The notes below the pieces were generated by a model. The model saw only the letters and a program-made list of their open reading frames with translations, was not told where the DNA came from and did not search any database. From assembly GCF_002356295.1 (NCBI RefSeq), contig NZ_AP018042.1, forward strand, positions 4,372,361-4,436,360: a stretch of 64,000 nucleotides of DNA. The letters are read 5' to 3'. Below are positions 1-64,000 of the stretch, one piece after another; positions within the stretch are counted from its first letter, which is position 1, and every line of letters begins with the position of its first letter. This stretch comes from Labilibaculum antarcticum (GTDB taxonomy: Bacteria > Bacteroidota > Bacteroidia > Bacteroidales > Marinifilaceae). The position numbers and the translations under genes are program-made.

Positions 1-809
1 AAAATAAAATTCCTGCGAACCCGAAAGCCTTATTCAAGATTGCCAGCATTAGCAAGCTATATGTCGCCGTTGCTACGGCAAAATTAGTCAAAGACGAACG
101 TTTGTCTTTGGATAAAACTCTCGCTGATTACTTTCCTGAACTTGTGGGAAGAATCGAAAATGCAGAAAAAATCACCTTGAGGTTAATGCTTCAACATCGG
201 AGTGGCATTCCCAATTTTGTTGACCATCCTGATTATTGGACAAAACCGCCAAAAAACAAACATGAAACACTTGAATACGCACTGGATTTACCCGCTGACT
301 TTGAACCGGGTGAAGATTATGGCTATTCAAATACGAATTATATGTTGATTTCTGACCTCATTGATAAAGTACTGGGCTATAGTTATCAACAATATATCAA
401 GGAGGAGATTTTGATTCCTCTCAAACTCAACAATACCTTCGGTTCGCTTCATGAAGTGGATATAGACGATGTGATGAGCGGATATTATGTTGGAGTTGAA
501 GACGATCTAAAGACTGAATATTCTGGTTTAATGATAGCTACAGCAGAGGATGTGGGCATATTCTTAAGAGCATTAAACGATGGTTCTGTGTTTGAGAAAG
601 GGGAACAGGAAATTTATTCCTCCATTTACGTGTACGAGCATACAGGTCTGCTTGTTGGCTATCAGAGTATTGCCAAATACCACAAAGATATTGATACGGT
701 TGTTATTCAATTTAATAATACAACTAATTTTGATGGATATGACTGGAATTTAGCGGAAATCATATATAGTCGTATTGTGAAAATACTGAGAAGTAAAAAA
801 AGTGCATAA
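1..809 (+). CDS. Serine beta-lactamase-family hydrolase, 5' truncated by window edge
   Basis: The reading frame is open from base 3 and runs to TAA at 807-809, so the gene starts before the window. The first visible codons give KIASISKLYVA, which holds an SxxK motif (S-I-S-K), the nucleophile motif of class C beta-lactamases and DD-peptidases. A YSN triad follows in GYSNTNY. This is the AmpC/EstB-like beta-lactamase superfamily, whose members include penicillin-binding esterases and peptidases. Substrate and location cannot be judged because the N-terminus and any signal peptide are missing. The C-terminal HTG motif (YEHTGLLVGY) is consistent with the KTG-equivalent. Function as a true beta-lactamase is not implied. 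A structured repeat begins a few bases after the stop. Confidence 0.85.
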   Translation, partial: NKIPANPKALFKIASISKLYVAVATAKLVKDERLSLDKTLADYFPELVGRIENAEKITLRLMLQHRSGIPNFVDHPDYWTKPPKNKHETLEYALDLPADFEPGEDYGYSNTNYMLISDLIDKVLGYSYQQYIKEEILIPLKLNNTFGSLHEVDIDDVMSGYYVGVEDDLKTEYSGLMIATAEDVGIFLRALNDGSVFEKGEQEIYSSIYVYEHTGLLVGYQSIAKYHKDIDTVVIQFNNTTNFDGYDWNLAEIIYSRIVKILRSKKSA

Positions 810-814
810 TAAGT

Positions 815-915
815 AGAACGATGAGCGGTCTGCAGGCCCCAACCATGAGTTCATCGCCTGTCCCGATTTTGCATCGGGATTGAATTATATCCCGGACAGT
901 AGGTTGGTATTTTTC
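815..915 (+). repeat. Structured intergenic element, copy 1
   Basis: About 100 nt right after the hydrolase stop, repeated at 2346-2448. Pairings visible here are CCAACC (839-844) with GGTTGG (902-907), CTGTCC (858-863) with GGACAG (894-899), and two mutually exclusive inner stems, CCCGAT/ATCGGG and CGGGAT/ATCCCG. A T-rich run follows, so it may act as a terminator. Identity unknown. Confidence 0.6.
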
Positions 916-1017
916 TTTTTTTTTCAGTATTATTTGAAGATAAGAGAATAACTAGAGGGTAATTTATTTTCCAATAAGGAGCACTTTAAACGATGCCTAT
1001 TTAGTGAAAGCCTAATG

Positions 1018-1074
1018 TAACGGCTGATACAGCAATTATCTTATTTTCTTGAACTAATTGCGCTGTTAGAGTTA
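1018..1074. repeat. attC-like imperfect hairpin
   Basis: TAAC...CAGCAATTA (1018-1038) is roughly complementary to TAATTGCGCTG...GTTA (1055-1074), with bulges. The outer TAAC/GTTA and inner asymmetry resemble an integron attC site, but the R-box consensus is only partly matched and no integrase is in view. Confidence 0.25.
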
Positions 1075-1154
1075 AAAGTGACCTAAATTAAGAATCTCAA
1101 TTCTATTTCTAAATAAAAATATTTTCAATTTTTATGTGTCCTTAAAACGGCTTT

Positions 1155-1212
1155 GTTTAAAACTTAATAGAGAATTTTGTTTAGTTTATGGACAGACAGC
1201 CATGGCGTGCAA
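1155..1212. repeat. Second repeated block, copy 1
   Basis: This AT-rich block begins GTTTAAAACTTAAT and ends near a GACAGAC motif. It recurs at 2490-2549. It follows structured element copy 1 at about 340 nt, against about 144 nt for the other pair, so about 200 bp differs between the two loci. Confidence 0.55.
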
Positions 1213-1588
1213 GTAAATTAATTAATTCACGAAACGGATGGGGAAATTACAAGGTCTACTTAATTGATTAGCTTGTTGGGAAGACCATTAAGTCTGAGTT
1301 TCTTTTTTTTTGCCAAAAAAGAGTCACGATAAATTGTTGTTTTCTTTAGATCTTCCTTTTCCTAATTTCAGCTCTTTATCGATTTGAATTACTCCCCAAA
1401 AAGTAACATTTTAGTAGTTTCGTTCTATTACTTTAAGTTAGATTAATGAAGTAAGTTTTCAAATTAGATAGACAAATAGAAGCCTTTAAAAGCAATAATG
1501 AGTTTTTCAATTTGTAACTTTGTCCTATTCGTAGATAAAACAACTCCACATAGAACGGTATTAGATTAAAATATAATTTGAAAAATAT

Positions 1589-2269
1589 ATGAGTAAAGAG
1601 AAAAAGGAAGCGATAAAAGGAGAAACTTATGAAACACTTAAAGCTTTATATTATTCTGGAAAAGTGAAGCCGTCATTAAATAAAATTCTTGCTGAATTAC
1701 AAAATGATTCTGAAAACATAGAGCTCTCTCTTTTTGCTTGTCAGTGCTTGGTAAGAACTAAGAATTTTGAAGACTTGTCTACATATGCTGATGTTTCTAT
1801 TGAATTGGATCCCAATATTGCAGCAGGACATTATTACAAGGGAGTTGCTGTTCAGCATACAAAAGGAAAAGAGCAAGATGCTCTAAAAAACTTTAATGAA
1901 GCATTAACTTTAGACCCAGACAACACAATTTACCTTAAAAGTAAGGCTACCACCCATCTTTTGCTTTTTACAGATTATCATTTGCCTTTAAGTTTTGCTG
2001 AAAAACATAGGGATAAAGCTGAAGAGAGTTTATTAAAAATTATTGATCTGATAGAGCAAAAGGAAAATCCTGATTATAAAGATTTTTTGACTATTGCCGA
2101 TGTAAGTACTATGCTTAGCCGAAACCTAGCTGCCAAGAAGTATTTCATTAAAGCGGTAAATACTTTTAATGCTTCTGATAAATCAGTACAAGATTTAAAT
2201 ATATATAAAGACATTATTAAGTCTCAAAAAGCTTGTGTAAAGTTGATGGATAAAAACATTGATGATTAA
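1589..2269 (+). CDS. Tetratricopeptide-repeat protein
   Basis: A 226-residue protein without signal peptide or membrane segment, so probably cytoplasmic. Residues about 62-130 show TPR-like helical pairs (AAGHYYKGVAVQ, DALKNFNEALTLDPDN), and further alpha-helical repeats follow. TPR domains mediate protein-protein contacts and no partner can be inferred. The first 40 residues are Lys/Glu rich. The gene stands alone between two long gaps that carry the same structured element, which suggests an accessory or inserted gene. Start at ATG 1589 follows an A-rich stretch with no strong Shine-Dalgarno, usual for this phylum. Confidence 0.75.
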   Translation: MSKEKKEAIKGETYETLKALYYSGKVKPSLNKILAELQNDSENIELSLFACQCLVRTKNFEDLSTYADVSIELDPNIAAGHYYKGVAVQHTKGKEQDALKNFNEALTLDPDNTIYLKSKATTHLLLFTDYHLPLSFAEKHRDKAEESLLKIIDLIEQKENPDYKDFLTIADVSTMLSRNLAAKKYFIKAVNTFNASDKSVQDLNIYKDIIKSQKACVKLMDKNIDD

Positions 2270-2345
2270 TTTCAACAAGACCTTTTGATATTCTCAGGCA
2301 AAAAACAATCGTGATTTTCAAAAAAGATAAATAAACATATAATAG

Positions 2346-2448
2346 GCAGAACTAGGAGCGGTCTGCAAGACGCCGCGATGAGTTTATCGCCTGTCCCGAT
2401 TTTGCATCGGCATTGAACTACATCCCGGCCAGAAGGCTGGGATTTTGT
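2346..2448 (+). repeat. Structured intergenic element, copy 2
   Basis: Second copy of the element at 815-915, 77 nt after the TPR gene stop. The core GAGCGGTCTGCA and CGCCTGTCCCGATTTTGCAT segments match copy 1. Some paired positions of copy 1 are mismatched here. It ends in a T-rich stretch. The remaining gap to 2676 contains the second repeated block and nothing else recognised. Confidence 0.6.
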
Positions 2449-2489
2449 TTTTTATGCTTTTATCGAAAGTTTTGGGTATTTTGAGATAT

Positions 2490-2549
2490 GTTTAAAACTT
2501 AATTGAGCAGTTTGATTAGTTTTTAGACAGACTGCTGTTGGCTGCAATG
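2490..2549. repeat. Second repeated block, copy 2
   Basis: Matches 1155-1212 (GTTTAAAACTTAAT...GACAGAC). At its end is a small hairpin, GTTGGC-TGCAAT-GCCAAC. Confidence 0.55.
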
Positions 2550-2676
2550 CCAACCGACTTCCCAAATGACATCCTGTAATTTAACTTGTTTTCGTTTGAC
2601 AATACCAGAACTATCTTACAACTTGACAAGTAAGAAGTAGTATTTTTATGCAGACAGATTTAAGAAAAACAAAAGA

Positions 2677-4173
2677 ATGAATTTAACGATTGAAAACATA
2701 CTATTAGTTGGTTCTATATTACTTTTCATTAGTATTATTGTAGGTAAGACAACTTATAAATTTGGTGTTCCGACTTTAATCCTCTTCCTGGCAATAGGAA
2801 TGTTGGCCGGTTCTGATGGCATAGGAGGCATCCTTTTTGACGACCCCAAAATTGCACAACTCATAGGTATTGTTTCACTTAATTTTATTTTGTTTTCAGG
2901 GGGGCTCGACACCAATTGGAATTCCTTAAAACCCATTCTCAAAGAGGGAATTATTTTATCAACCTTAGGTGTTTTACTGACAGCTCTTTCACTTGGTACA
3001 TTTGTTTGGTTTATTACCGATTTTACTATTTATGAAAGTATGCTTTTAGGCTCCATTGTTTCATCAACAGACGCAGCGGCCGTGTTCTCAATTTTACGTT
3101 CAAAAAGTCTCGCACTAAAAACAAATCTAAGACCAACATTAGAATTAGAAAGTGGAAGTAACGACCCAATGGCATATGTGCTAACTATTGCCTTTTTATC
3201 TTTAGTAATTAACCAAGACCAAAGTATTGTTTCAATTATCTCCTTATTTTTTCAGCAAATGATTTTTGGGGCTATCGCAGGTTTTGCATTTGGAATGCTG
3301 AGTAAATTCATCATCAACAAAATCAAGCTTGACTTTGAAGGGCTATATCCTGTTTTGGTTATTGCTCTGATGTTCATCACCTTTTCGGCAACTGATTTTG
3401 TCGGTGGTAACGGCTTTCTTGCAATATACATTTGTGCGGTGTACTTAGGAAATCAAGACCTAATACACAAAAAAACAATTTTAAAAATGTATGACGGTTT
3501 GGCTTGGTTGATGCAAATTGTCTTGTTCCTTACTTTAGGTCTACTGGTTTTCCCATCCCAAATAAGTCCCTATGTCGGCATTGGACTACTTATTTCATTG
3601 TTCTTGATAGTAGTTGCTCGCCCTATAAGCGTTTTTATTAGCTTAATCTTTTTCAAAATGAAACTAAGAAGACGATTTTATATTTCTTGGGTAGGCTTGC
3701 GGGGTGGTGTTCCAATTGTATTTGCAACTTATCCACTTTTGGCGGGAATTGAGAAGGCAAATATGATTTTCAATATCGTGTTTTTTATTTCGGTTACATC
3801 AGTTCTAATTCAGGGGACAACTTTATCAATCTTTGCAAAATGGTTAAAAGTGGTTCTACCTGGAAAATCAAAAAAGATTACCGAAATAGACCAACTTATT
3901 TTAGACCTGCCGAAATCTACTTTGCAGGAATTTGTGATTTTACCAGACTTTTTTTCAGTAAACAAACGAATTGTTGATTTGAATTTTCCAAAATCCGCAT
4001 TCATTATAATGATAAAACGTGATAAAGAATATATTCGCCCAGGTGGTTCTACAGGTATTAAAGTAAATGACATTCTAATGGTCCTTGCAGATAGTGAGGA
4101 AGATTATGTAAAAGTAAATGAGTGCCTTTCCAAGCGAAATAAAGCAAAAAAAAATAGACTAGACAAAGAATAA
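2677..4173 (+). CDS. nhaP2: CPA1-family K+/H+ (or Na+/H+) antiporter with C-terminal TrkA-C domain
   Basis: A 498-residue inner-membrane protein with about 12 hydrophobic segments over residues 1-390. It carries the CPA1 transport-core motifs SSTDAAAVFS and SGSNDP, the latter with the ND pair typical of NhaP-type carriers. Residues about 405-490 form a soluble TrkA-C/RCK_C-like domain (GIKVNDILMVLAD), as in NhaP2/CvrA antiporters that exchange cytoplasmic K+ for protons. It should help pH and K+ homeostasis. The gene is monocistronic with a roughly 400-bp upstream gap. Family assignment is firm. Ion preference is inferred from the domain layout. Confidence 0.88.
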   Translation: MNLTIENILLVGSILLFISIIVGKTTYKFGVPTLILFLAIGMLAGSDGIGGILFDDPKIAQLIGIVSLNFILFSGGLDTNWNSLKPILKEGIILSTLGVLLTALSLGTFVWFITDFTIYESMLLGSIVSSTDAAAVFSILRSKSLALKTNLRPTLELESGSNDPMAYVLTIAFLSLVINQDQSIVSIISLFFQQMIFGAIAGFAFGMLSKFIINKIKLDFEGLYPVLVIALMFITFSATDFVGGNGFLAIYICAVYLGNQDLIHKKTILKMYDGLAWLMQIVLFLTLGLLVFPSQISPYVGIGLLISLFLIVVARPISVFISLIFFKMKLRRRFYISWVGLRGGVPIVFATYPLLAGIEKANMIFNIVFFISVTSVLIQGTTLSIFAKWLKVVLPGKSKKITEIDQLILDLPKSTLQEFVILPDFFSVNKRIVDLNFPKSAFIIMIKRDKEYIRPGGSTGIKVNDILMVLADSEEDYVKVNECLSKRNKAKKNRLDKE

Positions 4174-4356
4174 AAGCAAGGCAGCCAAACCCTGCTATTG
4201 GACAATTGTGTAGTTGGTAAATAAGAATAATAAATTAGAGTACGAGTCGTAATTATAAATTTTACAATCTAGAGGGAGTTTATTTTGTAGGCTTTGCTGT
4301 GATTGAAAGTTTGGATATAGTAATTACATGATAAAATCGTTCGGAAGTGGTTCCGA

Positions 4357-4668
4357 TTAGTTAATTTTATCAGATTTATTGAATTTTGTTGCCAGCTTGC
4401 TCAATAAAATCAAGGCAACAAGACCACCACAAAATGATACCACCGAATTTATCACAAACAAATTAAAATTCACACTACCGGTTTGCATGATAGCTTGGGG
4501 TGAAAAACCTAATCGGCCAATTGATTTAATGAAAAAAACACTGCCGAATACTCCGGCAATGGTATTTCCAATTAGTCCAAAGGAATATTTTTTGAAGAAT
4601 AGACTGCTGCTGTTAGCTCCAATTATTCCAATAATAATGCTTAGTAAAGAAATCAGTGTATCTGTCAT
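4357..4668 (-). CDS. Small membrane protein in the cydAB operon
   Basis: A 103-residue protein with three hydrophobic segments, roughly residues 3-20, 30-48 and 68-92, separated by short basic loops. It starts 16 nt after the cydB stop on the same strand, so co-transcription with cydAB is likely. Glycine patterning (GLIGNTIAGVFGS) is loosely like GlsB/YeaQ small membrane proteins, but I do not recognise the family with confidence. It could be an unrelated passenger or an accessory subunit of the oxidase, like CydX in other bacteria, though CydX is far smaller. An overlapping plus-strand frame is judged a shadow. Confidence 0.65.
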   Translation of the reverse strand: MTDTLISLLSIIIGIIGANSSSLFFKKYSFGLIGNTIAGVFGSVFFIKSIGRLGFSPQAIMQTGSVNFNLFVINSVVSFCGGLVALILLSKLATKFNKSDKIN

Positions 4669-4684
4669 AAATTAGCTGGAAATA

Positions 4685-5758
4685 TTAGTGTCCGTAATCC
4701 ATCTTATCAACTTTTCCTCCCATCAATCTTTTCTGAACAATAAAGTAAACAAGAAGAAGTGCAAAACCAACAATTCCCCAGCCTAAAGCAACCGACAAAC
4801 CATATTCCGATGCAGCGGTGTTGTAAATGGTTAAAGACTCGTTTACACTATTGGTTGAAGGCAAAATTACAGGAAACATAGATGCCAATGAAGAAGTTAT
4901 TCCGCCAACAATAATCAGCGACGAGCAAGCAAAGGCATAAACATCTTTCTTGAATTTTTTAACTAAAAAAGTGCCAAACAATCCGCTAAGATAGATCATC
5001 GGAAAAATGAACAGAAGTGGACTTTCTATAAAATTAGAAAATGGTTGTGGCTTAATGATGTGCCAAATGGATACTGAGAAAATAGTAAGTAGTAAAAGCG
5101 CAATATTTAGTTTAAAAACTACCGACTTTAATTTTTCATTGATTGACGACTCGGTTTTTAAGATGATCCAGTTGGCACCATGAATGGATAAGGTGACAAC
5201 GGCAATTATTCCTATCACAATTGTGAACCAATCAATAACCCCCGGATGAGTGCCCTCAGGGCTAAAACTGCTGTTCCATAAGGGTAAGAAAAAATAATGT
5301 GCTTCGTAAGCCGAAACTCCATTTTCAACACCGCCCAAGTTTACACCTCTAACAACATTGCCCAGTGCAATACCAAAAAACAGTGTTAGCAGTAGGCTCG
5401 AAACACCAAAGGATTTATCCCAAATATCTTTCCACATCTGAAAGTTAAATTGGCTTCGTAACTCCAATCCTATTGCTCTGAAAATAATAAACCACAAAAC
5501 AATGATTAAAGGGAGATAAAAACCACTAAAAACAGAGGCATAAAAGGTTGGGAAAGCCATAAACAGCAATCCACCTGCGGCTACCAGCCATACTTCATTC
5601 GAGTCCCAGAAAAGCCCTGCGGCCTTTGCAATTACCTCTTTGTCTTTTTCCTTTTTAGCAAAAAACAAATGAATAATTCCTGTCCCGAAATCGTAACCGT
5701 CCAATATGAAGAATACAGCTAAAACAATAGCTATCATTGTGTACCAAAATAATTCCAT
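4685..5758 (-). CDS. cydB: Cytochrome bd ubiquinol oxidase subunit II
   Basis: A 357-residue polytopic protein with about eight to nine membrane segments. The N-terminus holds FILDGYDFGTGI, the CydB signature, followed by WDSNEVWLVAAGG. Subunit II stabilises the haem-bearing subunit I in the quinol:O2 oxidoreductase of the cytoplasmic membrane. The enzyme reduces O2 with high affinity and tolerates sulfide and nitrosative stress. The gene lies 2 nt after cydA, so the two are clearly one operon, and is followed by a 103-residue membrane protein. Length is normal for the family. Confidence 0.95.
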   Translation of the reverse strand: MELFWYTMIAIVLAVFFILDGYDFGTGIIHLFFAKKEKDKEVIAKAAGLFWDSNEVWLVAAGGLLFMAFPTFYASVFSGFYLPLIIVLWFIIFRAIGLELRSQFNFQMWKDIWDKSFGVSSLLLTLFFGIALGNVVRGVNLGGVENGVSAYEAHYFFLPLWNSSFSPEGTHPGVIDWFTIVIGIIAVVTLSIHGANWIILKTESSINEKLKSVVFKLNIALLLLTIFSVSIWHIIKPQPFSNFIESPLLFIFPMIYLSGLFGTFLVKKFKKDVYAFACSSLIIVGGITSSLASMFPVILPSTNSVNESLTIYNTAASEYGLSVALGWGIVGFALLLVYFIVQKRLMGGKVDKMDYGH

Positions 5759-5760
5759 AA

Positions 5761-7092
5761 TTAATGTGTTTGAGTTTCAGGTCCTTTATGAATTGTTTTA
5801 CCAACCAAGACCAGGAACAGTAAGCCCAGAAGCATATATAAACCAACAAATCCCAATAGGGTGAATAAAGTATTTCCTGATGAAACGGTTGGTGAGATTC
5901 CATCAACGGTTTTTAATAAACCATATACCAAATAGGGTTGTCGTCCCAGTTCGGCTACATACCATCCGGTTATGTTTGCGATATACGGAAAAGGGAATGC
6001 AAACATGATGCCCCAAAGCAAAGTATTCATTGTATAGAGTTTTCTTCTCCATAAAAATAATAGTGCCAAGCCCATTAATCCAATAAAAATAGTGCCTAAT
6101 CCTACCATAATATGATAGGAGTAGTAGAGAGCAGGAATATTATCGGGTAATTCTTCTTTTGTAAATTGATCCATTCCAGGAATTTGCTTGTTCCAATCCT
6201 GATAAGTCAGAAAACTTAAGATGTTGGGAACGGCAATTTTGTTGTCTATCTTTTTTTCAACCATATTAGGTTGACCAATAAGTACGATTTCGGCACCTGC
6301 CTCTTCGGTTTCAAAAATCCCTTCCATGGCAGCAAAGGCGGCCGGTTGGAATTTGGCTACATTTTTAGCGTTCCAATCGCCCGTTGGGACAGCCACCAGC
6401 ATGCTCGAAACAAAACCGAAAATAACACCTGTCTTTAAAAATAACTTTCCGTATTCCAGATTCTTATTGCGCAATACATAAAATGCACCTATAGCGGCAA
6501 CAACAAAGGATGAGGTTACAACAGATGCAAATTGATTGTGCAGGAAGGCTGGTATCAACCACGGATTGCTGAATAGGGCTGAGAAATTAGTTAGTACGTA
6601 CTTCCCATTCTCTAAAATTTCATATCCAACAGGATTTTGCATCCAGGAGTTAGTCGCTAAAATAAAATAGCCACTGGCCCAGGAACCTAAAAAGACTAAA
6701 AACCCTGTTAGAAAGTGTAGCTTTTGCCCCATTAGCTTTTCACCAAAAATGAAAAGTGCCAAAAAAGAAGATTCGAGAAAAAATGAAAACAGACCTTCCA
6801 TCGCTAAGGTTTGCCCGATAATTCCTCCCGTAAGTTCCGAGAATTTAGCCCAATTAGTACCAAATTGAAACTCCATTGGAATTCCAGTTACAACACCCAT
6901 GGTAAAATTAATGGCAAAAATCTTCATGAAGAATTTTGCTGCATTGTTATACCTTTCAAGTTTAGTTCTTAAATATTTCCATTTAAAATAGACAATCATT
7001 AAAGATAGTCCCATTGTTAATTGTGGAAATATATAGTGAAATGTGATAGTAAATGCGAACTGCAATCTATCATAAAATATCATGTCATCCAT
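5761..7092 (-). CDS. cydA: Cytochrome bd ubiquinol oxidase subunit I
   Basis: A 443-residue haem-binding subunit. The N-terminus reads RLQFAFTITFHYIFP with His19, the expected axial haem ligand position, and GQTLAMEG/FFLESSFL follow in the region that forms the quinol and haem sites. At 443 residues it is shorter than E. coli CydA, consistent with the short Q-loop form. It catalyses quinol oxidation coupled to O2 reduction in the inner membrane. It heads a cydA-cydB-orf103 operon. A perfect 11-bp inverted repeat ends only a few bases upstream of the ATG, which may affect translation or bind a regulator. Confidence 0.95.
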   Translation of the reverse strand: MDDMIFYDRLQFAFTITFHYIFPQLTMGLSLMIVYFKWKYLRTKLERYNNAAKFFMKIFAINFTMGVVTGIPMEFQFGTNWAKFSELTGGIIGQTLAMEGLFSFFLESSFLALFIFGEKLMGQKLHFLTGFLVFLGSWASGYFILATNSWMQNPVGYEILENGKYVLTNFSALFSNPWLIPAFLHNQFASVVTSSFVVAAIGAFYVLRNKNLEYGKLFLKTGVIFGFVSSMLVAVPTGDWNAKNVAKFQPAAFAAMEGIFETEEAGAEIVLIGQPNMVEKKIDNKIAVPNILSFLTYQDWNKQIPGMDQFTKEELPDNIPALYYSYHIMVGLGTIFIGLMGLALLFLWRRKLYTMNTLLWGIMFAFPFPYIANITGWYVAELGRQPYLVYGLLKTVDGISPTVSSGNTLFTLLGFVGLYMLLGLLFLVLVGKTIHKGPETQTH

Positions 7093-7095
7093 ATT

Positions 7096-7120
7096 CTTAT
7101 TTTTAAACGTTAAAAATAAG
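7096..7120. promoter_or_regulatory. Perfect inverted repeat in the cydA leader
   Basis: CTTATTTTTAA (7096-7106), spacer ACG, then TTAAAAATAAG (7110-7120). It lies 3 nt upstream of the cydA ATG on the minus strand, so it could form an RNA hairpin next to the start codon or be a DNA operator. Confidence 0.5.
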
Positions 7121-7361
7121 AGTTTTTATCCGTTTTATTGCAACGGGAAAATGATATTTTTTCGTTTTGTGAATTATCTCTCTTGTATATGTATTGCTTA
7201 TATTCTAGTAAAAGAGCTGGTCGTGATTTAGTGCAAAATGTAATTGTTTGAAATGAGGCTTGTTAGATTGTTGGTAAATCAATTTTTACAATGCATAATA
7301 ATGTAAAAGGGAATATTGGTGATGGATTATTGGAGAAGTTATTTTAATTCATATTAACTAA

Positions 7362-7394
7362 AAAGAGATTCAGGCGCTAGTCATGAACCTCTTT
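7362..7394 (-). terminator. Terminator after the aminotransferase gene
   Basis: Read on the minus strand, AAAGAGGTTCA pairs with TGAATCTCTTT (one mismatch) and is followed by TTTTTAG. It lies about 30 nt past the aminotransferase stop. Confidence 0.65.
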
Positions 7395-7422
7395 CTTTGG
7401 TTCGTTTTTTCAATATTTCTAA

Positions 7423-8538
7423 TTACACGTAAAATTTCTTGAAGTATCCTCCTAAAATTTCCAGCATTTCAGGGAAATTCTCTCTTCCAAAGCCAACTCT
7501 GATGTATTTGCCTTCGTACTCAAACATTTCAGCAGGAACAGTCATGATACCGGTTTCTTTAACCAAATGCTCGCTAAATTCTAATGATGAACACTCAATA
7601 TTCAATTTTACAAATGATGTTGTTCCTGCACGTGGAGGTACAAAGTTTTCTATTACCTTCTGATTTTCAGCAAATTCTGCAAACAAGGCAATATTTCGTT
7701 TTACCTTCTTTAGGTTAGGTAGTATGAGGCGATCCATATGATTCAATGCCATAATTGTTAATACTTCACTTGGAGCACTATTGCATATGCTTAAATAGTC
7801 CTTGTAAGAAACTACACGTGCAAGAAACTCTTTATCCTGGCTGACCAACCAACCTGTTCGTAAACCCGCTAACCCGAAAGTTTTAGATGCACCCCAAAGG
7901 CTTATGCCTTTCTCGTACAGATCACATAAAGGAGGCAATTCCGGGAGTTCACTTACCATTAACTTATGGTACATTTCATCCGAAAAAATGTAAATGTTCT
8001 TCTCTCTTGCGATTCTAATAATCTCATTCAGTTGATCTAATGATAGGTAACTTCCTGTCGGATTGTGAGGGAAATTGAGGATAATAAGTTTCGTATTTGG
8101 CTTTATTAGTTGCTCTAGTTTTTTTGTATCAAAAGTCCAATCATCTTGGCTTGGATACCAATTAGAAAGTTCACATCCAATTGATTTTACAACTTCGTAT
8201 AAAGATTGATAACAGGGAGCAACCGTTATTACATGATCAGAAGAATCGAGGAGAACATTCATACTAATGAAATTTAGCTCTCCAGGTGTTGCAACTACAA
8301 TGTTATCAATGGATTGTTTCTTGTAGTTGGTTGATATGATTTTTCTAAGAAGTGGATTGCCCTCACTTTCGGTGTAGCCAAGTTTCATGTTTTCCCATAA
8401 TGCCAGTTCCTTAGCCGAGGCGCCATCAAGCACATACTTTAGTTCATATCCATCGCAGTCGGAACTAGAAAGTAAGTATTTTGCAGTAAATTCATGTTTG
8501 GCAAAATATCTTTCGAGTTTAAAATGATTGATTTTCAT
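7423..8538 (-). CDS. PLP-dependent class I/II aminotransferase
   Basis: A 371-residue soluble enzyme of fold type I. Visible motifs are NFPHNPTG for cofactor binding, SDEMYH with the Asp that contacts the pyridine nitrogen, and the Schiff-base lysine in GASKTFGLAGLRTGW. The arginine near the C-terminus (YIRVGFGRENF) should bind the substrate carboxylate. It transfers an amino group between an amino acid and a 2-oxo acid. Substrate cannot be set from sequence alone. It is divergent from the sugar-isomerase-like gene at 8742 and monocistronic, with a terminator directly downstream. Confidence 0.88.
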   Translation of the reverse strand: MKINHFKLERYFAKHEFTAKYLLSSSDCDGYELKYVLDGASAKELALWENMKLGYTESEGNPLLRKIISTNYKKQSIDNIVVATPGELNFISMNVLLDSSDHVITVAPCYQSLYEVVKSIGCELSNWYPSQDDWTFDTKKLEQLIKPNTKLIILNFPHNPTGSYLSLDQLNEIIRIAREKNIYIFSDEMYHKLMVSELPELPPLCDLYEKGISLWGASKTFGLAGLRTGWLVSQDKEFLARVVSYKDYLSICNSAPSEVLTIMALNHMDRLILPNLKKVKRNIALFAEFAENQKVIENFVPPRAGTTSFVKLNIECSSLEFSEHLVKETGIMTVPAEMFEYEGKYIRVGFGRENFPEMLEILGGYFKKFYV

Positions 8539-8685
8539 AATTAGTTGTTAGTATTTGCACAATCAATGTAAATATTAAAAAGGACTAGTTCAATAGATGT
8601 GATGTGTTGTAAAATATCCTAACATGGACAAATGGATTTTTGTGTCGATCACGTGCTTCCTGTTTCTATAATATCATATAATTTG

Positions 8686-8693
8686 TACTTTTG
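8686..8693 (+). promoter_or_regulatory. Possible -7 promoter element for the 8742 gene
   Basis: TACTTTTG fits the Bacteroidota -7 consensus TAnnTTTG, about 48 nt upstream of the ATG at 8742. The -33 region about 20 nt further upstream is only a weak GTTTC. Confidence 0.35.
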
Positions 8694-8741
8694 AACGCCA
8701 TTCAAATCCGTTGAAACAAATCAAAACTATAAACTATTCTA

Positions 8742-9911
8742 ATGATTCAATTACGAGTAAAAATTTTGGCTTTTAAAGAGGCTGATGCCAAATACCTTGA
8801 TCTGGGAAAGAAAAGACTTTCAAATATGCTTCCGGAATTTTCTGATCAATTTCAATTTGTGGATGATGACGCAAACATCTTATTCGTTTTGAGTGGTGGG
8901 AGCGAGTATGCTACAACTCAATTGGTTGAAAAGGGGAAGTTCTATATTATTCTGTCGAATGAATTGGATAATTCGAATGCGGCGGCATTGGAAATTAAAG
9001 CATGGATGAATCGCGAAGGGATAGGTTCTGTATTGCTTTCGAATCCCGAAGAGATGAAGGCGTATATGTCTCGTTACCTTGAAGTAGCTTCGGCTATTGA
9101 AGCTTTAAAGGGAAAGCAAGTTGGATTAATTGGCAATGTGTCCGATTGGCTGATTGCTTCAAGTGTTGAGAAGAACGTCTTGATGAGTAAGTTGGGTATC
9201 AATTTGAAACAAATTGATTGGAAAAGCCTATGCAGCTTTGAGGATGCTGAAACCAATGCTGACTTTCTGGGAGAATTTGAATATAATAATGAGGAAGAAA
9301 AAATTAACGCATCTAAAATTTATAACATCCTAAATGATTGTATCAAAAGGGAAAAATTGGATGCAATAACAGTAGAGTGTTTTCCATTGGTGCGTCAGAA
9401 ATCGGTAACAGCATGTTTGGCTTTGTCATTATTAAATGATCAGGAAGTGCCTGCTGGTTGTGAAGGCGATTTAGCCAGTATTGTGGGAATGATGTTTGCG
9501 AAAGAAATTTCAGGTTCAATTCCCTGGATGGCAAACGTGGCTAAAATATCAGAGGAAGCGACTCTGTTTGCTCATTGTACAATAGGCACCAAATTATTAT
9601 CTAATTACGAGGTGACTACTCATTTTGAAACAGGTTTGGGAACGGCAATTCAAGGCATGTATCGCTATAATGATATTACTGTTTTTCGTTTTAATGGAGA
9701 ATTAAACAAGGCTTTTATCACCAGAGGCGAGGTTTTGGATCGTCCGAGATACGCAACAGCATGTCGCACGCAAATTGAGGTTAAACTTCCTCTATCTGCA
9801 ATTACTAAATTAAAAGAAAATCCTTTGGGAAATCATCATCTGATTTTACAGGGTAATCAGCTCGAGAAGCTACAATTAGCATGTGGTTTATTGGGAATTG
9901 AATTGATATAA
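8742..9911 (+). CDS. L-fucose/L-arabinose isomerase-like protein
   Basis: A 389-residue cytoplasmic protein. The central segment (TVECFPLVRQKSVTACLALS, then VPAGCEGDLASIVGMM) resembles the fucose/arabinose isomerase superfamily, where acidic residues in this part bind the catalytic metal, and CEGD and the downstream His/Glu residues could serve here. The N-terminal third is a Rossmann-like domain (GKQVGLIGNVSDWL). It is shorter than true fucose isomerases at about 590 residues, so it belongs to the broad isomerase-like group and its substrate is unknown. A strong terminator follows, and the gene is divergent from the aminotransferase. Confidence 0.65.
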   Translation: MIQLRVKILAFKEADAKYLDLGKKRLSNMLPEFSDQFQFVDDDANILFVLSGGSEYATTQLVEKGKFYIILSNELDNSNAAALEIKAWMNREGIGSVLLSNPEEMKAYMSRYLEVASAIEALKGKQVGLIGNVSDWLIASSVEKNVLMSKLGINLKQIDWKSLCSFEDAETNADFLGEFEYNNEEEKINASKIYNILNDCIKREKLDAITVECFPLVRQKSVTACLALSLLNDQEVPAGCEGDLASIVGMMFAKEISGSIPWMANVAKISEEATLFAHCTIGTKLLSNYEVTTHFETGLGTAIQGMYRYNDITVFRFNGELNKAFITRGEVLDRPRYATACRTQIEVKLPLSAITKLKENPLGNHHLILQGNQLEKLQLACGLLGIELI

Positions 9912-9926
9912 ATGATTCAAAATAAG

Positions 9927-9958
9927 AAAAAGGAACACCGTCATGATGTTCCTTTTTT
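9927..9958 (+). terminator. Terminator after isomerase-like gene
   Basis: AAAAAGGAACA, a 9-nt loop, then TGTTCCTTTTTT: a stable stem with a T-run, 16 nt past the stop of the plus-strand gene. Confidence 0.85.
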
Positions 9959-10005
9959 CAATTAAAATTAGTCTGTTTTTATTTGAGAGCAGTAGTCTTT
10001 CCTTT

Positions 10006-10512
10006 TTAGGAATGATCCGTTATAAGATGATCCATTTTTTCTTTGACAGAAACTAATTCTGTTATGTCTTCCAGAATCATGATGATGTATTTTTCTTTTT
10101 GATAGGGAAATATGCGTGTCGAAAACTGTAAATGTTTGTCAACCTTTACGCCTTCGAAATTAAAAAAAGGCTTCGTGATTTTCTCATTAAAAATAGCCTT
10201 ATCACTTACGTAAGAGTTAAGTGCAGAGATTCGTAATTCGCATGTTCTGCACATACTGGTATCACCACATAGTTTTTGTTCATCTATTTGATACGCACAA
10301 CCGATTACTTCACCACATTTCCGATACATTAAATTTTCATTCTTTTTATTGGAAAATATGCTTAGTAATGGGTCGTTATAAGCCCGTAATTTAAGATCCT
10401 TATCCAAAAGCATAATGCACGAACTAATATTATTTAGTATCAAATTTAAAAAATCACTTGATTCGCTCAGTACACTAAACCGCTCATTTGTATGTGTGAT
10501 GTCTGTTTCCAT
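10006..10512 (-). CDS. Stand-alone PAS-domain protein with a five-cysteine cluster
   Basis: A 168-residue soluble protein made of one PAS domain (residues about 20-155) with no kinase or other output domain. Residues 64-94 carry Cys66, Cys72, Cys82, Cys88 and Cys91 in the pattern CGEVIGC-x9-C-x5-CRTCELR, a Cys-rich insertion known from PAS sensors of histidine kinases in other phyla. The cysteines could bind a metal, an Fe-S cluster or report redox state. No transmembrane segment is seen. It may act by partnering a separate kinase. Neighbours (isomerase-like protein, anion exporters) do not define its signal. Confidence 0.75.
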   Translation of the reverse strand: METDITHTNERFSVLSESSDFLNLILNNISSCIMLLDKDLKLRAYNDPLLSIFSNKKNENLMYRKCGEVIGCAYQIDEQKLCGDTSMCRTCELRISALNSYVSDKAIFNEKITKPFFNFEGVKVDKHLQFSTRIFPYQKEKYIIMILEDITELVSVKEKMDHLITDHS

Positions 10513-10961
10513 TGCTATTTTTTTATCATCAAAATCATTTGATTTATATCCGATTTGAATAGTTCTATCTAAGTTACGAAATTTTATGATAATTTCAAAA
10601 TATTAGAAGGCAATGTTGTGTGTTCTGATTTGATTCACATAAGTGTAGTTTTATGTTGTATCTGCAAAGAAATTTTCATCAATATTAATTAATGAGGCTT
10701 ACTGAAGTTTTTGAGTATTGTGCTTGTTGACTTGCCATTTCGCTTTCCTATTAATTGATTTCATCTGTTTTAGTAGTTCTACTCTTCAAAATGTCAAGTG
10801 ATTATCAATCCCTAAATACACCGGCATTATAAATTTTACCACTTGAATATGGAAATCTCAAAATTTTTAAGTTCGATAGACTCGTAGGTTGCGATAATTA
10901 TGGTGAAAAAACCTTTAGGACAGGATTGATGGAAAATTAAGATTTGTTTGCTGAAATCCAC
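10513..10961. other. 449-bp gap with no recognised feature
   Basis: AT-rich DNA between the PAS gene and the TauE gene. I saw no coding frame, clear promoter pair or terminator. A short CTGAAAT/ATTTCAG inverted repeat overlaps the TauE stop region (10951-10970) but lacks a T-run. Confidence 0.5.
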
Positions 10962-11681
10962 CTATTTCAGAAGTAAAAACAGACTGGAAAGCAAAGTAAT
11001 AAACACACTTATATTTTTAAATAAAAATGGTGAAATACAATGATTTAATCTTTTCCCAATAAATGAACCAAGATAAAGTATGGGAAGAAATAGAAATCCC
11101 ATTTTAAAAGTTGCCACAGTTAAGAGTCCTAGAACACCATAGCCCACGAGAGCTATAAATGCAGTCACTATACTAAACCACGAAAATATCTCTCTAAATT
11201 CTTCCTTATCTACATTTGCTGAATGCAGAAATAGAGCTAAAGGTGGTCCACTTATGGAAATACTTCCTGTTAAAAAACCAAGGAACATACCTGCTATTCG
11301 ATAAGACCAATCGGATAATTTAATTGTATATCGAATCCCTAAAAGGGATAAAATAGATAATAAAATAAAGAAAATACTCATAATGGTAATTAAGATATTT
11401 TCTGATATATACTTTAATGTTAAAACACCAACCAGTGTAAATATGGCTCCAAAGAAAATAAGTGATTGAAATTTCTTATTCACCAATTTTCTATCCTTCT
11501 TTTGTAATACGATAACCAGTGAAGCAAATAAATTACAAAGGATTAATACTGGAATTATTTCTTTAGGCGAATACCATATTAACAATGGAGGTAGCGCAAC
11601 TAATGCAAACCCGAAGCCAGTAATTCCTTTAATTAAACTTGCTACTGATACAATCAAAATAATCCAGAAATAAAGCATCAT
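10962..11681 (-). CDS. TauE/SafE-family anion exporter
   Basis: A polytopic membrane protein of about 239 residues with around eight hydrophobic segments. It shows the TauE/SafE hallmarks SLIKGITGFGFALVALP near the N-terminus and a second half-repeat with SISGPPLALFL. The family exports sulfite, sulfoacetate or other organosulfur anions. I chose ATG 11681 because it sits 2 nt after the upstream yeiH stop, while the longer frame would overlap yeiH by 52 nt. Together with YeiH it forms a two-exporter operon under a neighbouring LysR regulator, pointing to sulfite or sulfonate export. Confidence 0.85.
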   Translation of the reverse strand: MMLYFWIILIVSVASLIKGITGFGFALVALPPLLIWYSPKEIIPVLILCNLFASLVIVLQKKDRKLVNKKFQSLIFFGAIFTLVGVLTLKYISENILITIMSIFFILLSILSLLGIRYTIKLSDWSYRIAGMFLGFLTGSISISGPPLALFLHSANVDKEEFREIFSWFSIVTAFIALVGYGVLGLLTVATFKMGFLFLPILYLGSFIGKRLNHCISPFLFKNISVFITLLSSLFLLLK

Positions 11682-11683
11682 AG

Positions 11684-12622
11684 TTACACATTTGAAGTAA
11701 GTAAAAGAAACGAGCCAATACCAATCAGCAACCAAAGTAAAATACCCAGAGCAAAACTTTTAAAGCCTGCTTGTTTTGCTTCAGTAAGAGATAAGTTGGA
11801 ACCAATTAAAAATAGGGCAACAACCATACCTCTGCTTCCCAACCATTTAAAATGAGAAAAGGTTTCGTCCAAACTAGGACAGAAATAGCGGATCAGAATA
11901 CTGATAATAAAAAGACCAATAAACCATGGAAATTTTAGTTTTCCCATACTCTTATCCTTTTGAAAAAGAGCAACAACAATAGATAATGGAATAATCCACA
12001 AGGCTCTGATTAGTTTTACCGTTGTCGCTATTTCAAGAGCCTTAGCACCATAAGTTGCACCTGCTCCTACAACAGAACTCGTGTCGTGAATTGCAATGGC
12101 TGCCCAATATCCAAAGGTTTCTTGGCTCATGTTGAAATAATGTCCAATTGCAGGAAATATCAACAAAGCAATCGCATTCAATACAAAAATTACAATCAGA
12201 GAAAATGAGATTTGTGAATTTTTAGCACCTGCTACCGGTGCAATCGCAGCAATCGCACTTCCCCCACAAATAGCCGTGCCCGAGGCAATCAGAAGACTAA
12301 TTTTTGAATCGACCTTCAATAATTTTCCAAGCAATAAACCACTAGTCATCACTACACAAACAGATATCGCTGTATCGATAAAACCCGATTTGGAGGTACT
12401 TATTACTTGAGTTAAATTCATTCCAAAACCCATCAATACAATTGAGGCTTGTAAGGAAAAAGAAGTGTATTTTGAAAATGCCTCTTGCTTAAATCCCAGA
12501 AACGAAAGAACAATTCCCATTCCTAATGCAATAGCTGGCGAGATAAAAGGCATAAAACAAAGGCATAGCAAACAGTTGTAAACAATGCGAATCTGTTTTT
12601 GATTTAATTTCATGTTTGTCAT
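11684..12622 (-). CDS. yeiH: YeiH-family (UPF0324) putative sulfate/sulfite exporter
   Basis: A 312-residue inner-membrane protein with about ten hydrophobic segments. Family motifs present are ASIVLMGFGMNL, GTAICGGSAIAA and AAIAIHDTSSVVGAGATYG. YeiH proteins are predicted anion exporters commonly linked to a LysR regulator. Two ATG codons are possible, 12622 and 12613. The proposed promoter lies so close that the leader would be only about 7-16 nt, which slightly favours 12613. It sits directly downstream of its LysR gene and is translationally close to TauE. Confidence 0.85.
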   Translation of the reverse strand: MTNMKLNQKQIRIVYNCLLCLCFMPFISPAIALGMGIVLSFLGFKQEAFSKYTSFSLQASIVLMGFGMNLTQVISTSKSGFIDTAISVCVVMTSGLLLGKLLKVDSKISLLIASGTAICGGSAIAAIAPVAGAKNSQISFSLIVIFVLNAIALLIFPAIGHYFNMSQETFGYWAAIAIHDTSSVVGAGATYGAKALEIATTVKLIRALWIIPLSIVVALFQKDKSMGKLKFPWFIGLFIISILIRYFCPSLDETFSHFKWLGSRGMVVALFLIGSNLSLTEAKQAGFKSFALGILLWLLIGIGSFLLLTSNV

Positions 12623-12634
12623 ATTTATTTACGA

Positions 12635-12666
12635 CAAACATACGCTCAACCTATAGTCAAAGCAAA
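12635..12666 (-). promoter_or_regulatory. Bacteroidota-type promoter of yeiH
   Basis: On the minus strand, TTTG (12666-12663), an exact 20-nt spacer, then TATGTTTG (12642-12635), fitting TTTG-N20-TAnnTTTG. Confidence 0.65.
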
Positions 12667-12676
12667 TACTCAATTA

Positions 12677-12689
12677 TTATTAGTAATAA
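12677..12689. promoter_or_regulatory. Candidate LysR-type operator upstream of yeiH
   Basis: TTATTA-G-TAATAA is a perfect interrupted palindrome 10 nt upstream of the yeiH -33 element and right after the LysR stop codon. The position suits activation by the adjacent LysR protein. Confidence 0.5.
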
Positions 12690-13577
12690 CTAAAAGTTAT
12701 AATTGGAAAGAAATTCCATAAAGAGTTTCGTCGCTGAAACCTCATGTCCCTGCATAAGTGCAATTCTAAATTTTCGATTTAAACGCATCCCTTTTAAATC
12801 CAGTTTTGTAATTTCTTTTAGCCTCAATTCTTTTTCAATGGCCTTTTCTGAAACAAGTGCTATACCATCAAATTCGCATAAAAAATTCTTGATCGCTTCG
12901 GTACTTCCTAAATGAATGAATATATTAAGCTTGTCGATAAACACATTCTGCTTAGCTAATGATTTATATATTACTTCGAGAGTTCCAGATCCTTTTTCTC
13001 GAAGAACTATGGGTAAGGATTGAAGATCAGTGAGGGATAAAACCTTCTTTTTAGAATAAACGCTATTACTGCCAGTTACAACAACAATTTCATCGTCGAG
13101 AAAATCGATATACTTGATGTTCGATCTCGACGAATCGTTCTCTACCAAAGCCAAATCAATTTCATTATCGAGTAATTTTTGTTCCATCTCAAAAGAGTTC
13201 CCATTCAACAAATAAAGATCAATTTTAGGGTAACGTTTATGAAAAGCAGCTATAACTTTAGGAATAATGTATTGTGAGATTGTCGAGCTGGCACCAATCC
13301 GTAAAGAGCCATTAAATGCTTCGTTCAATCTGCCCAATTCGTATTCCAAGTCGCGGTACTGTTGTTTGATTTGTTTAAGGCTACGATATACTAATTTGCC
13401 CGACTTGGTTAGGTAAACCTTGTTTCCTTTTCGTTCGAAAAGGGCGGTGGCTAATTTACTTTCCAGCTCCTTAATGTGTTTGGTAACTGCAGGTTGACTA
13501 ATGAATAGTTCTTCGGCTGCTTTCGAGAAATTTAGGTTTTCTGCTACAGCAATAAATACTTCGTCCCGATAATCCAT
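12690..13577 (-). CDS. LysR-family regulator of the exporter operon
   Basis: A 295-residue LysR-type transcription factor. Residues 1-60 are the winged helix (NLNFSKAAEELFISQPAVTKHIKELE), and residues about 90-290 form the periplasmic-binding-protein-like effector domain (GSLRIGASSTISQYIIPKV, EKGSGTLEVI). The effector part resembles the CysB/YeiE group, which in enterobacteria senses sulfite and controls yeiH. It lies on the same strand just upstream of yeiH, where divergent arrangement is more common elsewhere, so it may activate yeiH from the palindrome in the short gap. Effector is inferred, not shown. Confidence 0.88.
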   Translation of the reverse strand: MDYRDEVFIAVAENLNFSKAAEELFISQPAVTKHIKELESKLATALFERKGNKVYLTKSGKLVYRSLKQIKQQYRDLEYELGRLNEAFNGSLRIGASSTISQYIIPKVIAAFHKRYPKIDLYLLNGNSFEMEQKLLDNEIDLALVENDSSRSNIKYIDFLDDEIVVVTGSNSVYSKKKVLSLTDLQSLPIVLREKGSGTLEVIYKSLAKQNVFIDKLNIFIHLGSTEAIKNFLCEFDGIALVSEKAIEKELRLKEITKLDLKGMRLNRKFRIALMQGHEVSATKLFMEFLSNYNF

Positions 13578-13580
13578 ATT

Positions 13581-14207
13581 TTATCCAATTAGTTTTGTTT
13601 TCAACCATTTCCAGGGAAATAACATTGATACATTTTGCTGGTAAATTTGATATTCCTCTCCGTATTCATGAACTAACTTTTTTTCTTCCAGATAGCAACC
13701 AACAATCAGATAAATGCTGAATATTACATTTACAATTAGTGCAGCGATATCTAGATTTCTGGACCAAATGAATAGAAAAGTTGCAGTATACCACGGATGA
13801 CGAATGATGCTGAGAATTCCTACAGTGCTTAAATTTCCATCATCAGACATTGTTTTATGATGTTCTGATTGTTGAATCTGGCGAAAGCCGAAAAAAGACA
13901 ATAGATCGTATGATTTCGAGCCTGCAAAAAACAGAAAAAAGCAAGTTAGTAAGATCAGTATATGGGCAATTTGAAAATATCCCGACCAGTCAAAAATAAG
14001 TTCACTTTTTAATGAATAAGAATACAAAATTAGTGGTGAGAATGTAATCAGTGAAAATAGATTGTATAGTATCCTGTATGTTCGGAAGTGTTTACCCATT
14101 TTGGGCTCTATGTAGCACAGGAAACGGTTTGAAATTAAACTGCTGTGAAAAAAGCACCAAAGCACTAAAAGCAGAGAGAGAAGAATATATTGTGTTGCGA
14201 TCATCAT
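13581..14207 (-). CDS. Membrane methyltransferase of the ICMT/PEMT/MddA-like family
   Basis: A 208-residue protein with about five hydrophobic segments. The C-terminal half has the ICMT-type SAM-binding signature: GILSIIRHPWYTAT, then LEEKKLVHEYGEEYQIYQQ and a terminal MLFPW. Relatives methylate isoprenylcysteine, phosphatidylethanolamine or methanethiol (MddA, yielding dimethyl sulfide). A thiol substrate would suit the sulfur-anion exporters next door, but that is inference. The stop is 3 nt from the LysR start, so these genes may be co-transcribed. Length matches MddA/NnrU-like proteins. Confidence 0.7.
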   Translation of the reverse strand: MMIATQYILLSLLLVLWCFFHSSLISNRFLCYIEPKMGKHFRTYRILYNLFSLITFSPLILYSYSLKSELIFDWSGYFQIAHILILLTCFFLFFAGSKSYDLLSFFGFRQIQQSEHHKTMSDDGNLSTVGILSIIRHPWYTATFLFIWSRNLDIAALIVNVIFSIYLIVGCYLEEKKLVHEYGEEYQIYQQNVSMLFPWKWLKTKLIG

Positions 14208-14289
14208 GTAAAAGTAAGAAATAGATTCTGTTTGAAAGAGAACTATTTCTTACTTTCTAATAGTATACATCGAAAAAAAGTCTTTTTAC

Positions 14290-15414
14290 CTATTCAAGGG
14301 AAATATTGTAAGCTCCTTCAGTGAGAACCTTAACCAGGTTTTGAGAACCTACAATTTCCGTAAAGCCTTTTGTTTCTGCACCAATAATTATTTTTTCCTT
14401 ACGTAAATAATAGTTCTGTGCATCACTTTTATCAATTACAAAAACATATCGGTCGGGGCCTGATTTAAGAATTGCATGGCTAGGAAGTGCCTCTGCATCT
14501 TTTTTATTTGTAATTATTTCTGCTTCGATGAATGAACCGTTGTATAATTTTCCTTTTGCCTCTTCTTCAATTTTAGCTAAGCAGAGAATGGTTTTAGTTT
14601 CCGGATCAATTCCTTTTCCAATTGCACTCAAATGTGCTGTATGTATTTTTTCAGAATCACTTAGGGTTTTAAAATGCAGAATCTGTCCTATTTTTAGCTT
14701 TTGAATGTCCTTTTCGAATACTGAAATTTGAACTTGGAGTTGATTGGTGTTCACAATTTCAATTAAGGACTTTTGTTGTTCGGCAAATTCACCAAGAATC
14801 AGATTGTAATTGGTGATATAGCCATCTATTGGGGCTGTTAATGAAAGAGAAGAATAAAAATCTCCTTCTTTTATTTTATTCGTGTTGAGGTGGAGAATCT
14901 TTAATTTCAACTCTAAACTCTCATATTTTGCCTTTGTTGCTTTGTAAGTGCTTTCAGAGGAAATAAGGTTTTTTTCTGCGCCAATTTTTTCATTATACAG
15001 AGCTTTGTTTCTTTCATAGTCAGCTTTACTATTAGATAGTTGTGCTGAAGTTTCTGCGAAATCCTGCTGAAGGCTAATCAAATCATTGGATTCAATTTGA
15101 CACAATATCTGACCTTTCTTCACATAATCTCCAGTTGTGAAATGAATACTCTTTACAATACCGGAAACAGGTGTGCTTATATTGGCAATTCCATTTGGAG
15201 GTGCTGAAATGGACCCGTTGCATAAGATTAAATCCTCAAAGCACTGTGTAGTCACCGCACCAATTTCCATTTTCTCTGAGATGAACTGCTGCTGGGAAAT
15301 CGGAATCAATTGTTCGCTCTCATCTATGATGGGATTAGCAGGAGGAGCTTTTGGTTTGCATGCAAAAACAAACATTGTAAATAGAATATAGGCGAGTAGG
15401 ATATAGCTTTTCAT
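14290..15414 (-). CDS. czcB: RND efflux periplasmic adaptor lipoprotein (CzcB/CusB type)
   Basis: A 374-residue adaptor with a lipoprotein signal (FVFAC, lipid-anchored Cys19). Order: barrel-sandwich half (ISTPVSGIVKSIHFTTGDYVKKGQIL, about 80-105), a coiled-coil hairpin (about 110-170), the second lipoyl half (LTAPIDGYIT), then beta-barrel and membrane-proximal domains. It bridges the inner-membrane pump to the outer-membrane channel for metal-ion export. The gene lies 11 nt after the czcA-czcC fusion, so they form one operon. No extra His-rich metal-binding tail is seen. Confidence 0.88.
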   Translation of the reverse strand: MKSYILLAYILFTMFVFACKPKAPPANPIIDESEQLIPISQQQFISEKMEIGAVTTQCFEDLILCNGSISAPPNGIANISTPVSGIVKSIHFTTGDYVKKGQILCQIESNDLISLQQDFAETSAQLSNSKADYERNKALYNEKIGAEKNLISSESTYKATKAKYESLELKLKILHLNTNKIKEGDFYSSLSLTAPIDGYITNYNLILGEFAEQQKSLIEIVNTNQLQVQISVFEKDIQKLKIGQILHFKTLSDSEKIHTAHLSAIGKGIDPETKTILCLAKIEEEAKGKLYNGSFIEAEIITNKKDAEALPSHAILKSGPDRYVFVIDKSDAQNYYLRKEKIIIGAETKGFTEIVGSQNLVKVLTEGAYNISLE

Positions 15415-15425
15415 GATATTTGTTT

Positions 15426-18400
15426 TTATTTATTTAGATAGTTGGCTTCAAGAGCAAGATTATTGTACTGAGCAAGATTATCGAGATAATTTAGGGTCAG
15501 ATTTAGTGCATTTTCGATGCTTACAACAAACTGGAAAAAGTCCAGTTCTCCCATTTGATACGATTTCTGAGCTATTCTTATGATTTCGTCACTCAAATTT
15601 CGACCTGAATCTTCATAGTTTTGGAGAGATTCTTCAAATTTAAGTAACTCTATTCGTAATTCTTCCTGTTTTGCTTTCCGGTTAATTAGAAAATCATTTC
15701 GCATGTTTTGATCGATGTCCAAAGCAATTTTGTTTGCTTTAATTCGTGCTTTTTGTTCTCCGAAAAATAATGGGACTGCTAATCCAATTTGAAAACCTTG
15801 GTAGGTTTGAGCGTTAGAATAGTTATTGCTTCCCCGGTAATAACCAAGTGATATATCGGGTAGAAGCTTGTTTTTCTCCAAACCAAGTAAGGCATATTGT
15901 TGTTCGCATTGCAGTTTCATGATTTGTAAATCGGAACTGGATTCAACAAGATTGTTCTCAACAGGAATCCTTTTCAACTCCAGCATTGGAACTGTAAATG
16001 CACTATCATTTTGTAAAATTGCATTCAATTTTTGATTGGCAATATCCAGATTGTGTTTCAGTTGTTGGATGTCCATTGTCACTTGTTGTTGTTTGGCTTT
16101 GGCATTTAAAAGATCTATTTGGCTGATATCTCCTTTTTCAAATCTTAGCTCAGCACTTTTTCTGAAATTGGCATACAAAGAGTCTATTTTGAAAAATATT
16201 GTCTGTTTGTTTTGCAGATATAGTATTTGATTATATGCTTGAGATACATCTTTGGAAACCATTTGTTTCTGTCGATAATAGTTGGTTTCTGCAATGGATA
16301 CATTTCTTTTATTCACTTTCGATTGTGAAGTATAAACACTAGGGAAACTGAAGTTTTGTTCAATACCAAAAATTTTGAGCGGATGACCATTTTCCGCAAT
16401 GTTATTTTGATCATAACCATAGTAGAACAATGTTTTGTCTACAGAGAAAGCACTTGCTTTTAAAGCTTCACTTTGTTTTACTGTAAGTTCGAAAGCTTGA
16501 AGTTGCTTATTATTATCCATAGCAATTTCAATTGCATTTTCAAGACTCAATTCCTTCGTTTGTGCTGTTGCTGTAAGCGATAAAAAGGCAATTAGGATGC
16601 CGGTAATTGCAGATTTCGATCGGATGAACCGAAGGGGTCTGAATTTGATTCCAATTACATTGTAGAAAATTTCAAAAAGTAAGGGCAAGGCAATCATCGT
16701 AAGCATGGTAGAGGTGATGAGGCCACCAATAACCACAGTTGCCAGAGGGCGTTGTACTTCTGCGCCAGCACCAGTTGAAATAGCCATTGGTAAGAATCCC
16801 ATTGCTGCAGCTGCTGCTGTTAGCATTACCGGGCGAAGCCGATCTTTTGTGCCGGTAAGTATCAATTCCCGCATGCTGGTCATTCCTTTTTCCTGCAAAT
16901 CTTTTAGATGTTCAATCAATACAATTCCATTTAAAACAGCAATACCAAAAAGGGCAATAAAGCCTATTCCTGCGGATACACTAAAAGGCATTCCTCTGAT
17001 CCATAAAAAAAGAACTCCACCAACGGTCGATAAGGGAACTGCCGTAAAGATCATGACTGCATCTTTAAACGATCCAAATGCAAAGTGCAGGAAGATAAAG
17101 ATTAGAAGTAAGGCAAGCGGAACAGCAAAAAGTAAACGCTTACTCGCATTTTTTAGATTTTCAAACTGACCGCCATAAACAATGTAATTCCCTGGCTCTA
17201 ATTTAATTATACCATCAATTTTACTTTGTATGTCTTCAACGACTGATTGAAGATCACGATTTCTAACATTCACGCTAACCGACATCATACGATGTGTATT
17301 TTCGCGGGAAATTTTTGCAGGACCTTCCGAGAAAGAAATGTCAGCCAATTCATTCATCGGAATTTGATTTCCATTTGGCAGAGGAATCATTAATTGTTGA
17401 ATGTTTTCGATGTCCATCCGACTTTCTTTCTGAAGTCGAACGACCAAATCAAATCGTTTTTCACCTTCGAAAACACTGCCACTTGATTCTCCGCCAAAAG
17501 CCATAGCCAAATAGGAGTTCAGTGTTTGCATATCCAATCCGTAATGAGCAATTTTATTGCGCTTGTAGATTACACTCATTTGTGGCAATCCTTCTGTTTT
17601 TTCGATAACAATATCAGCGGCACCCGGCACATCTTCAATTAATTTCTTTATTTCATTAGCTTTTTCATTTAAATACGTCAAATCTTCACCAAATATTTTG
17701 ATGGCAATATCAGCGCGAACACCCGTAATTAACTCGTTAAAACGCATTTCTATTGGTTGGGTAAACTCATAGTCAATACCGGGGATTATCGATAGAGCTT
17801 CTTTAAACAGATCAGCAAGTTCTTCCTTGCTTTTTGCGGACGTCCATTCGTGTCGGGGATTTAATTTAATGATCATATCTATTTCTTCCATCGACATAGG
17901 ATCTGTCGGAACTTCGGCTGCTCCAATACGGCAAACAATTTGATCTACTTCGGGAAAGCGATCGATTAGAATATTTTCCATTTGAGTGCACATTTCAACC
18001 GTTTTGGATAGAGAAGTACCGGTTTTTAGAACAGGTTGAATCACAAAATCACCTTCATCCAGTGTAGGAACAAATTCACCGCCCATTTTCGAGAACAAAA
18101 CACCTGTAAAAATAAGTGCTGCCAGCGAGGCTCCTAAAACGAATTTCTTGTGACCGCAAGACCATTTCATAACTGGAGTATACGATCGATAGGTTAAATT
18201 CATGATTTTATCTGCAAGATTCCATTTGCCTTTCTTTTCAGGTTTCAAGAAGAGGGAAGAGGCAACAGGAAGCCATGTGAAACCTAATATCATAGCACCA
18301 ATTATCGCAAAACTAAACGAGAGTGCCATGGGTCTAAACATTTTGCCTTCCACTCCTTGCAGAGATAGGATCGGGATAAAGACAATAAGAATAATTATTT

Positions 18401-19769
18401 GCCCAAAAATGGCAGAATTCATCATTTTTGATGCTCCTGTAAAGGTGATTTTATCAATAAGCGTTTTCTGTTCTTCTTTGTTTGATTGATTGTATTCATC
18501 TGTTTTAGCATTGATCCGAATGGCAATGTATTCCACAATGATAACGGCTCCATCAATTATAATTCCAAAGTCGAGAGCTCCCAAACTCATTAAATTGGCA
18601 TCAATACCAAAAATATACATCAAGGAAAGTGTGAAGAGAAGCGCCAAAGGAATCATAGAAGCAATAACCAATGCGGACCTTATATTTCCAAGCAATACAA
18701 ATACGATCAGCATTACAATCAGGCAACCCAAGACCAAATTTTCCACTACCGTGGTAGTAGTTTTGTCTATTAATTCACTTCGTTCCAATATTGGATTAAT
18801 AAAAACACCTTCGGGCAGATTTTTCTGAATTTCAGCAACTCTTACTTTTACTTCATTAATCACCAATTTAGAGTTTGCATTTTTCAACATCATGACTTGA
18901 CCCAGAACTTTTTCTCCCTGACCGTTAGCTGTGATAGCACCAAAACGATTGGCATATCCAAAATGAACTGTGGCAATATCTTTAACCAGAATTGGAATAC
19001 CACGGTTATTCTTAACCACTATGTTTTTAATATCCTGAATGGACTTTACTTGTCCGTCGCCACGGATAAAGTACGACTGATTGGTTTTTTCGATGTAGGC
19101 ACCACCGGAAATGCTGTTGTTGTTTTGCAAAGCTTCAAAAACTTCCATCAAGTTTAGATCCATGGATCTCAATCGAGTTGGATCAATTGCGACTTCGTAT
19201 TGCTTTAAAAATCCACCCCAGCTGTTTACTTCAACCACTCCTGATATACCTGATAATTGTCTTTTAACAATCCAATCCTGAACGGTTCGTAAATCCATTG
19301 CAGAATATTGATTTTCAAATCCAGGTTTAACATCCAGGATGTATTGGTAAATCTCGCCTAATCCTGTGGTTATTGGTCCCATTTCAGGAGAACCAAATCC
19401 TTCAGGAATATTCGCAGATGCTGCCTTAATTTTTTCGGCAATTAGTTGGCGGGGAAGATAGGTGCCAATTTCATCATTAAATACAATAGTAACAACTGAT
19501 AAGCCAAATTTAGAAATGGATCTGATTTCTTCAACTCCGGGGAGATTTGCCATTTCCAGCTCAACAGGAGCGGTAATGAATTGCTCTATTTCCTGTGTGG
19601 AAAGATTTCCAGAGGTAGTAATTACCTGAACCTGATTGTTGGTAATATCAGGAACAGCACCAATAGGGATTTTAAATATGGCATATGATCCGAAAAGGGC
19701 AATGGAAAGAGTAAACAAGATTACGATTAACTTGTTTCGAATGCTAAAATTAATGATTTTTTCTAACAT
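15426..19769 (-). CDS. czcA: Heavy-metal RND pump fused to its outer-membrane channel (CzcA-CzcC fusion)
   Basis: A 1447-residue protein. Residues 1 to about 1030 are a complete HME-RND pump with two six-helix repeats. The proton-relay helix reads DFGIIIDGAVIIVE, matching the HME1 signature of Zn/Co/Cd pumps (CzcA) rather than the Cu/Ag CusA pattern. After about residue 1040 comes what looks like an internal signal-type hydrophobic segment (ITGILIAFLSLTATAQ), then a roughly 400-residue TolC/CzcC-type outer-membrane factor with alpha-helical repeats (LSLENAIEIAMDNNKQLQ). The pump and channel genes are separate in most phyla. Cleavage after the internal signal would release a mature channel. 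CzcB follows 11 nt downstream. Confidence 0.9.
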   Translation of the reverse strand: MLEKIINFSIRNKLIVILFTLSIALFGSYAIFKIPIGAVPDITNNQVQVITTSGNLSTQEIEQFITAPVELEMANLPGVEEIRSISKFGLSVVTIVFNDEIGTYLPRQLIAEKIKAASANIPEGFGSPEMGPITTGLGEIYQYILDVKPGFENQYSAMDLRTVQDWIVKRQLSGISGVVEVNSWGGFLKQYEVAIDPTRLRSMDLNLMEVFEALQNNNSISGGAYIEKTNQSYFIRGDGQVKSIQDIKNIVVKNNRGIPILVKDIATVHFGYANRFGAITANGQGEKVLGQVMMLKNANSKLVINEVKVRVAEIQKNLPEGVFINPILERSELIDKTTTTVVENLVLGCLIVMLIVFVLLGNIRSALVIASMIPLALLFTLSLMYIFGIDANLMSLGALDFGIIIDGAVIIVEYIAIRINAKTDEYNQSNKEEQKTLIDKITFTGASKMMNSAIFGQIIILIVFIPILSLQGVEGKMFRPMALSFSFAIIGAMILGFTWLPVASSLFLKPEKKGKWNLADKIMNLTYRSYTPVMKWSCGHKKFVLGASLAALIFTGVLFSKMGGEFVPTLDEGDFVIQPVLKTGTSLSKTVEMCTQMENILIDRFPEVDQIVCRIGAAEVPTDPMSMEEIDMIIKLNPRHEWTSAKSKEELADLFKEALSIIPGIDYEFTQPIEMRFNELITGVRADIAIKIFGEDLTYLNEKANEIKKLIEDVPGAADIVIEKTEGLPQMSVIYKRNKIAHYGLDMQTLNSYLAMAFGGESSGSVFEGEKRFDLVVRLQKESRMDIENIQQLMIPLPNGNQIPMNELADISFSEGPAKISRENTHRMMSVSVNVRNRDLQSVVEDIQSKIDGIIKLEPGNYIVYGGQFENLKNASKRLLFAVPLALLLIFIFLHFAFGSFKDAVMIFTAVPLSTVGGVLFLWIRGMPFSVSAGIGFIALFGIAVLNGIVLIEHLKDLQEKGMTSMRELILTGTKDRLRPVMLTAAAAAMGFLPMAISTGAGAEVQRPLATVVIGGLITSTMLTMIALPLLFEIFYNVIGIKFRPLRFIRSKSAITGILIAFLSLTATAQTKELSLENAIEIAMDNNKQLQAFELTVKQSEALKASAFSVDKTLFYYGYDQNNIAENGHPLKIFGIEQNFSFPSVYTSQSKVNKRNVSIAETNYYRQKQMVSKDVSQAYNQILYLQNKQTIFFKIDSLYANFRKSAELRFEKGDISQIDLLNAKAKQQQVTMDIQQLKHNLDIANQKLNAILQNDSAFTVPMLELKRIPVENNLVESSSDLQIMKLQCEQQYALLGLEKNKLLPDISLGYYRGSNNYSNAQTYQGFQIGLAVPLFFGEQKARIKANKIALDIDQNMRNDFLINRKAKQEELRIELLKFEESLQNYEDSGRNLSDEIIRIAQKSYQMGELDFFQFVVSIENALNLTLNYLDNLAQYNNLALEANYLNK

Positions 19770-19919
19770 GTATGTGGGCTTATAAGTAGAACTGTTTAGA
19801 CTATGTAATAGTGTATTTTGGCTTAAGTTATGATTAGGGTGAAGAAGGTTACTGCAAAGTGACCTTGGTTTATTTTTGAATGTAAAAATGATGATTGAAA
19901 AGAAGAGTACTGCAAATGC

Positions 19920-20372
19920 TTAGTAGTCAAGAGTTATTATTCGACCTTTAGTGAAATTGAAGAATTTTTCTTTTTCAGCCAATTGAATTCCTGCAATGAG
20001 ATCGCTTGATTCGTACCCAGCAACTTTCAAACAGGTAGGACAAGCATAAATGCTTACTTTTTTATCAATTAATTGTTTAATATAAGTTTGAAGAGATTCG
20101 AATTCTGCAAATTCAAGATCTTTTGCACCTTTCATCAACAATTCAGTTGCATGAATGTCCATATACACAATTACATCTTTATCGTCGGCCATCAGAACAG
20201 CCATTTTCAGAGGCATTAACACGCGATGAGGATCGCTGAAACCTTCCGTGATGTGAATGAAAACCCCATCTCTAACAGACTCTGTTTTTACTATGCTTTG
20301 CTGTTGGTTTGGGGCTTGATTGCATGATAGTAACAATAAACCCATAAAAAGTAAAAGACTAAAATTTTTCAT
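19920..20372 (-). CDS. DsrE-like lipoprotein with a CPTC motif
   Basis: A 150-residue lipoprotein with signal MKNFSLLLFMGLLLLSC (Cys17 lipid anchor). The body has the DsrE/F fold pattern: DGVFIHITEGFSDPHRVLMPLKMA, a DVIVYMDIHA strand, and YACPTCLKVAGY near residue 110. DsrE proteins handle sulfur or persulfide chemistry via a conserved cysteine, and the CxxC here could be redox active or bind metal. An exported, membrane-tethered member beside a metal efflux system might sense or sequester thiophilic metals. It lies about 150 nt upstream of czcA on the same strand. Confidence 0.75.
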   Translation of the reverse strand: MKNFSLLLFMGLLLLSCNQAPNQQQSIVKTESVRDGVFIHITEGFSDPHRVLMPLKMAVLMADDKDVIVYMDIHATELLMKGAKDLEFAEFESLQTYIKQLIDKKVSIYACPTCLKVAGYESSDLIAGIQLAEKEKFFNFTKGRIITLDY

Positions 20373-20779
20373 AGCTGTAAATTTCAGATTAAAAGTGACT
20401 GTTTATTTCCTTAAATCTTACTTAACCGTAATGTAATCAGCTTTTTGGGATCGAACCAGTAGTTGTAAGCAAAAGATTGTAATGAGTGAATAAATTCACA
20501 TATTCCATACGAAATTTGATATGCTTTCAGTTTCAGATGAGATATAATGAAAATAGTCTTTGCTGTAAATCGACTATATTAAATTTAAGGTTTCTAATTG
20601 AAATTTATGAAAAATATGTTTGTCAACAAAATTGTTATTCGGAGTTGAGTTTTTTTTTGAAATGCAATAGAGGGAAATAGTACAAGAATACCCGCATTTA
20701 ATCCATTTACAGGCAGGAATGATTATTCTAATTTTGCTGATAGAGTAAAGAACTTAAATTTTGAATTTTTAAATAGTAG
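20373..20779. other. 407-bp divergent intergenic region
   Basis: No gene seen. It separates the DsrE-like lipoprotein from azoR. A TAATTTTG at 20729-20736 fits the -7 consensus for azoR, about 44 nt before its ATG, with only a weak TTTA at the expected -33 distance. Confidence 0.4.
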
Positions 20780-21421
20780 ATGATGAGTACAAAATTTTTA
20801 TACGTAAGTGCAAATCCAAAAGGAGAAAATGAATCATACAGCTTAAAGGTAGGGAGAGCTTTTATTGAGCAATACAAAATACTAAATCCTGATCACGAAG
20901 TTACAGAACTTGATTTGTTTAAAACAGATGTTCCTGTTTTGAATGCAGTAGTTTTTGATGGTTTTTCGAAGTTGCAGAATGGTGGTAGTTTCAGTGATTT
21001 GGATCAGGAGCAAAAACAACAGCTTGGAAAGTTAAATCAGCTTTTGGAACAATTTATGGAAGCTGATTCATACGCATTTGTTAATCCAATGTGGAATTTT
21101 TCAGTTCCTCCTGTACTTAAAGCTTATATTGATGTGATATTGCAGGTTGGAAAAACATTTCATTACACCGAAAATGGACCAGAAGGCTTGATGAAGGGGA
21201 AGAAGGCTATTCATATTCAAGCCTCGGGTGGTATTTATAGCAAAGGTGCTGCAGTTGAAATGGATTTTTCACACAGATATTTAAAAACAGTTTTGGGATT
21301 TACGGGTATATCTGAATTGGAATTTGTACCTGTTGAAGGTATTGCAATGGGACAAACTAAAGTTTCTGAAATTGTAAAATTGGCATCTGAGAAAGCAATA
21401 GGTTTAGCCTCTGAATTTTGA
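20780..21421 (+). CDS. azoR: FMN-dependent NADH-azoreductase
   Basis: A 213-residue flavodoxin-like enzyme. Motifs include FLYVSANPKGENESYSLKVG at the FMN phosphate loop and NPMWNFSVPPVLKAYID, the flavin-contact segment of AzoR/NQO-type reductases. A later GGIYSKG loop is also typical. It uses NAD(P)H to reduce quinones and azo compounds by two electrons in the cytoplasm, commonly protecting against thiol or quinone stress. Two tandem ATG codons (20780, 20783) are possible starts. Monocistronic, divergent from the metal-efflux block. Confidence 0.9.
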   Translation: MMSTKFLYVSANPKGENESYSLKVGRAFIEQYKILNPDHEVTELDLFKTDVPVLNAVVFDGFSKLQNGGSFSDLDQEQKQQLGKLNQLLEQFMEADSYAFVNPMWNFSVPPVLKAYIDVILQVGKTFHYTENGPEGLMKGKKAIHIQASGGIYSKGAAVEMDFSHRYLKTVLGFTGISELEFVPVEGIAMGQTKVSEIVKLASEKAIGLASEF

Positions 21422-21637
21422 TCTTCTATTGAGGATAATAAGAGTATTCTCCTTTTAACCAATAATTTTATGCGGGTTGATCTTCCATTTGGAAATACTT
21501 CCCGCATTTTATATCTTGGAACGTAATAAATATGATGAATTTCCTTTAATTGTCTGCTATCCCACGCTGTTAATTTTTATGTCTATTTAAAAACCACTAC
21601 TTTAGCAGTTCGCAAATTCAAGACCAAAAACCGAATC

Positions 21638-24007
21638 ATGAAGTTGGATCAATTAAAACTAAATATCGATCAAATTCCTTTCCGGAAATCTTTAAGTTTT
21701 CTTCCATTAATTAATAAGTTGAAAGAGGAGCGAGGTATAGATGGGAGTATTGATTTACATGCAAAAATTATTTTGGATTTAATTGAGATGCATCCTGTTT
21801 TGGTGCAACCAGATTTTAATATTAAGGACGTTGATAAGTATAAGGATGAGATACATGTTATGATGTCCTATTTTTTTACTCCTTCTCAATATAATAATGA
21901 TATTGGCGTAGTAGCAAGCCCTTTCGATGATCAAAATTTTTACTTCACCCCCAATTACCTTGGGGTTTATGAGAATGAAGATATTGAAATTGAGATGGTT
22001 GAGCAGAAGATTCAGGATAGCTGTTACAAGACTTTCACCAAGTTGGTGTATGCTTACTTAATGATCCTTCCTAAATTTTATGACTTTCATTTAGATATGG
22101 ATTATCTGTTCATGTATCGAATGACGGATAAGTTGAACGGTCTGGTGAAATACTATAAACTTGAGTTTAACAAGTCTTGTATTGAAATTACCCACGACGG
22201 GGAATTGCCATCTGTATCTAAAGATGATATTCATAATATGATTAATGATCCTCTGAATATGGATTTTTGGTTAGAAACTCTTCCTTTGGATAATTTTACA
22301 TTTTGTGGACTGATGTCATTTAGATATATTGATGTGACTCAAATTGAGGTTATTTCATCATTGAAATCTCAATTATTAGAGAAAGCTTCAATTATCAACA
22401 GGAGTAATTTTGATGCTCTTGAACAAAATATTCGTTCCTTATTAGCTTTGCCAAATTTGAATTTAGGTGTTCTTGCTATGGGAATTACTCAAGGGAATGT
22501 TGAAAATCCGTCTGATTTTTGGCATGGATTTATTGATCCTGCTAAGTATAAATGCGAAGCGTATCGAGGAACAATTTATGAAGATGCTGCTCTCTCGGGT
22601 TCTGTCGTTTTAATTAATGATCTTTCCAAAAAAACCGATTTAAAGCCTGTAGAACAAGAGTTGCTAAATCAAGGCATTAAAAATATTAGTATTATTCCTC
22701 TTCATTACGATGGCGAGTTGGTGGGAATGATGGAATTAGGCTCAACAAAGGCATTTGATATCAATTTCACCAAACTAAGGATAATAAAAGATATTATTCC
22801 GGTTTTTTCAATAGCTGTTCAGCGTACAAGTGAAGAATTAAAGAATAGAATTGAGGCAATTATAAAAGAAGAATGTACGGCTATACATCATAGTGTTGAG
22901 TGGCGGTTTCAGCAGGCAGCGGGAAAATTGCTAGCGAAAAAAGAAGTTGATGAATTGGCACAGATGGAAGAAATTGTGTTCAAGGAAGTACATCCTTTAT
23001 ATGGAGCTATTGACGTTCGTCATTCTTCGATTATTCGAAATCAAACCATTCAGGACGATTTAGTAGAACAATTGGAATTGGCTCGCAATGTATTGAAACA
23101 AGCCTTTTTGGACCGTAAAATGCCTATTTACGATCAGCTTATTTACAAGATTGATTATTTTACCGAAGGAATTCAAAAGGGATTATCTTCAGGAGATGAA
23201 ATGAATGTACTAAATTTTATTCGCTATGATGTAGAAACATTGTTTCCACATTTTAAGGAAAATAGTACTGCCTTAACCGAAGCTATTTCCGAATATGATA
23301 GAAATATCGATCCGGAATTAAATATCGTATACAAACGAAGAAAAGATTTTGAAGATAGTTTGGGGATGATCAATGATTGTGTAACTTCTTATCTTGAAAA
23401 AGAAGAAGAAAATGCGCAAAAAATGTTTCCCCATTATTTTGAGAAGTATCGTACAGATGGTGTAGAGCATAATATTTACATTGGGCAAAGTATTTCTGCA
23501 CAAAAAACATTTGATCGTATTTATTTAAAGAATTTACGATTGTGGCAATTAATTGTAAGTGCCGAGTTAGCTAGAAAAACAGATGCTTTAAAAAGTTCAT
23601 TGCCGATTGAATTGGAAACAGCTGGTTTAATTTTAGTACATAGCCAGCCTTTAGCAATTAGATTCAGACAAGATGAAAAAAAATTCGATGTAGATGGTGC
23701 TTATAATATTAGATATGAGATTATTAAGAAAAGAATTGATAAAGCTGTCATAAAAGGAACCAGCGAGCGTCTTACTCAACCCGGAATGTTAGCGGTAATA
23801 TTTAGTCAGGAATCTGAGATGTTAGAGTATCAGAGATATCTGGAGTATTTAGTTGCAAAGGGCTATTTTGAAGACAATATAGAACATTTGGTTCTTGAAG
23901 ATTTACAAGGAGTATATGGTTTAAGGGCGCTAAGAGTGCAGATTAAACATGGAATACAACCCAAAGAAGTTCTTGCTGTTGCAAAGGCATTAAAATTGAA
24001 TGATTAG
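21638..24007 (+). CDS. Large GAF-domain protein
   Basis: A 789-residue soluble protein. A GAF-like domain is recognisable around residues 250-400 (LNLGVLAMGITQG, SGSVVLINDLSKKTDL, SIIPLHYDGELVGMMELGS, then LRIIKDIIPVFSIAVQR). The first 240 residues and the C-terminal 380 are mostly helical and lack a catalytic motif I know. Similar long GAF proteins occur in Bacteroidota without a known role. It may sense a small ligand and act by protein contacts. It precedes the patatin gene by 51 nt on the same strand, so the two and the following outer-membrane protein may be one operon. Confidence 0.7.
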   Translation: MKLDQLKLNIDQIPFRKSLSFLPLINKLKEERGIDGSIDLHAKIILDLIEMHPVLVQPDFNIKDVDKYKDEIHVMMSYFFTPSQYNNDIGVVASPFDDQNFYFTPNYLGVYENEDIEIEMVEQKIQDSCYKTFTKLVYAYLMILPKFYDFHLDMDYLFMYRMTDKLNGLVKYYKLEFNKSCIEITHDGELPSVSKDDIHNMINDPLNMDFWLETLPLDNFTFCGLMSFRYIDVTQIEVISSLKSQLLEKASIINRSNFDALEQNIRSLLALPNLNLGVLAMGITQGNVENPSDFWHGFIDPAKYKCEAYRGTIYEDAALSGSVVLINDLSKKTDLKPVEQELLNQGIKNISIIPLHYDGELVGMMELGSTKAFDINFTKLRIIKDIIPVFSIAVQRTSEELKNRIEAIIKEECTAIHHSVEWRFQQAAGKLLAKKEVDELAQMEEIVFKEVHPLYGAIDVRHSSIIRNQTIQDDLVEQLELARNVLKQAFLDRKMPIYDQLIYKIDYFTEGIQKGLSSGDEMNVLNFIRYDVETLFPHFKENSTALTEAISEYDRNIDPELNIVYKRRKDFEDSLGMINDCVTSYLEKEEENAQKMFPHYFEKYRTDGVEHNIYIGQSISAQKTFDRIYLKNLRLWQLIVSAELARKTDALKSSLPIELETAGLILVHSQPLAIRFRQDEKKFDVDGAYNIRYEIIKKRIDKAVIKGTSERLTQPGMLAVIFSQESEMLEYQRYLEYLVAKGYFEDNIEHLVLEDLQGVYGLRALRVQIKHGIQPKEVLAVAKALKLND

Positions 24008-24058
24008 CTTTAAGTGTTTACTATAGTATTGATATCAAATTAGAAGAATAATAAGTTT

Positions 24059-26269
24059 ATGCTCTTTAAATCCCTATTCCTTAGCCTGATTCTAAGCTCG
24101 CTAAGTTTTTTAAGTTATGCACAGTTATCGACCGATACTTTGGTTAATACGGCACGGCCCAAGATTGGTCTTGTGTTAAGTGGAGGTGGAGCTAAAGGAT
24201 TTGCTCACGTTGGTGTTCTTAAGATTATCGACGAACTGGGAATTCCTATTGATTATATTGCCGGAACTAGTATGGGAGCACTTATAGGCGGTTTTTATGC
24301 AATTGGATATTCTGCCGTTGATATTGAGAAAATTATTTTAAATCAGAATTGGGAAGACTTACTTTCGGATAATGTATCGCGGAATTTCGTGCCTATTTAT
24401 GAAAAAAAGGATTTTGAAAGATATATTCTTTCGTTTCCTATTAAGCCTAAGGGAATAGAGCTGCCTAGTGGAATTGTTGAAGGTCAAAATGTGCTTAATT
24501 TATTTGAGCGATTGACAATAGATTTTCATGACGAAACTGATTTTAAAAAATTGCCTATTCCATTTTTATGCATCGCCACCGATTTGGAAACCGGTAAGGC
24601 CGTAGTTCTGGATAAAGGTTATCTTCCATTAGCAATGCGGGCAAGTATGGCTATTCCAACCTTTTTTGCACCTATTGAGATCGATGGGAAATTACTCGCT
24701 GACGGAGGAATGATCAATAATTTCCCGGTGAAGGAATTGATTAAAATGGGTGCTGATATCGTTATTGGTGTTAATGTTCAGTCTGGAGTTAAATCTAAAA
24801 AGGAATTAAAGTCTCTTTTGGATATTATCAATCAAACTGTTTCTTTGATGGCGTTGAATAATTTTAAGGATAATCTGAAATATTGTGATATCTATATTAA
24901 ACCAAAAATTGACAATTATACTGTTGGAAGCTTTCAAGATGCAGATTCTCTGATTCACAGAGGAGAAGAAATAGCTCGAACCTTTATTCCAACCTTGATG
25001 GATTTAAAGAAAAAATATAATCTACAGAAACGAGAAATAAAAAGATATATACCTCCTTGCGATACTTCTGAATATTATTTGAAGGATATTGAATTTAACG
25101 GACTTAACGAGGTTAGTTACTCGTTGTTATCAGGTAAACTAAATTATGGCAAGAATTCCAATATTAGCTTGCATGAATTGCAAGATGGCATAAATCGGGC
25201 TTATGGCAGTCGGTACTTCGATCATGTCGATTTCCAGATGAAAGGGGAAAATGAAAAAACTCTTTTAATAAATGTGAAAGAAAGAACGACTAAACGTTTT
25301 AATGTTGGACTGCATTACGATAGTGATAATAATGCATCGGTATTGCTGAATACAACATTTCGGAATAAATTAAAAAGCGGGTCTCGTTTATCTTTTGATT
25401 TAAAATTAGCTGAAAGTCCAAGATTCAAAACCACCTATACCATTGATAATGGGTTGAAACCTGGACTGAATGTAGAGGCGGAATTTAATGATTCTGAGGT
25501 ATATGCATTTGATGATGGAGCGAAAATCGGCAGTTATGATTTTAATTATTTAAAATTTGATATTAATACGCATACCATTTTTCGGGAATCATATTCTTTT
25601 GGATTGGGTGGGAAAATTGAATATTTCAACATTAATTCCGAATTTACCACTTCAGATTTGATAATAGCTCGAGATGAAGATTATTATTTTACTTATTATG
25701 CATTCCTTAACCTGGATTCTCATGATACAGCATATTATCCAAAGAAAGGGATGAGTCTTTATGCGGAATATAAGTTAGTTACAAATAATGGTTTAAAACT
25801 TGACGAAATGGATCGTCCAGCTTCGGTTGCTTATCTTAAATTTCAAAAAGCAATCAGTATGAGCTCTGCATTTACGGTTTATCCAAAATTTTTCGGAAGG
25901 GTTGTATGGGGTAAAAATATACCCAGTTTTTTCATGTCCTATACAGGCGGAATGGATCAGACAGATTATTTTGATATTCAAGTGCCATTTGTTGGTTTGG
26001 AACGAATGGAAATTGCATCTACGAATTCTTTTATTTTTCGAACTGATTTTCAATACGAACTATTCAGGAATAATTATTTAATTCTGAAAATGAATGCCGG
26101 TAAATTAGTGGAAGATGTTAATGATGCATTAACGCAAGGTGAATGGATTAAAGGAATTGGTTTAACCTATTCATATAATAGTTTAATTGGACCCATAGAA
26201 TTTTCGCTAATGTATTCTGATAAAAAGAATGGAATTTCAAACTATGTTAACATAGGTTTTTGGTTCTGA
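24059..26269 (+). CDS. Patatin-like phospholipase with outer-membrane barrel (PlpD/RssA type)
   Basis: A 736-residue exported protein with a signal peptide ending SYAQ (about residue 22). Residues 35-320 are a patatin domain: oxyanion loop GGGAKG (42-47), nucleophile elbow GTSMG with Ser71, and the catalytic Asp in LADGGMINNFPV. Residues about 340-410 look like a POTRA-type domain (YLKDIEFNGLNEVSYSLL), and the last 320 residues are beta-rich like a BamA/Omp85-type barrel ending in aromatic WF. This matches PlpD-type type V secretion-like phospholipases, which tether a lipase to the outer membrane. Substrate is likely phospholipid. Confidence 0.88.
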   Translation: MLFKSLFLSLILSSLSFLSYAQLSTDTLVNTARPKIGLVLSGGGAKGFAHVGVLKIIDELGIPIDYIAGTSMGALIGGFYAIGYSAVDIEKIILNQNWEDLLSDNVSRNFVPIYEKKDFERYILSFPIKPKGIELPSGIVEGQNVLNLFERLTIDFHDETDFKKLPIPFLCIATDLETGKAVVLDKGYLPLAMRASMAIPTFFAPIEIDGKLLADGGMINNFPVKELIKMGADIVIGVNVQSGVKSKKELKSLLDIINQTVSLMALNNFKDNLKYCDIYIKPKIDNYTVGSFQDADSLIHRGEEIARTFIPTLMDLKKKYNLQKREIKRYIPPCDTSEYYLKDIEFNGLNEVSYSLLSGKLNYGKNSNISLHELQDGINRAYGSRYFDHVDFQMKGENEKTLLINVKERTTKRFNVGLHYDSDNNASVLLNTTFRNKLKSGSRLSFDLKLAESPRFKTTYTIDNGLKPGLNVEAEFNDSEVYAFDDGAKIGSYDFNYLKFDINTHTIFRESYSFGLGGKIEYFNINSEFTTSDLIIARDEDYYFTYYAFLNLDSHDTAYYPKKGMSLYAEYKLVTNNGLKLDEMDRPASVAYLKFQKAISMSSAFTVYPKFFGRVVWGKNIPSFFMSYTGGMDQTDYFDIQVPFVGLERMEIASTNSFIFRTDFQYELFRNNYLILKMNAGKLVEDVNDALTQGEWIKGIGLTYSYNSLIGPIEFSLMYSDKKNGISNYVNIGFWF

Positions 26270-26318
26270 TAAAAGAGTAGTTGTCTGACCTGAATTGCAA
26301 ACGGAAAAACATGATTAT

Positions 26319-27380
26319 ATGAATAAATATATTTTATTCTTGGTTATCCTTTATTGCAGCACTTTGAGTGTAGCTTTTGGGCAGGATAGAGGTGATAGTT
26401 TGAAGTACGATTGGAATCCTGGCATAGAAGGGACTGGCCCTGTTCGCGGGTTAGAGGTGTCTTTGCGTTCGAATACAAATTATAATGTGAATTCCAATTC
26501 TGATTTGTATGGAAAAGGAAAAGGTGAAATTGATAACGATCGGGTTTTTGAAACAAAGCTTCGCTTTCCATTATTTCTAAATCAAAAATTAAAAATTGCC
26601 GGTAGTTTTGATTACAGCGATGAAGAAATTCATTTTGATGATATATCGGATAATAATTACCCCTTGTATAAAAGTTTGAATGATAAAAACTTAAAAAGCA
26701 TTGGAGGGAGTATTTATCTCATGACTCAGTTAAAAAGGAATGTGTTTTTCATGTTTCGTTTTAATGTCAAGTTAAAAGGTGATTACTGGAAAGAGCACAT
26801 TGGTGATGTGAGTAAGTATACTTTTCTGAAAATGGAGATGTCGCCTGTAATTGGATGGAAAGTGAATTCTAAAAAATCATGGGGTATTGGTATGGCTTAT
26901 TCCTATACATTTGGAGATCCATTGCTATTTCCAATTTTTGTTTACAACCATTCTTTTGCAGATAAATGGGGTGTTGAAGCCTTTCTTCCAGCGAGAATAA
27001 AATTGCGTTATCAGCCCTCAAAACTTTGTTTTATTAATGCCAAAGTAAGATTACAGGGTGGGAGTTATAGTATCCATTTTGACGATCCGAAATTGAATGA
27101 TTTTAAAACACTGGAATTAAGAAGAGCTGATCTGAATTTTTCGCTGGAAATTGAAAAAGGGATTACGGATTGGTTATGGGCTTCCTTTGAATCTGGCTAT
27201 CGCACCAATATTAATTTTGATGTGACTAATAGTAATCATGCTTTCAGTTTGTCGGGAAGCAAGTTGACCAGTGAAAATAATATTATTGATTCGAATGCAG
27301 AAGGAGGACTTTTTTATAATCTATCGGTGTTTCTCGTACCCTCAAAAACAATTTTGAAAAAGATTGGTTTAATAGAATAG
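26319..27380 (+). CDS. DUF6268-type outer-membrane beta-barrel protein
   Basis: About 353 residues with a signal peptide (MNKYILFLVILYCSTLSVAFGQ). The mature part alternates hydrophobic and polar residues in strand-turn patterns (KLRFPLFLNQKLKIAGSFDY, WGIGMAYSYTFG), as in small outer-membrane barrels. I believe it belongs to the DUF6268 group, common in Bacteroidota and of unknown role. Start at ATG 26319 is preferred over an in-frame TTG at 26295 because it puts the signal peptide at the N-terminus. It follows the patatin gene by about 50 nt and is likely in the same operon. Confidence 0.7.
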   Translation: MNKYILFLVILYCSTLSVAFGQDRGDSLKYDWNPGIEGTGPVRGLEVSLRSNTNYNVNSNSDLYGKGKGEIDNDRVFETKLRFPLFLNQKLKIAGSFDYSDEEIHFDDISDNNYPLYKSLNDKNLKSIGGSIYLMTQLKRNVFFMFRFNVKLKGDYWKEHIGDVSKYTFLKMEMSPVIGWKVNSKKSWGIGMAYSYTFGDPLLFPIFVYNHSFADKWGVEAFLPARIKLRYQPSKLCFINAKVRLQGGSYSIHFDDPKLNDFKTLELRRADLNFSLEIEKGITDWLWASFESGYRTNINFDVTNSNHAFSLSGSKLTSENNIIDSNAEGGLFYNLSVFLVPSKTILKKIGLIE

Positions 27381-27382
27381 AA

Positions 27383-27433
27383 AAGGGCAATATCCTTTCC
27401 TCTTGGTTTAAAATTGGTAAGAACATTGCCCTT
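27383..27433. terminator. Possible bidirectional terminator between convergent genes
   Basis: AAGGGCAAT (27383-27391) and ATTGCCCTT (27425-27433) are perfect inverted repeats around a 33-nt loop, lying between the convergent outer-membrane protein and lysA genes. No long T-run, so the call is modest. Confidence 0.45.
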
Positions 27434-27438
27434 GGTGT

Positions 27439-28596
27439 TTAGTTTATATTATTTGAGAATATCGACGGAGCAATATCTCTTAAATTGTATCTGGAAGCCA
27501 TTGCTTCACCATAAGCGCCGGCAGAACGTATTGCTATGATATCATTTCTTTTTGTAGCTGGCAGGCTAACCGATTTTCCAAAACAATCGGATGATTCGCA
27601 AATAGGTCCAACCACATCGTAATTTTCAGTTTCTCCATTGGAACTTAAGTTCTCAATTTTGTGATAAGCCTGATAAAGGGCCGGTCGCAGCAATTCGGTC
27701 ATGCCGGCATCTAAAATTGCAAATTTGGTTTTCACCCCGTTTTTAACGTATAAAACTTTAGAAATTAAGCTGCCACATTGAGCAACCATCGATCTTCCCA
27801 ATTCGAAATGAAGTTCCTGATTTGGATCCAGTTCTAAAAATTCATCGAAAATTGCAAAAAAGGTCACAAAATCGGGTATCGGATTCTTATCAGGATGTTT
27901 GTAATCTACACCAAATCCGCCACCAACATTGATGTGATCAACAATAATTTGTCGGTCAGCAAACCACTGTTTGATTTCATTGATCCGAATACACAAGCCT
28001 TTGAATACGCTCAAATCGGTAATTTGAGATCCAATGTGAAAATGCAATCCAATTAATTCAATGTTTTTGTAAGTAGCAAGACCTTTAAGAACATCATCAA
28101 ATTCCCAACGGCTAATTCCAAATTTATTTTCTTCAACTCCGGTTGTGATGTAATGATGAGTATTTGCATTTACGTTAGGGTTGATGCGAATGGCAATTTT
28201 GGCAATTTTATTGCTTTTTTCAGCCAGTTCATTAATCAATTCCATTTCGGGAATCGATTCACAATTGAAGCAAAAAATTTCAGTATCTAATGCCGTTTGG
28301 ATTTCCTGATCGGATTTACCAACACCTGCATATACAATTTTATTAGAAGGATATCCTGATTCCAAAGATCTTTTGATTTCATTTCCACTTACACAATCGG
28401 CACCAAAGCCATACGATTGAATTTTAGACATGATATTTGGATTGGCATTTGCTTTTACGGCATAATGCACGTGATATCCGTATTTAGATGACTCTTTTTT
28501 AATAATCTCCAAAGTGTTTTGAAGAATCTCCATATCGTAATAGTAGAATGGAGTAGGTATGTTTGAGAATTCGTTGATTCTTGAGCTGTTAAACAT
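27439..28596 (-). CDS. lysA: Diaminopimelate decarboxylase
   Basis: A roughly 385-residue fold-III PLP enzyme that converts meso-diaminopimelate to L-lysine and CO2, the last step of lysine synthesis. The Schiff-base lysine is Lys48 in VHYAVKANAN. The HFHIGSQI loop and the C-terminal CESSD motif, with the active-site cysteine contributed across the dimer, are present. I place the start at ATG 28596 (MFNSSRINEF); the longer frame would run into lysC. The gap to lysC is 25 nt, so they form a lysC-lysA operon sharing the upstream attenuator. Confidence 0.92.
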   Translation of the reverse strand: MFNSSRINEFSNIPTPFYYYDMEILQNTLEIIKKESSKYGYHVHYAVKANANPNIMSKIQSYGFGADCVSGNEIKRSLESGYPSNKIVYAGVGKSDQEIQTALDTEIFCFNCESIPEMELINELAEKSNKIAKIAIRINPNVNANTHHYITTGVEENKFGISRWEFDDVLKGLATYKNIELIGLHFHIGSQITDLSVFKGLCIRINEIKQWFADRQIIVDHINVGGGFGVDYKHPDKNPIPDFVTFFAIFDEFLELDPNQELHFELGRSMVAQCGSLISKVLYVKNGVKTKFAILDAGMTELLRPALYQAYHKIENLSSNGETENYDVVGPICESSDCFGKSVSLPATKRNDIIAIRSAGAYGEAMASRYNLRDIAPSIFSNNIN

Positions 28597-28621
28597 GATA
28601 AAAAAAATATGAAAACGACAA

Positions 28622-29932
28622 TTAAAATAAATGACTACTAAGTGCCCTAAGGGCTGCAACTTTATTTTCTTGATTTACCAAAACAGAAATGTTGTGTTTG
28701 CTGCCTCCGTAGGAAATCATACGCAATGGCGTAGATTCAAGTGCTTCCAGTACCTTTTTAGCACTGCCTGCCGATTCTGAAATAAAATCGCCAACAATAC
28801 AAATTATCGATTGGTTCCTGTCTATTTCAACAAGGCCAAATTTCAATAATTCAGATTCTATTTCCGCTAAATGAGTATCATCATCTATTGTGAGAGAGAT
28901 AGCTACTTCCGAAGTGGTAATCATATCGATTGGAGTCTTATATATTTCGAATATTTCAAACACCTTACGCAGAAAACCATAAGCCAACAGCATTCTTCCT
29001 GATTTAATTTTTACTGCTGTAATTCCATCTTTGGCTGCAATTGCTTTAATCCCTTTGCCAACCATATCACCTGTTATTAGAGTTCCTTCATCCGATGGGC
29101 TAAGTGTGTTTTTTAAACGAACAGGAATGCTATATTGCTGACATGGCATTATGCTTGAAGGGTGCATTATTTTTGCTCCAAAATAAGCCAACTCTGCGGC
29201 TTCATCAAACGACAATTGCTTAAGAGCCTTAGTATTCTCTACAAAGCGGGGATCGTTATTGTGAAATCCGTCTATATCTGTCCAAATTTGAACCTCGTCG
29301 GATTTGATGGCCGCACCAATTAAAGAGGCGGAATAATCACTTCCCCCACGCTTTAAGTTGTCAACCTCTCCATAAGTATTTCTGCAAATAAATCCTTGAG
29401 TGATAAAAAGTTTCTGATTAGGATATTGTGCCAGTTCACGTTCCAGATTTTCTTTAATGTAGTAGGAATCAGGTTCTCCATCCTTGTCAATTCTCATGAA
29501 ATTTAAAGCCGGTAGAAATACGGAATCAACACCAATTTCAGTCAAATAATAATGAAAAAATGCAGTCGAAATTAATTCACCTTGTGCTAAAATTGCTTTT
29601 TCCTGTAAAGCAGTAAAGCTCCGGTAAACAAAGTTTCGAATATAATTAAAATGAGATGTGATTAACTCATTCCCTTTTTCCTTTCCCTTTGTGCTAGTGA
29701 ATAATTCCTCAATTCGAACTCTATATTGTGCTTCTAAATTCGTGATTTTTTCATCTGCCTTCTCCATCTCCCGTTTATACAATAGATCAGCTATCTCAAC
29801 AAGAGAATTTGTCGTGCCGGCCATGGCCGATAGAACTATGATTCTGGATTCATCACTTTGAACCAGTTGGGCAAGATTTTTAATTCTTTCAGGTGATCCA
29901 ACAGAGGTACCACCAAATTTTAAAACTTTCAT
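28622..29932 (-). CDS. lysC: Aspartate kinase
   Basis: A 436-residue kinase that phosphorylates L-aspartate at the head of the lysine/threonine/methionine pathway. The N-terminus KFGGTSVGSPERI binds the substrate and ATP, and FITQGFICRN and RGGSDYSASLIGAA form the nucleotide site. Two ACT domains occupy residues about 300-436 (ITAVKIKSGRM, IICIVGDFI) and normally give feedback inhibition by lysine or threonine. Being co-transcribed with lysA, and preceded by a Lys-rich leader peptide and terminator, this isozyme is probably lysine-controlled. Confidence 0.92.
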   Translation of the reverse strand: MKVLKFGGTSVGSPERIKNLAQLVQSDESRIIVLSAMAGTTNSLVEIADLLYKREMEKADEKITNLEAQYRVRIEELFTSTKGKEKGNELITSHFNYIRNFVYRSFTALQEKAILAQGELISTAFFHYYLTEIGVDSVFLPALNFMRIDKDGEPDSYYIKENLERELAQYPNQKLFITQGFICRNTYGEVDNLKRGGSDYSASLIGAAIKSDEVQIWTDIDGFHNNDPRFVENTKALKQLSFDEAAELAYFGAKIMHPSSIMPCQQYSIPVRLKNTLSPSDEGTLITGDMVGKGIKAIAAKDGITAVKIKSGRMLLAYGFLRKVFEIFEIYKTPIDMITTSEVAISLTIDDDTHLAEIESELLKFGLVEIDRNQSIICIVGDFISESAGSAKKVLEALESTPLRMISYGGSKHNISVLVNQENKVAALRALSSHLF

Positions 29933-30026
29933 TGGTTACTAATTTTAGTTTTGCCATTTCATTTGGAAATGGAAGGTGTTTAAGCTGATAACTATATTAT
30001 AAGCTTGTGGCTTTTAATTTTCTCTC

Positions 30027-30056
30027 AAAAAAAGCCTGCAGAATTTCTGCAGGCTT
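30027..30056 (-). terminator. Attenuator terminator in the lysC leader
   Basis: On the minus strand AAGCCTGCAG, loop AAATT, CTGCAGGCTT, then seven T residues: a perfect 10-bp stem with a T-run. It lies about 95 nt upstream of the lysC ATG and about 46 nt after a Lys-rich leader peptide, the standard position for a transcriptional attenuator. It could alternatively terminate the gene ending at 30265. Confidence 0.75.
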
Positions 30057-30101
30057 ATATATCTTATTCGATAGCTTTACATTAATTCAGATCACATAAC
30101 G

Positions 30102-30158
30102 TCAAAAACGTTTATTGCGTTTATAATGCTTCTTATATATTAATGTAATAGCGATCAT
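30102..30158 (-). CDS. Putative lysine leader peptide (18 aa)
   Basis: ATG at 30158 opens an 18-codon frame, MIAITLIYKKHYKRNKRF, ending in TGA at 30104-30102. Four of 18 codons are Lys (AAG AAG, later two AAA), with two Arg. The sequence AACGT-TTTTG-ACGTT around the stop can form a small hairpin. Read with the terminator downstream and the lysC-lysA operon, this is what a ribosome-mediated attenuator looks like: when Lys-tRNA is scarce the ribosome would stall in the Lys codons and the terminator would not form. Upstream sequence CGAAATAA is a weak ribosome site. The antiterminator pairing was not resolved by eye. Confidence 0.65.
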   Translation of the reverse strand: MIAITLIYKKHYKRNKRF

Positions 30159-30264
30159 TTATTTCGTTTTTTATTTGACGGTGTAAAGTTGTGTAAAATT
30201 ATTTATTATTCCAATCAAAATTATTCAACTTGTTAAAATATTAACTATCGAAAGGGTAATTATA

Positions 30265-30609
30265 CTAAAATAATATTCCATTCCAGCCCCAAAAACCTCT
30301 GGGGACATCCATAAATTCAATATAAACTCGATCTTTTGCAATCTCTAATTTCTCAGCAGCCAAACAAGCAAACTTGTTCGATAGATCTTTTGTTTTAGTA
30401 TCGGGTAAACCAATGCTTTTTAATTGAAGAAATAAAGAAGGCTCTTCACTTCCACCCAGAGTCATTTCTACTTTTGGTTCAAATGCAGTCATTACATATT
30501 TCTCAGGTTTACTTAATTCCATCGATATTAAAATTGAGCATTCTTTTAGAAAAATTTGTTGCTCAATGCTCGAAAAGCTCTTGTTGGTCTGAACTTTTAA
30601 ATAAGGCAT
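30265..30609 (-). CDS. MIF/phenylpyruvate tautomerase-family protein
   Basis: A 114-residue protein of the tautomerase superfamily. Pro2 directly follows the initiator Met (MPYLKVQTN) and would be the catalytic base after Met removal. The sequence YVMTAFEPKVEMTLGGSEEPSLFLQLKSIG follows the MIF pattern, including the segment that builds the trimer active site. The conserved C-terminal part (RVYIEFMDVPRGFWGWNG) also fits. Bacterial members interconvert keto and enol phenylpyruvate, though the biological substrate is often unknown. It stands alone between the lysC leader and the ArsC/Spx-like gene. Confidence 0.85.
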   Translation of the reverse strand: MPYLKVQTNKSFSSIEQQIFLKECSILISMELSKPEKYVMTAFEPKVEMTLGGSEEPSLFLQLKSIGLPDTKTKDLSNKFACLAAEKLEIAKDRVYIEFMDVPRGFWGWNGILF

Positions 30610-30740
30610 AGTTAAAAGGTTTAAGATTAAATTTTATTCCTAATTATATGAATAATGAGTTTCTATTCAAGAAAAATAAATGGTTGAGACACTTAAGTTA
30701 TTATTAAATGAGAGAATTACAAAATTAGGGAATTACTTCT

Positions 30741-31097
30741 CTATATTGAGTGAAGCTCTTTTATGGCACTCGCTACAACTTCTTTAGAGTTCCCAACAAA
30801 AATTTGACTTCCAATAATTACAACTGGTCTTTTTAAAAATGTGTACTCATTCAAAATTAAATTTTTGTATTCTTCTTCACTTACATCTTTATCTTTTAAA
30901 TTGAGCTCTTTGAATTTAATTGCTCTGCGACTGAATAAACTTTCATAACTACCAGATAATTCCGCCATTTGGTTTAGCTGTTCTTCACTTATTTTATCGG
31001 TCTTTATGTCTTGTAGTATAAAATCTGCACCCGGATTTAGATCTTTGATGATTCTCTTACAAGTTGAACAGCCGGATAGGTGATATATTTTTTTCAT
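30741..31097 (-). CDS. ArsC/Spx-family thioredoxin-fold protein
   Basis: A 118-residue member of the glutaredoxin-dependent ArsC/YffB/Spx superfamily. The N-terminal HLSGCSTCKR carries a CxxC (Cys10, Cys13), and later RRAIKFKELNL and EYTFLKRPVVIIGSQIFVGN match the family, including the cis-Pro region (KRPVV). True ArsC enzymes reduce arsenate, while YffB and Spx have other redox or regulatory roles, so arsenate reductase activity is uncertain. A conserved leader of about 115 nt abuts its start codon, the same one found before the unrelated LMW-type arsC at 34767. Confidence 0.8.
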   Translation of the reverse strand: MKKIYHLSGCSTCKRIIKDLNPGADFILQDIKTDKISEEQLNQMAELSGSYESLFSRRAIKFKELNLKDKDVSEEEYKNLILNEYTFLKRPVVIIGSQIFVGNSKEVVASAIKELHSI

Positions 31098-31214
31098 ATG
31101 ATTATAATTTGATTTTTAGTTGCCATATAGCCTGTCCCGAATTTATCGGGGGAACTTACCATGCTGGAATAATTATCTTCCTGTGTGTCAAAATCACTTT
31201 GGCATGGACGTTTT
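31098..31214 (-). promoter_or_regulatory. Conserved 5' leader element, copy A
   Basis: Read toward the gene: CATGCCAAAGTGATTTT, then GACACACAGGA, an ATTATTCCAGCATGGTAA segment, a CCCGA-TAAAT-TCGGG hairpin, and an A/T-rich run ending at the ATG at 31097. Copies B (34657-34766) and C (53117-53233) share the same order, orientation and distance to their start codons. Here CCATGC and GCATGG can form a 6-bp outer stem. Confidence 0.7.
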
Positions 31215-31222
31215 ATATTCAT

Positions 31223-32122
31223 TTACTGATTCGTGTTATTGGTAATGATCTGAATTATTTCTTCTGCTTGTTTTAGGTTTATGCTTTGTGTTTGTATGGC
31301 AAAGTATTTATTGGAATAAGTAGTTTTCACACCTTGCCATAATTCTTTTATTTCTTTTTTCTCAATTAAATCCTTACACATACTAAAGGGTAACAAACAC
31401 AATCCGTTGTTGTGTTGAATTGCATCGAGAATGGCATTCAAATTTGGGATCACATATCTTGGTTTAAAATAGGGCCGTTTTTTGAAATTATCAGACCAGA
31501 ACGATTTTATGGTTTCCATTTTATGTGAGTAAGCATACCAATCTTGTTGCGACAACCACTTCTCCGCTTCATCCATTTTCTTTTCATAAATTAATTGGTT
31601 GAAAGGTATGGTATCCAGGTCCTTACTGTTTATAAGCAACAATTCTTCTTTGTAAAATGGGGTGTATTTAATATCCTTATAGCTGCTTTGGTCCGTTGTG
31701 ATGAGTAAATCAAGCTGTTTTCGAAATAACTTATCCTGTAATTCTTCTGTTTCTCCGAACAGAAACTCCACATCCATTTCTAGTTGGCTAAGAATTGGGG
31801 AAAAGGCATAGTGGAATACTTCCATATACATTCCAATCTTTATTTTTGGCCTGTTTAATAATGTTTTTCGCTTAAAATTATCTTCAGTCTTTTCAAGTTG
31901 AGCAACGGCCTCTTCAATCTGATTATACAATTGAATGCCATTGGGTGTAGGCAGCATTCTTCGTGGTTTTCGTTCAAATAATTGAACTCCCATATAAGCT
32001 TCCAGAGAAGATAATTGCTGGCTTACACCTGGTTGGGTAATCAATAAACTTTCCGCAGCGCCGGTTAATGTGCCACGTTCATAAATTGCTTTAAAGGTTC
32101 GATACCATTCTAAATTCAACAT
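31223..32122 (-). CDS. LysR-family transcriptional regulator
   Basis: A 299-residue LysR protein with an N-terminal winged helix (RGTLTGAAESLLITQPGVSQQLSSLE, residues 15-40) and a C-terminal effector domain of about 200 residues. It is divergent from the DJ-1-like and YqhD-like genes with 95 nt between start codons, the standard layout for a LysR regulator controlling its neighbour. An inducer such as an aldehyde or electrophile is inferred from those neighbours. The effector half is divergent from the well-known OxyR and CysB types and lacks an OxyR-like cysteine pair. Confidence 0.88.
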   Translation of the reverse strand: MLNLEWYRTFKAIYERGTLTGAAESLLITQPGVSQQLSSLEAYMGVQLFERKPRRMLPTPNGIQLYNQIEEAVAQLEKTEDNFKRKTLLNRPKIKIGMYMEVFHYAFSPILSQLEMDVEFLFGETEELQDKLFRKQLDLLITTDQSSYKDIKYTPFYKEELLLINSKDLDTIPFNQLIYEKKMDEAEKWLSQQDWYAYSHKMETIKSFWSDNFKKRPYFKPRYVIPNLNAILDAIQHNNGLCLLPFSMCKDLIEKKEIKELWQGVKTTYSNKYFAIQTQSINLKQAEEIIQIITNNTNQ

Positions 32123-32164
32123 GTTGCTATAAATTATTTTATATAAATGTATAAAAAGAATAAC

Positions 32165-32195
32165 TTTTTTTATAGCAAAACAGGTATTAACTTTG
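32165..32195 (+). promoter_or_regulatory. Promoter of the DJ-1/yqhD operon
   Basis: TAACTTTG (32188-32195) fits TAnnTTTG, with TTTT (32165-32168) 19 nt upstream in place of TTTG. A good ribosome site, AAAGGAG, lies before the ATG at 32218. Confidence 0.5.
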
Positions 32196-32217
32196 TTTTA
32201 AATAATAAAGGAGAATC

Positions 32218-32889
32218 ATGAGTAAAGTTTTATTTGCAGTAACCAGTCACTTTAAAGATGCTTCGGGATGGGAATCGGGTTGCTATGTATTAGAGGTCGC
32301 AGTTCCTTATTTTCATTTGATAAAAAATGGAGTGGAAATTGACTTCGTTTCGCCGCTTGGAGGACGAGTACCTGTAAAGCAATGCGATTTGGATGCAGCT
32401 AAAGTAAAATCTTTTTTTGCAGATAAAATGGCCAGTGAAAAATTTTACTCTTCAAAATTACCCGAGGAGGTTGATTCCAATGACTATGATGCCATTTATT
32501 TCCCGGGAGGTCATGGTGTTGTTTTTGATTTACCACACTGCAAGGGAATTGCAAAAATAGCAGGGGAAATATATGATAAAGGGGGTGTTGTTTGTGCTGT
32601 TTGTCATGGTGGAGCAGGACTGCTAAATGTAAAGTTAGCTGATGGTTCTTTATTGATAAAGGGTAAAAAATTGACTGCTTTTAGCAATAAGGAAGAAGAA
32701 GCAATAGGAACAGATCAGAAAGTGCCTTTTTTGTTGGAGACAGCTTTGGTAGAAAAGGGAGCAAATTATTCTTGTGTTGCAAATTGGCAAGAGTACGTGG
32801 TGGTTGAAGGAAGACTAATAACGGGGCAAAATCCTGCTTCAGATTTAGAAATGGCGAAAGAATTAGTCAAATTATTAAAGGAAAAATAG
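32218..32889 (+). CDS. DJ-1/PfpI (Hsp31-like) family protein
   Basis: A 223-residue cytoplasmic protein with the DJ-1/type-1 glutamine amidotransferase fold. The nucleophile elbow is VCAVCHGGAGLL (Cys followed by His), preceded by DAIYFPGGHGVV carrying the conserved glutamate-like turn. Family members act as glyoxalase III, deglycase-like or chaperone enzymes and protect against methylglyoxal and other reactive carbonyls. The gene is followed 30 nt later by a YqhD-type aldehyde reductase and is divergent from a LysR regulator, supporting a carbonyl-stress role. A strong Shine-Dalgarno supports the ATG at 32218. Confidence 0.85.
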   Translation: MSKVLFAVTSHFKDASGWESGCYVLEVAVPYFHLIKNGVEIDFVSPLGGRVPVKQCDLDAAKVKSFFADKMASEKFYSSKLPEEVDSNDYDAIYFPGGHGVVFDLPHCKGIAKIAGEIYDKGGVVCAVCHGGAGLLNVKLADGSLLIKGKKLTAFSNKEEEAIGTDQKVPFLLETALVEKGANYSCVANWQEYVVVEGRLITGQNPASDLEMAKELVKLLKEK

Positions 32890-32919
32890 AATTAGATAAT
32901 TAATATAACTACAATAAAA

Positions 32920-34071
32920 ATGGAAAATTTTGATTTTTACAATCCAGTAAACATCCTTTTTGGAAAAGGAAAAATTGCAGAAATAAATAAGCATATTCCT
33001 AAAGATGCTAAGATTTTAATGACTTACGGTGGTGGCAGCATTAAGAAGAATGGTGTTTATAATCAGGTAATGGATGCCTTAAAAGGCTACAAAATCGTAG
33101 AATTTGGAGGTATTGAACCTAATCCGCGCTTCGAGACTTTAATGAAAGCTGTTGAAGTTGTTAAATCTGAAAAGATAGATTTCCTTCTTGCAGTTGGTGG
33201 TGGTTCGGTAGTTGACGGAACAAAATTTATTGCGGCAGCGACCTACTTTGAAGGCGATGCATGGGATATTTTGGCTAAGCGGGCACCAATAACCAAAGCA
33301 GTTGATTTAGGTGCTGTTTTAACTTTGGCAGCAACAGGTTCCGAGATGAATAATGGTGGAGTAGTTACAAAGGCCGCAACAAAGGAGAAAATACCTTTTA
33401 GTAATCCATTGCTATTTCCAAAGTTCTCCGTTTTAGATCCGGAAACAACTTATTCATTGCCGAAAAGACAACTTACTAATGGTGTCGTTGATGCCTTTGT
33501 ACACGTAATGGAGCAATATCTAACTTATCCGGTAAACTCTCCGGTTCAGGACCGCTTTGCCGAGGGAATTCTTCTTACTTTATTGGAAGAAGGCCCAAAA
33601 GAATTGGCTTCGGATACTCCTAACTATGAGCGCAGAGCAAACTTAATGTGGGCTGCTACTATGGCCTTAAATGGTTTGATCGGTATGGGTGTGAAAAGCG
33701 ATTGGGCTACACATATGATTGGTCATGAGCTAACTGCTTTCCATGGTATTGATCATGCTGTAACCTTGGCAATTGTTCTTCCTGGATTATTGACTCATTT
33801 GAAAGAGAAAAGAGGCGAGAAATTATTGCAGTATGCCGAAAGAGTGTGGAACATTACAGAAGGAACTGATGAGGAGAAAAAGACCCTAGCTATTGAGAAA
33901 ACAGAAGCATTTTTTAACCAGGTTGGAATTGCAACTCGTTTAAGTGATCACAACGTTGGGCAGGATAGTATCAATACTATTGCCAAACGATTCGAAGAAA
34001 AAGGTTATGTAGGTATGCTTCCCGATGTTGAGGTGAAGGATGTTGCTAAAATTCTTCAGGCTAGACTATAG
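32920..34071 (+). CDS. yqhD: Iron-containing alcohol dehydrogenase / aldehyde reductase (YqhD type)
   Basis: A 383-residue group III metal-dependent dehydrogenase. The NAD(P)-binding half has GGGSVVDGTKFIA, and the metal site includes DAFVHVMEQYLTYP and WATHMIGHELTAFHGIDHA with the His ligands. The latter closely follows the E. coli YqhD/BDH pattern. These enzymes reduce short-chain aldehydes, such as butanal, acrolein or methylglyoxal, with NADPH. It is the second gene after the DJ-1-like protein and ends at a strong terminator, so the pair forms an aldehyde-detoxification operon under the divergent LysR gene. Confidence 0.92.
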   Translation: MENFDFYNPVNILFGKGKIAEINKHIPKDAKILMTYGGGSIKKNGVYNQVMDALKGYKIVEFGGIEPNPRFETLMKAVEVVKSEKIDFLLAVGGGSVVDGTKFIAAATYFEGDAWDILAKRAPITKAVDLGAVLTLAATGSEMNNGGVVTKAATKEKIPFSNPLLFPKFSVLDPETTYSLPKRQLTNGVVDAFVHVMEQYLTYPVNSPVQDRFAEGILLTLLEEGPKELASDTPNYERRANLMWAATMALNGLIGMGVKSDWATHMIGHELTAFHGIDHAVTLAIVLPGLLTHLKEKRGEKLLQYAERVWNITEGTDEEKKTLAIEKTEAFFNQVGIATRLSDHNVGQDSINTIAKRFEEKGYVGMLPDVEVKDVAKILQARL

Positions 34072-34097
34072 ACTTGTTAAATATTGAATAGATAGAG

Positions 34098-34126
34098 GCT
34101 GCACTTGTATAAGTGCAGCTTTTTTT
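34098..34126 (+). terminator. Terminator after yqhD
   Basis: GCTGCACTT-GTAT-AAGTGCAGC followed by seven T residues, 27 nt past the yqhD stop. Confidence 0.9.
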
Positions 34127-34159
34127 AGTGTTAATAAATTGTGAAATTTATCAATTTGA

Positions 34160-34191
34160 TTTGTGATCACAAAATCTATGTCGTATGTTTG
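34160..34191 (+). promoter_or_regulatory. arsR promoter with overlapping palindromic operator
   Basis: TTTGTGATCACAAA (34160-34173) is a perfect 14-bp palindrome. Its first four bases form a -33 TTTG, followed after exactly 20 nt by TATGTTTG (34184-34191), a match to TAnnTTTG. An ArsR dimer bound there would block RNA polymerase, the usual autoregulation of ars operons. Confidence 0.7.
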
Positions 34192-34231
34192 CGTCATTAG
34201 AAATGGGAGTGATTGATATTTGCTGAGAATT

Positions 34232-34561
34232 ATGAGAAAATTAGATTTATTTGAAGAAGGCCAACAAGAAATAGCTGCAATGGCAAAAGTATTGTCGCAT
34301 CCGGCACGAATTGCAATCCTGCAATTTTTAGCGGCAACACCAACTTGTATTTCAGGTGATATTTCTGACTTTTTACCACTAAGCAGAACTACTGTTTCTC
34401 AGCATTTAAAAGATTTAAAATCTGCCGGATTAATAAAGGGTGAAGTCGAAGGTTTAAAAATCAAGTATTGTTTGAACAAAAAAGGAATTGAAAAACTGAA
34501 GCAATCATTCGGTGATCTTTTGGAGGAAATAACTCCTGAAGAAGAAAAGAATTGTTTGTAA
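34232..34561 (+). CDS. arsR: ArsR/SmtB-family metalloregulator
   Basis: A roughly 109-residue winged-helix repressor. The recognition helix reads LPLSRTTVSQHLKDLKSAGLI. The segment before it (AATPTCISGDISDFL) holds one cysteine, and a second lies at the C-terminus (EEEKNCL), so metalloid binding may use non-classical cysteine positions; the typical ELCVCDL motif is absent. Start at ATG 34232 (MRKLDLF); an upstream in-frame TTG is unlikely. It should repress itself and the downstream arsC-acr3 pair until As(III) binds. A palindrome overlaps its promoter. Confidence 0.88.
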   Translation: MRKLDLFEEGQQEIAAMAKVLSHPARIAILQFLAATPTCISGDISDFLPLSRTTVSQHLKDLKSAGLIKGEVEGLKIKYCLNKKGIEKLKQSFGDLLEEITPEEEKNCL

Positions 34562-34656
34562 ATAATTAATATAAATCAGAATGAGAAAAGAGCAAGCAGC
34601 ATACTGAAATGTTTTCAGATCTAAGCTCGCACATCTCATCTCTAAATAAGAAATAT

Positions 34657-34766
34657 GAAACGTCCATGCCAAAGTGATTTTAACACACAGGAGGATGATT
34701 ATTCCTGAATGGTAATCCCGAAAGCTTTCGGGACCATATTGCAAATCAAAAACAAATTATAATTAT
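34657..34766 (+). promoter_or_regulatory. Conserved 5' leader element, copy B
   Basis: Between arsR and arsC, directly abutting the arsC ATG. It has CATGCCAAAGTGATTTT, ACACACAGGAGG, ATGATTATTCC, then CCCGAAAGCTTTCGGG, a perfect 8-bp palindrome where copies A and C have CCCGA-TAAAT-TCGGG. An internal AGGAGG precedes a six-codon frame, M-I-I-P-E-W, that could be a leader peptide. CAGGA/TCCTG can pair. Confidence 0.7.
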
Positions 34767-35189
34767 ATGAAAGTATTGGTTTTGTGTACAGGGAATTCAT
34801 GCAGAAGTCAAATGGGTGAAGCAATTTTACGTGAAATTAACCCGGAATTGGAAGTTGTTTCAGCTGGAACAAAAATTGCCGATCAGGTTCATCCTTTGGC
34901 AGTGAAGGCTATGGCCGAAATAGGTATTGATATTAGTTCGTTACGTCCAAAAATGGTTGATGTATTTTTAGAAGAAGGAGTTGATTTCCTAATTTCAGTA
35001 TGTGGTGGAGCAAAAGATGCCTGTCCTGCGTTTTTTGGACCTGTTGGCACTCGCTTGCACATTGGTTTCGACGATCCTGCTTATGCTGAAGGAACAGAAG
35101 AGGAGATTTTTAATGTATTCAGACGTGTACGCGATGAAATTCGTAGAGATTTTGCAAAGTTTAACGAAGACTATATATTGAATAAATAA
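34767..35189 (+). CDS. arsC: Arsenate reductase, low-molecular-weight phosphatase type
   Basis: A 140-residue LMW-PTP-fold arsenate reductase. The P-loop CTGNSCR (Cys7-Arg13) holds the nucleophile, and Cys79 and Cys86 ([10 protein letters not shown]) are the redox pair used with thioredoxin in the S. aureus-type enzyme. DDPAY includes the general acid Asp. It reduces As(V) to As(III), which the next gene's Acr3 expels. The stop overlaps the acr3 start by 1 nt (TAATG). It is separated from arsR by a roughly 205-nt region holding conserved leader copy B. Confidence 0.92.
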
Positions 35190-36262
35190 TGGGAGCTTTA
35201 AATAAGAAATTATCGTTTTTAGACAGGTATCTTACAGTATGGATATTTGCAGCCATGGCATTTGGTGTTGCCATGGGCTACTTTTTTCCTGCCATGTCTG
35301 GATTTTGGAATAAATTATCGGTTGGGACAACTAATGTTCCAATTGCTATTGGCTTGGTGATCATGATGTATCCGCCACTTGCAAAAGTAAAATATGAAGA
35401 ACTAAAGGATGTATTCAAGAATCGTAAAATTTTGATTCTTTCTTTGGTTCAGAATTGGATATTGGGTCCGACTTTAATGTTTGCTTTGGCTATTATTTTT
35501 CTTCAGGATTATCCGGAATACATGACTGGCTTAATTTTGATCGGATTGGCCAGATGCATCGCTATGGTAATTGTTTGGAATGATTTAGCGAAAGGAGATC
35601 CTGAATACGCTGCTGGTTTAGTGGCTTTTAACAGCATCTTTCAGGTGTTGTTTTTCTCTGTTTATGCATATGTGTTCATTACTGTATTGCCAGGTTTTTT
35701 TGGTTTAGAAGGATCTGTAGTGGATGTTTCTATGGGAGATATCGCAGAAAGTGTATTCATTTACTTAGGAATTCCATTTATTGCTGGAATGATTACCAGA
35801 TACTTCGGGATTAAAGCAAAAGGCAAGGATTGGTACGAGAAGAAATTCATACCAAAAATTAGTCCTCTTACATTATTCGCTTTGTTGTTTACCATTTTTG
35901 TGATGTTCTCGTTAAAAGGAGAATACATTGTGCAGTTACCATTTGATGTAGTTCGAATAGCGATCCCTCTGGTCATTTATTTTGTGATCATGTTCATGAT
36001 TTCCTTCTTTATGGGACATAAATTTAAAGCAGGATATGCCAAAACAGCGAGTTTATCTTTTACAGCAGCAAGTAATAATTTTGAATTGGCCATTGCAGTA
36101 GCTATTGCCGTTTTTGGTATTGACTCGGGTGTTGCATTTGCTGCAGTTATTGGACCATTGGTTGAAGTACCGGTATTAATCGCCTTGGTAAATGTTTCCT
36201 TGAAATTAAAAGGCAAATACTTTAAAGGGAAAATAGATGGTGTTAAGTGTGCTAATGAATAG
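35189..36262 (+). CDS. acr3: ACR3-family arsenite efflux transporter
   Basis: A 357-residue inner-membrane carrier with ten hydrophobic segments. Motifs of the ACR3 group are present: [21 protein letters not shown]-like text in TM2 ([20 protein letters not shown]) and [19 protein letters not shown] in the TM4 region with the essential cysteine, plus [19 protein letters not shown] near the C-terminus. It extrudes arsenite using the proton motive force. Translationally coupled to arsC by a one-base overlap; a terminator follows. Commonly also labelled ArsB, but the family is ACR3/BASS, not the E. coli ArsB type. Confidence 0.94.
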
Positions 36263-36295
36263 TAATTAGCAGACTCTCATCAATAAAACAAAAAG

Positions 36296-36327
36296 TCATG
36301 ATTCATATTGAATCGTGATTTTTTTTT
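36296..36327 (+). terminator. Terminator after acr3
   Basis: TCATGATTCA-TAT-TGAATCGTGA with one G-T pair, followed by a run of nine T residues, 34 nt past the acr3 stop. Confidence 0.85.
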
Positions 36328-36416
36328 GCTTTGATCGATACAATTTATGAGCTTATTTGTAAAAACTCATGAACATCATCATTATTCATTATATTTGGAA
36401 TACAAAAAGCAATAAT

Positions 36417-37967
36417 ATGATCAAACCCGGATTGAAAATCGGCATACTTCTTACTCTTATTTTGGTTTTGCCTTCCTTGTTTTTCTCTGCATACGAGATC
36501 AGTAATATCAATCAAAACGAGGCAGTTATTGATTCAATCTATTCCAGTCAGTTAGAGTCCATTCTATTTTCTGTCAATCAATATTCTGATGATGTTATCA
36601 GCGGTTGGGCCAATCAGCTCGATAAAGGAAAATATGGCCTTGATCAGGAAATGGAATCACTGGTGACAAAGAATTATTCGATCGATGCTTTTTTTCTGAT
36701 TGATTCTTTAAAACATCAACTCTTTTCCAAAGAAAAAATTCCTGAAGACAGTCTTACAATTTTGACTGAGAAGTTAGAATACGCTTTTGCTCAGAATGCG
36801 AATGAAATTGAAAGATTGCAGCAATATATTAAAAGCGGTTATCAGAAAATTGGAGTTTTGGACTTTAACATGAAAGGAAAAAGTCTGTTTGCATTTGCAA
36901 GAACTGTCGATTCTTTATCCGTGGAAACGGTTCTCCTGCTTATTGATATTGAGAAGTTTATTGGGGAGAATTTAGGGCCAAAAATTCAAGGGATTGCGCA
37001 AGACCAGTTTTATATTTCTGTAATTGATAAAAAGAGAAACGCCGAGATTTATTCTAATGTTGTTTACGATGAGGGGGAAAAGAATATTCAGCAACGTAGA
37101 AAGATTTGGCTGTTCCCAGCTTACGATTTGGGTATTCAGATGAAAGGAAATACCATTGAGAATTTGGTGCGGAAAAGAACAAGAACCAATATAATTATGC
37201 TGATCGTGATGGATATGATTCTTTTGCTGGGAGCGTGGTTCGTGTATCGAAATATCCGACAGCAAATGAAGCTAACCCAAATAAAATCTGATTTTATATC
37301 TAATGTATCGCATGAAATAAGAACGCCATTGGCGCTAATAAATATGTATTCGGAGACCTTGGAAATGGGACGCCTGCCATCCGAAGGAAAAAAGCAGGAA
37401 TACTATAAGGTGATTAATACCGAGGCAAACCGCTTGTCGAATATGGTGAATAATATCCTCAATTTCAGTAAAATTGAAAGCGGTAAACGGGAATATCATT
37501 TTAAGGAGTCGGATATTAATGCCGAAATAGAAATAATTCTCGAAAATTACGGACAGCACCTACATAAAAAGGGTTTTGAAATTAATTTTGAATCTTTCGA
37601 TGATTTCCCAAAGTTATTAATTGACAAAGAAGCCGTTTCCGAAGCAATTATCAACTTGATTGACAATGCCGTAAAATACAGTGGGAACACCAAGAGGATT
37701 GAGATTGCATGCAATACCGATTTGGAGTTTGCCAATATAAATGTGATCGATTTTGGAATTGGAATTTCCAAAAAAGATCAGGCTTTGATATTCGATAAAT
37801 TCTATAGAGTTAGCTCGGGTGATCTCGCCAATAAAGTAAAAGGTTCGGGAATTGGCTTGAGTATTGTAAAGCACATTATGGATGCTCACAATGGGCGGAT
37901 AACTGTTAAGAGTTCAAAAGAGAACGGAACTTGTTTTACTCTAAGTTTTCCTCTGAGTTTTAAATAG
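36417..37967 (+). CDS. Membrane sensor histidine kinase
   Basis: About 516 residues. A first membrane helix (residues 7-24), a periplasmic sensor region of about 240 residues with no recognised fold, and a second helix near residue 265-282 precede the kinase core. The H-box is SNVSHEIRTPLALI with phospho-acceptor His299; the N-box (NLIDNAVKYSG), G1 (NVIDFGIGI) and G2 (GSGIGLSIVK) follow. Start at ATG 36417 places the first helix at the N-terminus. It pairs with the response regulator 92 nt downstream. The signal is unknown; secreted jelly-roll proteins lie downstream. Confidence 0.92.
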   Translation: MIKPGLKIGILLTLILVLPSLFFSAYEISNINQNEAVIDSIYSSQLESILFSVNQYSDDVISGWANQLDKGKYGLDQEMESLVTKNYSIDAFFLIDSLKHQLFSKEKIPEDSLTILTEKLEYAFAQNANEIERLQQYIKSGYQKIGVLDFNMKGKSLFAFARTVDSLSVETVLLLIDIEKFIGENLGPKIQGIAQDQFYISVIDKKRNAEIYSNVVYDEGEKNIQQRRKIWLFPAYDLGIQMKGNTIENLVRKRTRTNIIMLIVMDMILLLGAWFVYRNIRQQMKLTQIKSDFISNVSHEIRTPLALINMYSETLEMGRLPSEGKKQEYYKVINTEANRLSNMVNNILNFSKIESGKREYHFKESDINAEIEIILENYGQHLHKKGFEINFESFDDFPKLLIDKEAVSEAIINLIDNAVKYSGNTKRIEIACNTDLEFANINVIDFGIGISKKDQALIFDKFYRVSSGDLANKVKGSGIGLSIVKHIMDAHNGRITVKSSKENGTCFTLSFPLSFK

Positions 37968-38059
37968 AGAGAACTGAAATGCGCATGTATAAAGCTTGTG
38001 CACGCAGTGAAATGATTATGAGATAAGTTGAGTCTGGTAAAATATGAAATTATAGATAG

Positions 38060-38746
38060 ATGAAACCAATATTAATTGTGGAAGACGAGCCCAGCATGCT
38101 GATGGGACTGAAAGATAATCTGGAGTTTGAGGGATATCAGGTTGATGTTGCCGAAGATGGCGGGATTGGACTGGATAAAATCTTAGGAAATGAATATTCT
38201 CTGGTGCTTTTGGATGTGATGCTTCCAAAAATTTCGGGATTCGATATTTGTAAACAAGTTCGCAAAAAAGGAATCTCTACTCCAATAATTTTACTGACGG
38301 CAAGAGGTGAGGAGATCGATAAAGTATTGGGATTGGAGTTTGGTGCTGATGATTACATTACCAAACCGTTTAGTTTACGTGAATTATTGGCTCGAATTCG
38401 AGCAGTACTTAGGCGCACTGAAAACCGGATAGAAAGCAAAACCGATAGTTCCGTTGAGATCGGAAATTTATCAATCAATTTTTCCTCTTTCGAAGGATTT
38501 GTCGATCAGCAGGAAGTGAAAATGTCGCATAAAGAAGTTGAGATATTGAACTATCTGTGGGATAATAAGAATACAATCGTTAGTCGCGATGACCTTTTGG
38601 ATCATATTTGGGGAACTGAATATCAGCCAACATCCCGAACAATAGATAATTTTATCTTGAAGTTAAGACACAAGATTGAAGTGGATCCAAACCATGCAAA
38701 AATAATATTAACCGTGCACGGTGTAGGTTATCGTTTGGTGGTATAG
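38060..38746 (+). CDS. OmpR-family response regulator
   Basis: A 228-residue regulator with a receiver domain (residues 1-118) and a winged-helix DNA-binding domain (residues about 130-228). The receiver has the acidic pocket ED at 8-9, phospho-acceptor Asp52 in LLDVMLPKISG, and the switch Lys in DYITKPFS. The effector has NTIVSRDDLLDHIWG and TIDNFILKLRHKIE, standard OmpR/PhoB features. It follows its cognate kinase on the same strand and probably controls nearby surface or secreted-protein genes. Confidence 0.94.
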   Translation: MKPILIVEDEPSMLMGLKDNLEFEGYQVDVAEDGGIGLDKILGNEYSLVLLDVMLPKISGFDICKQVRKKGISTPIILLTARGEEIDKVLGLEFGADDYITKPFSLRELLARIRAVLRRTENRIESKTDSSVEIGNLSINFSSFEGFVDQQEVKMSHKEVEILNYLWDNKNTIVSRDDLLDHIWGTEYQPTSRTIDNFILKLRHKIEVDPNHAKIILTVHGVGYRLVV

Positions 38747-39241
38747 GAAAGTCTGGAAAAGTCTAGAAAGGTCAAATGGTCTGGAAAGGTCAAAAGGTTG
38801 AAAAGGAACAAGTACAAAGTAACAAGTAGAAAACTCTCCCTTTTCAGGGGAGATGCCGACAGGAAGAGGGGTGTGTTAAGCAGGATGTGTCAAGTATCAA
38901 GTTTCACGTATAAAGTAACAAGTTGTCATTAATAAGTATCCATTGCCCCGTGCTTTAGCTCGAGGTTTGTGAAAATAAAAAGCTGAAAGTAAAAGTCCCC
39001 TTTAGGCGATTTAGGGGTAGTTTGTAATGGCAAAAGGTCGAAATAAATCAACTATTAGATAGCTTTTTCACCTTAAAACACAACTGATGACAATTGATGA
39101 CATCTTATAACTTGGGGGTGACACAAATGTTTTTTTAACAGCCTAATTTTACCAATAGAAAGTTAAGATAGATGGAATGGTGGGCGTACGACTCCATTCT
39201 CTTTTAAAAACTAAAAATTGATTGGTAATTTAAAAATTAGG
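38747..39241. other. 495-bp gap with degenerate repeats
   Basis: No gene seen. From about 38757 to 38935 the plus strand is a run of near-heptameric units such as AAGGTCA, AACAAGT and AAAGTAACAAGT. Two CCCC...GGGG blocks typical of Bacteroidota intergenic repeats lie at about 38839-38870 and 38997-39027. Related pyrimidine-strand runs occur at 41795-41920 and 49565-49636. Confidence 0.5.
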
Positions 39242-39607
39242 ATGATGAAAGCAATAAAAATAGCATTTTTCGCATTGGCATGTTTACTATTAACTGCAAA
39301 TTTGGGGATGGCAATAACTCCCGAAAAACAAAAAATAGAGAAAGAGAAAAGTATGTTGTTGAATAAAATTCGCAAATCTGTAACAAAAATCGATTTTGTA
39401 GATTTTATCGAAGTTGGCAAATCAGAAGTAATTGTTTTACGTTGTATTGTAAACGAAAATAACCGTGTTGTTGTGAGTAAAGTGATTGGCTTCGATGAAG
39501 AATTGAAACAAGCAGTTCGCAAAGCAATGGATAAAAAAATCATTACAGCAAGCTCAGGTTTAGTGGGTGAAGAATTGGCTTTGCAGTTTAAATTTGCAAT
39601 GCAATAG
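39242..39607 (+). CDS. Small secreted protein of unknown function
   Basis: About 121 residues with a clear signal peptide (MMKAIKIAFFALACLLLTANLGMA). The mature part is about 97 residues with a Lys/Glu-rich helix and then a beta-alpha-beta-like stretch (EVIVLRCIVNENNRVVVSKVIG, DEELKQAVRKAMDKK) that loosely recalls TonB C-terminal or periplasmic secretin-like folds. I do not recognise the family. ATG 39242 or 39245 is preferred to a TTG at 39218 because it aligns the signal peptide with the N-terminus. It precedes the tandem jelly-roll proteins by 41 nt on the same strand. Confidence 0.65.
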   Translation: MMKAIKIAFFALACLLLTANLGMAITPEKQKIEKEKSMLLNKIRKSVTKIDFVDFIEVGKSEVIVLRCIVNENNRVVVSKVIGFDEELKQAVRKAMDKKIITASSGLVGEELALQFKFAMQ

Positions 39608-39648
39608 CAGTAAACAAGAGGATTTGTTTAAAATAGAGGAGATAAGAA

Positions 39649-40725
39649 ATGAATAGTGTGATCTATAAAACCCAAACTTTGAAAGTAAGTATTCTACTTT
39701 TGTTCTTGATTTTTCAAGTGGGTACGATACAATCTGAGAATCTGAAAAGTTTGGTGAATCTGGAAGGAAACTGGAAGTTTTCAATTGGGGATGACCCTGC
39801 AAGAGCCATCCCTGATTATGATGATTCCGATTGGCAAAATATATTTGTCCCCAATAATTGGGAAAATAATGGTTACGATGGGTACAATGGTTTTGCCTGG
39901 TATCGTAAAAGTTTTCAAATAAGAGAGTCTTTTAACAGAGAGTACCTTTATTTATACATGGGCTATATTGATGACGTTGATGAAGTGTACTTGAATGGGA
40001 AACTGATAGGAGCATCGGGTAATTTTCCGCCGCGAATGAAAACAGCCTACAATATTCCAAGAATGTATCCTGTTCCGGCAAATTTAATTCGTAAAGGTGG
40101 CAAAAACGTAATTGCTGTGCGGGTTTACGATGAAATTCAAAATGGAGGAATTACCCAAGGACCGGTAGGTCTTTTTATCGATAAAGATCAGGAGAGAATG
40201 GATGTAGACCTAACAGGCTACTGGGATTTTGAATGTGGAAACTCTGTTGATAAAGGAAATTTAGCTTGCATAAGCTATCGGAAAGGAAAAATATTTGTTC
40301 CGGGGTTTTGGGAAACCAGAGGTTATAATGGGGTAGACGGAAAAGCCAAGTACACCAAAAAATTCAATTATCCATCGGATATGAGTACATCGGAAAAAGC
40401 CTTGGTTTTGGGTATAATTGACGATGAGGATGAGGTATATGTAAATGGAGAGAGAATCAGATGGATGGGCTATAAAAGAGGCGGTAATTGGTCTGGTAAT
40501 TCGAATTATAATACTTTTCGTGCTTATCAGATTCCAAAGGGCGTGTTGAAAAGTAGTGGTACGAATGTAATAGAGGTAACGGTAACAGATCATATGGGAC
40601 CAGGTGGAATTTATCGCGGTCCAATTGGAATTACCGATATCGATTTAGCCGAGGAAATGGTGAGAAAAGAGTACAAGGACAACCGATCAAGCTTTGAGAA
40701 GTTTTTTGATTATTGGTTTGACTAA
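39649..40725 (+). CDS. Secreted protein with two GH2-type galactose-binding jelly-roll domains (paralog 1)
   Basis: A 358-residue exported protein (signal peptide about residues 1-33). It has two domains like the N-terminal sugar-binding domain of GH2 beta-galactosidases: residues about 37-185 (EGNWKFSIGDD, FVPNNWEN, FAWYRKSFQI, VYLNGKLIGASGNFPP, NVIAVRVYD) and about 188-335 (TGYWDFECG, FVPGFWE, VYVNGERI, NVIEVTVTD). No catalytic domain is attached, so it probably binds glycans rather than cutting them. A 28-nt gap separates it from its paralog; both lie downstream of a two-component system. Confidence 0.8.
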   Translation: MNSVIYKTQTLKVSILLLFLIFQVGTIQSENLKSLVNLEGNWKFSIGDDPARAIPDYDDSDWQNIFVPNNWENNGYDGYNGFAWYRKSFQIRESFNREYLYLYMGYIDDVDEVYLNGKLIGASGNFPPRMKTAYNIPRMYPVPANLIRKGGKNVIAVRVYDEIQNGGITQGPVGLFIDKDQERMDVDLTGYWDFECGNSVDKGNLACISYRKGKIFVPGFWETRGYNGVDGKAKYTKKFNYPSDMSTSEKALVLGIIDDEDEVYVNGERIRWMGYKRGGNWSGNSNYNTFRAYQIPKGVLKSSGTNVIEVTVTDHMGPGGIYRGPIGITDIDLAEEMVRKEYKDNRSSFEKFFDYWFD

Positions 40726-40753
40726 TTCTGTGTTGCAGAATAAAATATAAGAT

Positions 40754-41782
40754 ATGAATAGGATAGGTGAGCATACGATTAAATGGATGAACTTACTTTT
40801 TGTAATGTTGTTATTTTGTGGATTTAGCAATGAAACAAAGGCGCAGGATTATGAGAAAGTGGTTGACTTAAACGGTCGTTGGAAATTTTCGATTGGTGAC
40901 GATTCTAAATGGGCAAATCCCAATTACAATGATTCAAACTGGGAACGGGTTGATGTTCCTTCGGCATGGGAAAATCAGGGGTTTCATGGTTACGATGGAT
41001 TTGCATGGTACAGAACCAGTTTTACTTATTCTGGTTCGCTAAAAGGTCAGAGTCTGTTTTTGAAGTTGGGAAATATTGATGATGTGGACGAAGTTTTTAT
41101 GAATGGAAAAAGTATTGGGCGAACAGGAACATTTCCTCCTCGTTTTTCAACAGCTTATACTTCCAATCGGGAGTACAATATTCCTTCGGCCATTCTGCGC
41201 GATAATAATGTGATAGCCGTTCGTGTTTACGATGATGTGGGAGAAGGAGGCATTATTCGCGGAGATATCTCTATTGTTGTTGATCGCGATGCAATACCGG
41301 TTGACATTGACTTACAAGGTAAATGGAAATTTAAAATAGGGCGTTCGGCACATGAAGATCTGCAAAATGCAGAAAATTGGGATGACATTATTGTTCCTGG
41401 ATTTTGGGAGAATCAGGGATACAAAAATTACGATGGATATGCCTGTTATGCTCTCGATTTTGTGGCAGATGAAAAGCTTATAGCTGAAAGAATGGTACTT
41501 GTTTTGGGCAAGATTGATGATCTCGATCAGGTAATTGTAAATGGAGTGTTGGTTGGTCAATCGGGTGATTTTGATCCTTCAACAGTTCAAAACTATTCAA
41601 ATACATATCAACAGCTTCGTGGCTATTATTTGCCCGTAAATCTGATTAAAAAAGGACAGAAAAACAGAATTGTTGTTCGTGTTTACGACGCAACACAAGG
41701 AGGCGGAATCTATACCGGTTCAATTGGGCTGATTTCTCAGGATCATTACATTAAGTATTGGAACAAGCGACGAAGAAAATAA
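40754..41782 (+). CDS. Secreted protein with two GH2-type galactose-binding jelly-roll domains (paralog 2)
   Basis: A 342-residue tandem paralog of the preceding protein with the same order: signal peptide (ending near TKAQ), domain one (LNGRWKFSIGDD, VPSAWENQGFHGYDGFAWYR, VFMNGKSIGRTGTFPP), domain two (LQGKWKFKIG, VPGFWENQGYKNYDGYACY, VIVNGVLVGQSGDFDP). Close similarity of the first domains suggests a tandem duplication. No enzyme domain. Likely co-transcribed with paralog 1 and perhaps the small secreted protein. Ligand unknown. Confidence 0.8.
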   Translation: MNRIGEHTIKWMNLLFVMLLFCGFSNETKAQDYEKVVDLNGRWKFSIGDDSKWANPNYNDSNWERVDVPSAWENQGFHGYDGFAWYRTSFTYSGSLKGQSLFLKLGNIDDVDEVFMNGKSIGRTGTFPPRFSTAYTSNREYNIPSAILRDNNVIAVRVYDDVGEGGIIRGDISIVVDRDAIPVDIDLQGKWKFKIGRSAHEDLQNAENWDDIIVPGFWENQGYKNYDGYACYALDFVADEKLIAERMVLVLGKIDDLDQVIVNGVLVGQSGDFDPSTVQNYSNTYQQLRGYYLPVNLIKKGQKNRIVVRVYDATQGGGIYTGSIGLISQDHYIKYWNKRRRK

Positions 41783-41794
41783 AATCATTGTAGA

Positions 41795-41925
41795 TACTTT
41801 CTCCTTGTCACTTGATCCTTTTACTTTGTTCCTTGTTCCTTGTTTCTTTCTCCTTGTTCCTTTCTCCTTGTCACTTGATCCTTTTTACTTTGTAACTTGT
41901 TCCTTGTGCCTTAATCCTCTTTTTT
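41795..41925. repeat. Degenerate CTTGTTCCTT-type repeat tract
   Basis: A run of near-repeats of CTTGTTCCTT, TCTCCTTGTCACTTGATCC and TTTTACTTTGT fills the space between convergent genes. The same vocabulary occurs at 49565-49636, and its complement at 38757-38935. Confidence 0.55.
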
Positions 41926-42312
41926 TACAGGTTCAATCAAATCCCACAAGTTGCCATACAAATCGGCAAATACGCATACTTTGCCATAAACTTCAGTTGA
42001 GGATTCGCGTGTAATTCGAATTTTATTATCAAGTAGATGTTTGTAATCGCGCTCGAAATTATCTGTTTGCAAAATCATAAATACACTGCCACCGGTCTGA
42101 TTTCCAATTCGGCTCTCCTGTTCCTTACCAATTGCTTTTTCGAGCATTATGGAACAAGAGGAACTGCCTTTGGGAGCAATTAATACCCAACGATGATCTT
42201 CACTCATTTTAAGATCTTCCAACAGATCGAACTGTAGTTTATTCGTATAAAATTCAATGGCTTGATCGTAATCTCTAACAACAAGAGTTACGTGGGCAAT
42301 ACTTTGCTTCAT
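41911..42312 (-). CDS. VOC/glyoxalase-family protein
   Basis: About 133 residues with the two beta-alpha-beta-beta-beta modules of the vicinal-oxygen-chelate fold (IAHVTLVVRDYDQAIEFYTNKLQF, then GGSVFMILQTDNFERDYKHLLD). Candidate metal ligands are the His of IAHVTL and Glu of LIEPV at the C-terminus. Family members include glyoxalases, dioxygenases and antibiotic-resistance proteins; the substrate here cannot be set. ATG 42312 (MKQSIAH) is preferred over ATG 42318. It is a single gene between the repeat tract and the surface cluster. Confidence 0.85.
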   Translation of the reverse strand: MKQSIAHVTLVVRDYDQAIEFYTNKLQFDLLEDLKMSEDHRWVLIAPKGSSSCSIMLEKAIGKEQESRIGNQTGGSVFMILQTDNFERDYKHLLDNKIRITRESSTEVYGKVCVFADLYGNLWDLIEPVKKED

Positions 42313-42416
42313 GTGCATATTTATTTAATAGAAACCTAAGATACTAAAGAAGTTAGAAGGATCAAATTCCATTTTTTATATCTCAATTCTCACATCTAAA
42401 ATCTCATGTCTCGATA

Positions 42417-44249
42417 TTAATAAATCGAATTCGCCTGCATTTTTCTTTTTTTCTGTTCTTCTTTTAGCTGTTTGTTCTCCTTTTTAACTCGCGCACGTTC
42501 TTCCCTTTTCAATTTCTTTATCATTTTCCGTTTGTCGGCCTGTGTCATGCTTACGCGGATATCGTCATTTGTATCGGCAACACCTTGCTTGTTGCTTCTA
42601 CTCGAGTTGTAGTCGGTAGCTCTGTTACCACCATTATTGCCATTATCCACATTGTTATCCATGGCAGATGAAGTAGTTCGGTTACTTCTACTCGAATTGT
42701 AATCGGTGGCTTTGGTTCCGCCACTATTGCCATTATCCGTATTGTTATCTATAGCAGATGAAGTAGTTCGGTTACTTCTACTGGAATTGTAATCGGTCGC
42801 TTTTGTTCCGCCTTCATTTTCATTTCCACCGTTATTATCTGGTTGAATAGAGCTAGAGGTATTACTTCTGCTCGCATTGTGATCTTGTGCTCGCGTAGAA
42901 TTACCTTGACTGTCATTGCCGGTGTCGTTATTCATTACCGAAGAACTGGTGGTTCGGTTGCTTCTGCTCGAATTGTAATCGGTTGCTTTGGTTCCGGATG
43001 TTCCGTCATTATTTCCATCATCACCCGATGAGTCGGCAACACCTTGCTTGTTACTTCTGCTCGAATTGTAATCTGTAGCCACTACACCTCGATTGTTTCT
43101 GCTATTATTTCCATTTTCGCCCTCATTATTCATTACTGATGAACTGGTGGTGCGGTTACTTCTACTAGAATTGTAATCGGTCGCTTTTGTTCCACCCTCA
43201 TTTCCATTTCCACCGTTATTATCTGGTTGAATGGAGCTAGAGGTATTACTTCTGCTTGCATTGTGATCCTGAGCACGAGTGTTTGTCTTGTCAACTTTAT
43301 CATTGTTATTATCTGGTTGAATGGAGCTAGTGGTATTACTTCTGCTTGCATTGTGATCTTGTGCACGAGTGGCCGAAGACCCTCCTGAATTATTCGCTCC
43401 TTCGGATAAAGGCATTTCTCCCTGATTGCTATTTTGCTGATACATTGGATTCACGCCTCTGCTATTTTTCTGAAACATAGGGTTATCCACTGCTTTTCCA
43501 TTGCCTTGATAAAGAGGATTGGAGCTTCTTTTCGAAGATTTTCCGCTGCAACAAGACCCTAGCGCAATGCTCACACCAAAATTCACATTAAGGCTCGAAA
43601 AATTCAAACTTTCTGTCGAAAAAGGAATTTCCCCAGCTAAATCAGGATCAATTCTGCCTTCGGCATCAATGGCCTTCGAAAGATCTTTGCTGTAGAAGTT
43701 CATGTCCGAGTTTAAAGTGGTAACATATTCACTGCTCACAAATAACTGGAGGCCTGTGCAAAGTTCCGTCTTAATTTTTGCGCCCAATCGTGCACTCAAA
43801 GCTTTCATACTCTGCTGATCCATTTTGCCGATTGTTATATCGGTGTTGGCTTGCAGCATCTTAATTTCTGGAGTGCTGTTAACCGATAAGCCTGTTCTAC
43901 CATACAATTCAATTGCGAATTTCTTCGAGCCCAAAGAAAATTGCGGACCCATATCAAAAGTGGTGCTGGTGAACTGATTTCTTGATCCCTGCACCGCACC
44001 AAACTCTTGCCGCACGTTAAAGGAAGAATGTTTAGCTCCAAAACCGATCGAAAGTTTCTCACAAAAGCTTTTGCTAAGCGATATTTCACTATTGAAACCA
44101 TCTTTTGCAAAATCTTCAAAACCGCCATTGGGCATGCTGATTCCATTCACAAAATCGATAGATAAACGGCCTGATTTTGGATTCTCATTTTGTCCGTAAA
44201 TGGTACTTGCTATTAGTAAGATCGAGGTGATTAGTAGGTATTTTTGCAT
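42417..44249 (-). CDS. Repeat-rich outer-membrane protein with basic C-terminal tail
   Basis: A 610-residue exported protein (signal ending TIYGQ, about residue 20). Residues about 20-235 look like an eight-stranded-type outer-membrane barrel (RLSIDFVNGISMPNGGFEDF, KIKTELCTGLQLFVSSEYV). Residues about 240-285 have three NPxY/F-Q units (NPLYQ, NPMFQ, NPMYQ). Residues about 293-560 hold nine copies of a motif AxDxNxSRSN in two flavours, RAQDHNASRSN and KATDYNSSRSN, in Asn/Gly/Ser-rich spacers. The last 45 residues are a Lys/Arg/Glu helix. No family is recognised. The repeat region should be disordered and, if outside the cell, variable. Confidence 0.7.
   Translation of the reverse strand: MQKYLLITSILLIASTIYGQNENPKSGRLSIDFVNGISMPNGGFEDFAKDGFNSEISLSKSFCEKLSIGFGAKHSSFNVRQEFGAVQGSRNQFTSTTFDMGPQFSLGSKKFAIELYGRTGLSVNSTPEIKMLQANTDITIGKMDQQSMKALSARLGAKIKTELCTGLQLFVSSEYVTTLNSDMNFYSKDLSKAIDAEGRIDPDLAGEIPFSTESLNFSSLNVNFGVSIALGSCCSGKSSKRSSNPLYQGNGKAVDNPMFQKNSRGVNPMYQQNSNQGEMPLSEGANNSGGSSATRAQDHNASRSNTTSSIQPDNNNDKVDKTNTRAQDHNASRSNTSSSIQPDNNGGNGNEGGTKATDYNSSRSNRTTSSSVMNNEGENGNNSRNNRGVVATDYNSSRSNKQGVADSSGDDGNNDGTSGTKATDYNSSRSNRTTSSSVMNNDTGNDSQGNSTRAQDHNASRSNTSSSIQPDNNGGNENEGGTKATDYNSSRSNRTTSSAIDNNTDNGNSGGTKATDYNSSRSNRTTSSAMDNNVDNGNNGGNRATDYNSSRSNKQGVADTNDDIRVSMTQADKRKMIKKLKREERARVKKENKQLKEEQKKRKMQANSIY
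42590..43372 (-). repeat. In-frame coding repeats of the surface protein
   Basis: Nine related units, spaced about 65-115 nt, each encoding an AxDxNxSRSN motif. The DNA is similar enough between units (GAATTGTAATCGGT on the plus strand) that slippage or recombination could change copy number while keeping frame. Confidence 0.75.
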
Positions 44250-44320
44250 ATCTCAAAATTTGATGGTTTGGGCTCATGTACCGCGCTTTTACTTGCTGCG
44301 ACGCCATTTAAGATAGTAAA

Positions 44321-44354
44321 AAATAATTAAGGATGAAAATGTCTTTTATTATTT
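44321..44354 (-). promoter_or_regulatory. Shared inverted repeat, copy upstream of the repeat-barrel gene
   Basis: AAATAATTAAGGA and TCTTTTATTATTT flank the 8-nt loop TGAAAATG, with one mismatch and one G-T pair. It lies about 72 nt upstream of the gene start. A perfect version with loop CGAAAACC lies at 48021-48052, about 78 nt upstream of the lipoprotein operon. Confidence 0.5.
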
Positions 44355-44452
44355 GAATGCATATTGAGCAAAACTGAACACACTTGTAACTCAATAAAAT
44401 GGAGTGTAAATGCTTGTTTGGACTTATTGGTTTGTAGCAATTAAAAACAAGC

Positions 44453-44494
44453 AGTGCATGTAATATCATCCATGATGGAGGTATTACATGCACT
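44453..44494 (-). terminator. Terminator after the lipoprotein pair
   Basis: AGTGCATGTAATA (44453-44465) and TATTACATGCACT are a perfect 13-bp inverted repeat around a 16-nt loop, about 77 nt past the minus-strand stop at 44572, with GCTTGTTTTT following on the minus strand. Confidence 0.7.
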
Positions 44495-44571
44495 TTTTAA
44501 AAAGATCTGAACATTAAATAGGGATGAGAACTTAATAGAGTTTCATCTTCCTATTCTAAAATATCGAATAA

Positions 44572-46173
44572 TTAATTACAGATGCCCACAATATCATTAA
44601 CGGTATTCTTGTATTCGAAATAGTTCGCCACGTTAATCGATCCTCTTACGCTATATTCGATATAGTCGGAACCTACCTCCAGAACTACGCCACCAAATTG
44701 ATTTGCTCCCAATTGGGATTGAATTTCCTCACCACTTAAAGGAATGCCTTCATCATTGGCAGCTCTCAATAAAACGCGCTGTGCAAAGGGAATGCGTACA
44801 TTTTTTAGTTTCTGTATCACATCAAAAACTTCTACCGAAGTATAAGGCGGTACGGTTATTACCCGATTTGAAGAAACCGTTTGTGTTTCAGTATAAGTTT
44901 TACCCTTGTTCGTACCTGTTCCCGAACCAAAGGCTCTTGTTCTACTGGTTCCTATGGTGCCAGAAGCACTTACACTTGCACCAATTCCAAATATTTCACC
45001 ACCGGCTTCCGCTTCCACTGTCGCCTCTTTACTATCTGTAGTACTCGAATAAAAGCTAGCTGTTTCTTCTACGTCAATGCTGACTGTTTTGGTTTCTTCT
45101 CTGTTGTTACCTACATAATATTCTCCCGTAGCCCCCGAGCAATTATGAATGGTTTGGTCAAAAGCAAAATCCATTTGTGCAGGAGGCAAAATGGCTGCTG
45201 AATATTCTGTACCCAAATCGTTGAACTCCCAGGTAATATTGGCAGCTATAAAAGTAAAGGGTGCTCCACCATTATAAAAAGAGAATGTCCCTCCTGAAAG
45301 CGAACGTATTTCTATCGTACCCTTTGCTGTTTGTTCCAAAATAAACTTGTGTTTATCTCCAAGGACAAAATTAGGATTGTCATCGGTGTTTTCGATATTA
45401 TAAGCAAGCTTTCTTTTATCATTTATTTCCAAATATGAATTCTTATGCGCTGTTTTAATGGCATAAATATTCTCTTCAATCTCAATGAAATAAAATTTTT
45501 GAAGTTTGCTGTAAATATTAGTTGGATCGTTGTGGTAAAGAGTTGAATTAATTATAAAAGTACCACTCATTTCACTAAAATTACCGACAATCTCTGCTCC
45601 CAAATAATTTGTAAGGCTAAAGCCTTCGTAGGCCAAATAATAAGGCATATCTGCATTTAACTTCATAGGGTATTGTACATGCGGTTTTTCACTTTCTATT
45701 TTTATGGTTCTGTTTGTGGAGTTGATAATAAATTTAGAGCCGTACATTGTTTCCATTGTAACATTTTCGGCATCGAATACCCTAGCTTCAATGGCTACAC
45801 CTTCACTAAATTCAGTGATTTGTTCTTCTGTAAGATCTTTGCGTGACAATTTAAAAAGAGCCACATGCGTATAAGGGTCTATCTGAATATTGCTTTGTGT
45901 AAAAGTGCTAAGATCACCAATAATAGTAAAGCTCACTTTACTTGGCTTATAACCAAGAACGGCTAATTTTCGAGTATCAATTGCAACGCCTATTTCACCG
46001 GCATCAACAGGAATGCTGTTTAAGGTTGAATCTGAAATGCCTTCAAATCTTGTTGTGCCATTCTCAACTTCAAGATCTATATCTGCAGATCGGGGCTCTT
46101 CACTTACTTCAAAAGTACAGCTCGCAAATAGGGCGATGGAAAAAATGAAGGATAGGAATATTATTTTATACAT
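44572..46173 (-). CDS. Putative aerolysin-like pore-forming lipoprotein with beta-trefoil-like domain (paralog 1)
   Basis: A 533-residue lipoprotein (lipobox LFASC, Cys19). Residues about 35-165 are a domain I do not recognise. Residues about 185-325 look beta-trefoil-like (YAIKTAHKNSYLEIND, FILEQTAKGTIEIRSLSGG). From MDFAFDQTI (334) on, the protein resembles ETX/MTX2-aerolysin pore formers: Ser/Thr-rich strands, a putative insertion hairpin with alternating small and polar residues about 383-412 (GIGASVSASGTIG), and TVPPYTSVEV at 440-449. Cys345 and a terminal Cys (GICN) could form a disulfide. It lies 90 nt after its paralog, likely one operon. Fold assignment is by eye. Confidence 0.55.
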   Translation of the reverse strand: MYKIIFLSFIFSIALFASCTFEVSEEPRSADIDLEVENGTTRFEGISDSTLNSIPVDAGEIGVAIDTRKLAVLGYKPSKVSFTIIGDLSTFTQSNIQIDPYTHVALFKLSRKDLTEEQITEFSEGVAIEARVFDAENVTMETMYGSKFIINSTNRTIKIESEKPHVQYPMKLNADMPYYLAYEGFSLTNYLGAEIVGNFSEMSGTFIINSTLYHNDPTNIYSKLQKFYFIEIEENIYAIKTAHKNSYLEINDKRKLAYNIENTDDNPNFVLGDKHKFILEQTAKGTIEIRSLSGGTFSFYNGGAPFTFIAANITWEFNDLGTEYSAAILPPAQMDFAFDQTIHNCSGATGEYYVGNNREETKTVSIDVEETASFYSSTTDSKEATVEAEAGGEIFGIGASVSASGTIGTSRTRAFGSGTGTNKGKTYTETQTVSSNRVITVPPYTSVEVFDVIQKLKNVRIPFAQRVLLRAANDEGIPLSGEEIQSQLGANQFGGVVLEVGSDYIEYSVRGSINVANYFEYKNTVNDIVGICN

Positions 46174-46263
46174 AGTAATAATTGTTTAGACGTGATTAGA
46201 AAATGAGAAATCCATGACATGGAAAATCTTTTAAAAAGCAGGTAATTTGCTTACTGAATCGAA

Positions 46264-47943
46264 TTAATTACAAGCTCCTTCAATATCATGCAGGTTGTTG
46301 TTGTATTCAAAATAGTTGGCAACATTTACCGCCCCCCGAATACTAATAACGATAAAATCGCTGCCTACCTCTGTTACAACTCCCCGAAACTGGTTAGAGA
46401 TAAGCTGAGCCTCAATTTCCGGACCTGTCAGGTGTTTTTCATCATTAACAGAACCCCTGATGATGAACCGTTGAACAAAAGGGATGCGTACATTTTCGAG
46501 CTTTTGTATCACATCAAAAACTTCTATGGCACTATAGGGTAGAACGCTAACTTTTCTGCTAGCAGATACTTCCTGCGATCCTTCATACTCTATTCCTTGG
46601 TTGGTCTTTTTTTCTTTTCCCCATTCGGTTGTTGTTTCTGTTCTTAGGGTACCCGATGCACTAACACTTGCCCCAATGCCAAAAAAGCTTGCTTCTGCCG
46701 AAGCCTCAACAGTAGCTTCCTTAAAATCAAATTTGGATGAAAAAAGGTTAATGCTTTCTTCGTATGATATACTGGTGGTATTGCTTACAGTAGTAGCAAT
46801 ACCTACCTCGTAATCGCCCGTGGCACCTGAGCAATTTATGATGGTCTGATCAAAGGCAAAATCCATTTTTGTAGGTGGTATAATTGCCGGTGAATATTTG
46901 GTGCCCAAATCGTCGAACTTCCAGCTGATATTATCAGCAAAAATATTGAACTCTAAATCATTTGTTGGGTCGGTATCAAAAAATATTTTGTATCCAGTCT
47001 CAAATGGATCTCCATTGGTGCTTAAATAGGACTCGCTGCTAAAGAGACGAATTTTTACAGTGCCATTATTGGTCTGTTCCAAAAGAAAATCGCTTTCACC
47101 GATTAGCATTCTGTTGCTGGTGGGATCGTCTACTCCCCAGCCAACAGCAATTTTTTCGCCGTTATTTCCTCCGTTATTCCCGTATGTATTAAATACATCA
47201 GCATCCAAATAACCATAGTCAACGTAATCCCAAGTGTAGGTGTAGATTTTTATTTTGTAAGTAAAGTCTCGTTCATAATTGGCAGTTTTTTCAAAATAAA
47301 ATTGGTACTTCCCACTTAAAAGCCCTAGCTCACTGCCTGTAAAGCCTTCGTAATCACTACTGATGCCTAGGGTTTTGAATTCTGTGTCAGCAGCCGTCTG
47401 CATAAAGTAGGGGATATCCGGATTAAAAGACAAAGGCTTTAAAATATAGGGTAGTTTGCTCTCTATTTTTAAAGTGCGGTTGGTTGCATTAATAATGTAT
47501 CTCGAGACCGTTCTGCCATCAATATAATCACCGACCTCGTTAAATACGGTAACGCTTATTGGAACCCCATTGCTAAAACCTTTTAATTCGGCATCGCTTA
47601 GGTCTTTTCTTTTAATGGTAAAGTTTGCCACATGCGTAAATTCATCCACGGGAATGTCTACCTGAGAAAAGGCACTTAACGAACCTTCAATGCTGAAACT
47701 GATTTTACTTGGTTTGTAAGCCCGAATCGCAAGGATTCGTGTATCTACTGCAACTCCTATTTCACCCAAATCAATAGGGATTGAAAGTAAGGTTTCATCA
47801 GAAATTCCATTCGCAATTTCGCCGGGTATGCCTAATTCAAGCTCTGCAACTTCATCAACTTCCTGTATCAGTTCAAACTTACAGCTGGTAAGTAGTGCCG
47901 TAAAAATCAATAGAATAAGTAGGGCATTATTTTTTATTTTCAT
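46264..47943 (-). CDS. Putative aerolysin-like pore-forming lipoprotein with beta-trefoil-like domain (paralog 2)
   Basis: About 559 residues from ATG 47943 (lipobox LLTSC, Cys21); the longer frame to 48015 would bury the signal peptide. Same order as paralog 1: unknown N-domain (DETLLSIPIDLGEIGVAVDT), trefoil-like domain (FLLEQTNNGTVKIRLFSSES), MDFAFDQTIINCSGATG, a putative insertion hairpin (FFGIGASVSASGTLRTETT), VLPYSAIEVFDVIQKLENV and a terminal GACN. The strongest conservation between the two lies in the pore-former-like C-terminal third; the trefoil-like domains diverge, as expected if they recognise different ligands. First gene of the operon. Confidence 0.55.
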   Translation of the reverse strand: MKIKNNALLILLIFTALLTSCKFELIQEVDEVAELELGIPGEIANGISDETLLSIPIDLGEIGVAVDTRILAIRAYKPSKISFSIEGSLSAFSQVDIPVDEFTHVANFTIKRKDLSDAELKGFSNGVPISVTVFNEVGDYIDGRTVSRYIINATNRTLKIESKLPYILKPLSFNPDIPYFMQTAADTEFKTLGISSDYEGFTGSELGLLSGKYQFYFEKTANYERDFTYKIKIYTYTWDYVDYGYLDADVFNTYGNNGGNNGEKIAVGWGVDDPTSNRMLIGESDFLLEQTNNGTVKIRLFSSESYLSTNGDPFETGYKIFFDTDPTNDLEFNIFADNISWKFDDLGTKYSPAIIPPTKMDFAFDQTIINCSGATGDYEVGIATTVSNTTSISYEESINLFSSKFDFKEATVEASAEASFFGIGASVSASGTLRTETTTEWGKEKKTNQGIEYEGSQEVSASRKVSVLPYSAIEVFDVIQKLENVRIPFVQRFIIRGSVNDEKHLTGPEIEAQLISNQFRGVVTEVGSDFIVISIRGAVNVANYFEYNNNLHDIEGACN

Positions 47944-48020
47944 AGTAAAAAAGATTTGGTTTTTAAATGGTCTAATGTGTTGGTTATTGATACTATAAAT
48001 GTTTAAACCATGCAATTTAC

Positions 48021-48052
48021 AATAATAAAAGACGAAAACCTCTTTTATTATT
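48021..48052 (-). promoter_or_regulatory. Shared inverted repeat, copy upstream of the lipoprotein operon
   Basis: AATAATAAAAGA, loop CGAAAACC, TCTTTTATTATT: a perfect 12-bp stem about 78 nt upstream of the ATG at 47943. The related copy at 44321-44354 sits at a similar distance before the repeat-barrel gene, suggesting co-regulation. Confidence 0.5.
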
Positions 48053-48265
48053 CATGCAGCCTTAGTAGCTATCATAATTGAATTTAAGGGGCGGGAAAGC
48101 TGTTCCCATACAATACCAATTTGGGATGATGTGAAAGAGTGGTTTTTATCAACGGCACTCAAAAGGAATATTGAAAAAATTAAGATTTTTAAAGAATTAC
48201 AAGAGTCTGGCTTCAAGTTGAAATATAAAAGTGTGAGAAGAGATTCTTCCACTAATGGCCTGTGA
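48029..48265 (+). pseudogene. Start-less coding remnant
   Basis: An open frame on the plus strand without a start codon ends at TGA 48263-48265. It reads, in part, IIEFKGRESCSHTIPIWDDV and later ELQESGFKLKYKSVRRDSS, composition typical of a real protein C-terminus. A second remnant with FKLNCKSGRRDSST occurs near 49270-49310. The family is not recognised; a transposase or similar mobile-element protein is a guess. Confidence 0.4.
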
Positions 48266-48316
48266 AATATCCTTTGTAATGCTTTGTTTGGAGATTATTG
48301 TTTTGTAGATTCGGGG
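48190..48316. repeat. Direct repeat flanking the PepSY gene, copy 1
   Basis: Contains GAGAAGAGATTCTTCCACT, AATGGCCTGTGAAAT and ends TTATTGTTTTGTAGATTCGG. The same order occurs at 49248-49459, where about 85 bp extra lies after TTCCACT. Confidence 0.6.
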
Positions 48317-48541
48317 GCGAAAACAACATGAATGCACTATATATTCTATATGGTGGTGTAAAGTGTATTGATGCAGTTTATATACCTTGTAAAACATTTT
48401 GACTTTACTTAAAATAGTAAGACTAGGATCTAATTTGTTTTTAGCATAATAGCTGTTTTTTTTAAAAAGGGTTTTTAACATTTAAACCTTTAATTAAAAT
48501 TAAAGTCTAAACTAAATAAAAATTTAAATAAAGCATTAAAT

Positions 48542-49057
48542 ATGGCAAAAGGCAAGACTCGATTCCCACTTCAAATTAGAATTATTCACAGATATCTCGG
48601 CTATTTTTTATCAGGTATAATGATGGTTTATGCAGTAAGCGGAATTGTAATGATTTTTAGAGAAACTAATTTCTTAAAAAACGAGGTTGTCTTGGAACAA
48701 CAACTCGAACCAAATTTAACTGGAGCTGAACTAAGTCCAAAATTGCGGATGAGGGTTAAGGTTGAAAAGGAAGAAGGTGACGTCTTATATTTTAAGGATG
48801 GCAATTACAACCAAAAAACAGGAGTGGTAATTGCAACGAAAATGGAATTGCCTTTTGTTCTTGAAAAAATGGAACGACTGCATAAAGCAACAACAAATAG
48901 CCCTTTGTACTTTTTAAATATCTTTTTTGGGGTATCACTACTCTTTTTTGTGTTATCGGCATTCTGGATGTACTCACCAAAAATGCCTGTTTTTAAGAAA
49001 GGTATGTACTTTGCTGTGGGGGGAGTTATTTTGACCATTGTCCTGTTGTTTGTATAA
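48542..49057 (+). CDS. Small PepSY-associated membrane protein
   Basis: A 171-residue membrane protein. Segment one (residues 15-38, HRYLGYFLSGIMMVYAVSGIVMIF) is the PepSY_TM-type N-terminal helix with conserved His. A soluble stretch of about 75 residues follows, then IERLHK-like text (MERLHKATTN), then two further helices (about 118-140 and 150-170). Full PepSY_TM proteins often work in siderophore or haem reduction; this is a short form. It is flanked by direct repeats containing gene remnants, so it may have been mobilised or duplicated in place. Confidence 0.7.
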   Translation: MAKGKTRFPLQIRIIHRYLGYFLSGIMMVYAVSGIVMIFRETNFLKNEVVLEQQLEPNLTGAELSPKLRMRVKVEKEEGDVLYFKDGNYNQKTGVVIATKMELPFVLEKMERLHKATTNSPLYFLNIFFGVSLLFFVLSAFWMYSPKMPVFKKGMYFAVGGVILTIVLLFV

Positions 49058-49167
49058 AGCATTAACTATCTGGAGGTAAGCGTACAAAAATTTTGTGCAC
49101 TTATCGAATGTCTTGTGTGTGGTAACTATACGGTTTTCTAAGCTTTTGTTTTCATTTATTTGCTTTA

Positions 49168-49219
49168 TTAGCCTAATTGTTGCTTTTTGTATTTACACAC
49201 TTACCAACAACTAGGCTAA
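49168..49219. repeat. Long hairpin downstream of the PepSY gene
   Basis: TTAGCCTAATTGTTG (49168-49182) pairs with CAACAACTAGGCTAA (49205-49219), 15 bp with one mismatch, around 22 nt. It may act as a terminator, although no long T-run follows on the plus strand. Confidence 0.4.
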
Positions 49220-49247
49220 AAAGGGAATACTAAAGAACGCTATTGCC

Positions 49248-49459
49248 AAAGAATACAAATAGCCTGACTTCAAGTTAAACTGTAAAAGTGGGAGAAGAGA
49301 TTCTTCCACTTTTTTTATTGCTTGCATTTGAATAGAAAAGGGGAGGACTTGCTTAACTATAATAAAACTACTTTTTCTATCTATTCTTATATCTGTAATG
49401 GCCTGTAAAATAATTATAATGTTTTTTTTGTTGGGGAATTATTGTTTTGTCGTTTCGAG
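49248..49459. repeat. Direct repeat flanking the PepSY gene, copy 2
   Basis: Second copy of 48190-48316 with an additional roughly 85-bp segment (about 49311-49395). It includes a short decayed coding stretch related to the remnant at 48029-48265. Confidence 0.6.
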
Positions 49460-49505
49460 AGTTTAAAACCTAACTTGTCTGTAAAATGGTATATATTCAC
49501 AATAC

Positions 49506-49539
49506 AAAAAAACCTGACAAGCATTTACGCTGTCAGGTT
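49506..49539 (-). terminator. Terminator after the AsmA gene
   Basis: On the minus strand, AACCTGACA pairs with TGTCAGGTT around an 11-nt loop and is followed by seven T residues in total, about 97 nt past the AsmA stop. Confidence 0.8.
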
Positions 49540-49564
49540 TGTATTCACTGCTAACTGTCAATTG

Positions 49565-49636
49565 TTCACTGTTTTTCTTGTTCCTTTCTCCTTTAAACTT
49601 GTCACTTTTTCCTTGATCCTTTCTCCTTGTCTCCTC
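49565..49636. repeat. Degenerate CTTGTTCCTT-type repeat tract, second
   Basis: TTCTTGTTCCTTTCTCC-type units between the AsmA terminator and stop, the same vocabulary as 41795-41925. Confidence 0.45.
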
Positions 49637-52600
49637 TATTCATACTCCTTAACATTCTCTTTAAGCGATTCCGAAATCAGCTTTTTCAAACGTAATGTTT
49701 GCTTCTCCAGTGCCCCTTGTTTTTTTGGATTGTACAAATATTTATACTTGCACTCCACTAGGTCGTACTTTAAATTATCTATTGTTCCGGTTACATTTAG
49801 TCCTAGTCGAATAGGCAGTGGAGTATCTGTTACCGATATGTGATAGTTAAAGCTATTATCCATATTATGACGACCAGAAATAACTGCTTTATAATTGTCC
49901 ATCACAATAAGGAAAGGATATAGATCAACTTCATCTTTAAATAGAGTCATCTCAACACTAAGGCTATCTATCACATTTACTGTTTTTTTCTTAAACAGTA
50001 GTTTCTTGGCTATCATGCCGAATGTTTCGGTATCCATAAGTGTTAGTTTCTGTCCCTGGAAAGCAGCCGCACCACGAATTGTAGATTGTTTAAGAGAATA
50101 ATCGCTCTTAAGATATGTTTCTCCAGCCAAATGAAATTCACCTTTTCCTTTGAATGATTTTAGCATTGGAATCATTGTATTAACGGAAGGAACCAGGGCA
50201 ATTAGTTCAGCAACATCAATATTTAAAAGGTGAAAGTCGATGCCGCTAAAAAGGTGATTTGTTCTGTCGGAACGATACATTGCCGTTAGCTGCATATTTG
50301 CTGCCTTGTTTGTAAAACCCATCTGATCGAGAATAAGGGTGCCATCTTTAACGGTTAGTCCCCCTTTAATATTTTCGATGATATGATTATTCACCACAGC
50401 CATGGCAATTGTTGTTTTTAATCGAATTTCGATCCCTTTTGGTACCATAAACGGATCGTCTTCCGACGCAACAGCTTTATTGGCGGCAAGAGTTGAGTCT
50501 TGACTGCCCATGCCGTTAAAAATGTCCATGAGCTGATATACATCGGTATTTTTAGAGACTAAATTAAAGTTTCCTTTCAGTAATGCCTGGTCGTTAAGAT
50601 ATTTTGAAATGTCGGTAAGCTGACCGGTAAGACTAAAGTCGGAATTGCCTAAAATTAAATCCGCTTTCTTAATCTCCATACTGTCTTGATTAAGTGTAAA
50701 CGATATGTTAGGAATTTCACCTTTTAGCTGTTCACTCAAATTATAAATTGCATCGGAGAAATTGATTGCCATTTCGGGCTGCCATTTAAGGAGAACCTTA
50801 TTTTGCGAGTCGTCGTACTTCAAATTTGTTTTAGCATACAGATTTTTAGCATCAAACAGGATGGAATCCTTGCCGGCTATTGAAATTTTATCACTATTCA
50901 TTGTCGAATTGATAAGCGCAATCTCTTGTTTTCCGTTAAGGCTTGGAGTGTATTCAAATCGTCCGTTTGCATTATTTGCGCTAACCGATAAAGTGTCGGC
51001 CACAGCATAAAAGCTACCCAATTTAAAATTGCATGACGAAATTGGTGAGGAGGCTCCTTTTGCGAGATTATTGATGTCGACAGAAAGCTCAATATTTTGA
51101 GCCGCGGCACTCATCGTAGGAGATAGGCTTGTGGTAAAGTTTGGTGTATCAATTTTGATGTTTGCAAACAGAAGGTTTTTGTCTGCTCTGGCTTGGCTCG
51201 GTAAATTAAGCTTAATTTTTGCCGAAGGAAGGTTTATCTTTATCGAGTCGTTATAGATTGCATCAAAATTCCGGGTATTAAAATCACCGGTTAAATAGAT
51301 GCGGTGATATTTCTCTTGATCCAAATCAGATTGAGAAAATCGGGTATGCAGATTTCCATTCACCAAACCCCGAACAATTACATTTTGATCTTTTGGGATA
51401 AACGACTGAAAATCGGCTAAGTGAATATCACCCTTCGAATAGAGGTCGTATTGCAGCGTTTCCATAATATCCGAGATATTTCCTGTAACAGAAACAGTGC
51501 TATTCAGTATTTTGGCAGAACTACTCGTTACAGTAATATTCGAAGTCTGGTTTTTATTTACATCGACCTTTGCAGACATCGATAATTGAATGGCCTTCAC
51601 TCTTGGATAAGCTTCATATTTAATTTCTCCCTTGTAGTATTTCAAGTTTGTTGTTACAAGGGGAGTGTTCGTGTCCGAATACACTCCGGTTACCGATCCT
51701 GATACTTGTGCATAGCCCTTGGCAACCAAATCTTTTAGCGGAGCCGAATATACTTTAGGAACAAGAGCTGTAATTTTTTCCACATCCAATTCGTTGGTGG
51801 TGTAGTGAATGTCTATGGCTATCGAATTATCGGACTGTATTTTTACAGGACCATTAAAAGCTACTTCTTGCGCATCATTCACCATAAGCTTTGCCTCTTT
51901 AAAGTCATAAGAATTTTCTGCTATGTTTACAGAAAAAGGCAAATGGCTGTCAACTTTTAGCTTCGATAAAATTGTATCACCAGCCATTGAAACAGACATT
52001 TCCTTACAAACAAGTTGTAAATCGGAATTGAATAGATTTTTGTCCTGACCCTTCGAATTCATTTTTAGATCACAGTTTTTGGCATCAATACAAAGAGCCA
52101 TTGAATCGGATGTTGTAAACAGCAATTTATTTACTTGCAGATCCAAATCAAAATACTGTTTCTCGTCGGTGTATTTAAACTCGAGCGCAGCATTTAAGTG
52201 GTTAATAGCCGCCTTTCTAAATGTAGTCTCATCGGTATAATTGGCATTAAAATTCTTAAATACTACATTGCTAATGTCGATATTACCAAATGATGAGGCT
52301 TCAGAATCAGCTTCTGTTGAATCGGAACTACTTTTAAAAATATCGAAATTAGAGTTGCCCTGAGAGTCTATTTTGAAATTCAAATAACCATTTTCAACCA
52401 AAAATGGGTTAAGCCTTATATTGTCGTGAAATAAGTACGATAGTACATCTAGCGAGGCGAAGCATTTTTTGGCGTATAACAGAGTATCTGTTTTTACAGA
52501 ATCATTATTCTCTGTTAAACAGAGATTCGTTAGCTCCATGCCAAAAAACGGATAGGTACTAAAAAAAGTTGGTTCAACTTTTTCGATACTAGTAGTGCAG

Positions 52601-52743
52601 TCTAAATATTCTTTTGCCTGATTATTAACTATTGGGGTTAATTTTTCAGGTGTGAAAACATACCACAAGCCTATTGCTGCAGCTATTATCACTACAAAAA
52701 CCAATACCAACAAAGTTATTCCAAGCTTTTTTACGATTCGCAT
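49636..52743 (-). CDS. AsmA-family outer-membrane biogenesis protein
   Basis: About 1035 residues. One N-terminal membrane helix (residues 5-28, LGITLLVLVFVVIIAAAIGLWYVF) is followed by a long periplasmic beta-rich region made of repeated amphipathic strands, the AsmA/chorein-like bridge fold, which is thought to carry phospholipids between membranes. AsmA-type features appear at both ends (IRLNPFLVENGYLNFKID near 110, and the C-terminal FLIVMDNYKAVISGRHNMDNSFNYHISV). I place the start at ATG 52743; the longer frame would overlap the upstream lipoprotein. The stop of that gene is 4 nt away, so they are co-transcribed. Confidence 0.85.
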   Translation of the reverse strand: MRIVKKLGITLLVLVFVVIIAAAIGLWYVFTPEKLTPIVNNQAKEYLDCTTSIEKVEPTFFSTYPFFGMELTNLCLTENNDSVKTDTLLYAKKCFASLDVLSYLFHDNIRLNPFLVENGYLNFKIDSQGNSNFDIFKSSSDSTEADSEASSFGNIDISNVVFKNFNANYTDETTFRKAAINHLNAALEFKYTDEKQYFDLDLQVNKLLFTTSDSMALCIDAKNCDLKMNSKGQDKNLFNSDLQLVCKEMSVSMAGDTILSKLKVDSHLPFSVNIAENSYDFKEAKLMVNDAQEVAFNGPVKIQSDNSIAIDIHYTTNELDVEKITALVPKVYSAPLKDLVAKGYAQVSGSVTGVYSDTNTPLVTTNLKYYKGEIKYEAYPRVKAIQLSMSAKVDVNKNQTSNITVTSSSAKILNSTVSVTGNISDIMETLQYDLYSKGDIHLADFQSFIPKDQNVIVRGLVNGNLHTRFSQSDLDQEKYHRIYLTGDFNTRNFDAIYNDSIKINLPSAKIKLNLPSQARADKNLLFANIKIDTPNFTTSLSPTMSAAAQNIELSVDINNLAKGASSPISSCNFKLGSFYAVADTLSVSANNANGRFEYTPSLNGKQEIALINSTMNSDKISIAGKDSILFDAKNLYAKTNLKYDDSQNKVLLKWQPEMAINFSDAIYNLSEQLKGEIPNISFTLNQDSMEIKKADLILGNSDFSLTGQLTDISKYLNDQALLKGNFNLVSKNTDVYQLMDIFNGMGSQDSTLAANKAVASEDDPFMVPKGIEIRLKTTIAMAVVNNHIIENIKGGLTVKDGTLILDQMGFTNKAANMQLTAMYRSDRTNHLFSGIDFHLLNIDVAELIALVPSVNTMIPMLKSFKGKGEFHLAGETYLKSDYSLKQSTIRGAAAFQGQKLTLMDTETFGMIAKKLLFKKKTVNVIDSLSVEMTLFKDEVDLYPFLIVMDNYKAVISGRHNMDNSFNYHISVTDTPLPIRLGLNVTGTIDNLKYDLVECKYKYLYNPKKQGALEKQTLRLKKLISESLKENVKEYE

Positions 52744-52747
52744 TTTA

Positions 52748-53116
52748 CTATAGTTTGCTAAATGATTTTGTGTTTCCGTAAGCGTCCTCATACTTTAAGG
52801 ACGATGCCGTTAAGTCTGTAATGGTATATGTTTTAGGAACTAGACCACCATTCACGATTATATGAATCTGCTCTAACTGATCTTTTGTTATGGTCCAGGT
52901 AAATTCCTGAGCTTCATCTTCTGTAACATCATCGAAAGTATCCCAAGTAGCACCTGATTTGTTAGAGTCGTATCTTTCGAATAATGTACCACTTTTCCAT
53001 TTGCCAATAATTAATGTCTGATCAAAACTGGGGTGAATATCTTCTTCTTCAGTACATGAGGTTGAGAAAAGTGCTACTAAAGCAATGCTTAAAAAAATTA
53101 ATGCGATCCGTTTCAT
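52748..53116 (-). CDS. Small lipocalin-like lipoprotein
   Basis: A 122-residue lipoprotein (lipobox FSTSC, Cys21, followed by TEEED). The mature part has the pattern of Bacteroidota lipocalin-like lipoproteins: LIIGKWKSGTLFERYDS near the start, FTWTITKDQLEQI, then TYTITDLTASSLKYEDAYG. Its binding partner is unknown. It forms an operon with the AsmA gene, so an envelope lipid role is plausible. Conserved leader copy C directly abuts its start codon. Confidence 0.75.
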   Translation of the reverse strand: MKRIALIFLSIALVALFSTSCTEEEDIHPSFDQTLIIGKWKSGTLFERYDSNKSGATWDTFDDVTEDEAQEFTWTITKDQLEQIHIIVNGGLVPKTYTITDLTASSLKYEDAYGNTKSFSKL

Positions 53117-53233
53117 ATGTTTACAATTTGTTTTTTAGTTGTTATATAGCCTGTCCCGAATTTATCGGGAACATTACCATCAATCAATAATCATGCCTAT
53201 GTGTATTAAAATCACTTTGGCATGCTCGTTTCA
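53117..53233 (-). promoter_or_regulatory. Conserved 5' leader element, copy C
   Basis: Toward the gene: CATGCCAAAGTGATTTT, AATACACATAGG, ATGATTATTGAT, GATGGTAA, CCCGA-TAAAT-TCGGG, then ACAGGCTATATAACAACT and an A-rich run to the ATG at 53116. Same order and distance as copies A and B. The outer stem is weaker here than in copy A. Confidence 0.7.
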
Positions 53234-54102
53234 GTTGTTTATTAAATACACCAATTTGTTACTCAAAAATAAACTTCAAAAATACGACTTTATTGTAGTA
53301 ATAATGCACGAAATAGTATTTGTTAATTATGAAATATTATTTTTCATACTTTCGGCATTTGCAGTATTGTTAGAACTGGATTGATAAGATGACTGGATGA
53401 TTAAGATGATTGTAGGCTGCAATAATTTATGATTCCTTATTACTACGGTTTAAAATCGGTATTCTCCGGATCTGCATACCAAGCAAGGAATGCCGGTCAG
53501 CGGTTTTTTTTTAGCCTGACGTTGCTTCCGTACGCCCGCAAACTAAATATTCCCCGAAACAATCCACCAAGCGATTAAAAATATCAGGTGATTATTATTT
53601 TGTCGATTCGGGGTCTGAATTGCAAGAAATGAAAATGAAGCTAAAGCAAAAGATTAGAATATTTTAAATCCAGTTGGCTAAAGCCAAACTGCAATAGATA
53701 AACCCCCAACAAAGCATTTACTGAGATAAGGAGAAAAGCAAAGCATCTATTGCTTTGCTTTCAAGCAACTGATAACATGAAATTAATAAATAGGCTTTAG
53801 CCACATAAAATAAATGATATGAGTTGAGGATTTAGGGATAACATGCACAGAAAATCAGGCAGTACTTACCGAACTGAGTTTTGGACTAATCTATCAATTA
53901 GTTTACTGATATAAATTCCCTCCTGCTTTTTAAAAGACAACATTGTCCTTGATTTAGTTAATCCATAATGCCTTGTAAACAAAAACAAATGATAATCAGA
54001 TGACACAAAACACATGACAAGTCATGCATCGATGTTTATTTAGTATAGCATATCTTATTAAAAAAAATCTAAATTTATAGGCCTGCACACACTTGAACGA
54101 AA
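53234..54102. other. 869-bp gap with decayed repeats
   Basis: No gene seen. It has a TTATTATTTTGTCGATTCGGG motif related to those at about 48296, 49439 and 55951. A perfect 11-bp hairpin, AAAGCAAAGCA-TCTAT-TGCTTTGCTTT, spans 53735-53761. GGCTAAAGCC and GGCTTTAGCC occur near 53672 and 53794 as an inverted pair. The promoter of the MFS gene was not identified. Confidence 0.5.
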
Positions 54103-55494
54103 ATGATGATGGAACCGAATCGAAACTTGAATAAAACCATTCTGCTGGCTGTTACCATGGCATCCAATTTTTTGAATCCGCTAATGGGTGCTGCCGTTAA
54201 TGTCGCTTTACCCAGAATTGGGGCAGAGTTTTCGATGTCGGCCGTGGGTTTAAGTTGGGTGAGTATGTCCTTTTTGTTGGCTTCTTCGGTATTTTTAGTT
54301 CCTTTTGGTAAAATAAGCGACAATTGGGGACGTGTAAAAATGTTCTTGTACAGCAATGTATTATTTGGTTTTGCCACTTTATTTTGTGCCTTTTCTTTTT
54401 CTGCCGAAACATTACTAATTGGTCGTTTATTGCAGGGAATTGGCGCTGCAGGCATATTTGCCTCGAACATGGCCATTGTAATATCGGCTTTCGAACCACA
54501 CGAAAGAGGTAAAATGATTGGATTAAATGTGATGGCTGTTTACGTAGGTTTATCCATTGCTCCGGTTTTGGGTGGAATTATAACCGAATCGATGGGCTGG
54601 CGTTCCTTGTTCTTCCTTAATGCAGGAGCAGTCTTGTTAATCATACTGGCCGTAATTACAAAAATTAAAGCCGAATGGGCCGTTCCAAACAGTGCTAAAT
54701 TCGACTTTAAGGGCTGCTTGCTCTATATGTTTTCCGTTTCGGGATTGATGTATGGCTTTTCGCATTTACCAAAAACGGAAGCAATTTTATTCACTTTAGC
54801 GGGAATTATAGGTTTACTTATTTTTGTGAGGTACGAGTTAAAACACCCAAACCCGGTTTTCGAAATGCAGCTGTTCTTCAAAAACAAGTTGTTCGCTTAC
54901 TCCAATCTATCCGCTTTTATTAACTATGCCGCTACCTTTGCCATCACATTCGTTTTTAGTTTGTATTTGCAGTACGTGAAAGGCTTATCGCCCAAAGAGG
55001 CCGGTTTTATTTTAATTGCGCAACCCATAGTGATGGCCGTAGTTGCCTCCTTCTCAGGAAAATTGTCGGATACAAAAGACCCGCGTATTTTGGCATCCCT
55101 AGGCATGGGCATAAGTGCCGCAGGGCTGTTGATGCTCTGCTTTATCAGCAAAGAAACGCCCTATGCCTATATTGTTTTTGCTTTGGTGATTTTAGGATTT
55201 GGTTTTGGACTGTTTTCATCACCCAATACAAATTCAATTATGAGTTCGGTCGAAAAACGTTTTATAGGACTTGCATCGGCAACCGTTGCCACAATGCGAA
55301 CCACCGGGATGATGTTCAGCATGGCCGTTGCAGCCCTTTCGGTACATGTGTTTTTGGGCGATGCCAAAATTCATGCCGGTAATTTGGATTCATTCATGCT
55401 AAGCATGAGAGTGATTGTTATTGCCTTTACATTTTTGTGTGTGATCGGAATTTTCACTTCGCTGGTAGGCAGGCGAAAAGCTACCGATAAATAA
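54103..55494 (+). CDS. DHA2-type MFS drug/metabolite exporter
   Basis: A 463-residue inner-membrane transporter with about 14 hydrophobic segments. The N-half has the proton-antiporter signatures SNFLNPLMGAAVNVALPRIG (TM1) and GKISDNWGRVKMF (loop 2-3), then GRLLQGIGAAGI and APVLGGIITESMGWRSLFFLN, as in the EmrB/QacA group. It should expel hydrophobic or cationic compounds in exchange for protons. No adaptor gene is adjacent, so it probably works alone. Base composition looks somewhat higher in G+C than its surroundings, which might point to transfer. Confidence 0.9.
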   Translation: MMMEPNRNLNKTILLAVTMASNFLNPLMGAAVNVALPRIGAEFSMSAVGLSWVSMSFLLASSVFLVPFGKISDNWGRVKMFLYSNVLFGFATLFCAFSFSAETLLIGRLLQGIGAAGIFASNMAIVISAFEPHERGKMIGLNVMAVYVGLSIAPVLGGIITESMGWRSLFFLNAGAVLLIILAVITKIKAEWAVPNSAKFDFKGCLLYMFSVSGLMYGFSHLPKTEAILFTLAGIIGLLIFVRYELKHPNPVFEMQLFFKNKLFAYSNLSAFINYAATFAITFVFSLYLQYVKGLSPKEAGFILIAQPIVMAVVASFSGKLSDTKDPRILASLGMGISAAGLLMLCFISKETPYAYIVFALVILGFGFGLFSSPNTNSIMSSVEKRFIGLASATVATMRTTGMMFSMAVAALSVHVFLGDAKIHAGNLDSFMLSMRVIVIAFTFLCVIGIFTSLVGRRKATDK

Positions 55495-55630
55495 GTTTAT
55501 TTGTAAGTGGCACAAAAATTAGTAAACTTCAATTCATACCTGCCGGATCTCAAAGTTAAAAGGACTTTCCCTAAATTTGTGTCCCGTTACTTTTTACTGA
55601 TACAATTAAATCGCTTAGGCGATAATAAAA

Positions 55631-55832
55631 TTGGATCAATCGAAGAAACGAGAATTTAAAGGTGTCCAATTTGAGGTTTTGGCAACCAAAGAGAAATCTA
55701 TGGTGACCAAAATGAATTATAAAATCGGGTGATTCGTATTGCATTCCCGAAATTGCCGGGCATACTTGGGAAGTGATCACCGGAGGTGAGGTAATTGACG
55801 TATTTATTCCACTCCGATTTGACTATTTGTAA
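55631..55832 (+). pseudogene. Decayed cupin-domain protein
   Basis: A possible TTG start at 55631 opens DQSKKREFKGVQFEVLATKE and MVTKMNYKIG, then a TGA at 55730-55732. In another frame from about 55758 comes EIAGHTWEVITGGEVIDVF and a stop at 55830-55832. These are the two ends of a small cupin barrel with the middle (including the metal-binding HxH motif) missing and the frame shifted. Internal deletion of a once-functional gene is the simplest reading. Confidence 0.7.
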
Positions 55833-56109
55833 ATAGTGCGGGAATCAATTTTTAGCTTAGCTATTTGCGGAATCCGAACAGCGTCTAAGACCTGTATGCA
55901 TTTGAGATTTTTGGTTATTTCTCATTATTATTTTTTGCTAAGCAAGCTTTGTTTTGTAGATTCGGGGAGGGGATTTAATAAGTGTTCGTTACGGCTCGAT
56001 ATGGGGTGAAAGACACACTTTTTCAATCTCTATAAACGCCATTGTGTTTATCTATAAGTGGTTGCAATCACCCAAAAGATTGCCTATCTATTAAAAAATC
56101 AAAATTATT
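55833..56109. other. Intergenic remainder before the beta-propeller gene
   Basis: Contains the motif TTTTGTAGATTCGGGG near 55955, one of four related copies in the window, and an AAGACCTGTA motif near 55888 also seen near 63310. Nothing else recognised. The 55495-55630 stretch before the pseudogene is likewise empty. Confidence 0.4.
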
Positions 56110-57297
56110 ATGCGACTAAAAAGCTGTCCTTATATTGTTTTATTATTTCTTATTGTTTGTTTTTCAGCTTGTTCTAATAAAACAAATTCAAAAAAAAGTG
56201 AGCTTCACATTAGTTTGATTGATTCAACGAACCATTCAGCTCGATTGGTTTCCGTTCAAATTTTTAATGCGCATAGTAACTATTTTGCCTACGTAGCAGG
56301 AGAGACGAAGTCAACGGAGGTTTATACAATTAATGAACAAGGTAAATTAGACTTTTTGGAGCAACATCAAGTTGCGAGCAAAGCTGGGGGCATTAGAGCA
56401 TTGACAAATGTGAAAATTAACGATTCAAATCTTCTTATTTTAGGCAATAAAGCTGATAATTCTATTGAAGTTTACCGGATAGAAAACAACGGAAAGCTCG
56501 AGAAAATAAATTCTGTTTTTGATACCGATTCTACTTTTATCGATGAAACGGTTACCATCCACGATATTACGATAAATAATAGAACTTTTATTTATGCGGG
56601 AGGATTAGATAAGGGATTATCATGCTTCGAACTAAGCGAGAATGGAGCCTTACGTCCCATTCAGTCCATTGAAGATAATGATACACTGTTTCTTCATGGA
56701 ATTATAGGCATGTCGTCACTCGTTATAGATAACAAGACTTTTTTAATTACAGGCGCATTTTTTGATGGAGGAATAAGTTGTTTTCAAATCATGGAGAATG
56801 GACATCTAAAGAATGTTTCCAACCTAAAAGATGATAAGAACATGTTTCTAAATGGTACCTTCCCAGTGAATACCGTTCAGCTAGGCGATCAAAATTTTCT
56901 GCTGGTAGGGCATCGGCACAAGATCCATTACTCGGTTGATAATGCGGAAGAAGATTATCATGGTGATGGTATCAATGTATTTAAAGTGGATGCGCAAGGA
57001 CAAATAAAACTACATTCTTTGCTTAAGGATAATGAGGAGCTTCTATTGAAAGGGTCAACACGAATTGAAATACTCAAATCGGATGAAAATAGCGCATTCG
57101 TTTTTATCGGAACAAGAGACGACAAAGGAATTCAGATTTGCTCTTTACAGCAAGATGGTATTCTTAAACCAATTAAAACAATCGACTTGGGATATTCAAT
57201 ATACAATGGCATGACCCTTAAAAATATGTATGACAACTGGTATTTATTAGTTGGATCTTATGACAAAAATAAACTCGAAATGTATTCAATAAAATAG
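56110..57297 (+). CDS. Beta-propeller lipoprotein
   Basis: A 395-residue lipoprotein (lipobox FSAC, Cys21). The mature part shows seven or so repeats of about 50 residues, each with a strand, a turn and text like ENGKLEKINSV, ENGALRPIQSI, ENGHLKNVSNL, AQGQIKLHSLL, QDGILKPIKTI. This is the beta-propeller pattern of 6-phosphogluconolactonase-like (YbhE/lactonase) proteins. A periplasmic or surface location makes sugar-lactone hydrolysis possible but unproven. It is convergent with the regulator gene at 57328 and lies near secreted glycoside hydrolases. Confidence 0.7.
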   Translation: MRLKSCPYIVLLFLIVCFSACSNKTNSKKSELHISLIDSTNHSARLVSVQIFNAHSNYFAYVAGETKSTEVYTINEQGKLDFLEQHQVASKAGGIRALTNVKINDSNLLILGNKADNSIEVYRIENNGKLEKINSVFDTDSTFIDETVTIHDITINNRTFIYAGGLDKGLSCFELSENGALRPIQSIEDNDTLFLHGIIGMSSLVIDNKTFLITGAFFDGGISCFQIMENGHLKNVSNLKDDKNMFLNGTFPVNTVQLGDQNFLLVGHRHKIHYSVDNAEEDYHGDGINVFKVDAQGQIKLHSLLKDNEELLLKGSTRIEILKSDENSAFVFIGTRDDKGIQICSLQQDGILKPIKTIDLGYSIYNGMTLKNMYDNWYLLVGSYDKNKLEMYSIK

Positions 57298-57327
57298 GTT
57301 TAGTAAATTGTTGCTTGATGATACGCT

Positions 57328-58503
57328 TTACTCAATTATTTCTAACTCAATCAACTTACAACTTATATCGGTTCGCTGAAGGCCGCTAACTTCAAACAAG
57401 GCATTAAAATGATTTGTGTCTTTGGTTAATCCATCGCAAAATTTCGAAAGCCATTTTTTATCCGTAAACTTTCTTAAGGTCGCCATTACACCAATATCGT
57501 TATTGGATACAAAATAGATGGCTTTTTTACTGGGACTTATAGATGTGTAGGAAACCATTGCATACTCAATCTTACCATTCTCGCCGTATTTGGTATCAAA
57601 TACCTTCACGGTATCTTTAGTTTCATACTTGAAACCATCCAGGTAAGTTGTAAATGCTTTGCTATTTTTTAGAAACAAAGATTTCGATAAGTTCATTGTT
57701 TTAAACTGACCAACAAATACAATGTTATTTTCCCGGACATCATCATAAGAAAGTTCGCTTTCTAATTGTAAAGTATAATCCGTTTTATTCGAATCGAACC
57801 ACTGAGTCAGCCTTTTTACAGAATAGGGAGCCATCTTTGATAATAGCGTATAATCGTTGGGTTTTAGATGTTTTTCAGGATGTTTCTGGGTATAAGTAAA
57901 GAAATCATCAGCGTTATTTATTTCCGGATAAGCAACGCCATGCATTTCACCATCGGAATAGATTTCGTCTACAATGTATTGGTCCGATACGATCACCATA
58001 TTAGTCGCCATCTTTTCAAAAAATGCTTTCCAAATGTTTGAAGGGGTATTCATTTGATTGATTATCACCAATGAAGCTGCCAAGACTGTAAAGGCAATAA
58101 TACCTGCAAGCTTAAGAGCTTTTAGGGGAATCTTTATACTAATATCTGTATTCTTTTTAAGTTGATGATATTTATTCGAAGGAATAAAACTAAGATTATA
58201 TTGCCCTTTCTTTATCTCAAATATAACGCTTTCGCGGATGTCCGCCTCAGCATAATACGCGGCAAGTTTTTTTCGTAGTTTATACATGTACGAACGTACG
58301 GTACCATCATTTTTATCATCAAGGTAATTTTTTCCGAAAAGGTCTGTTCCAATGGTAAACTCTTTTAGTTCTTCGCCGCTAAGCGCTTTTTCAACCAAGT
58401 ACTCAAGTAAACGCGTATAAATAGATGAATTGGCAAACAATGGGTGACTGCAAATTCTTTTCAAAGCATTCTCAATGGCTTTTTGATCTTTTTCGTAAAT
58501 CAT
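57328..58503 (-). CDS. Membrane-anchored winged-helix regulator
   Basis: About 391 residues from ATG 58503. Residues about 10-115 match a winged-helix domain seen in many Acidobacteria regulators (HPLFANSSIYTRLLEYLVEKAL, KEFTIGTDLFGKNY, DGTVRSYMYKLRKKLAAYY, KKGQYNLSF). A membrane helix at about 130-148 (LAGIIAFTVLAASLVIINQM) leads to a roughly 240-residue periplasmic part with no known domain. The layout resembles ToxR-type one-component regulators that sense outside the cell. It is divergent from the GH2 gene with about 240 nt between starts, so control of the GH2-GH30 pair is likely. Confidence 0.7.
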   Translation of the reverse strand: MIYEKDQKAIENALKRICSHPLFANSSIYTRLLEYLVEKALSGEELKEFTIGTDLFGKNYLDDKNDGTVRSYMYKLRKKLAAYYAEADIRESVIFEIKKGQYNLSFIPSNKYHQLKKNTDISIKIPLKALKLAGIIAFTVLAASLVIINQMNTPSNIWKAFFEKMATNMVIVSDQYIVDEIYSDGEMHGVAYPEINNADDFFTYTQKHPEKHLKPNDYTLLSKMAPYSVKRLTQWFDSNKTDYTLQLESELSYDDVRENNIVFVGQFKTMNLSKSLFLKNSKAFTTYLDGFKYETKDTVKVFDTKYGENGKIEYAMVSYTSISPSKKAIYFVSNNDIGVMATLRKFTDKKWLSKFCDGLTKDTNHFNALFEVSGLQRTDISCKLIELEIIE

Positions 58504-58740
58504 ATGCTCAAAAATAACCCATATTTTGCACATAAGAAAGCATATGAGCCTATTGATTTGTACTCATTGTGTATAAAGTGTGAATTGTGAAATCTCAGAG
58601 GGGTAATTAAGTAATTGCCTTGTAATCAGTTTGTAATAGTGTAATTTTAACCGTTAAAATCACAGTGGCGGCTACCGTTTTAGAACTCTATTGCATCGAG
58701 AAAGTCAGAATTTCCTGCTATCCTTGTTATAAATATTAAA

Positions 58741-61605
58741 ATGGAAGGAATGAACTATAAAATCTTAACAATTTTCATCTTGCTATCCAGCGCCGTGAGT
58801 GGGGCAAATCTGCCTACTGGTTATCCTGCAACAAGCAGAACAAAGCAGAACATCAATCTGGATTGGAAATTCTCCAAAATGCCAAAAGCAGAAATCCCCG
58901 CTGCCATTAATTTTGATGATAGTGGCTGGAAAATGGTCTGCATTCCGCACAATCCCGACCCCCTTTCTTTGTCCTTAGACAGTGTAACAGAGCATTGGAG
59001 TCAGAAAGAATTTTTACGAGACCATAACTGGTACAGAAAACAATTATACATTGAATTGGAAGCCAACGAAAAAGCCTTTATCGAATTCGAAGGGGTGCAT
59101 AATGCTACTGAGCTTTGGGTAAACGGAAAATTGGTTGGCCGATACGCTGTTAATGGCTATATCCCGCACCATTTTGATATTACTGATTTTGTGAACTCCG
59201 GAGAAGTAAACACGATTGCCATCGACGCGGATAATAGTTTTGATGCCACAATAGCTCCCGACCCCGATGAAACAGACTATGTGAAATGGGCCGGCATTTA
59301 TCGGGACGTATATTTGGTAAAGACCAATAAGCTACACGTAAATTTCAATTGGGAGGATTTTGATGCTGGGGTTCACATCACAACGCCTTCTGTAAAAAAG
59401 GAAAATGGTACGGTATCGGTAAAGACTACCGTTTTAAATGAATACGAAAAGGATGCAGATTGCCGAATCGAAACCATGATTGTGGATGCTGATGGTTATG
59501 TGCTAAAAAAAATAGAATCAAGTTCTAAAATAAAGGGCGGTCACAAAAACACATTCCGACAGACTACCGAGATTACCGATAATTATCATCTTTGGTCGCC
59601 TGATAATCCATACTTATATAGAGCAGTTTCGGTAATTTATTTGAATGATAAGCCGGTTGATTTTGTGGAGAATAAATTCGGATTCCGTTCCATTGAATTG
59701 GTCGATGGACAAGGACTTCTGCTAAACGGGAAACCCTTTTTTATGCTAGGGGTAAATCGCCACCAGAATTATCCACATATTGGTGATGCTGTGCCTAACT
59801 CGATGCATTACGAAGCGGCTTTGCGTTACAAGCAAGCGGGCATTAATGCGATCCGACTTTCACATTATCCGCAAGACAATTCCTTTATCGAAGCCTGTGA
59901 TGAACTCGGAATTGTGCTTTATGAAGAAGCTTCCTCGTGGATACAATGGAAACAAGGAGAATGGATGAATAAACTAGAACAATCACTGCGTGTGATGGTC
60001 CGAAATCACCGAAATCATCCTTCCATCATTATCTGGGGAGCTGGAATCAATCATCGGGGCCCAGTGCCGCAATTGAATAATGCTGCAAAAGAAGAAGATC
60101 CATTTCGTTTAACAGCAAGTGCTTCCAGTCCTTGGTGTGGTACTAAAAATGCGGGTGTTACAGATATTTACGCCACCATGGACTACCGCAGAACCGATTG
60201 GCCCGAAGGTGATTTTTGCCTGCTGATGGAACATGGCTACTCGAATAATAGTCTGGCTAATCAGCACCATATTTCACGATACAAAAAACGGAATAATAAC
60301 ATTGGAGCCCTGTTGTGGGTTGGGGCCGATTACAACCACATGCGTCCTACCGAAAAGCAGCACGATATGTTTACGGAGTATGGATTGCAAACCGCTTACC
60401 GTGTTCCCCGTCCTGCATATTATTGGTATGTGTCTGAACTTACAGATGCTCCCTATGTGCACATTACCGATCAATCGGTTTATAAAAATCAGAAAATACA
60501 TGTATACAGCAATGCTTCTGAAGTTGCCCTCTATGCCAACGATAAATTAATTGCGGTTCAAAGGGCTGATAATGATCCTTTGCGAATTCGGAATGCACAT
60601 CCTTCGTTTACCTTTCATTACAACTGGACCCAGGAGAAATTGACTGCAAAAGCTTTGAATAGGGGGAAAGTGGAGGCGACGCATTTCCGGACTAAAGCCG
60701 GCGAAGCTTATGCCCTGAAATTGGCTGTGGATAATCCGGATATTCCTCTGGAATCAGGAGGTTCAGATCTGAAAATGATTCGTGCTTATGTGGTAGATAA
60801 AAACGGTGAAGTTATTACTGATGCTGACCTAAAAGTGCATTTCGAGGCAACAGGTGCTGGTACTGTTTTTTATGCCGATAAACCCTATGTGCAAAATATG
60901 CAGACCTACCATGGAGCTGCAAGCATTTATTTGAAAGGAAATGCGACAGCTGGCGAAGTAAAAATAAAAGCTTCATTGGGAAAACTTAAAACGGCTTCTT
61001 TAGCACTTCATACAATTCCATACCAATCGGATGAAATTGCAAATTACGCTGCTGCCATTTATGATTATCCAATCTACAAAATAGACATTCAAACAGAAGG
61101 GCAGTTGTCTCAATTTGGTTGGAGAGTTGAAAAGGGTGGAGATAAGGATGAGTTCTCATTTCAAACGGGTAAATGTACTTTTTCGGTACAGGCAGATTCC
61201 AATTTGAAATGGCGCAAAGGCACCAATACAATCTTGGGAAACCTGGGATATATGGCTTGCGATGGTGTGTATGTTGAATCAGGAAAACTCAAGCTTATTT
61301 TAAGCGGTTTGCCAAAGGGGAAGTATGTTTTAAAGACTTATCATCACTCATTTCAGGATGTGAAAAAGCTTTTCCCATATAACCTGAAAGTGGAGCGAAA
61401 AGATGCAAAGGGAGAATTTACATATACCTCCGATGATGAGGCCGTGGGAATGTACGATGCAAACGACATTGGAGAAAGAAAGCCCATATCGGTGACCAAT
61501 TATATCGATAGTGATGGTGTAAATTCGGTTACGATTACTTTCGAAACCGATAAAGAAAATGCAGCCACCTGGCTAAACGGATTAGAATTTAAACAGATTA
61601 AGTAA
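58741..61605 (+). CDS. Glycoside hydrolase family 2 protein with an atypical active site
   Basis: A 954-residue secreted protein (signal peptide residues 1-21). Order: N-terminal jelly roll (NWYRKQLYIELEANEKAFIEFEG, 55-195), immunoglobulin-like domain (200-310), TIM barrel (FFMLGVNRHQNYPHIGD, 320-560), then beta-rich C-terminal domains (to 954). At the usual GH2 acid/base site, where WSxGNE is expected, it has WGAGINHRG with Asn437-His438. The expected nucleophile is present at Glu497 (LLMEHGYS). It may be a divergent subfamily, use another acid, or be a binding protein. It leads a two-gene operon with GH30. Confidence 0.85.
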   Translation: MEGMNYKILTIFILLSSAVSGANLPTGYPATSRTKQNINLDWKFSKMPKAEIPAAINFDDSGWKMVCIPHNPDPLSLSLDSVTEHWSQKEFLRDHNWYRKQLYIELEANEKAFIEFEGVHNATELWVNGKLVGRYAVNGYIPHHFDITDFVNSGEVNTIAIDADNSFDATIAPDPDETDYVKWAGIYRDVYLVKTNKLHVNFNWEDFDAGVHITTPSVKKENGTVSVKTTVLNEYEKDADCRIETMIVDADGYVLKKIESSSKIKGGHKNTFRQTTEITDNYHLWSPDNPYLYRAVSVIYLNDKPVDFVENKFGFRSIELVDGQGLLLNGKPFFMLGVNRHQNYPHIGDAVPNSMHYEAALRYKQAGINAIRLSHYPQDNSFIEACDELGIVLYEEASSWIQWKQGEWMNKLEQSLRVMVRNHRNHPSIIIWGAGINHRGPVPQLNNAAKEEDPFRLTASASSPWCGTKNAGVTDIYATMDYRRTDWPEGDFCLLMEHGYSNNSLANQHHISRYKKRNNNIGALLWVGADYNHMRPTEKQHDMFTEYGLQTAYRVPRPAYYWYVSELTDAPYVHITDQSVYKNQKIHVYSNASEVALYANDKLIAVQRADNDPLRIRNAHPSFTFHYNWTQEKLTAKALNRGKVEATHFRTKAGEAYALKLAVDNPDIPLESGGSDLKMIRAYVVDKNGEVITDADLKVHFEATGAGTVFYADKPYVQNMQTYHGAASIYLKGNATAGEVKIKASLGKLKTASLALHTIPYQSDEIANYAAAIYDYPIYKIDIQTEGQLSQFGWRVEKGGDKDEFSFQTGKCTFSVQADSNLKWRKGTNTILGNLGYMACDGVYVESGKLKLILSGLPKGKYVLKTYHHSFQDVKKLFPYNLKVERKDAKGEFTYTSDDEAVGMYDANDIGERKPISVTNYIDSDGVNSVTITFETDKENAATWLNGLEFKQIK

Positions 61606-61624
61606 TTTATTAAAGACAGATACG

Positions 61625-63022
61625 ATGCGCATACTAAAAACAATAGCAATTGCTTTATTATTGTTTCCCAATTCGATTAATGCTCAGCAAAAATTGGATG
61701 TAAAGCTCTGGGCTGTGCAGCTTGAGCAGGGAAAAGCGTCTCCTTTGTATGAAGTGAAAACGGATGCTTCGATTGATAAGGTGGAATGGAAAAATCATAT
61801 TTTCATTCAACCGGAGGTGACATTTCAGAAAATAGAAGGTATTGGAGGCGCTTTTAACGAAATTGGCGGACAGGCGCTATTGAGTTTGAATAAGGAGCAA
61901 CAGCAAGAAGTTATGCATCATTTATTTTCAAACGACGATGCCGGATTTACTTTTTGCCGCACTGCCATTGGTGCCAGCGATTTTGGATTGGATGCTTACA
62001 GTTATTCTGAGCTTGCCGATGATTATAAAATGGAACATTTTTCTATTGACAGGGATAACAAATATGTATTGCCTTACATTAAAAGTGCATTGGAAGTAAA
62101 TCCAAATCTAAGCCTTTTTGCTTCTCCATGGAGTCCTCCGGGCTGGATGAAAGAAAGTGGTGAAATGGAAGGTTTACGTGGAAAACCAAATAAATTAATA
62201 AATGAGCCTAAGGTCTATAAAGCCTATGCAAAATACTTTGTGAAATATCTTCAGGAGTATGAAGATCAGGGTGTAAGAATAAATCGGATCTGTATTCAAA
62301 ACGAAAACGATGCGGATACCAAATATCCTAGCTGCGTATTTCCTGCAAAAGAAATGCTTTCTTTTGCCAATAATTATTTGTTTCCCGCATTTGAAAAAAA
62401 CAAAATCACGACTAAAGTTTATGCCGGAACGTTTAGGGCGGTCAATAAAATGGATTTATTGGATTTCGCGAAATGCCAGAATACCCAAAAGATTGAAGGG
62501 GTAGGAATACAGTATACAGATTCCCGGTTCATAGCCGATGCAAAAGCACTTCAACCTAAGCTAAAAATATTTCATACCGAAGGGCATTGTTACAATGGTG
62601 AAAATTCTGCAGAACAGGCGATGCACCGTTTAGAAGAAGTGGCCGGTTACATAAATAGTGGCAGTACTACTTTTACCTATTGGAATATGATATTGAACGA
62701 AACAACGAAAAGTGGCTGGGACTGGCCCCAAAATTCACTCATCAATATTAATCGTGAAACGGGTGACGTTCAGTATAATCCTGACTTTAATGCCATGTAC
62801 ATCATAAGTAGGTTTATAAAACCTGGTGATGTGCGAATTGCTTCTGTTACCAGAGGAAAGTATCCAATGATTTCTGTTAAATCACCCGATGGCAGTATTA
62901 AAGTAGTCATCCAAAACACCAACACGGAAGAAAAAACCTTTGAAATTCTTATTGAAAATCAAGAGGTGAAGGTGAACATACCGGCAAATACTATAACTGC
63001 TGTTGTAATTAAAGAAGAATAG
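61625..63022 (+). CDS. Secreted glycoside hydrolase family 30 enzyme
   Basis: A 465-residue secreted enzyme (signal ending SINAQ). The TIM barrel and flanking beta domain match GH30 glucosylceramidase/beta-1,6-glucanase proteins: EGIGGAFNEIGG near 75, SLFASPWSPPGWMKESG near 165, acid/base Glu227 in IQNEND, nucleophile Glu319 in FHTEGHCYNG, and a C-terminal beta-domain (IKVVIQNTNTEEKTFEI). It retains anomeric configuration when cutting beta-linked glucose, xylose or related residues. It lies 19 nt after GH2 and shares its regulation. No SusC/SusD pair is in view. Confidence 0.93.
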   Translation: MRILKTIAIALLLFPNSINAQQKLDVKLWAVQLEQGKASPLYEVKTDASIDKVEWKNHIFIQPEVTFQKIEGIGGAFNEIGGQALLSLNKEQQQEVMHHLFSNDDAGFTFCRTAIGASDFGLDAYSYSELADDYKMEHFSIDRDNKYVLPYIKSALEVNPNLSLFASPWSPPGWMKESGEMEGLRGKPNKLINEPKVYKAYAKYFVKYLQEYEDQGVRINRICIQNENDADTKYPSCVFPAKEMLSFANNYLFPAFEKNKITTKVYAGTFRAVNKMDLLDFAKCQNTQKIEGVGIQYTDSRFIADAKALQPKLKIFHTEGHCYNGENSAEQAMHRLEEVAGYINSGSTTFTYWNMILNETTKSGWDWPQNSLININRETGDVQYNPDFNAMYIISRFIKPGDVRIASVTRGKYPMISVKSPDGSIKVVIQNTNTEEKTFEILIENQEVKVNIPANTITAVVIKEE

Positions 63023-63054
63023 TAATCACTTCAATAGTGTACCGAAAATGAATT

Positions 63055-63078
63055 AAAGACCCCGATGGGTCTTTTTTT
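63055..63078 (+). terminator. Terminator after the GH30 gene
   Basis: AAAGACCC-CGAT-GGGTCTTTTTTT, 32 nt past the stop. Confidence 0.9.
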
Positions 63079-63465
63079 GCTTTTAATCTTGGAGAAACAG
63101 GAAATCCGACACTAAGGTTCAGTAATACAATTGGATAATTACATTGCTAAGATAGTGGATAGTACCCGTTTGTGGTGTACTCTAAATGAAAGGAAGCGCT
63201 CGACGAATAAATTATAGGCTAAAATACAATGAGGAAGGGGAGAGATGCTTTTTGTTCCGTCTTGCCAGCTTCACATCCTTTGAATTGCTAATATTTGACA
63301 GTTTCGAAGACCTGTAAGCGTTTTATTATTTTCTGTTTATCCCTTATTGTTTCTTTAGCAAAAAAAAACTTCCGTTTACAATTAATCGGTTGATTCTATA
63401 ATTTGATAATAATTTTGTTTTTTTGTGTAACTTCAATTGGTATTGGAAATAAAAAACGATAGAGG
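63079..63465. other. Intergenic region before the Cache sensor
   Basis: About 390 bp without a gene. An AAGACCTGTAAGC motif near 63310 resembles one near 55888. No clear promoter pair was seen for the downstream gene. Confidence 0.4.
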
Positions 63466-64000
63466 ATGAACACGCGAAAATTTAAAACGAATAAAATAAT
63501 ATCGATCAATCGGTATTTTTTCGTGCCCATCGCATTAATTCTATTCTTTTTAACCTTCTACATGATTTATGAAGATATTAAAAGCAATACAATTAATGAA
63601 TTCAATAATGAACAATTAATATTAGCCGAAACTGCATCTCAGGGTATTACTTCTTTCTTCGATTATTATGAATCCGAACTTGTTTTTATTGCGCAGTTGA
63701 AGGAAATCATAGATTTTTCGGAGGAGAGTAAAGCATTTATGGCAAACTATTATGAAACCCATAAAAGTATTGTTACAGCTGTTACAAGAATAGATACAAC
63801 AGGTGTAATTCTGTACACTTATCCTTATAATCAATCAGTAATAGGGCAGGATATCTCTTATCAAGATCATATTCAACAAGTTATTATTGATCACAAGCCT
63901 GTTCTGAGTGATGTGTTTATGTCGGCACAAGGATTTTTAGCAATAGCCATGCATGTTCCTGTGTTTAAAAATAAAAACTATGTAGGTAGCCTTTCCGTTT
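63466..64000 (+). CDS. Cache-domain membrane sensor, 3' truncated
   Basis: The frame opens at ATG 63466, preceded by AGAGG, and stays open to the window edge (178 codons). A membrane helix at residues 17-36 (RYFFVPIALILFFLTFYMIY) is followed by a periplasmic region with the dCache/PDC pattern: a long helix, then SIVTAVTRIDTTGVILYTYP, GQDISYQDHIQQV, PVLSDVFMSAQGFLAIAMHVPVF. Such domains bind small ligands and feed histidine kinases, diguanylate cyclases or chemoreceptors. The output domain lies outside the window. Confidence 0.8.
   Translation, partial: MNTRKFKTNKIISINRYFFVPIALILFFLTFYMIYEDIKSNTINEFNNEQLILAETASQGITSFFDYYESELVFIAQLKEIIDFSEESKAFMANYYETHKSIVTAVTRIDTTGVILYTYPYNQSVIGQDISYQDHIQQVIIDHKPVLSDVFMSAQGFLAIAMHVPVFKNKNYVGSLSV

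Follow-up and report, generated by a model that had tools for sequence, protein, structure and literature searches.

The three conserved leaders in the window, a stretch of 64,000 nucleotides at positions 4,372,361-4,436,360 of the 5.72-Mb single-contig genome of Labilibaculum antarcticum, are probably non-autonomous mini-elements that are mobilised in trans by an RNA-guided recombinase of the IS110 family. The initial annotation took them for a riboswitch, a protein-binding leader or a leader-peptide device and kept a mobile repeat as its fallback; the fallback turned out to be correct.

Anatomy of the window copies

All three copies were found where the initial annotation had placed them, each in the orientation of its gene, and CATGCCAAAGTGATTTT was indeed identical in the three. 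With the left-hand start-like triplet and the last base before the ATG of the gene taken as limits, copy A (31098..31216, minus strand) lies upstream of an ArsC-family gene (30741-31097), copy B (34655..34766, plus strand) has an ArsR-type regulator gene on one side and an LMW-phosphatase (arsenate-reductase-like) gene on the other, and copy C (53117..53234, minus strand) lies upstream of a small lipocalin-like lipoprotein gene. The start codons of the ArsC-family gene (31095..31097, minus), the LMW-phosphatase-like gene (34767..34769, plus) and the lipocalin-like gene (53114..53116, minus) are each contained in the right-hand ATGAA of the copy. Because most units also open with a second, left-hand ATGAA, both unit ends carry the same five bases. 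In copy B the left-hand junction (34655..34659, plus) is identical to the right-hand one in all five bases; copy A reads ATAAA there, with ATA for the left ATG, and copy C reads CTGAA, with CTG. In the aligned copies a typical unit begins with ATGAAACG and its last base stands just before ATGAAA, and the ATG that follows is the gene start in many of them. Units are mostly 94-119 nt long in this genome, and those in the window measure about 115 nt.

The claim that a conserved element with RNA-like helices stands directly 5' of start codons was right. The hairpin on which it had partly been based, a CCCGA..TCGGG stem said to be kept while its loop changes, is an optional insert, and the copies differ by swapping of this module: copy A carries the CCCGATAAATTCGGG insert and copy B the CCCGAAAGCTTTCGGG insert, and among 28 aligned copies 13 have none, 10 have the CCCGAAAGCTTTCGGG type and 5 the CCCGATAAATTCGGG type. 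The six-codon frame M-I-I-P-E-W is present in copy B as had been described; it falls within a conserved ATGATTAT core and, by eye, is lost in other subfamilies.

Copy number and distribution

A sequence profile detected 57 copies at E <= 0.002 in the 5.7-Mb genome, which correspond to 51 sites including 6 tandem pairs, a copy number far above chance. The alignment of copies from this genome was made of 16 exact and 12 near matches, after two near pattern matches that are not elements (L019 and L026) had been dropped. The profile matched in 25 of the 59 genomes searched, the L. antarcticum genome and all eight same-genus relatives included, the per-genome counts being lower bounds, limited by how many candidates were scored.

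A 20-base pattern matched at least 120 stretches of a public collection, 80 of which were inspected. Among the matches listed, in which not every stretch shows both unit ends, were Bacteroidales contigs, Algoriphagus, Cyclobacterium, Lunatibacter, Salegentibacter, Carboxylicivirga and others, and the subfamily of the window copies occurred in public Labilibaculum contigs. One match in Clostridia looks like chance. At MAG loci such as L129, L138 and L155, long GAGGTTGGAAGTTA-type repeats were seen 3' of the 5' motif, which suggests larger passengers in related elements.

Occupied and empty sites in congeners

The copies are insertions. When syntenic stretches were compared across six congeners (G002, G003, G004, G006, G007 and G008), one and the same gene was found empty, with a single unit, with tandem units or with a unit and a transposase (tnp) gene, usually with ATGAA at both junctions, demonstrating insertion polymorphism as well as tandem growth. 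At the gene MKPILIVEDEPG.., the product of which appears response-regulator-like by eye, a unit is present in G002 and G006, and G007, G008 and G004 have a clean empty site (..AAAAGATGAAACC); G003 is also without a unit and the L. antarcticum genome (G000) has a decayed remnant. The start of an ABC-permease gene, for which there was no readable site in G000 and G003, is empty in G006 and occupied by one unit each in G007 and G008. In G004 a unit of the G007/G008 type follows a second unit-like stretch. In G002 a unit and then an IS110 tnp element stand there, between the permease gene and an ABC ATPase gene, and the tnp element ends at the ATGAAACG with which the permease gene starts.

At the places of the window copies the picture was similarly varied. 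No unit precedes the orthologous arsC in any of the six congeners, and this place is not a clean empty site because the congener starts read ATGAGA and some of the bases preceding them are absent from G000. Between one and three units occupy the site of copy B in the five congeners that could be aligned there (all but G003), and two or three tandem units of different subfamilies occupy that of copy C in four.

These comparisons bear on the regulatory readings. A riboswitch or protein-binding leader controlling the downstream genes would explain the gene-oriented position before start codons and the conserved helices, but we consider it highly improbable: the listing of downstream genes suggested in the initial annotation gave unrelated genes, neither orthologous nor joined by a pathway, sister-species orthologues do without the element, and tandem arrays mix different subfamilies. 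The comparison with Rfam, also suggested there, gave no match at gathering scores within the window, and the element RNA in five other loci matched no family, the one hit (E 0.22) being due to chance. Translational coupling through a leader peptide encoded by the MKRPCQSDFDTQ.. frame is barely credible. This frame extends over at least 30 codons in 14 of the 28 copies and its stop sometimes overlaps the next ATG, but it stops before 20 codons in 8 of the 28, and by eye the ACACACAGG motif is in different frames across subfamilies. Riboswitch and leader peptide were accordingly set aside on the empty sites, the unrelated genes and the broken frames; the element could still affect expression.

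Target sequence and gene starts

The right-hand ATG opens an ORF of at least 60 aa at 40 of the 51 sites in this genome, as against 61 of 255 background ATGAAA sites in sampled DNA, when ORFs at the sites are read in the element's own direction. One further site qualifies by hand (131 aa), and the remaining 10 of 51 have no ORF of this length. The base before the left ATG was also counted, in 129 units taken from every fetched locus, of which 79 were non-tandem. In the main subfamily, named CATATG, T precedes the left ATG at 56 of 60 non-tandem sites, making the target TATGAA, compared with 51 of 125 native ATGAA starts (Fisher p 1e-12; relatedness among the units makes the counts non-independent, and an orthologous insertion in sister species may be counted repeatedly). 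The base in the CATCTG subfamily was C in 4, T in 3, A in 3 and G in 1 (n=11), and in the CATGTG subfamily T in 5 and A in 3 (n=8); in these two the target base before the ATG does not track the guide.

The mini-elements have a specific target, ATGAA or TATGAA, and a fixed orientation, as IS110-family elements do. The target is the ATGAA sequence itself, because the right-hand ATG of elements with a tnp gene begins an ORF of at least 60 aa at only 3 of the 6 sites checked (L253, L271 and L272). The tnp elements are less tied to gene starts than the mini-elements, the start-codon bias of which probably owes much to selection.

Association with IS110 transposase genes

Since the mini-elements lack a tnp gene and the elements beside such units in other genomes encode a DEDD_Tnp_IS110 / Transposase_20 recombinase, we regard the former as a non-autonomous relative and not as an IS110 insertion sequence. 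In contigs of Algoriphagus, Salegentibacter and Carboxylicivirga, an ORF that opens with the IS110-type ..RGCGIDVHK stretch, or with its beginning, follows immediately on the 5' motif of the units, and the Algoriphagus protein (319 aa) matches PF01548, PF02371 and NF033542. A PF01548 match of some kind was found in 12 of the 59 genomes. The L. antarcticum genome itself gave no PF01548 match and no tnp of the same clade, so that mobilisation there would be past or unseen. Among the nine same-genus genomes an intact same-clade tnp occurs only in G002 (L253), and G005 has fragments. The L253 protein (407 aa, NF033542) matches the IS621 transposase (chain 8wt6) at E 5e-13 and is 56-57% identical to the Algoriphagus protein and to that of G479, a genome of the Cyclobacteriaceae, the family of Algoriphagus boritolerans; the G007 matches (28-36% identical) and the second tnp of G002 (G002:C38, 36%) were counted as other IS110s on account of their low identity. 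When the phylum was searched for tnp at E 1e-70, the single genome matched among 395 apparently belonged to the species of the query itself.

A unit end (CANATGAA) was directly upstream of the tnp gene in 10 of 12 tnp loci, five of the 12 belonging to G479, and 8 also had a CATNTG-type segment. The five tnp copies of G479 occupy four places, one of which holds a tandem pair; four copies are identical over 951/951 bases and the fifth (L267) over 921/951. Each has a unit upstream and an element end ..AAATTATATACANATGAA. The right-hand ATG opens frames of 319 codons at L271 and 335 at L272, both counted within the locus, so that two of the four G479 sites are at gene starts; it opens 10 codons at L270, 14 at L267 and 43 at L265 of Algoriphagus. 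At L270 and L267 the other reading frames suggest that the element entered a coding sequence near an ATGAA. A 19-base pattern located 23 places in G479, comprising 5 units linked to tnp, 9 solo units followed by an ORF of 139-465 aa (including L279), 2 solo units before frames of 33 and 10 codons, 1 tandem unit and 6 chance matches. The solo unit L277 is identical to the tnp-linked unit L283 over 122 nt.

It is unlikely that the mini-element is a separate repeat and merely a favoured landing site of IS110. Five different unit sequences precede the nearly identical tnp copies of G479, so that the unit may be such a site, and the unit at the G002 permease is similar to the one that stands alone in G007 and G008, which would fit a later arrival of the tnp. 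Against this, the right end of the tnp element (AAATTATATACANATGAA) is of the same type and its target is likewise ATGAA, and the 5' leader of the Algoriphagus tnp element carries the same CACACAGGGGGATGATTAT motif. Movement by a different enzyme, such as a Y1 (REP-like) transposase of the IS200/IS605 type that works on single-stranded hairpins, would fit the short hairpin-bearing units, the fixed flanking ATGAA and the head-to-tail arrays, and the L. antarcticum genome has six Y1 transposase matches. However, none of these six loci of ~3.3 kb contained a convincing unit (best E 0.3), so the Y1 gene linked to an IS200/IS605 or REP/RAYT element was not found here, and junctions of this sort go with IS110 tnp genes in several genera. 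We consider movement by another enzyme distinctly unlikely, and the Y1 transposase in particular was rejected as mover on these six loci.

Two further repeats were noticed beside transposase genes. A repeated stretch that reads IPPFQGYSFFDGRLFDGLKS lies at 1311-1529 and 2044-2247 of L117, next to a Y1 transposase gene, and is perhaps a separate REP-like family. At L253, L265 and L267-L272 the tnp gene is followed by a stretch that again opens with ATGAAA and in which GAGTATTGCC..GAGCATG is conserved between L253 and L265; this stretch may represent a non-coding RNA belonging to the IS110 element itself.

Covarying helices and a candidate guide strand

An internal CATNTG segment covaries with the right end CANATG of the same unit. 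The motif CCATNTG occurred in 109 of 174 units picked by a regular expression, and its variable base was complementary to that of the unit's own end in 101 of the 109. Helices were counted in 28 non-redundant units, 3 of 31 having been dropped as they showed no clear motif; these units are related, and pair changes in them are not independent events. Helix P1 (AAACGNNCC.. with ..GGNNGTT) made standard pairs at 171 of 252 positions in register, compared with 33-43% when the strands were slid. The total and positions 2, 3 and 6 stood out from shuffles, pairing at positions 4, 5, 7 and 8 was no better than in shuffles, and many units had tandem G.A mismatches. In P2 the variable pair held in 24 of 28 units (shuffle mean 12.2), a value reached by 0 of 2000 shuffles. 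The signal came from this explicit count of P1 and P2 pairs: RNAalifold found changes on both sides at 1 of 18 pairs in the 28 copies of this genome and a weak signal on both strands in 31 divergent units. The bias between G-T and A-C pairs does not decide the strand of the RNA.

Within one element, the strand ..GTTCCATNTGG is able to pair with the right end as well as with the left start. Box C has the sequence RUGAUGA, and the conserved ATGATTA of the units may be likened to it by resemblance only. IS110 guides are described with box C and D motifs, in a TIGR-Tas context, in the accessible part of one report (PMC12045711). IS621 guides, according to the accessible part of another (PMC11208160), bind one strand on one side of the core and the opposite strand on the other side. 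The candidate guide strand of the mini-unit differs in that it pairs with a single strand to the left and right of the junction. Because the two geometries differ, any bridge RNA in the mini-element is a putative one.

Proposed mechanism and comparison with known elements

Taken with the tnp association, these features suggest the following course for the mobile mini-element. It inserts at ATGAA (TATGAA for the main subfamily), oriented as that sequence, and most of the copies that persist lie at gene start codons. A DEDD recombinase of the IS110 family, provided in trans and directed by a structured RNA from the element itself, would join the junction of the element's right and left ends to ATGAA. 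After insertion ATGAA flanks both sides, the old start opens a short frame within the element, and the gene would gain a new start from the A/T-rich right end and the second ATG, so that translation may be preserved. Repeated use of ATGAA sites would give rise to the tandem arrays. A more specific version, which we propose only tentatively, is that the element is a guide-RNA gene which is mobile but lacks a recombinase of its own. A single uninterrupted strand of its RNA (..GTTCCATNTGG) would pair with the element's right and left ends alike, a geometry that the consulted portion of the IS621 report does not describe, and the RNA would steer an IS110 recombinase to TATGAA, the insertions at gene starts rebuilding the translation start of the host gene.

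The mini-elements share with the IS110 family (IS621 and ISEc21, with their bridge RNA or seekRNA) an associated DEDD recombinase with long non-coding regions, a short specific target with fixed orientation, and a structured segment that may read the element's own end; they differ in being units of ~100 nt without tnp, mostly at start codons and in arrays. Like bacterial MITEs, they are short, present in many copies, devoid of transposase and apparently dependent on a related IS for movement in trans, with ends common to an autonomous element. Terminal inverted repeats, however, were not found by eye in the aligned units, the inverted pairs that were found run from end to interior, and unlike MITEs the mini-elements are specific for site and orientation and tied to IS110. 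MITECca01 and MITEPye1 are linked to IS982 and IS1182, respectively, which are other IS families, in the portions of the sources consulted. A miniature element also occurs together with an IS of the IS110/IS1111 group in Coxiella, where IS1111 targets QMITE2 by way of a REP-like sequence; the part of that source consulted describes no start-codon link. We recognised no IS110-derived start-codon element in the open-licence PMC literature.

If the proposed mechanism is true, RNA-guided IS110 recombinases gave rise to very small passengers that are mostly harmless because they land on start codons and restore them. The guide variants that occur naturally (CATATG, CATCTG and CATGTG), with their matching ends, would then offer a compact test system for how IS110 RNAs read donor and target, and some of the gene starts and 5' leaders now annotated in these bacteria would derive from elements.

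Other repeats in the window

Several further repeats were noted in passing. Upstream of copy C, at 53.6-53.8 kb of the window, there are pieces related to the ~350-nt tandem repeats of G007, which form an array at 50.2-53.3 kb of the joined sequence of the G007 stretch. A 610-aa ORF (42417-44249, minus strand) includes several repeat families with a 90-nt period at 42574-43370, and short arrays of CTTGTTCCTTT-like 14-nt units occur at 41785-41920 and 49572-49644. At 44572-48015, two adjacent minus-strand ORFs of 533 and 583 aa contain repeat pairs that are 75-78% alike and 1692 nt apart; this ORF pair is probably a gene duplication.
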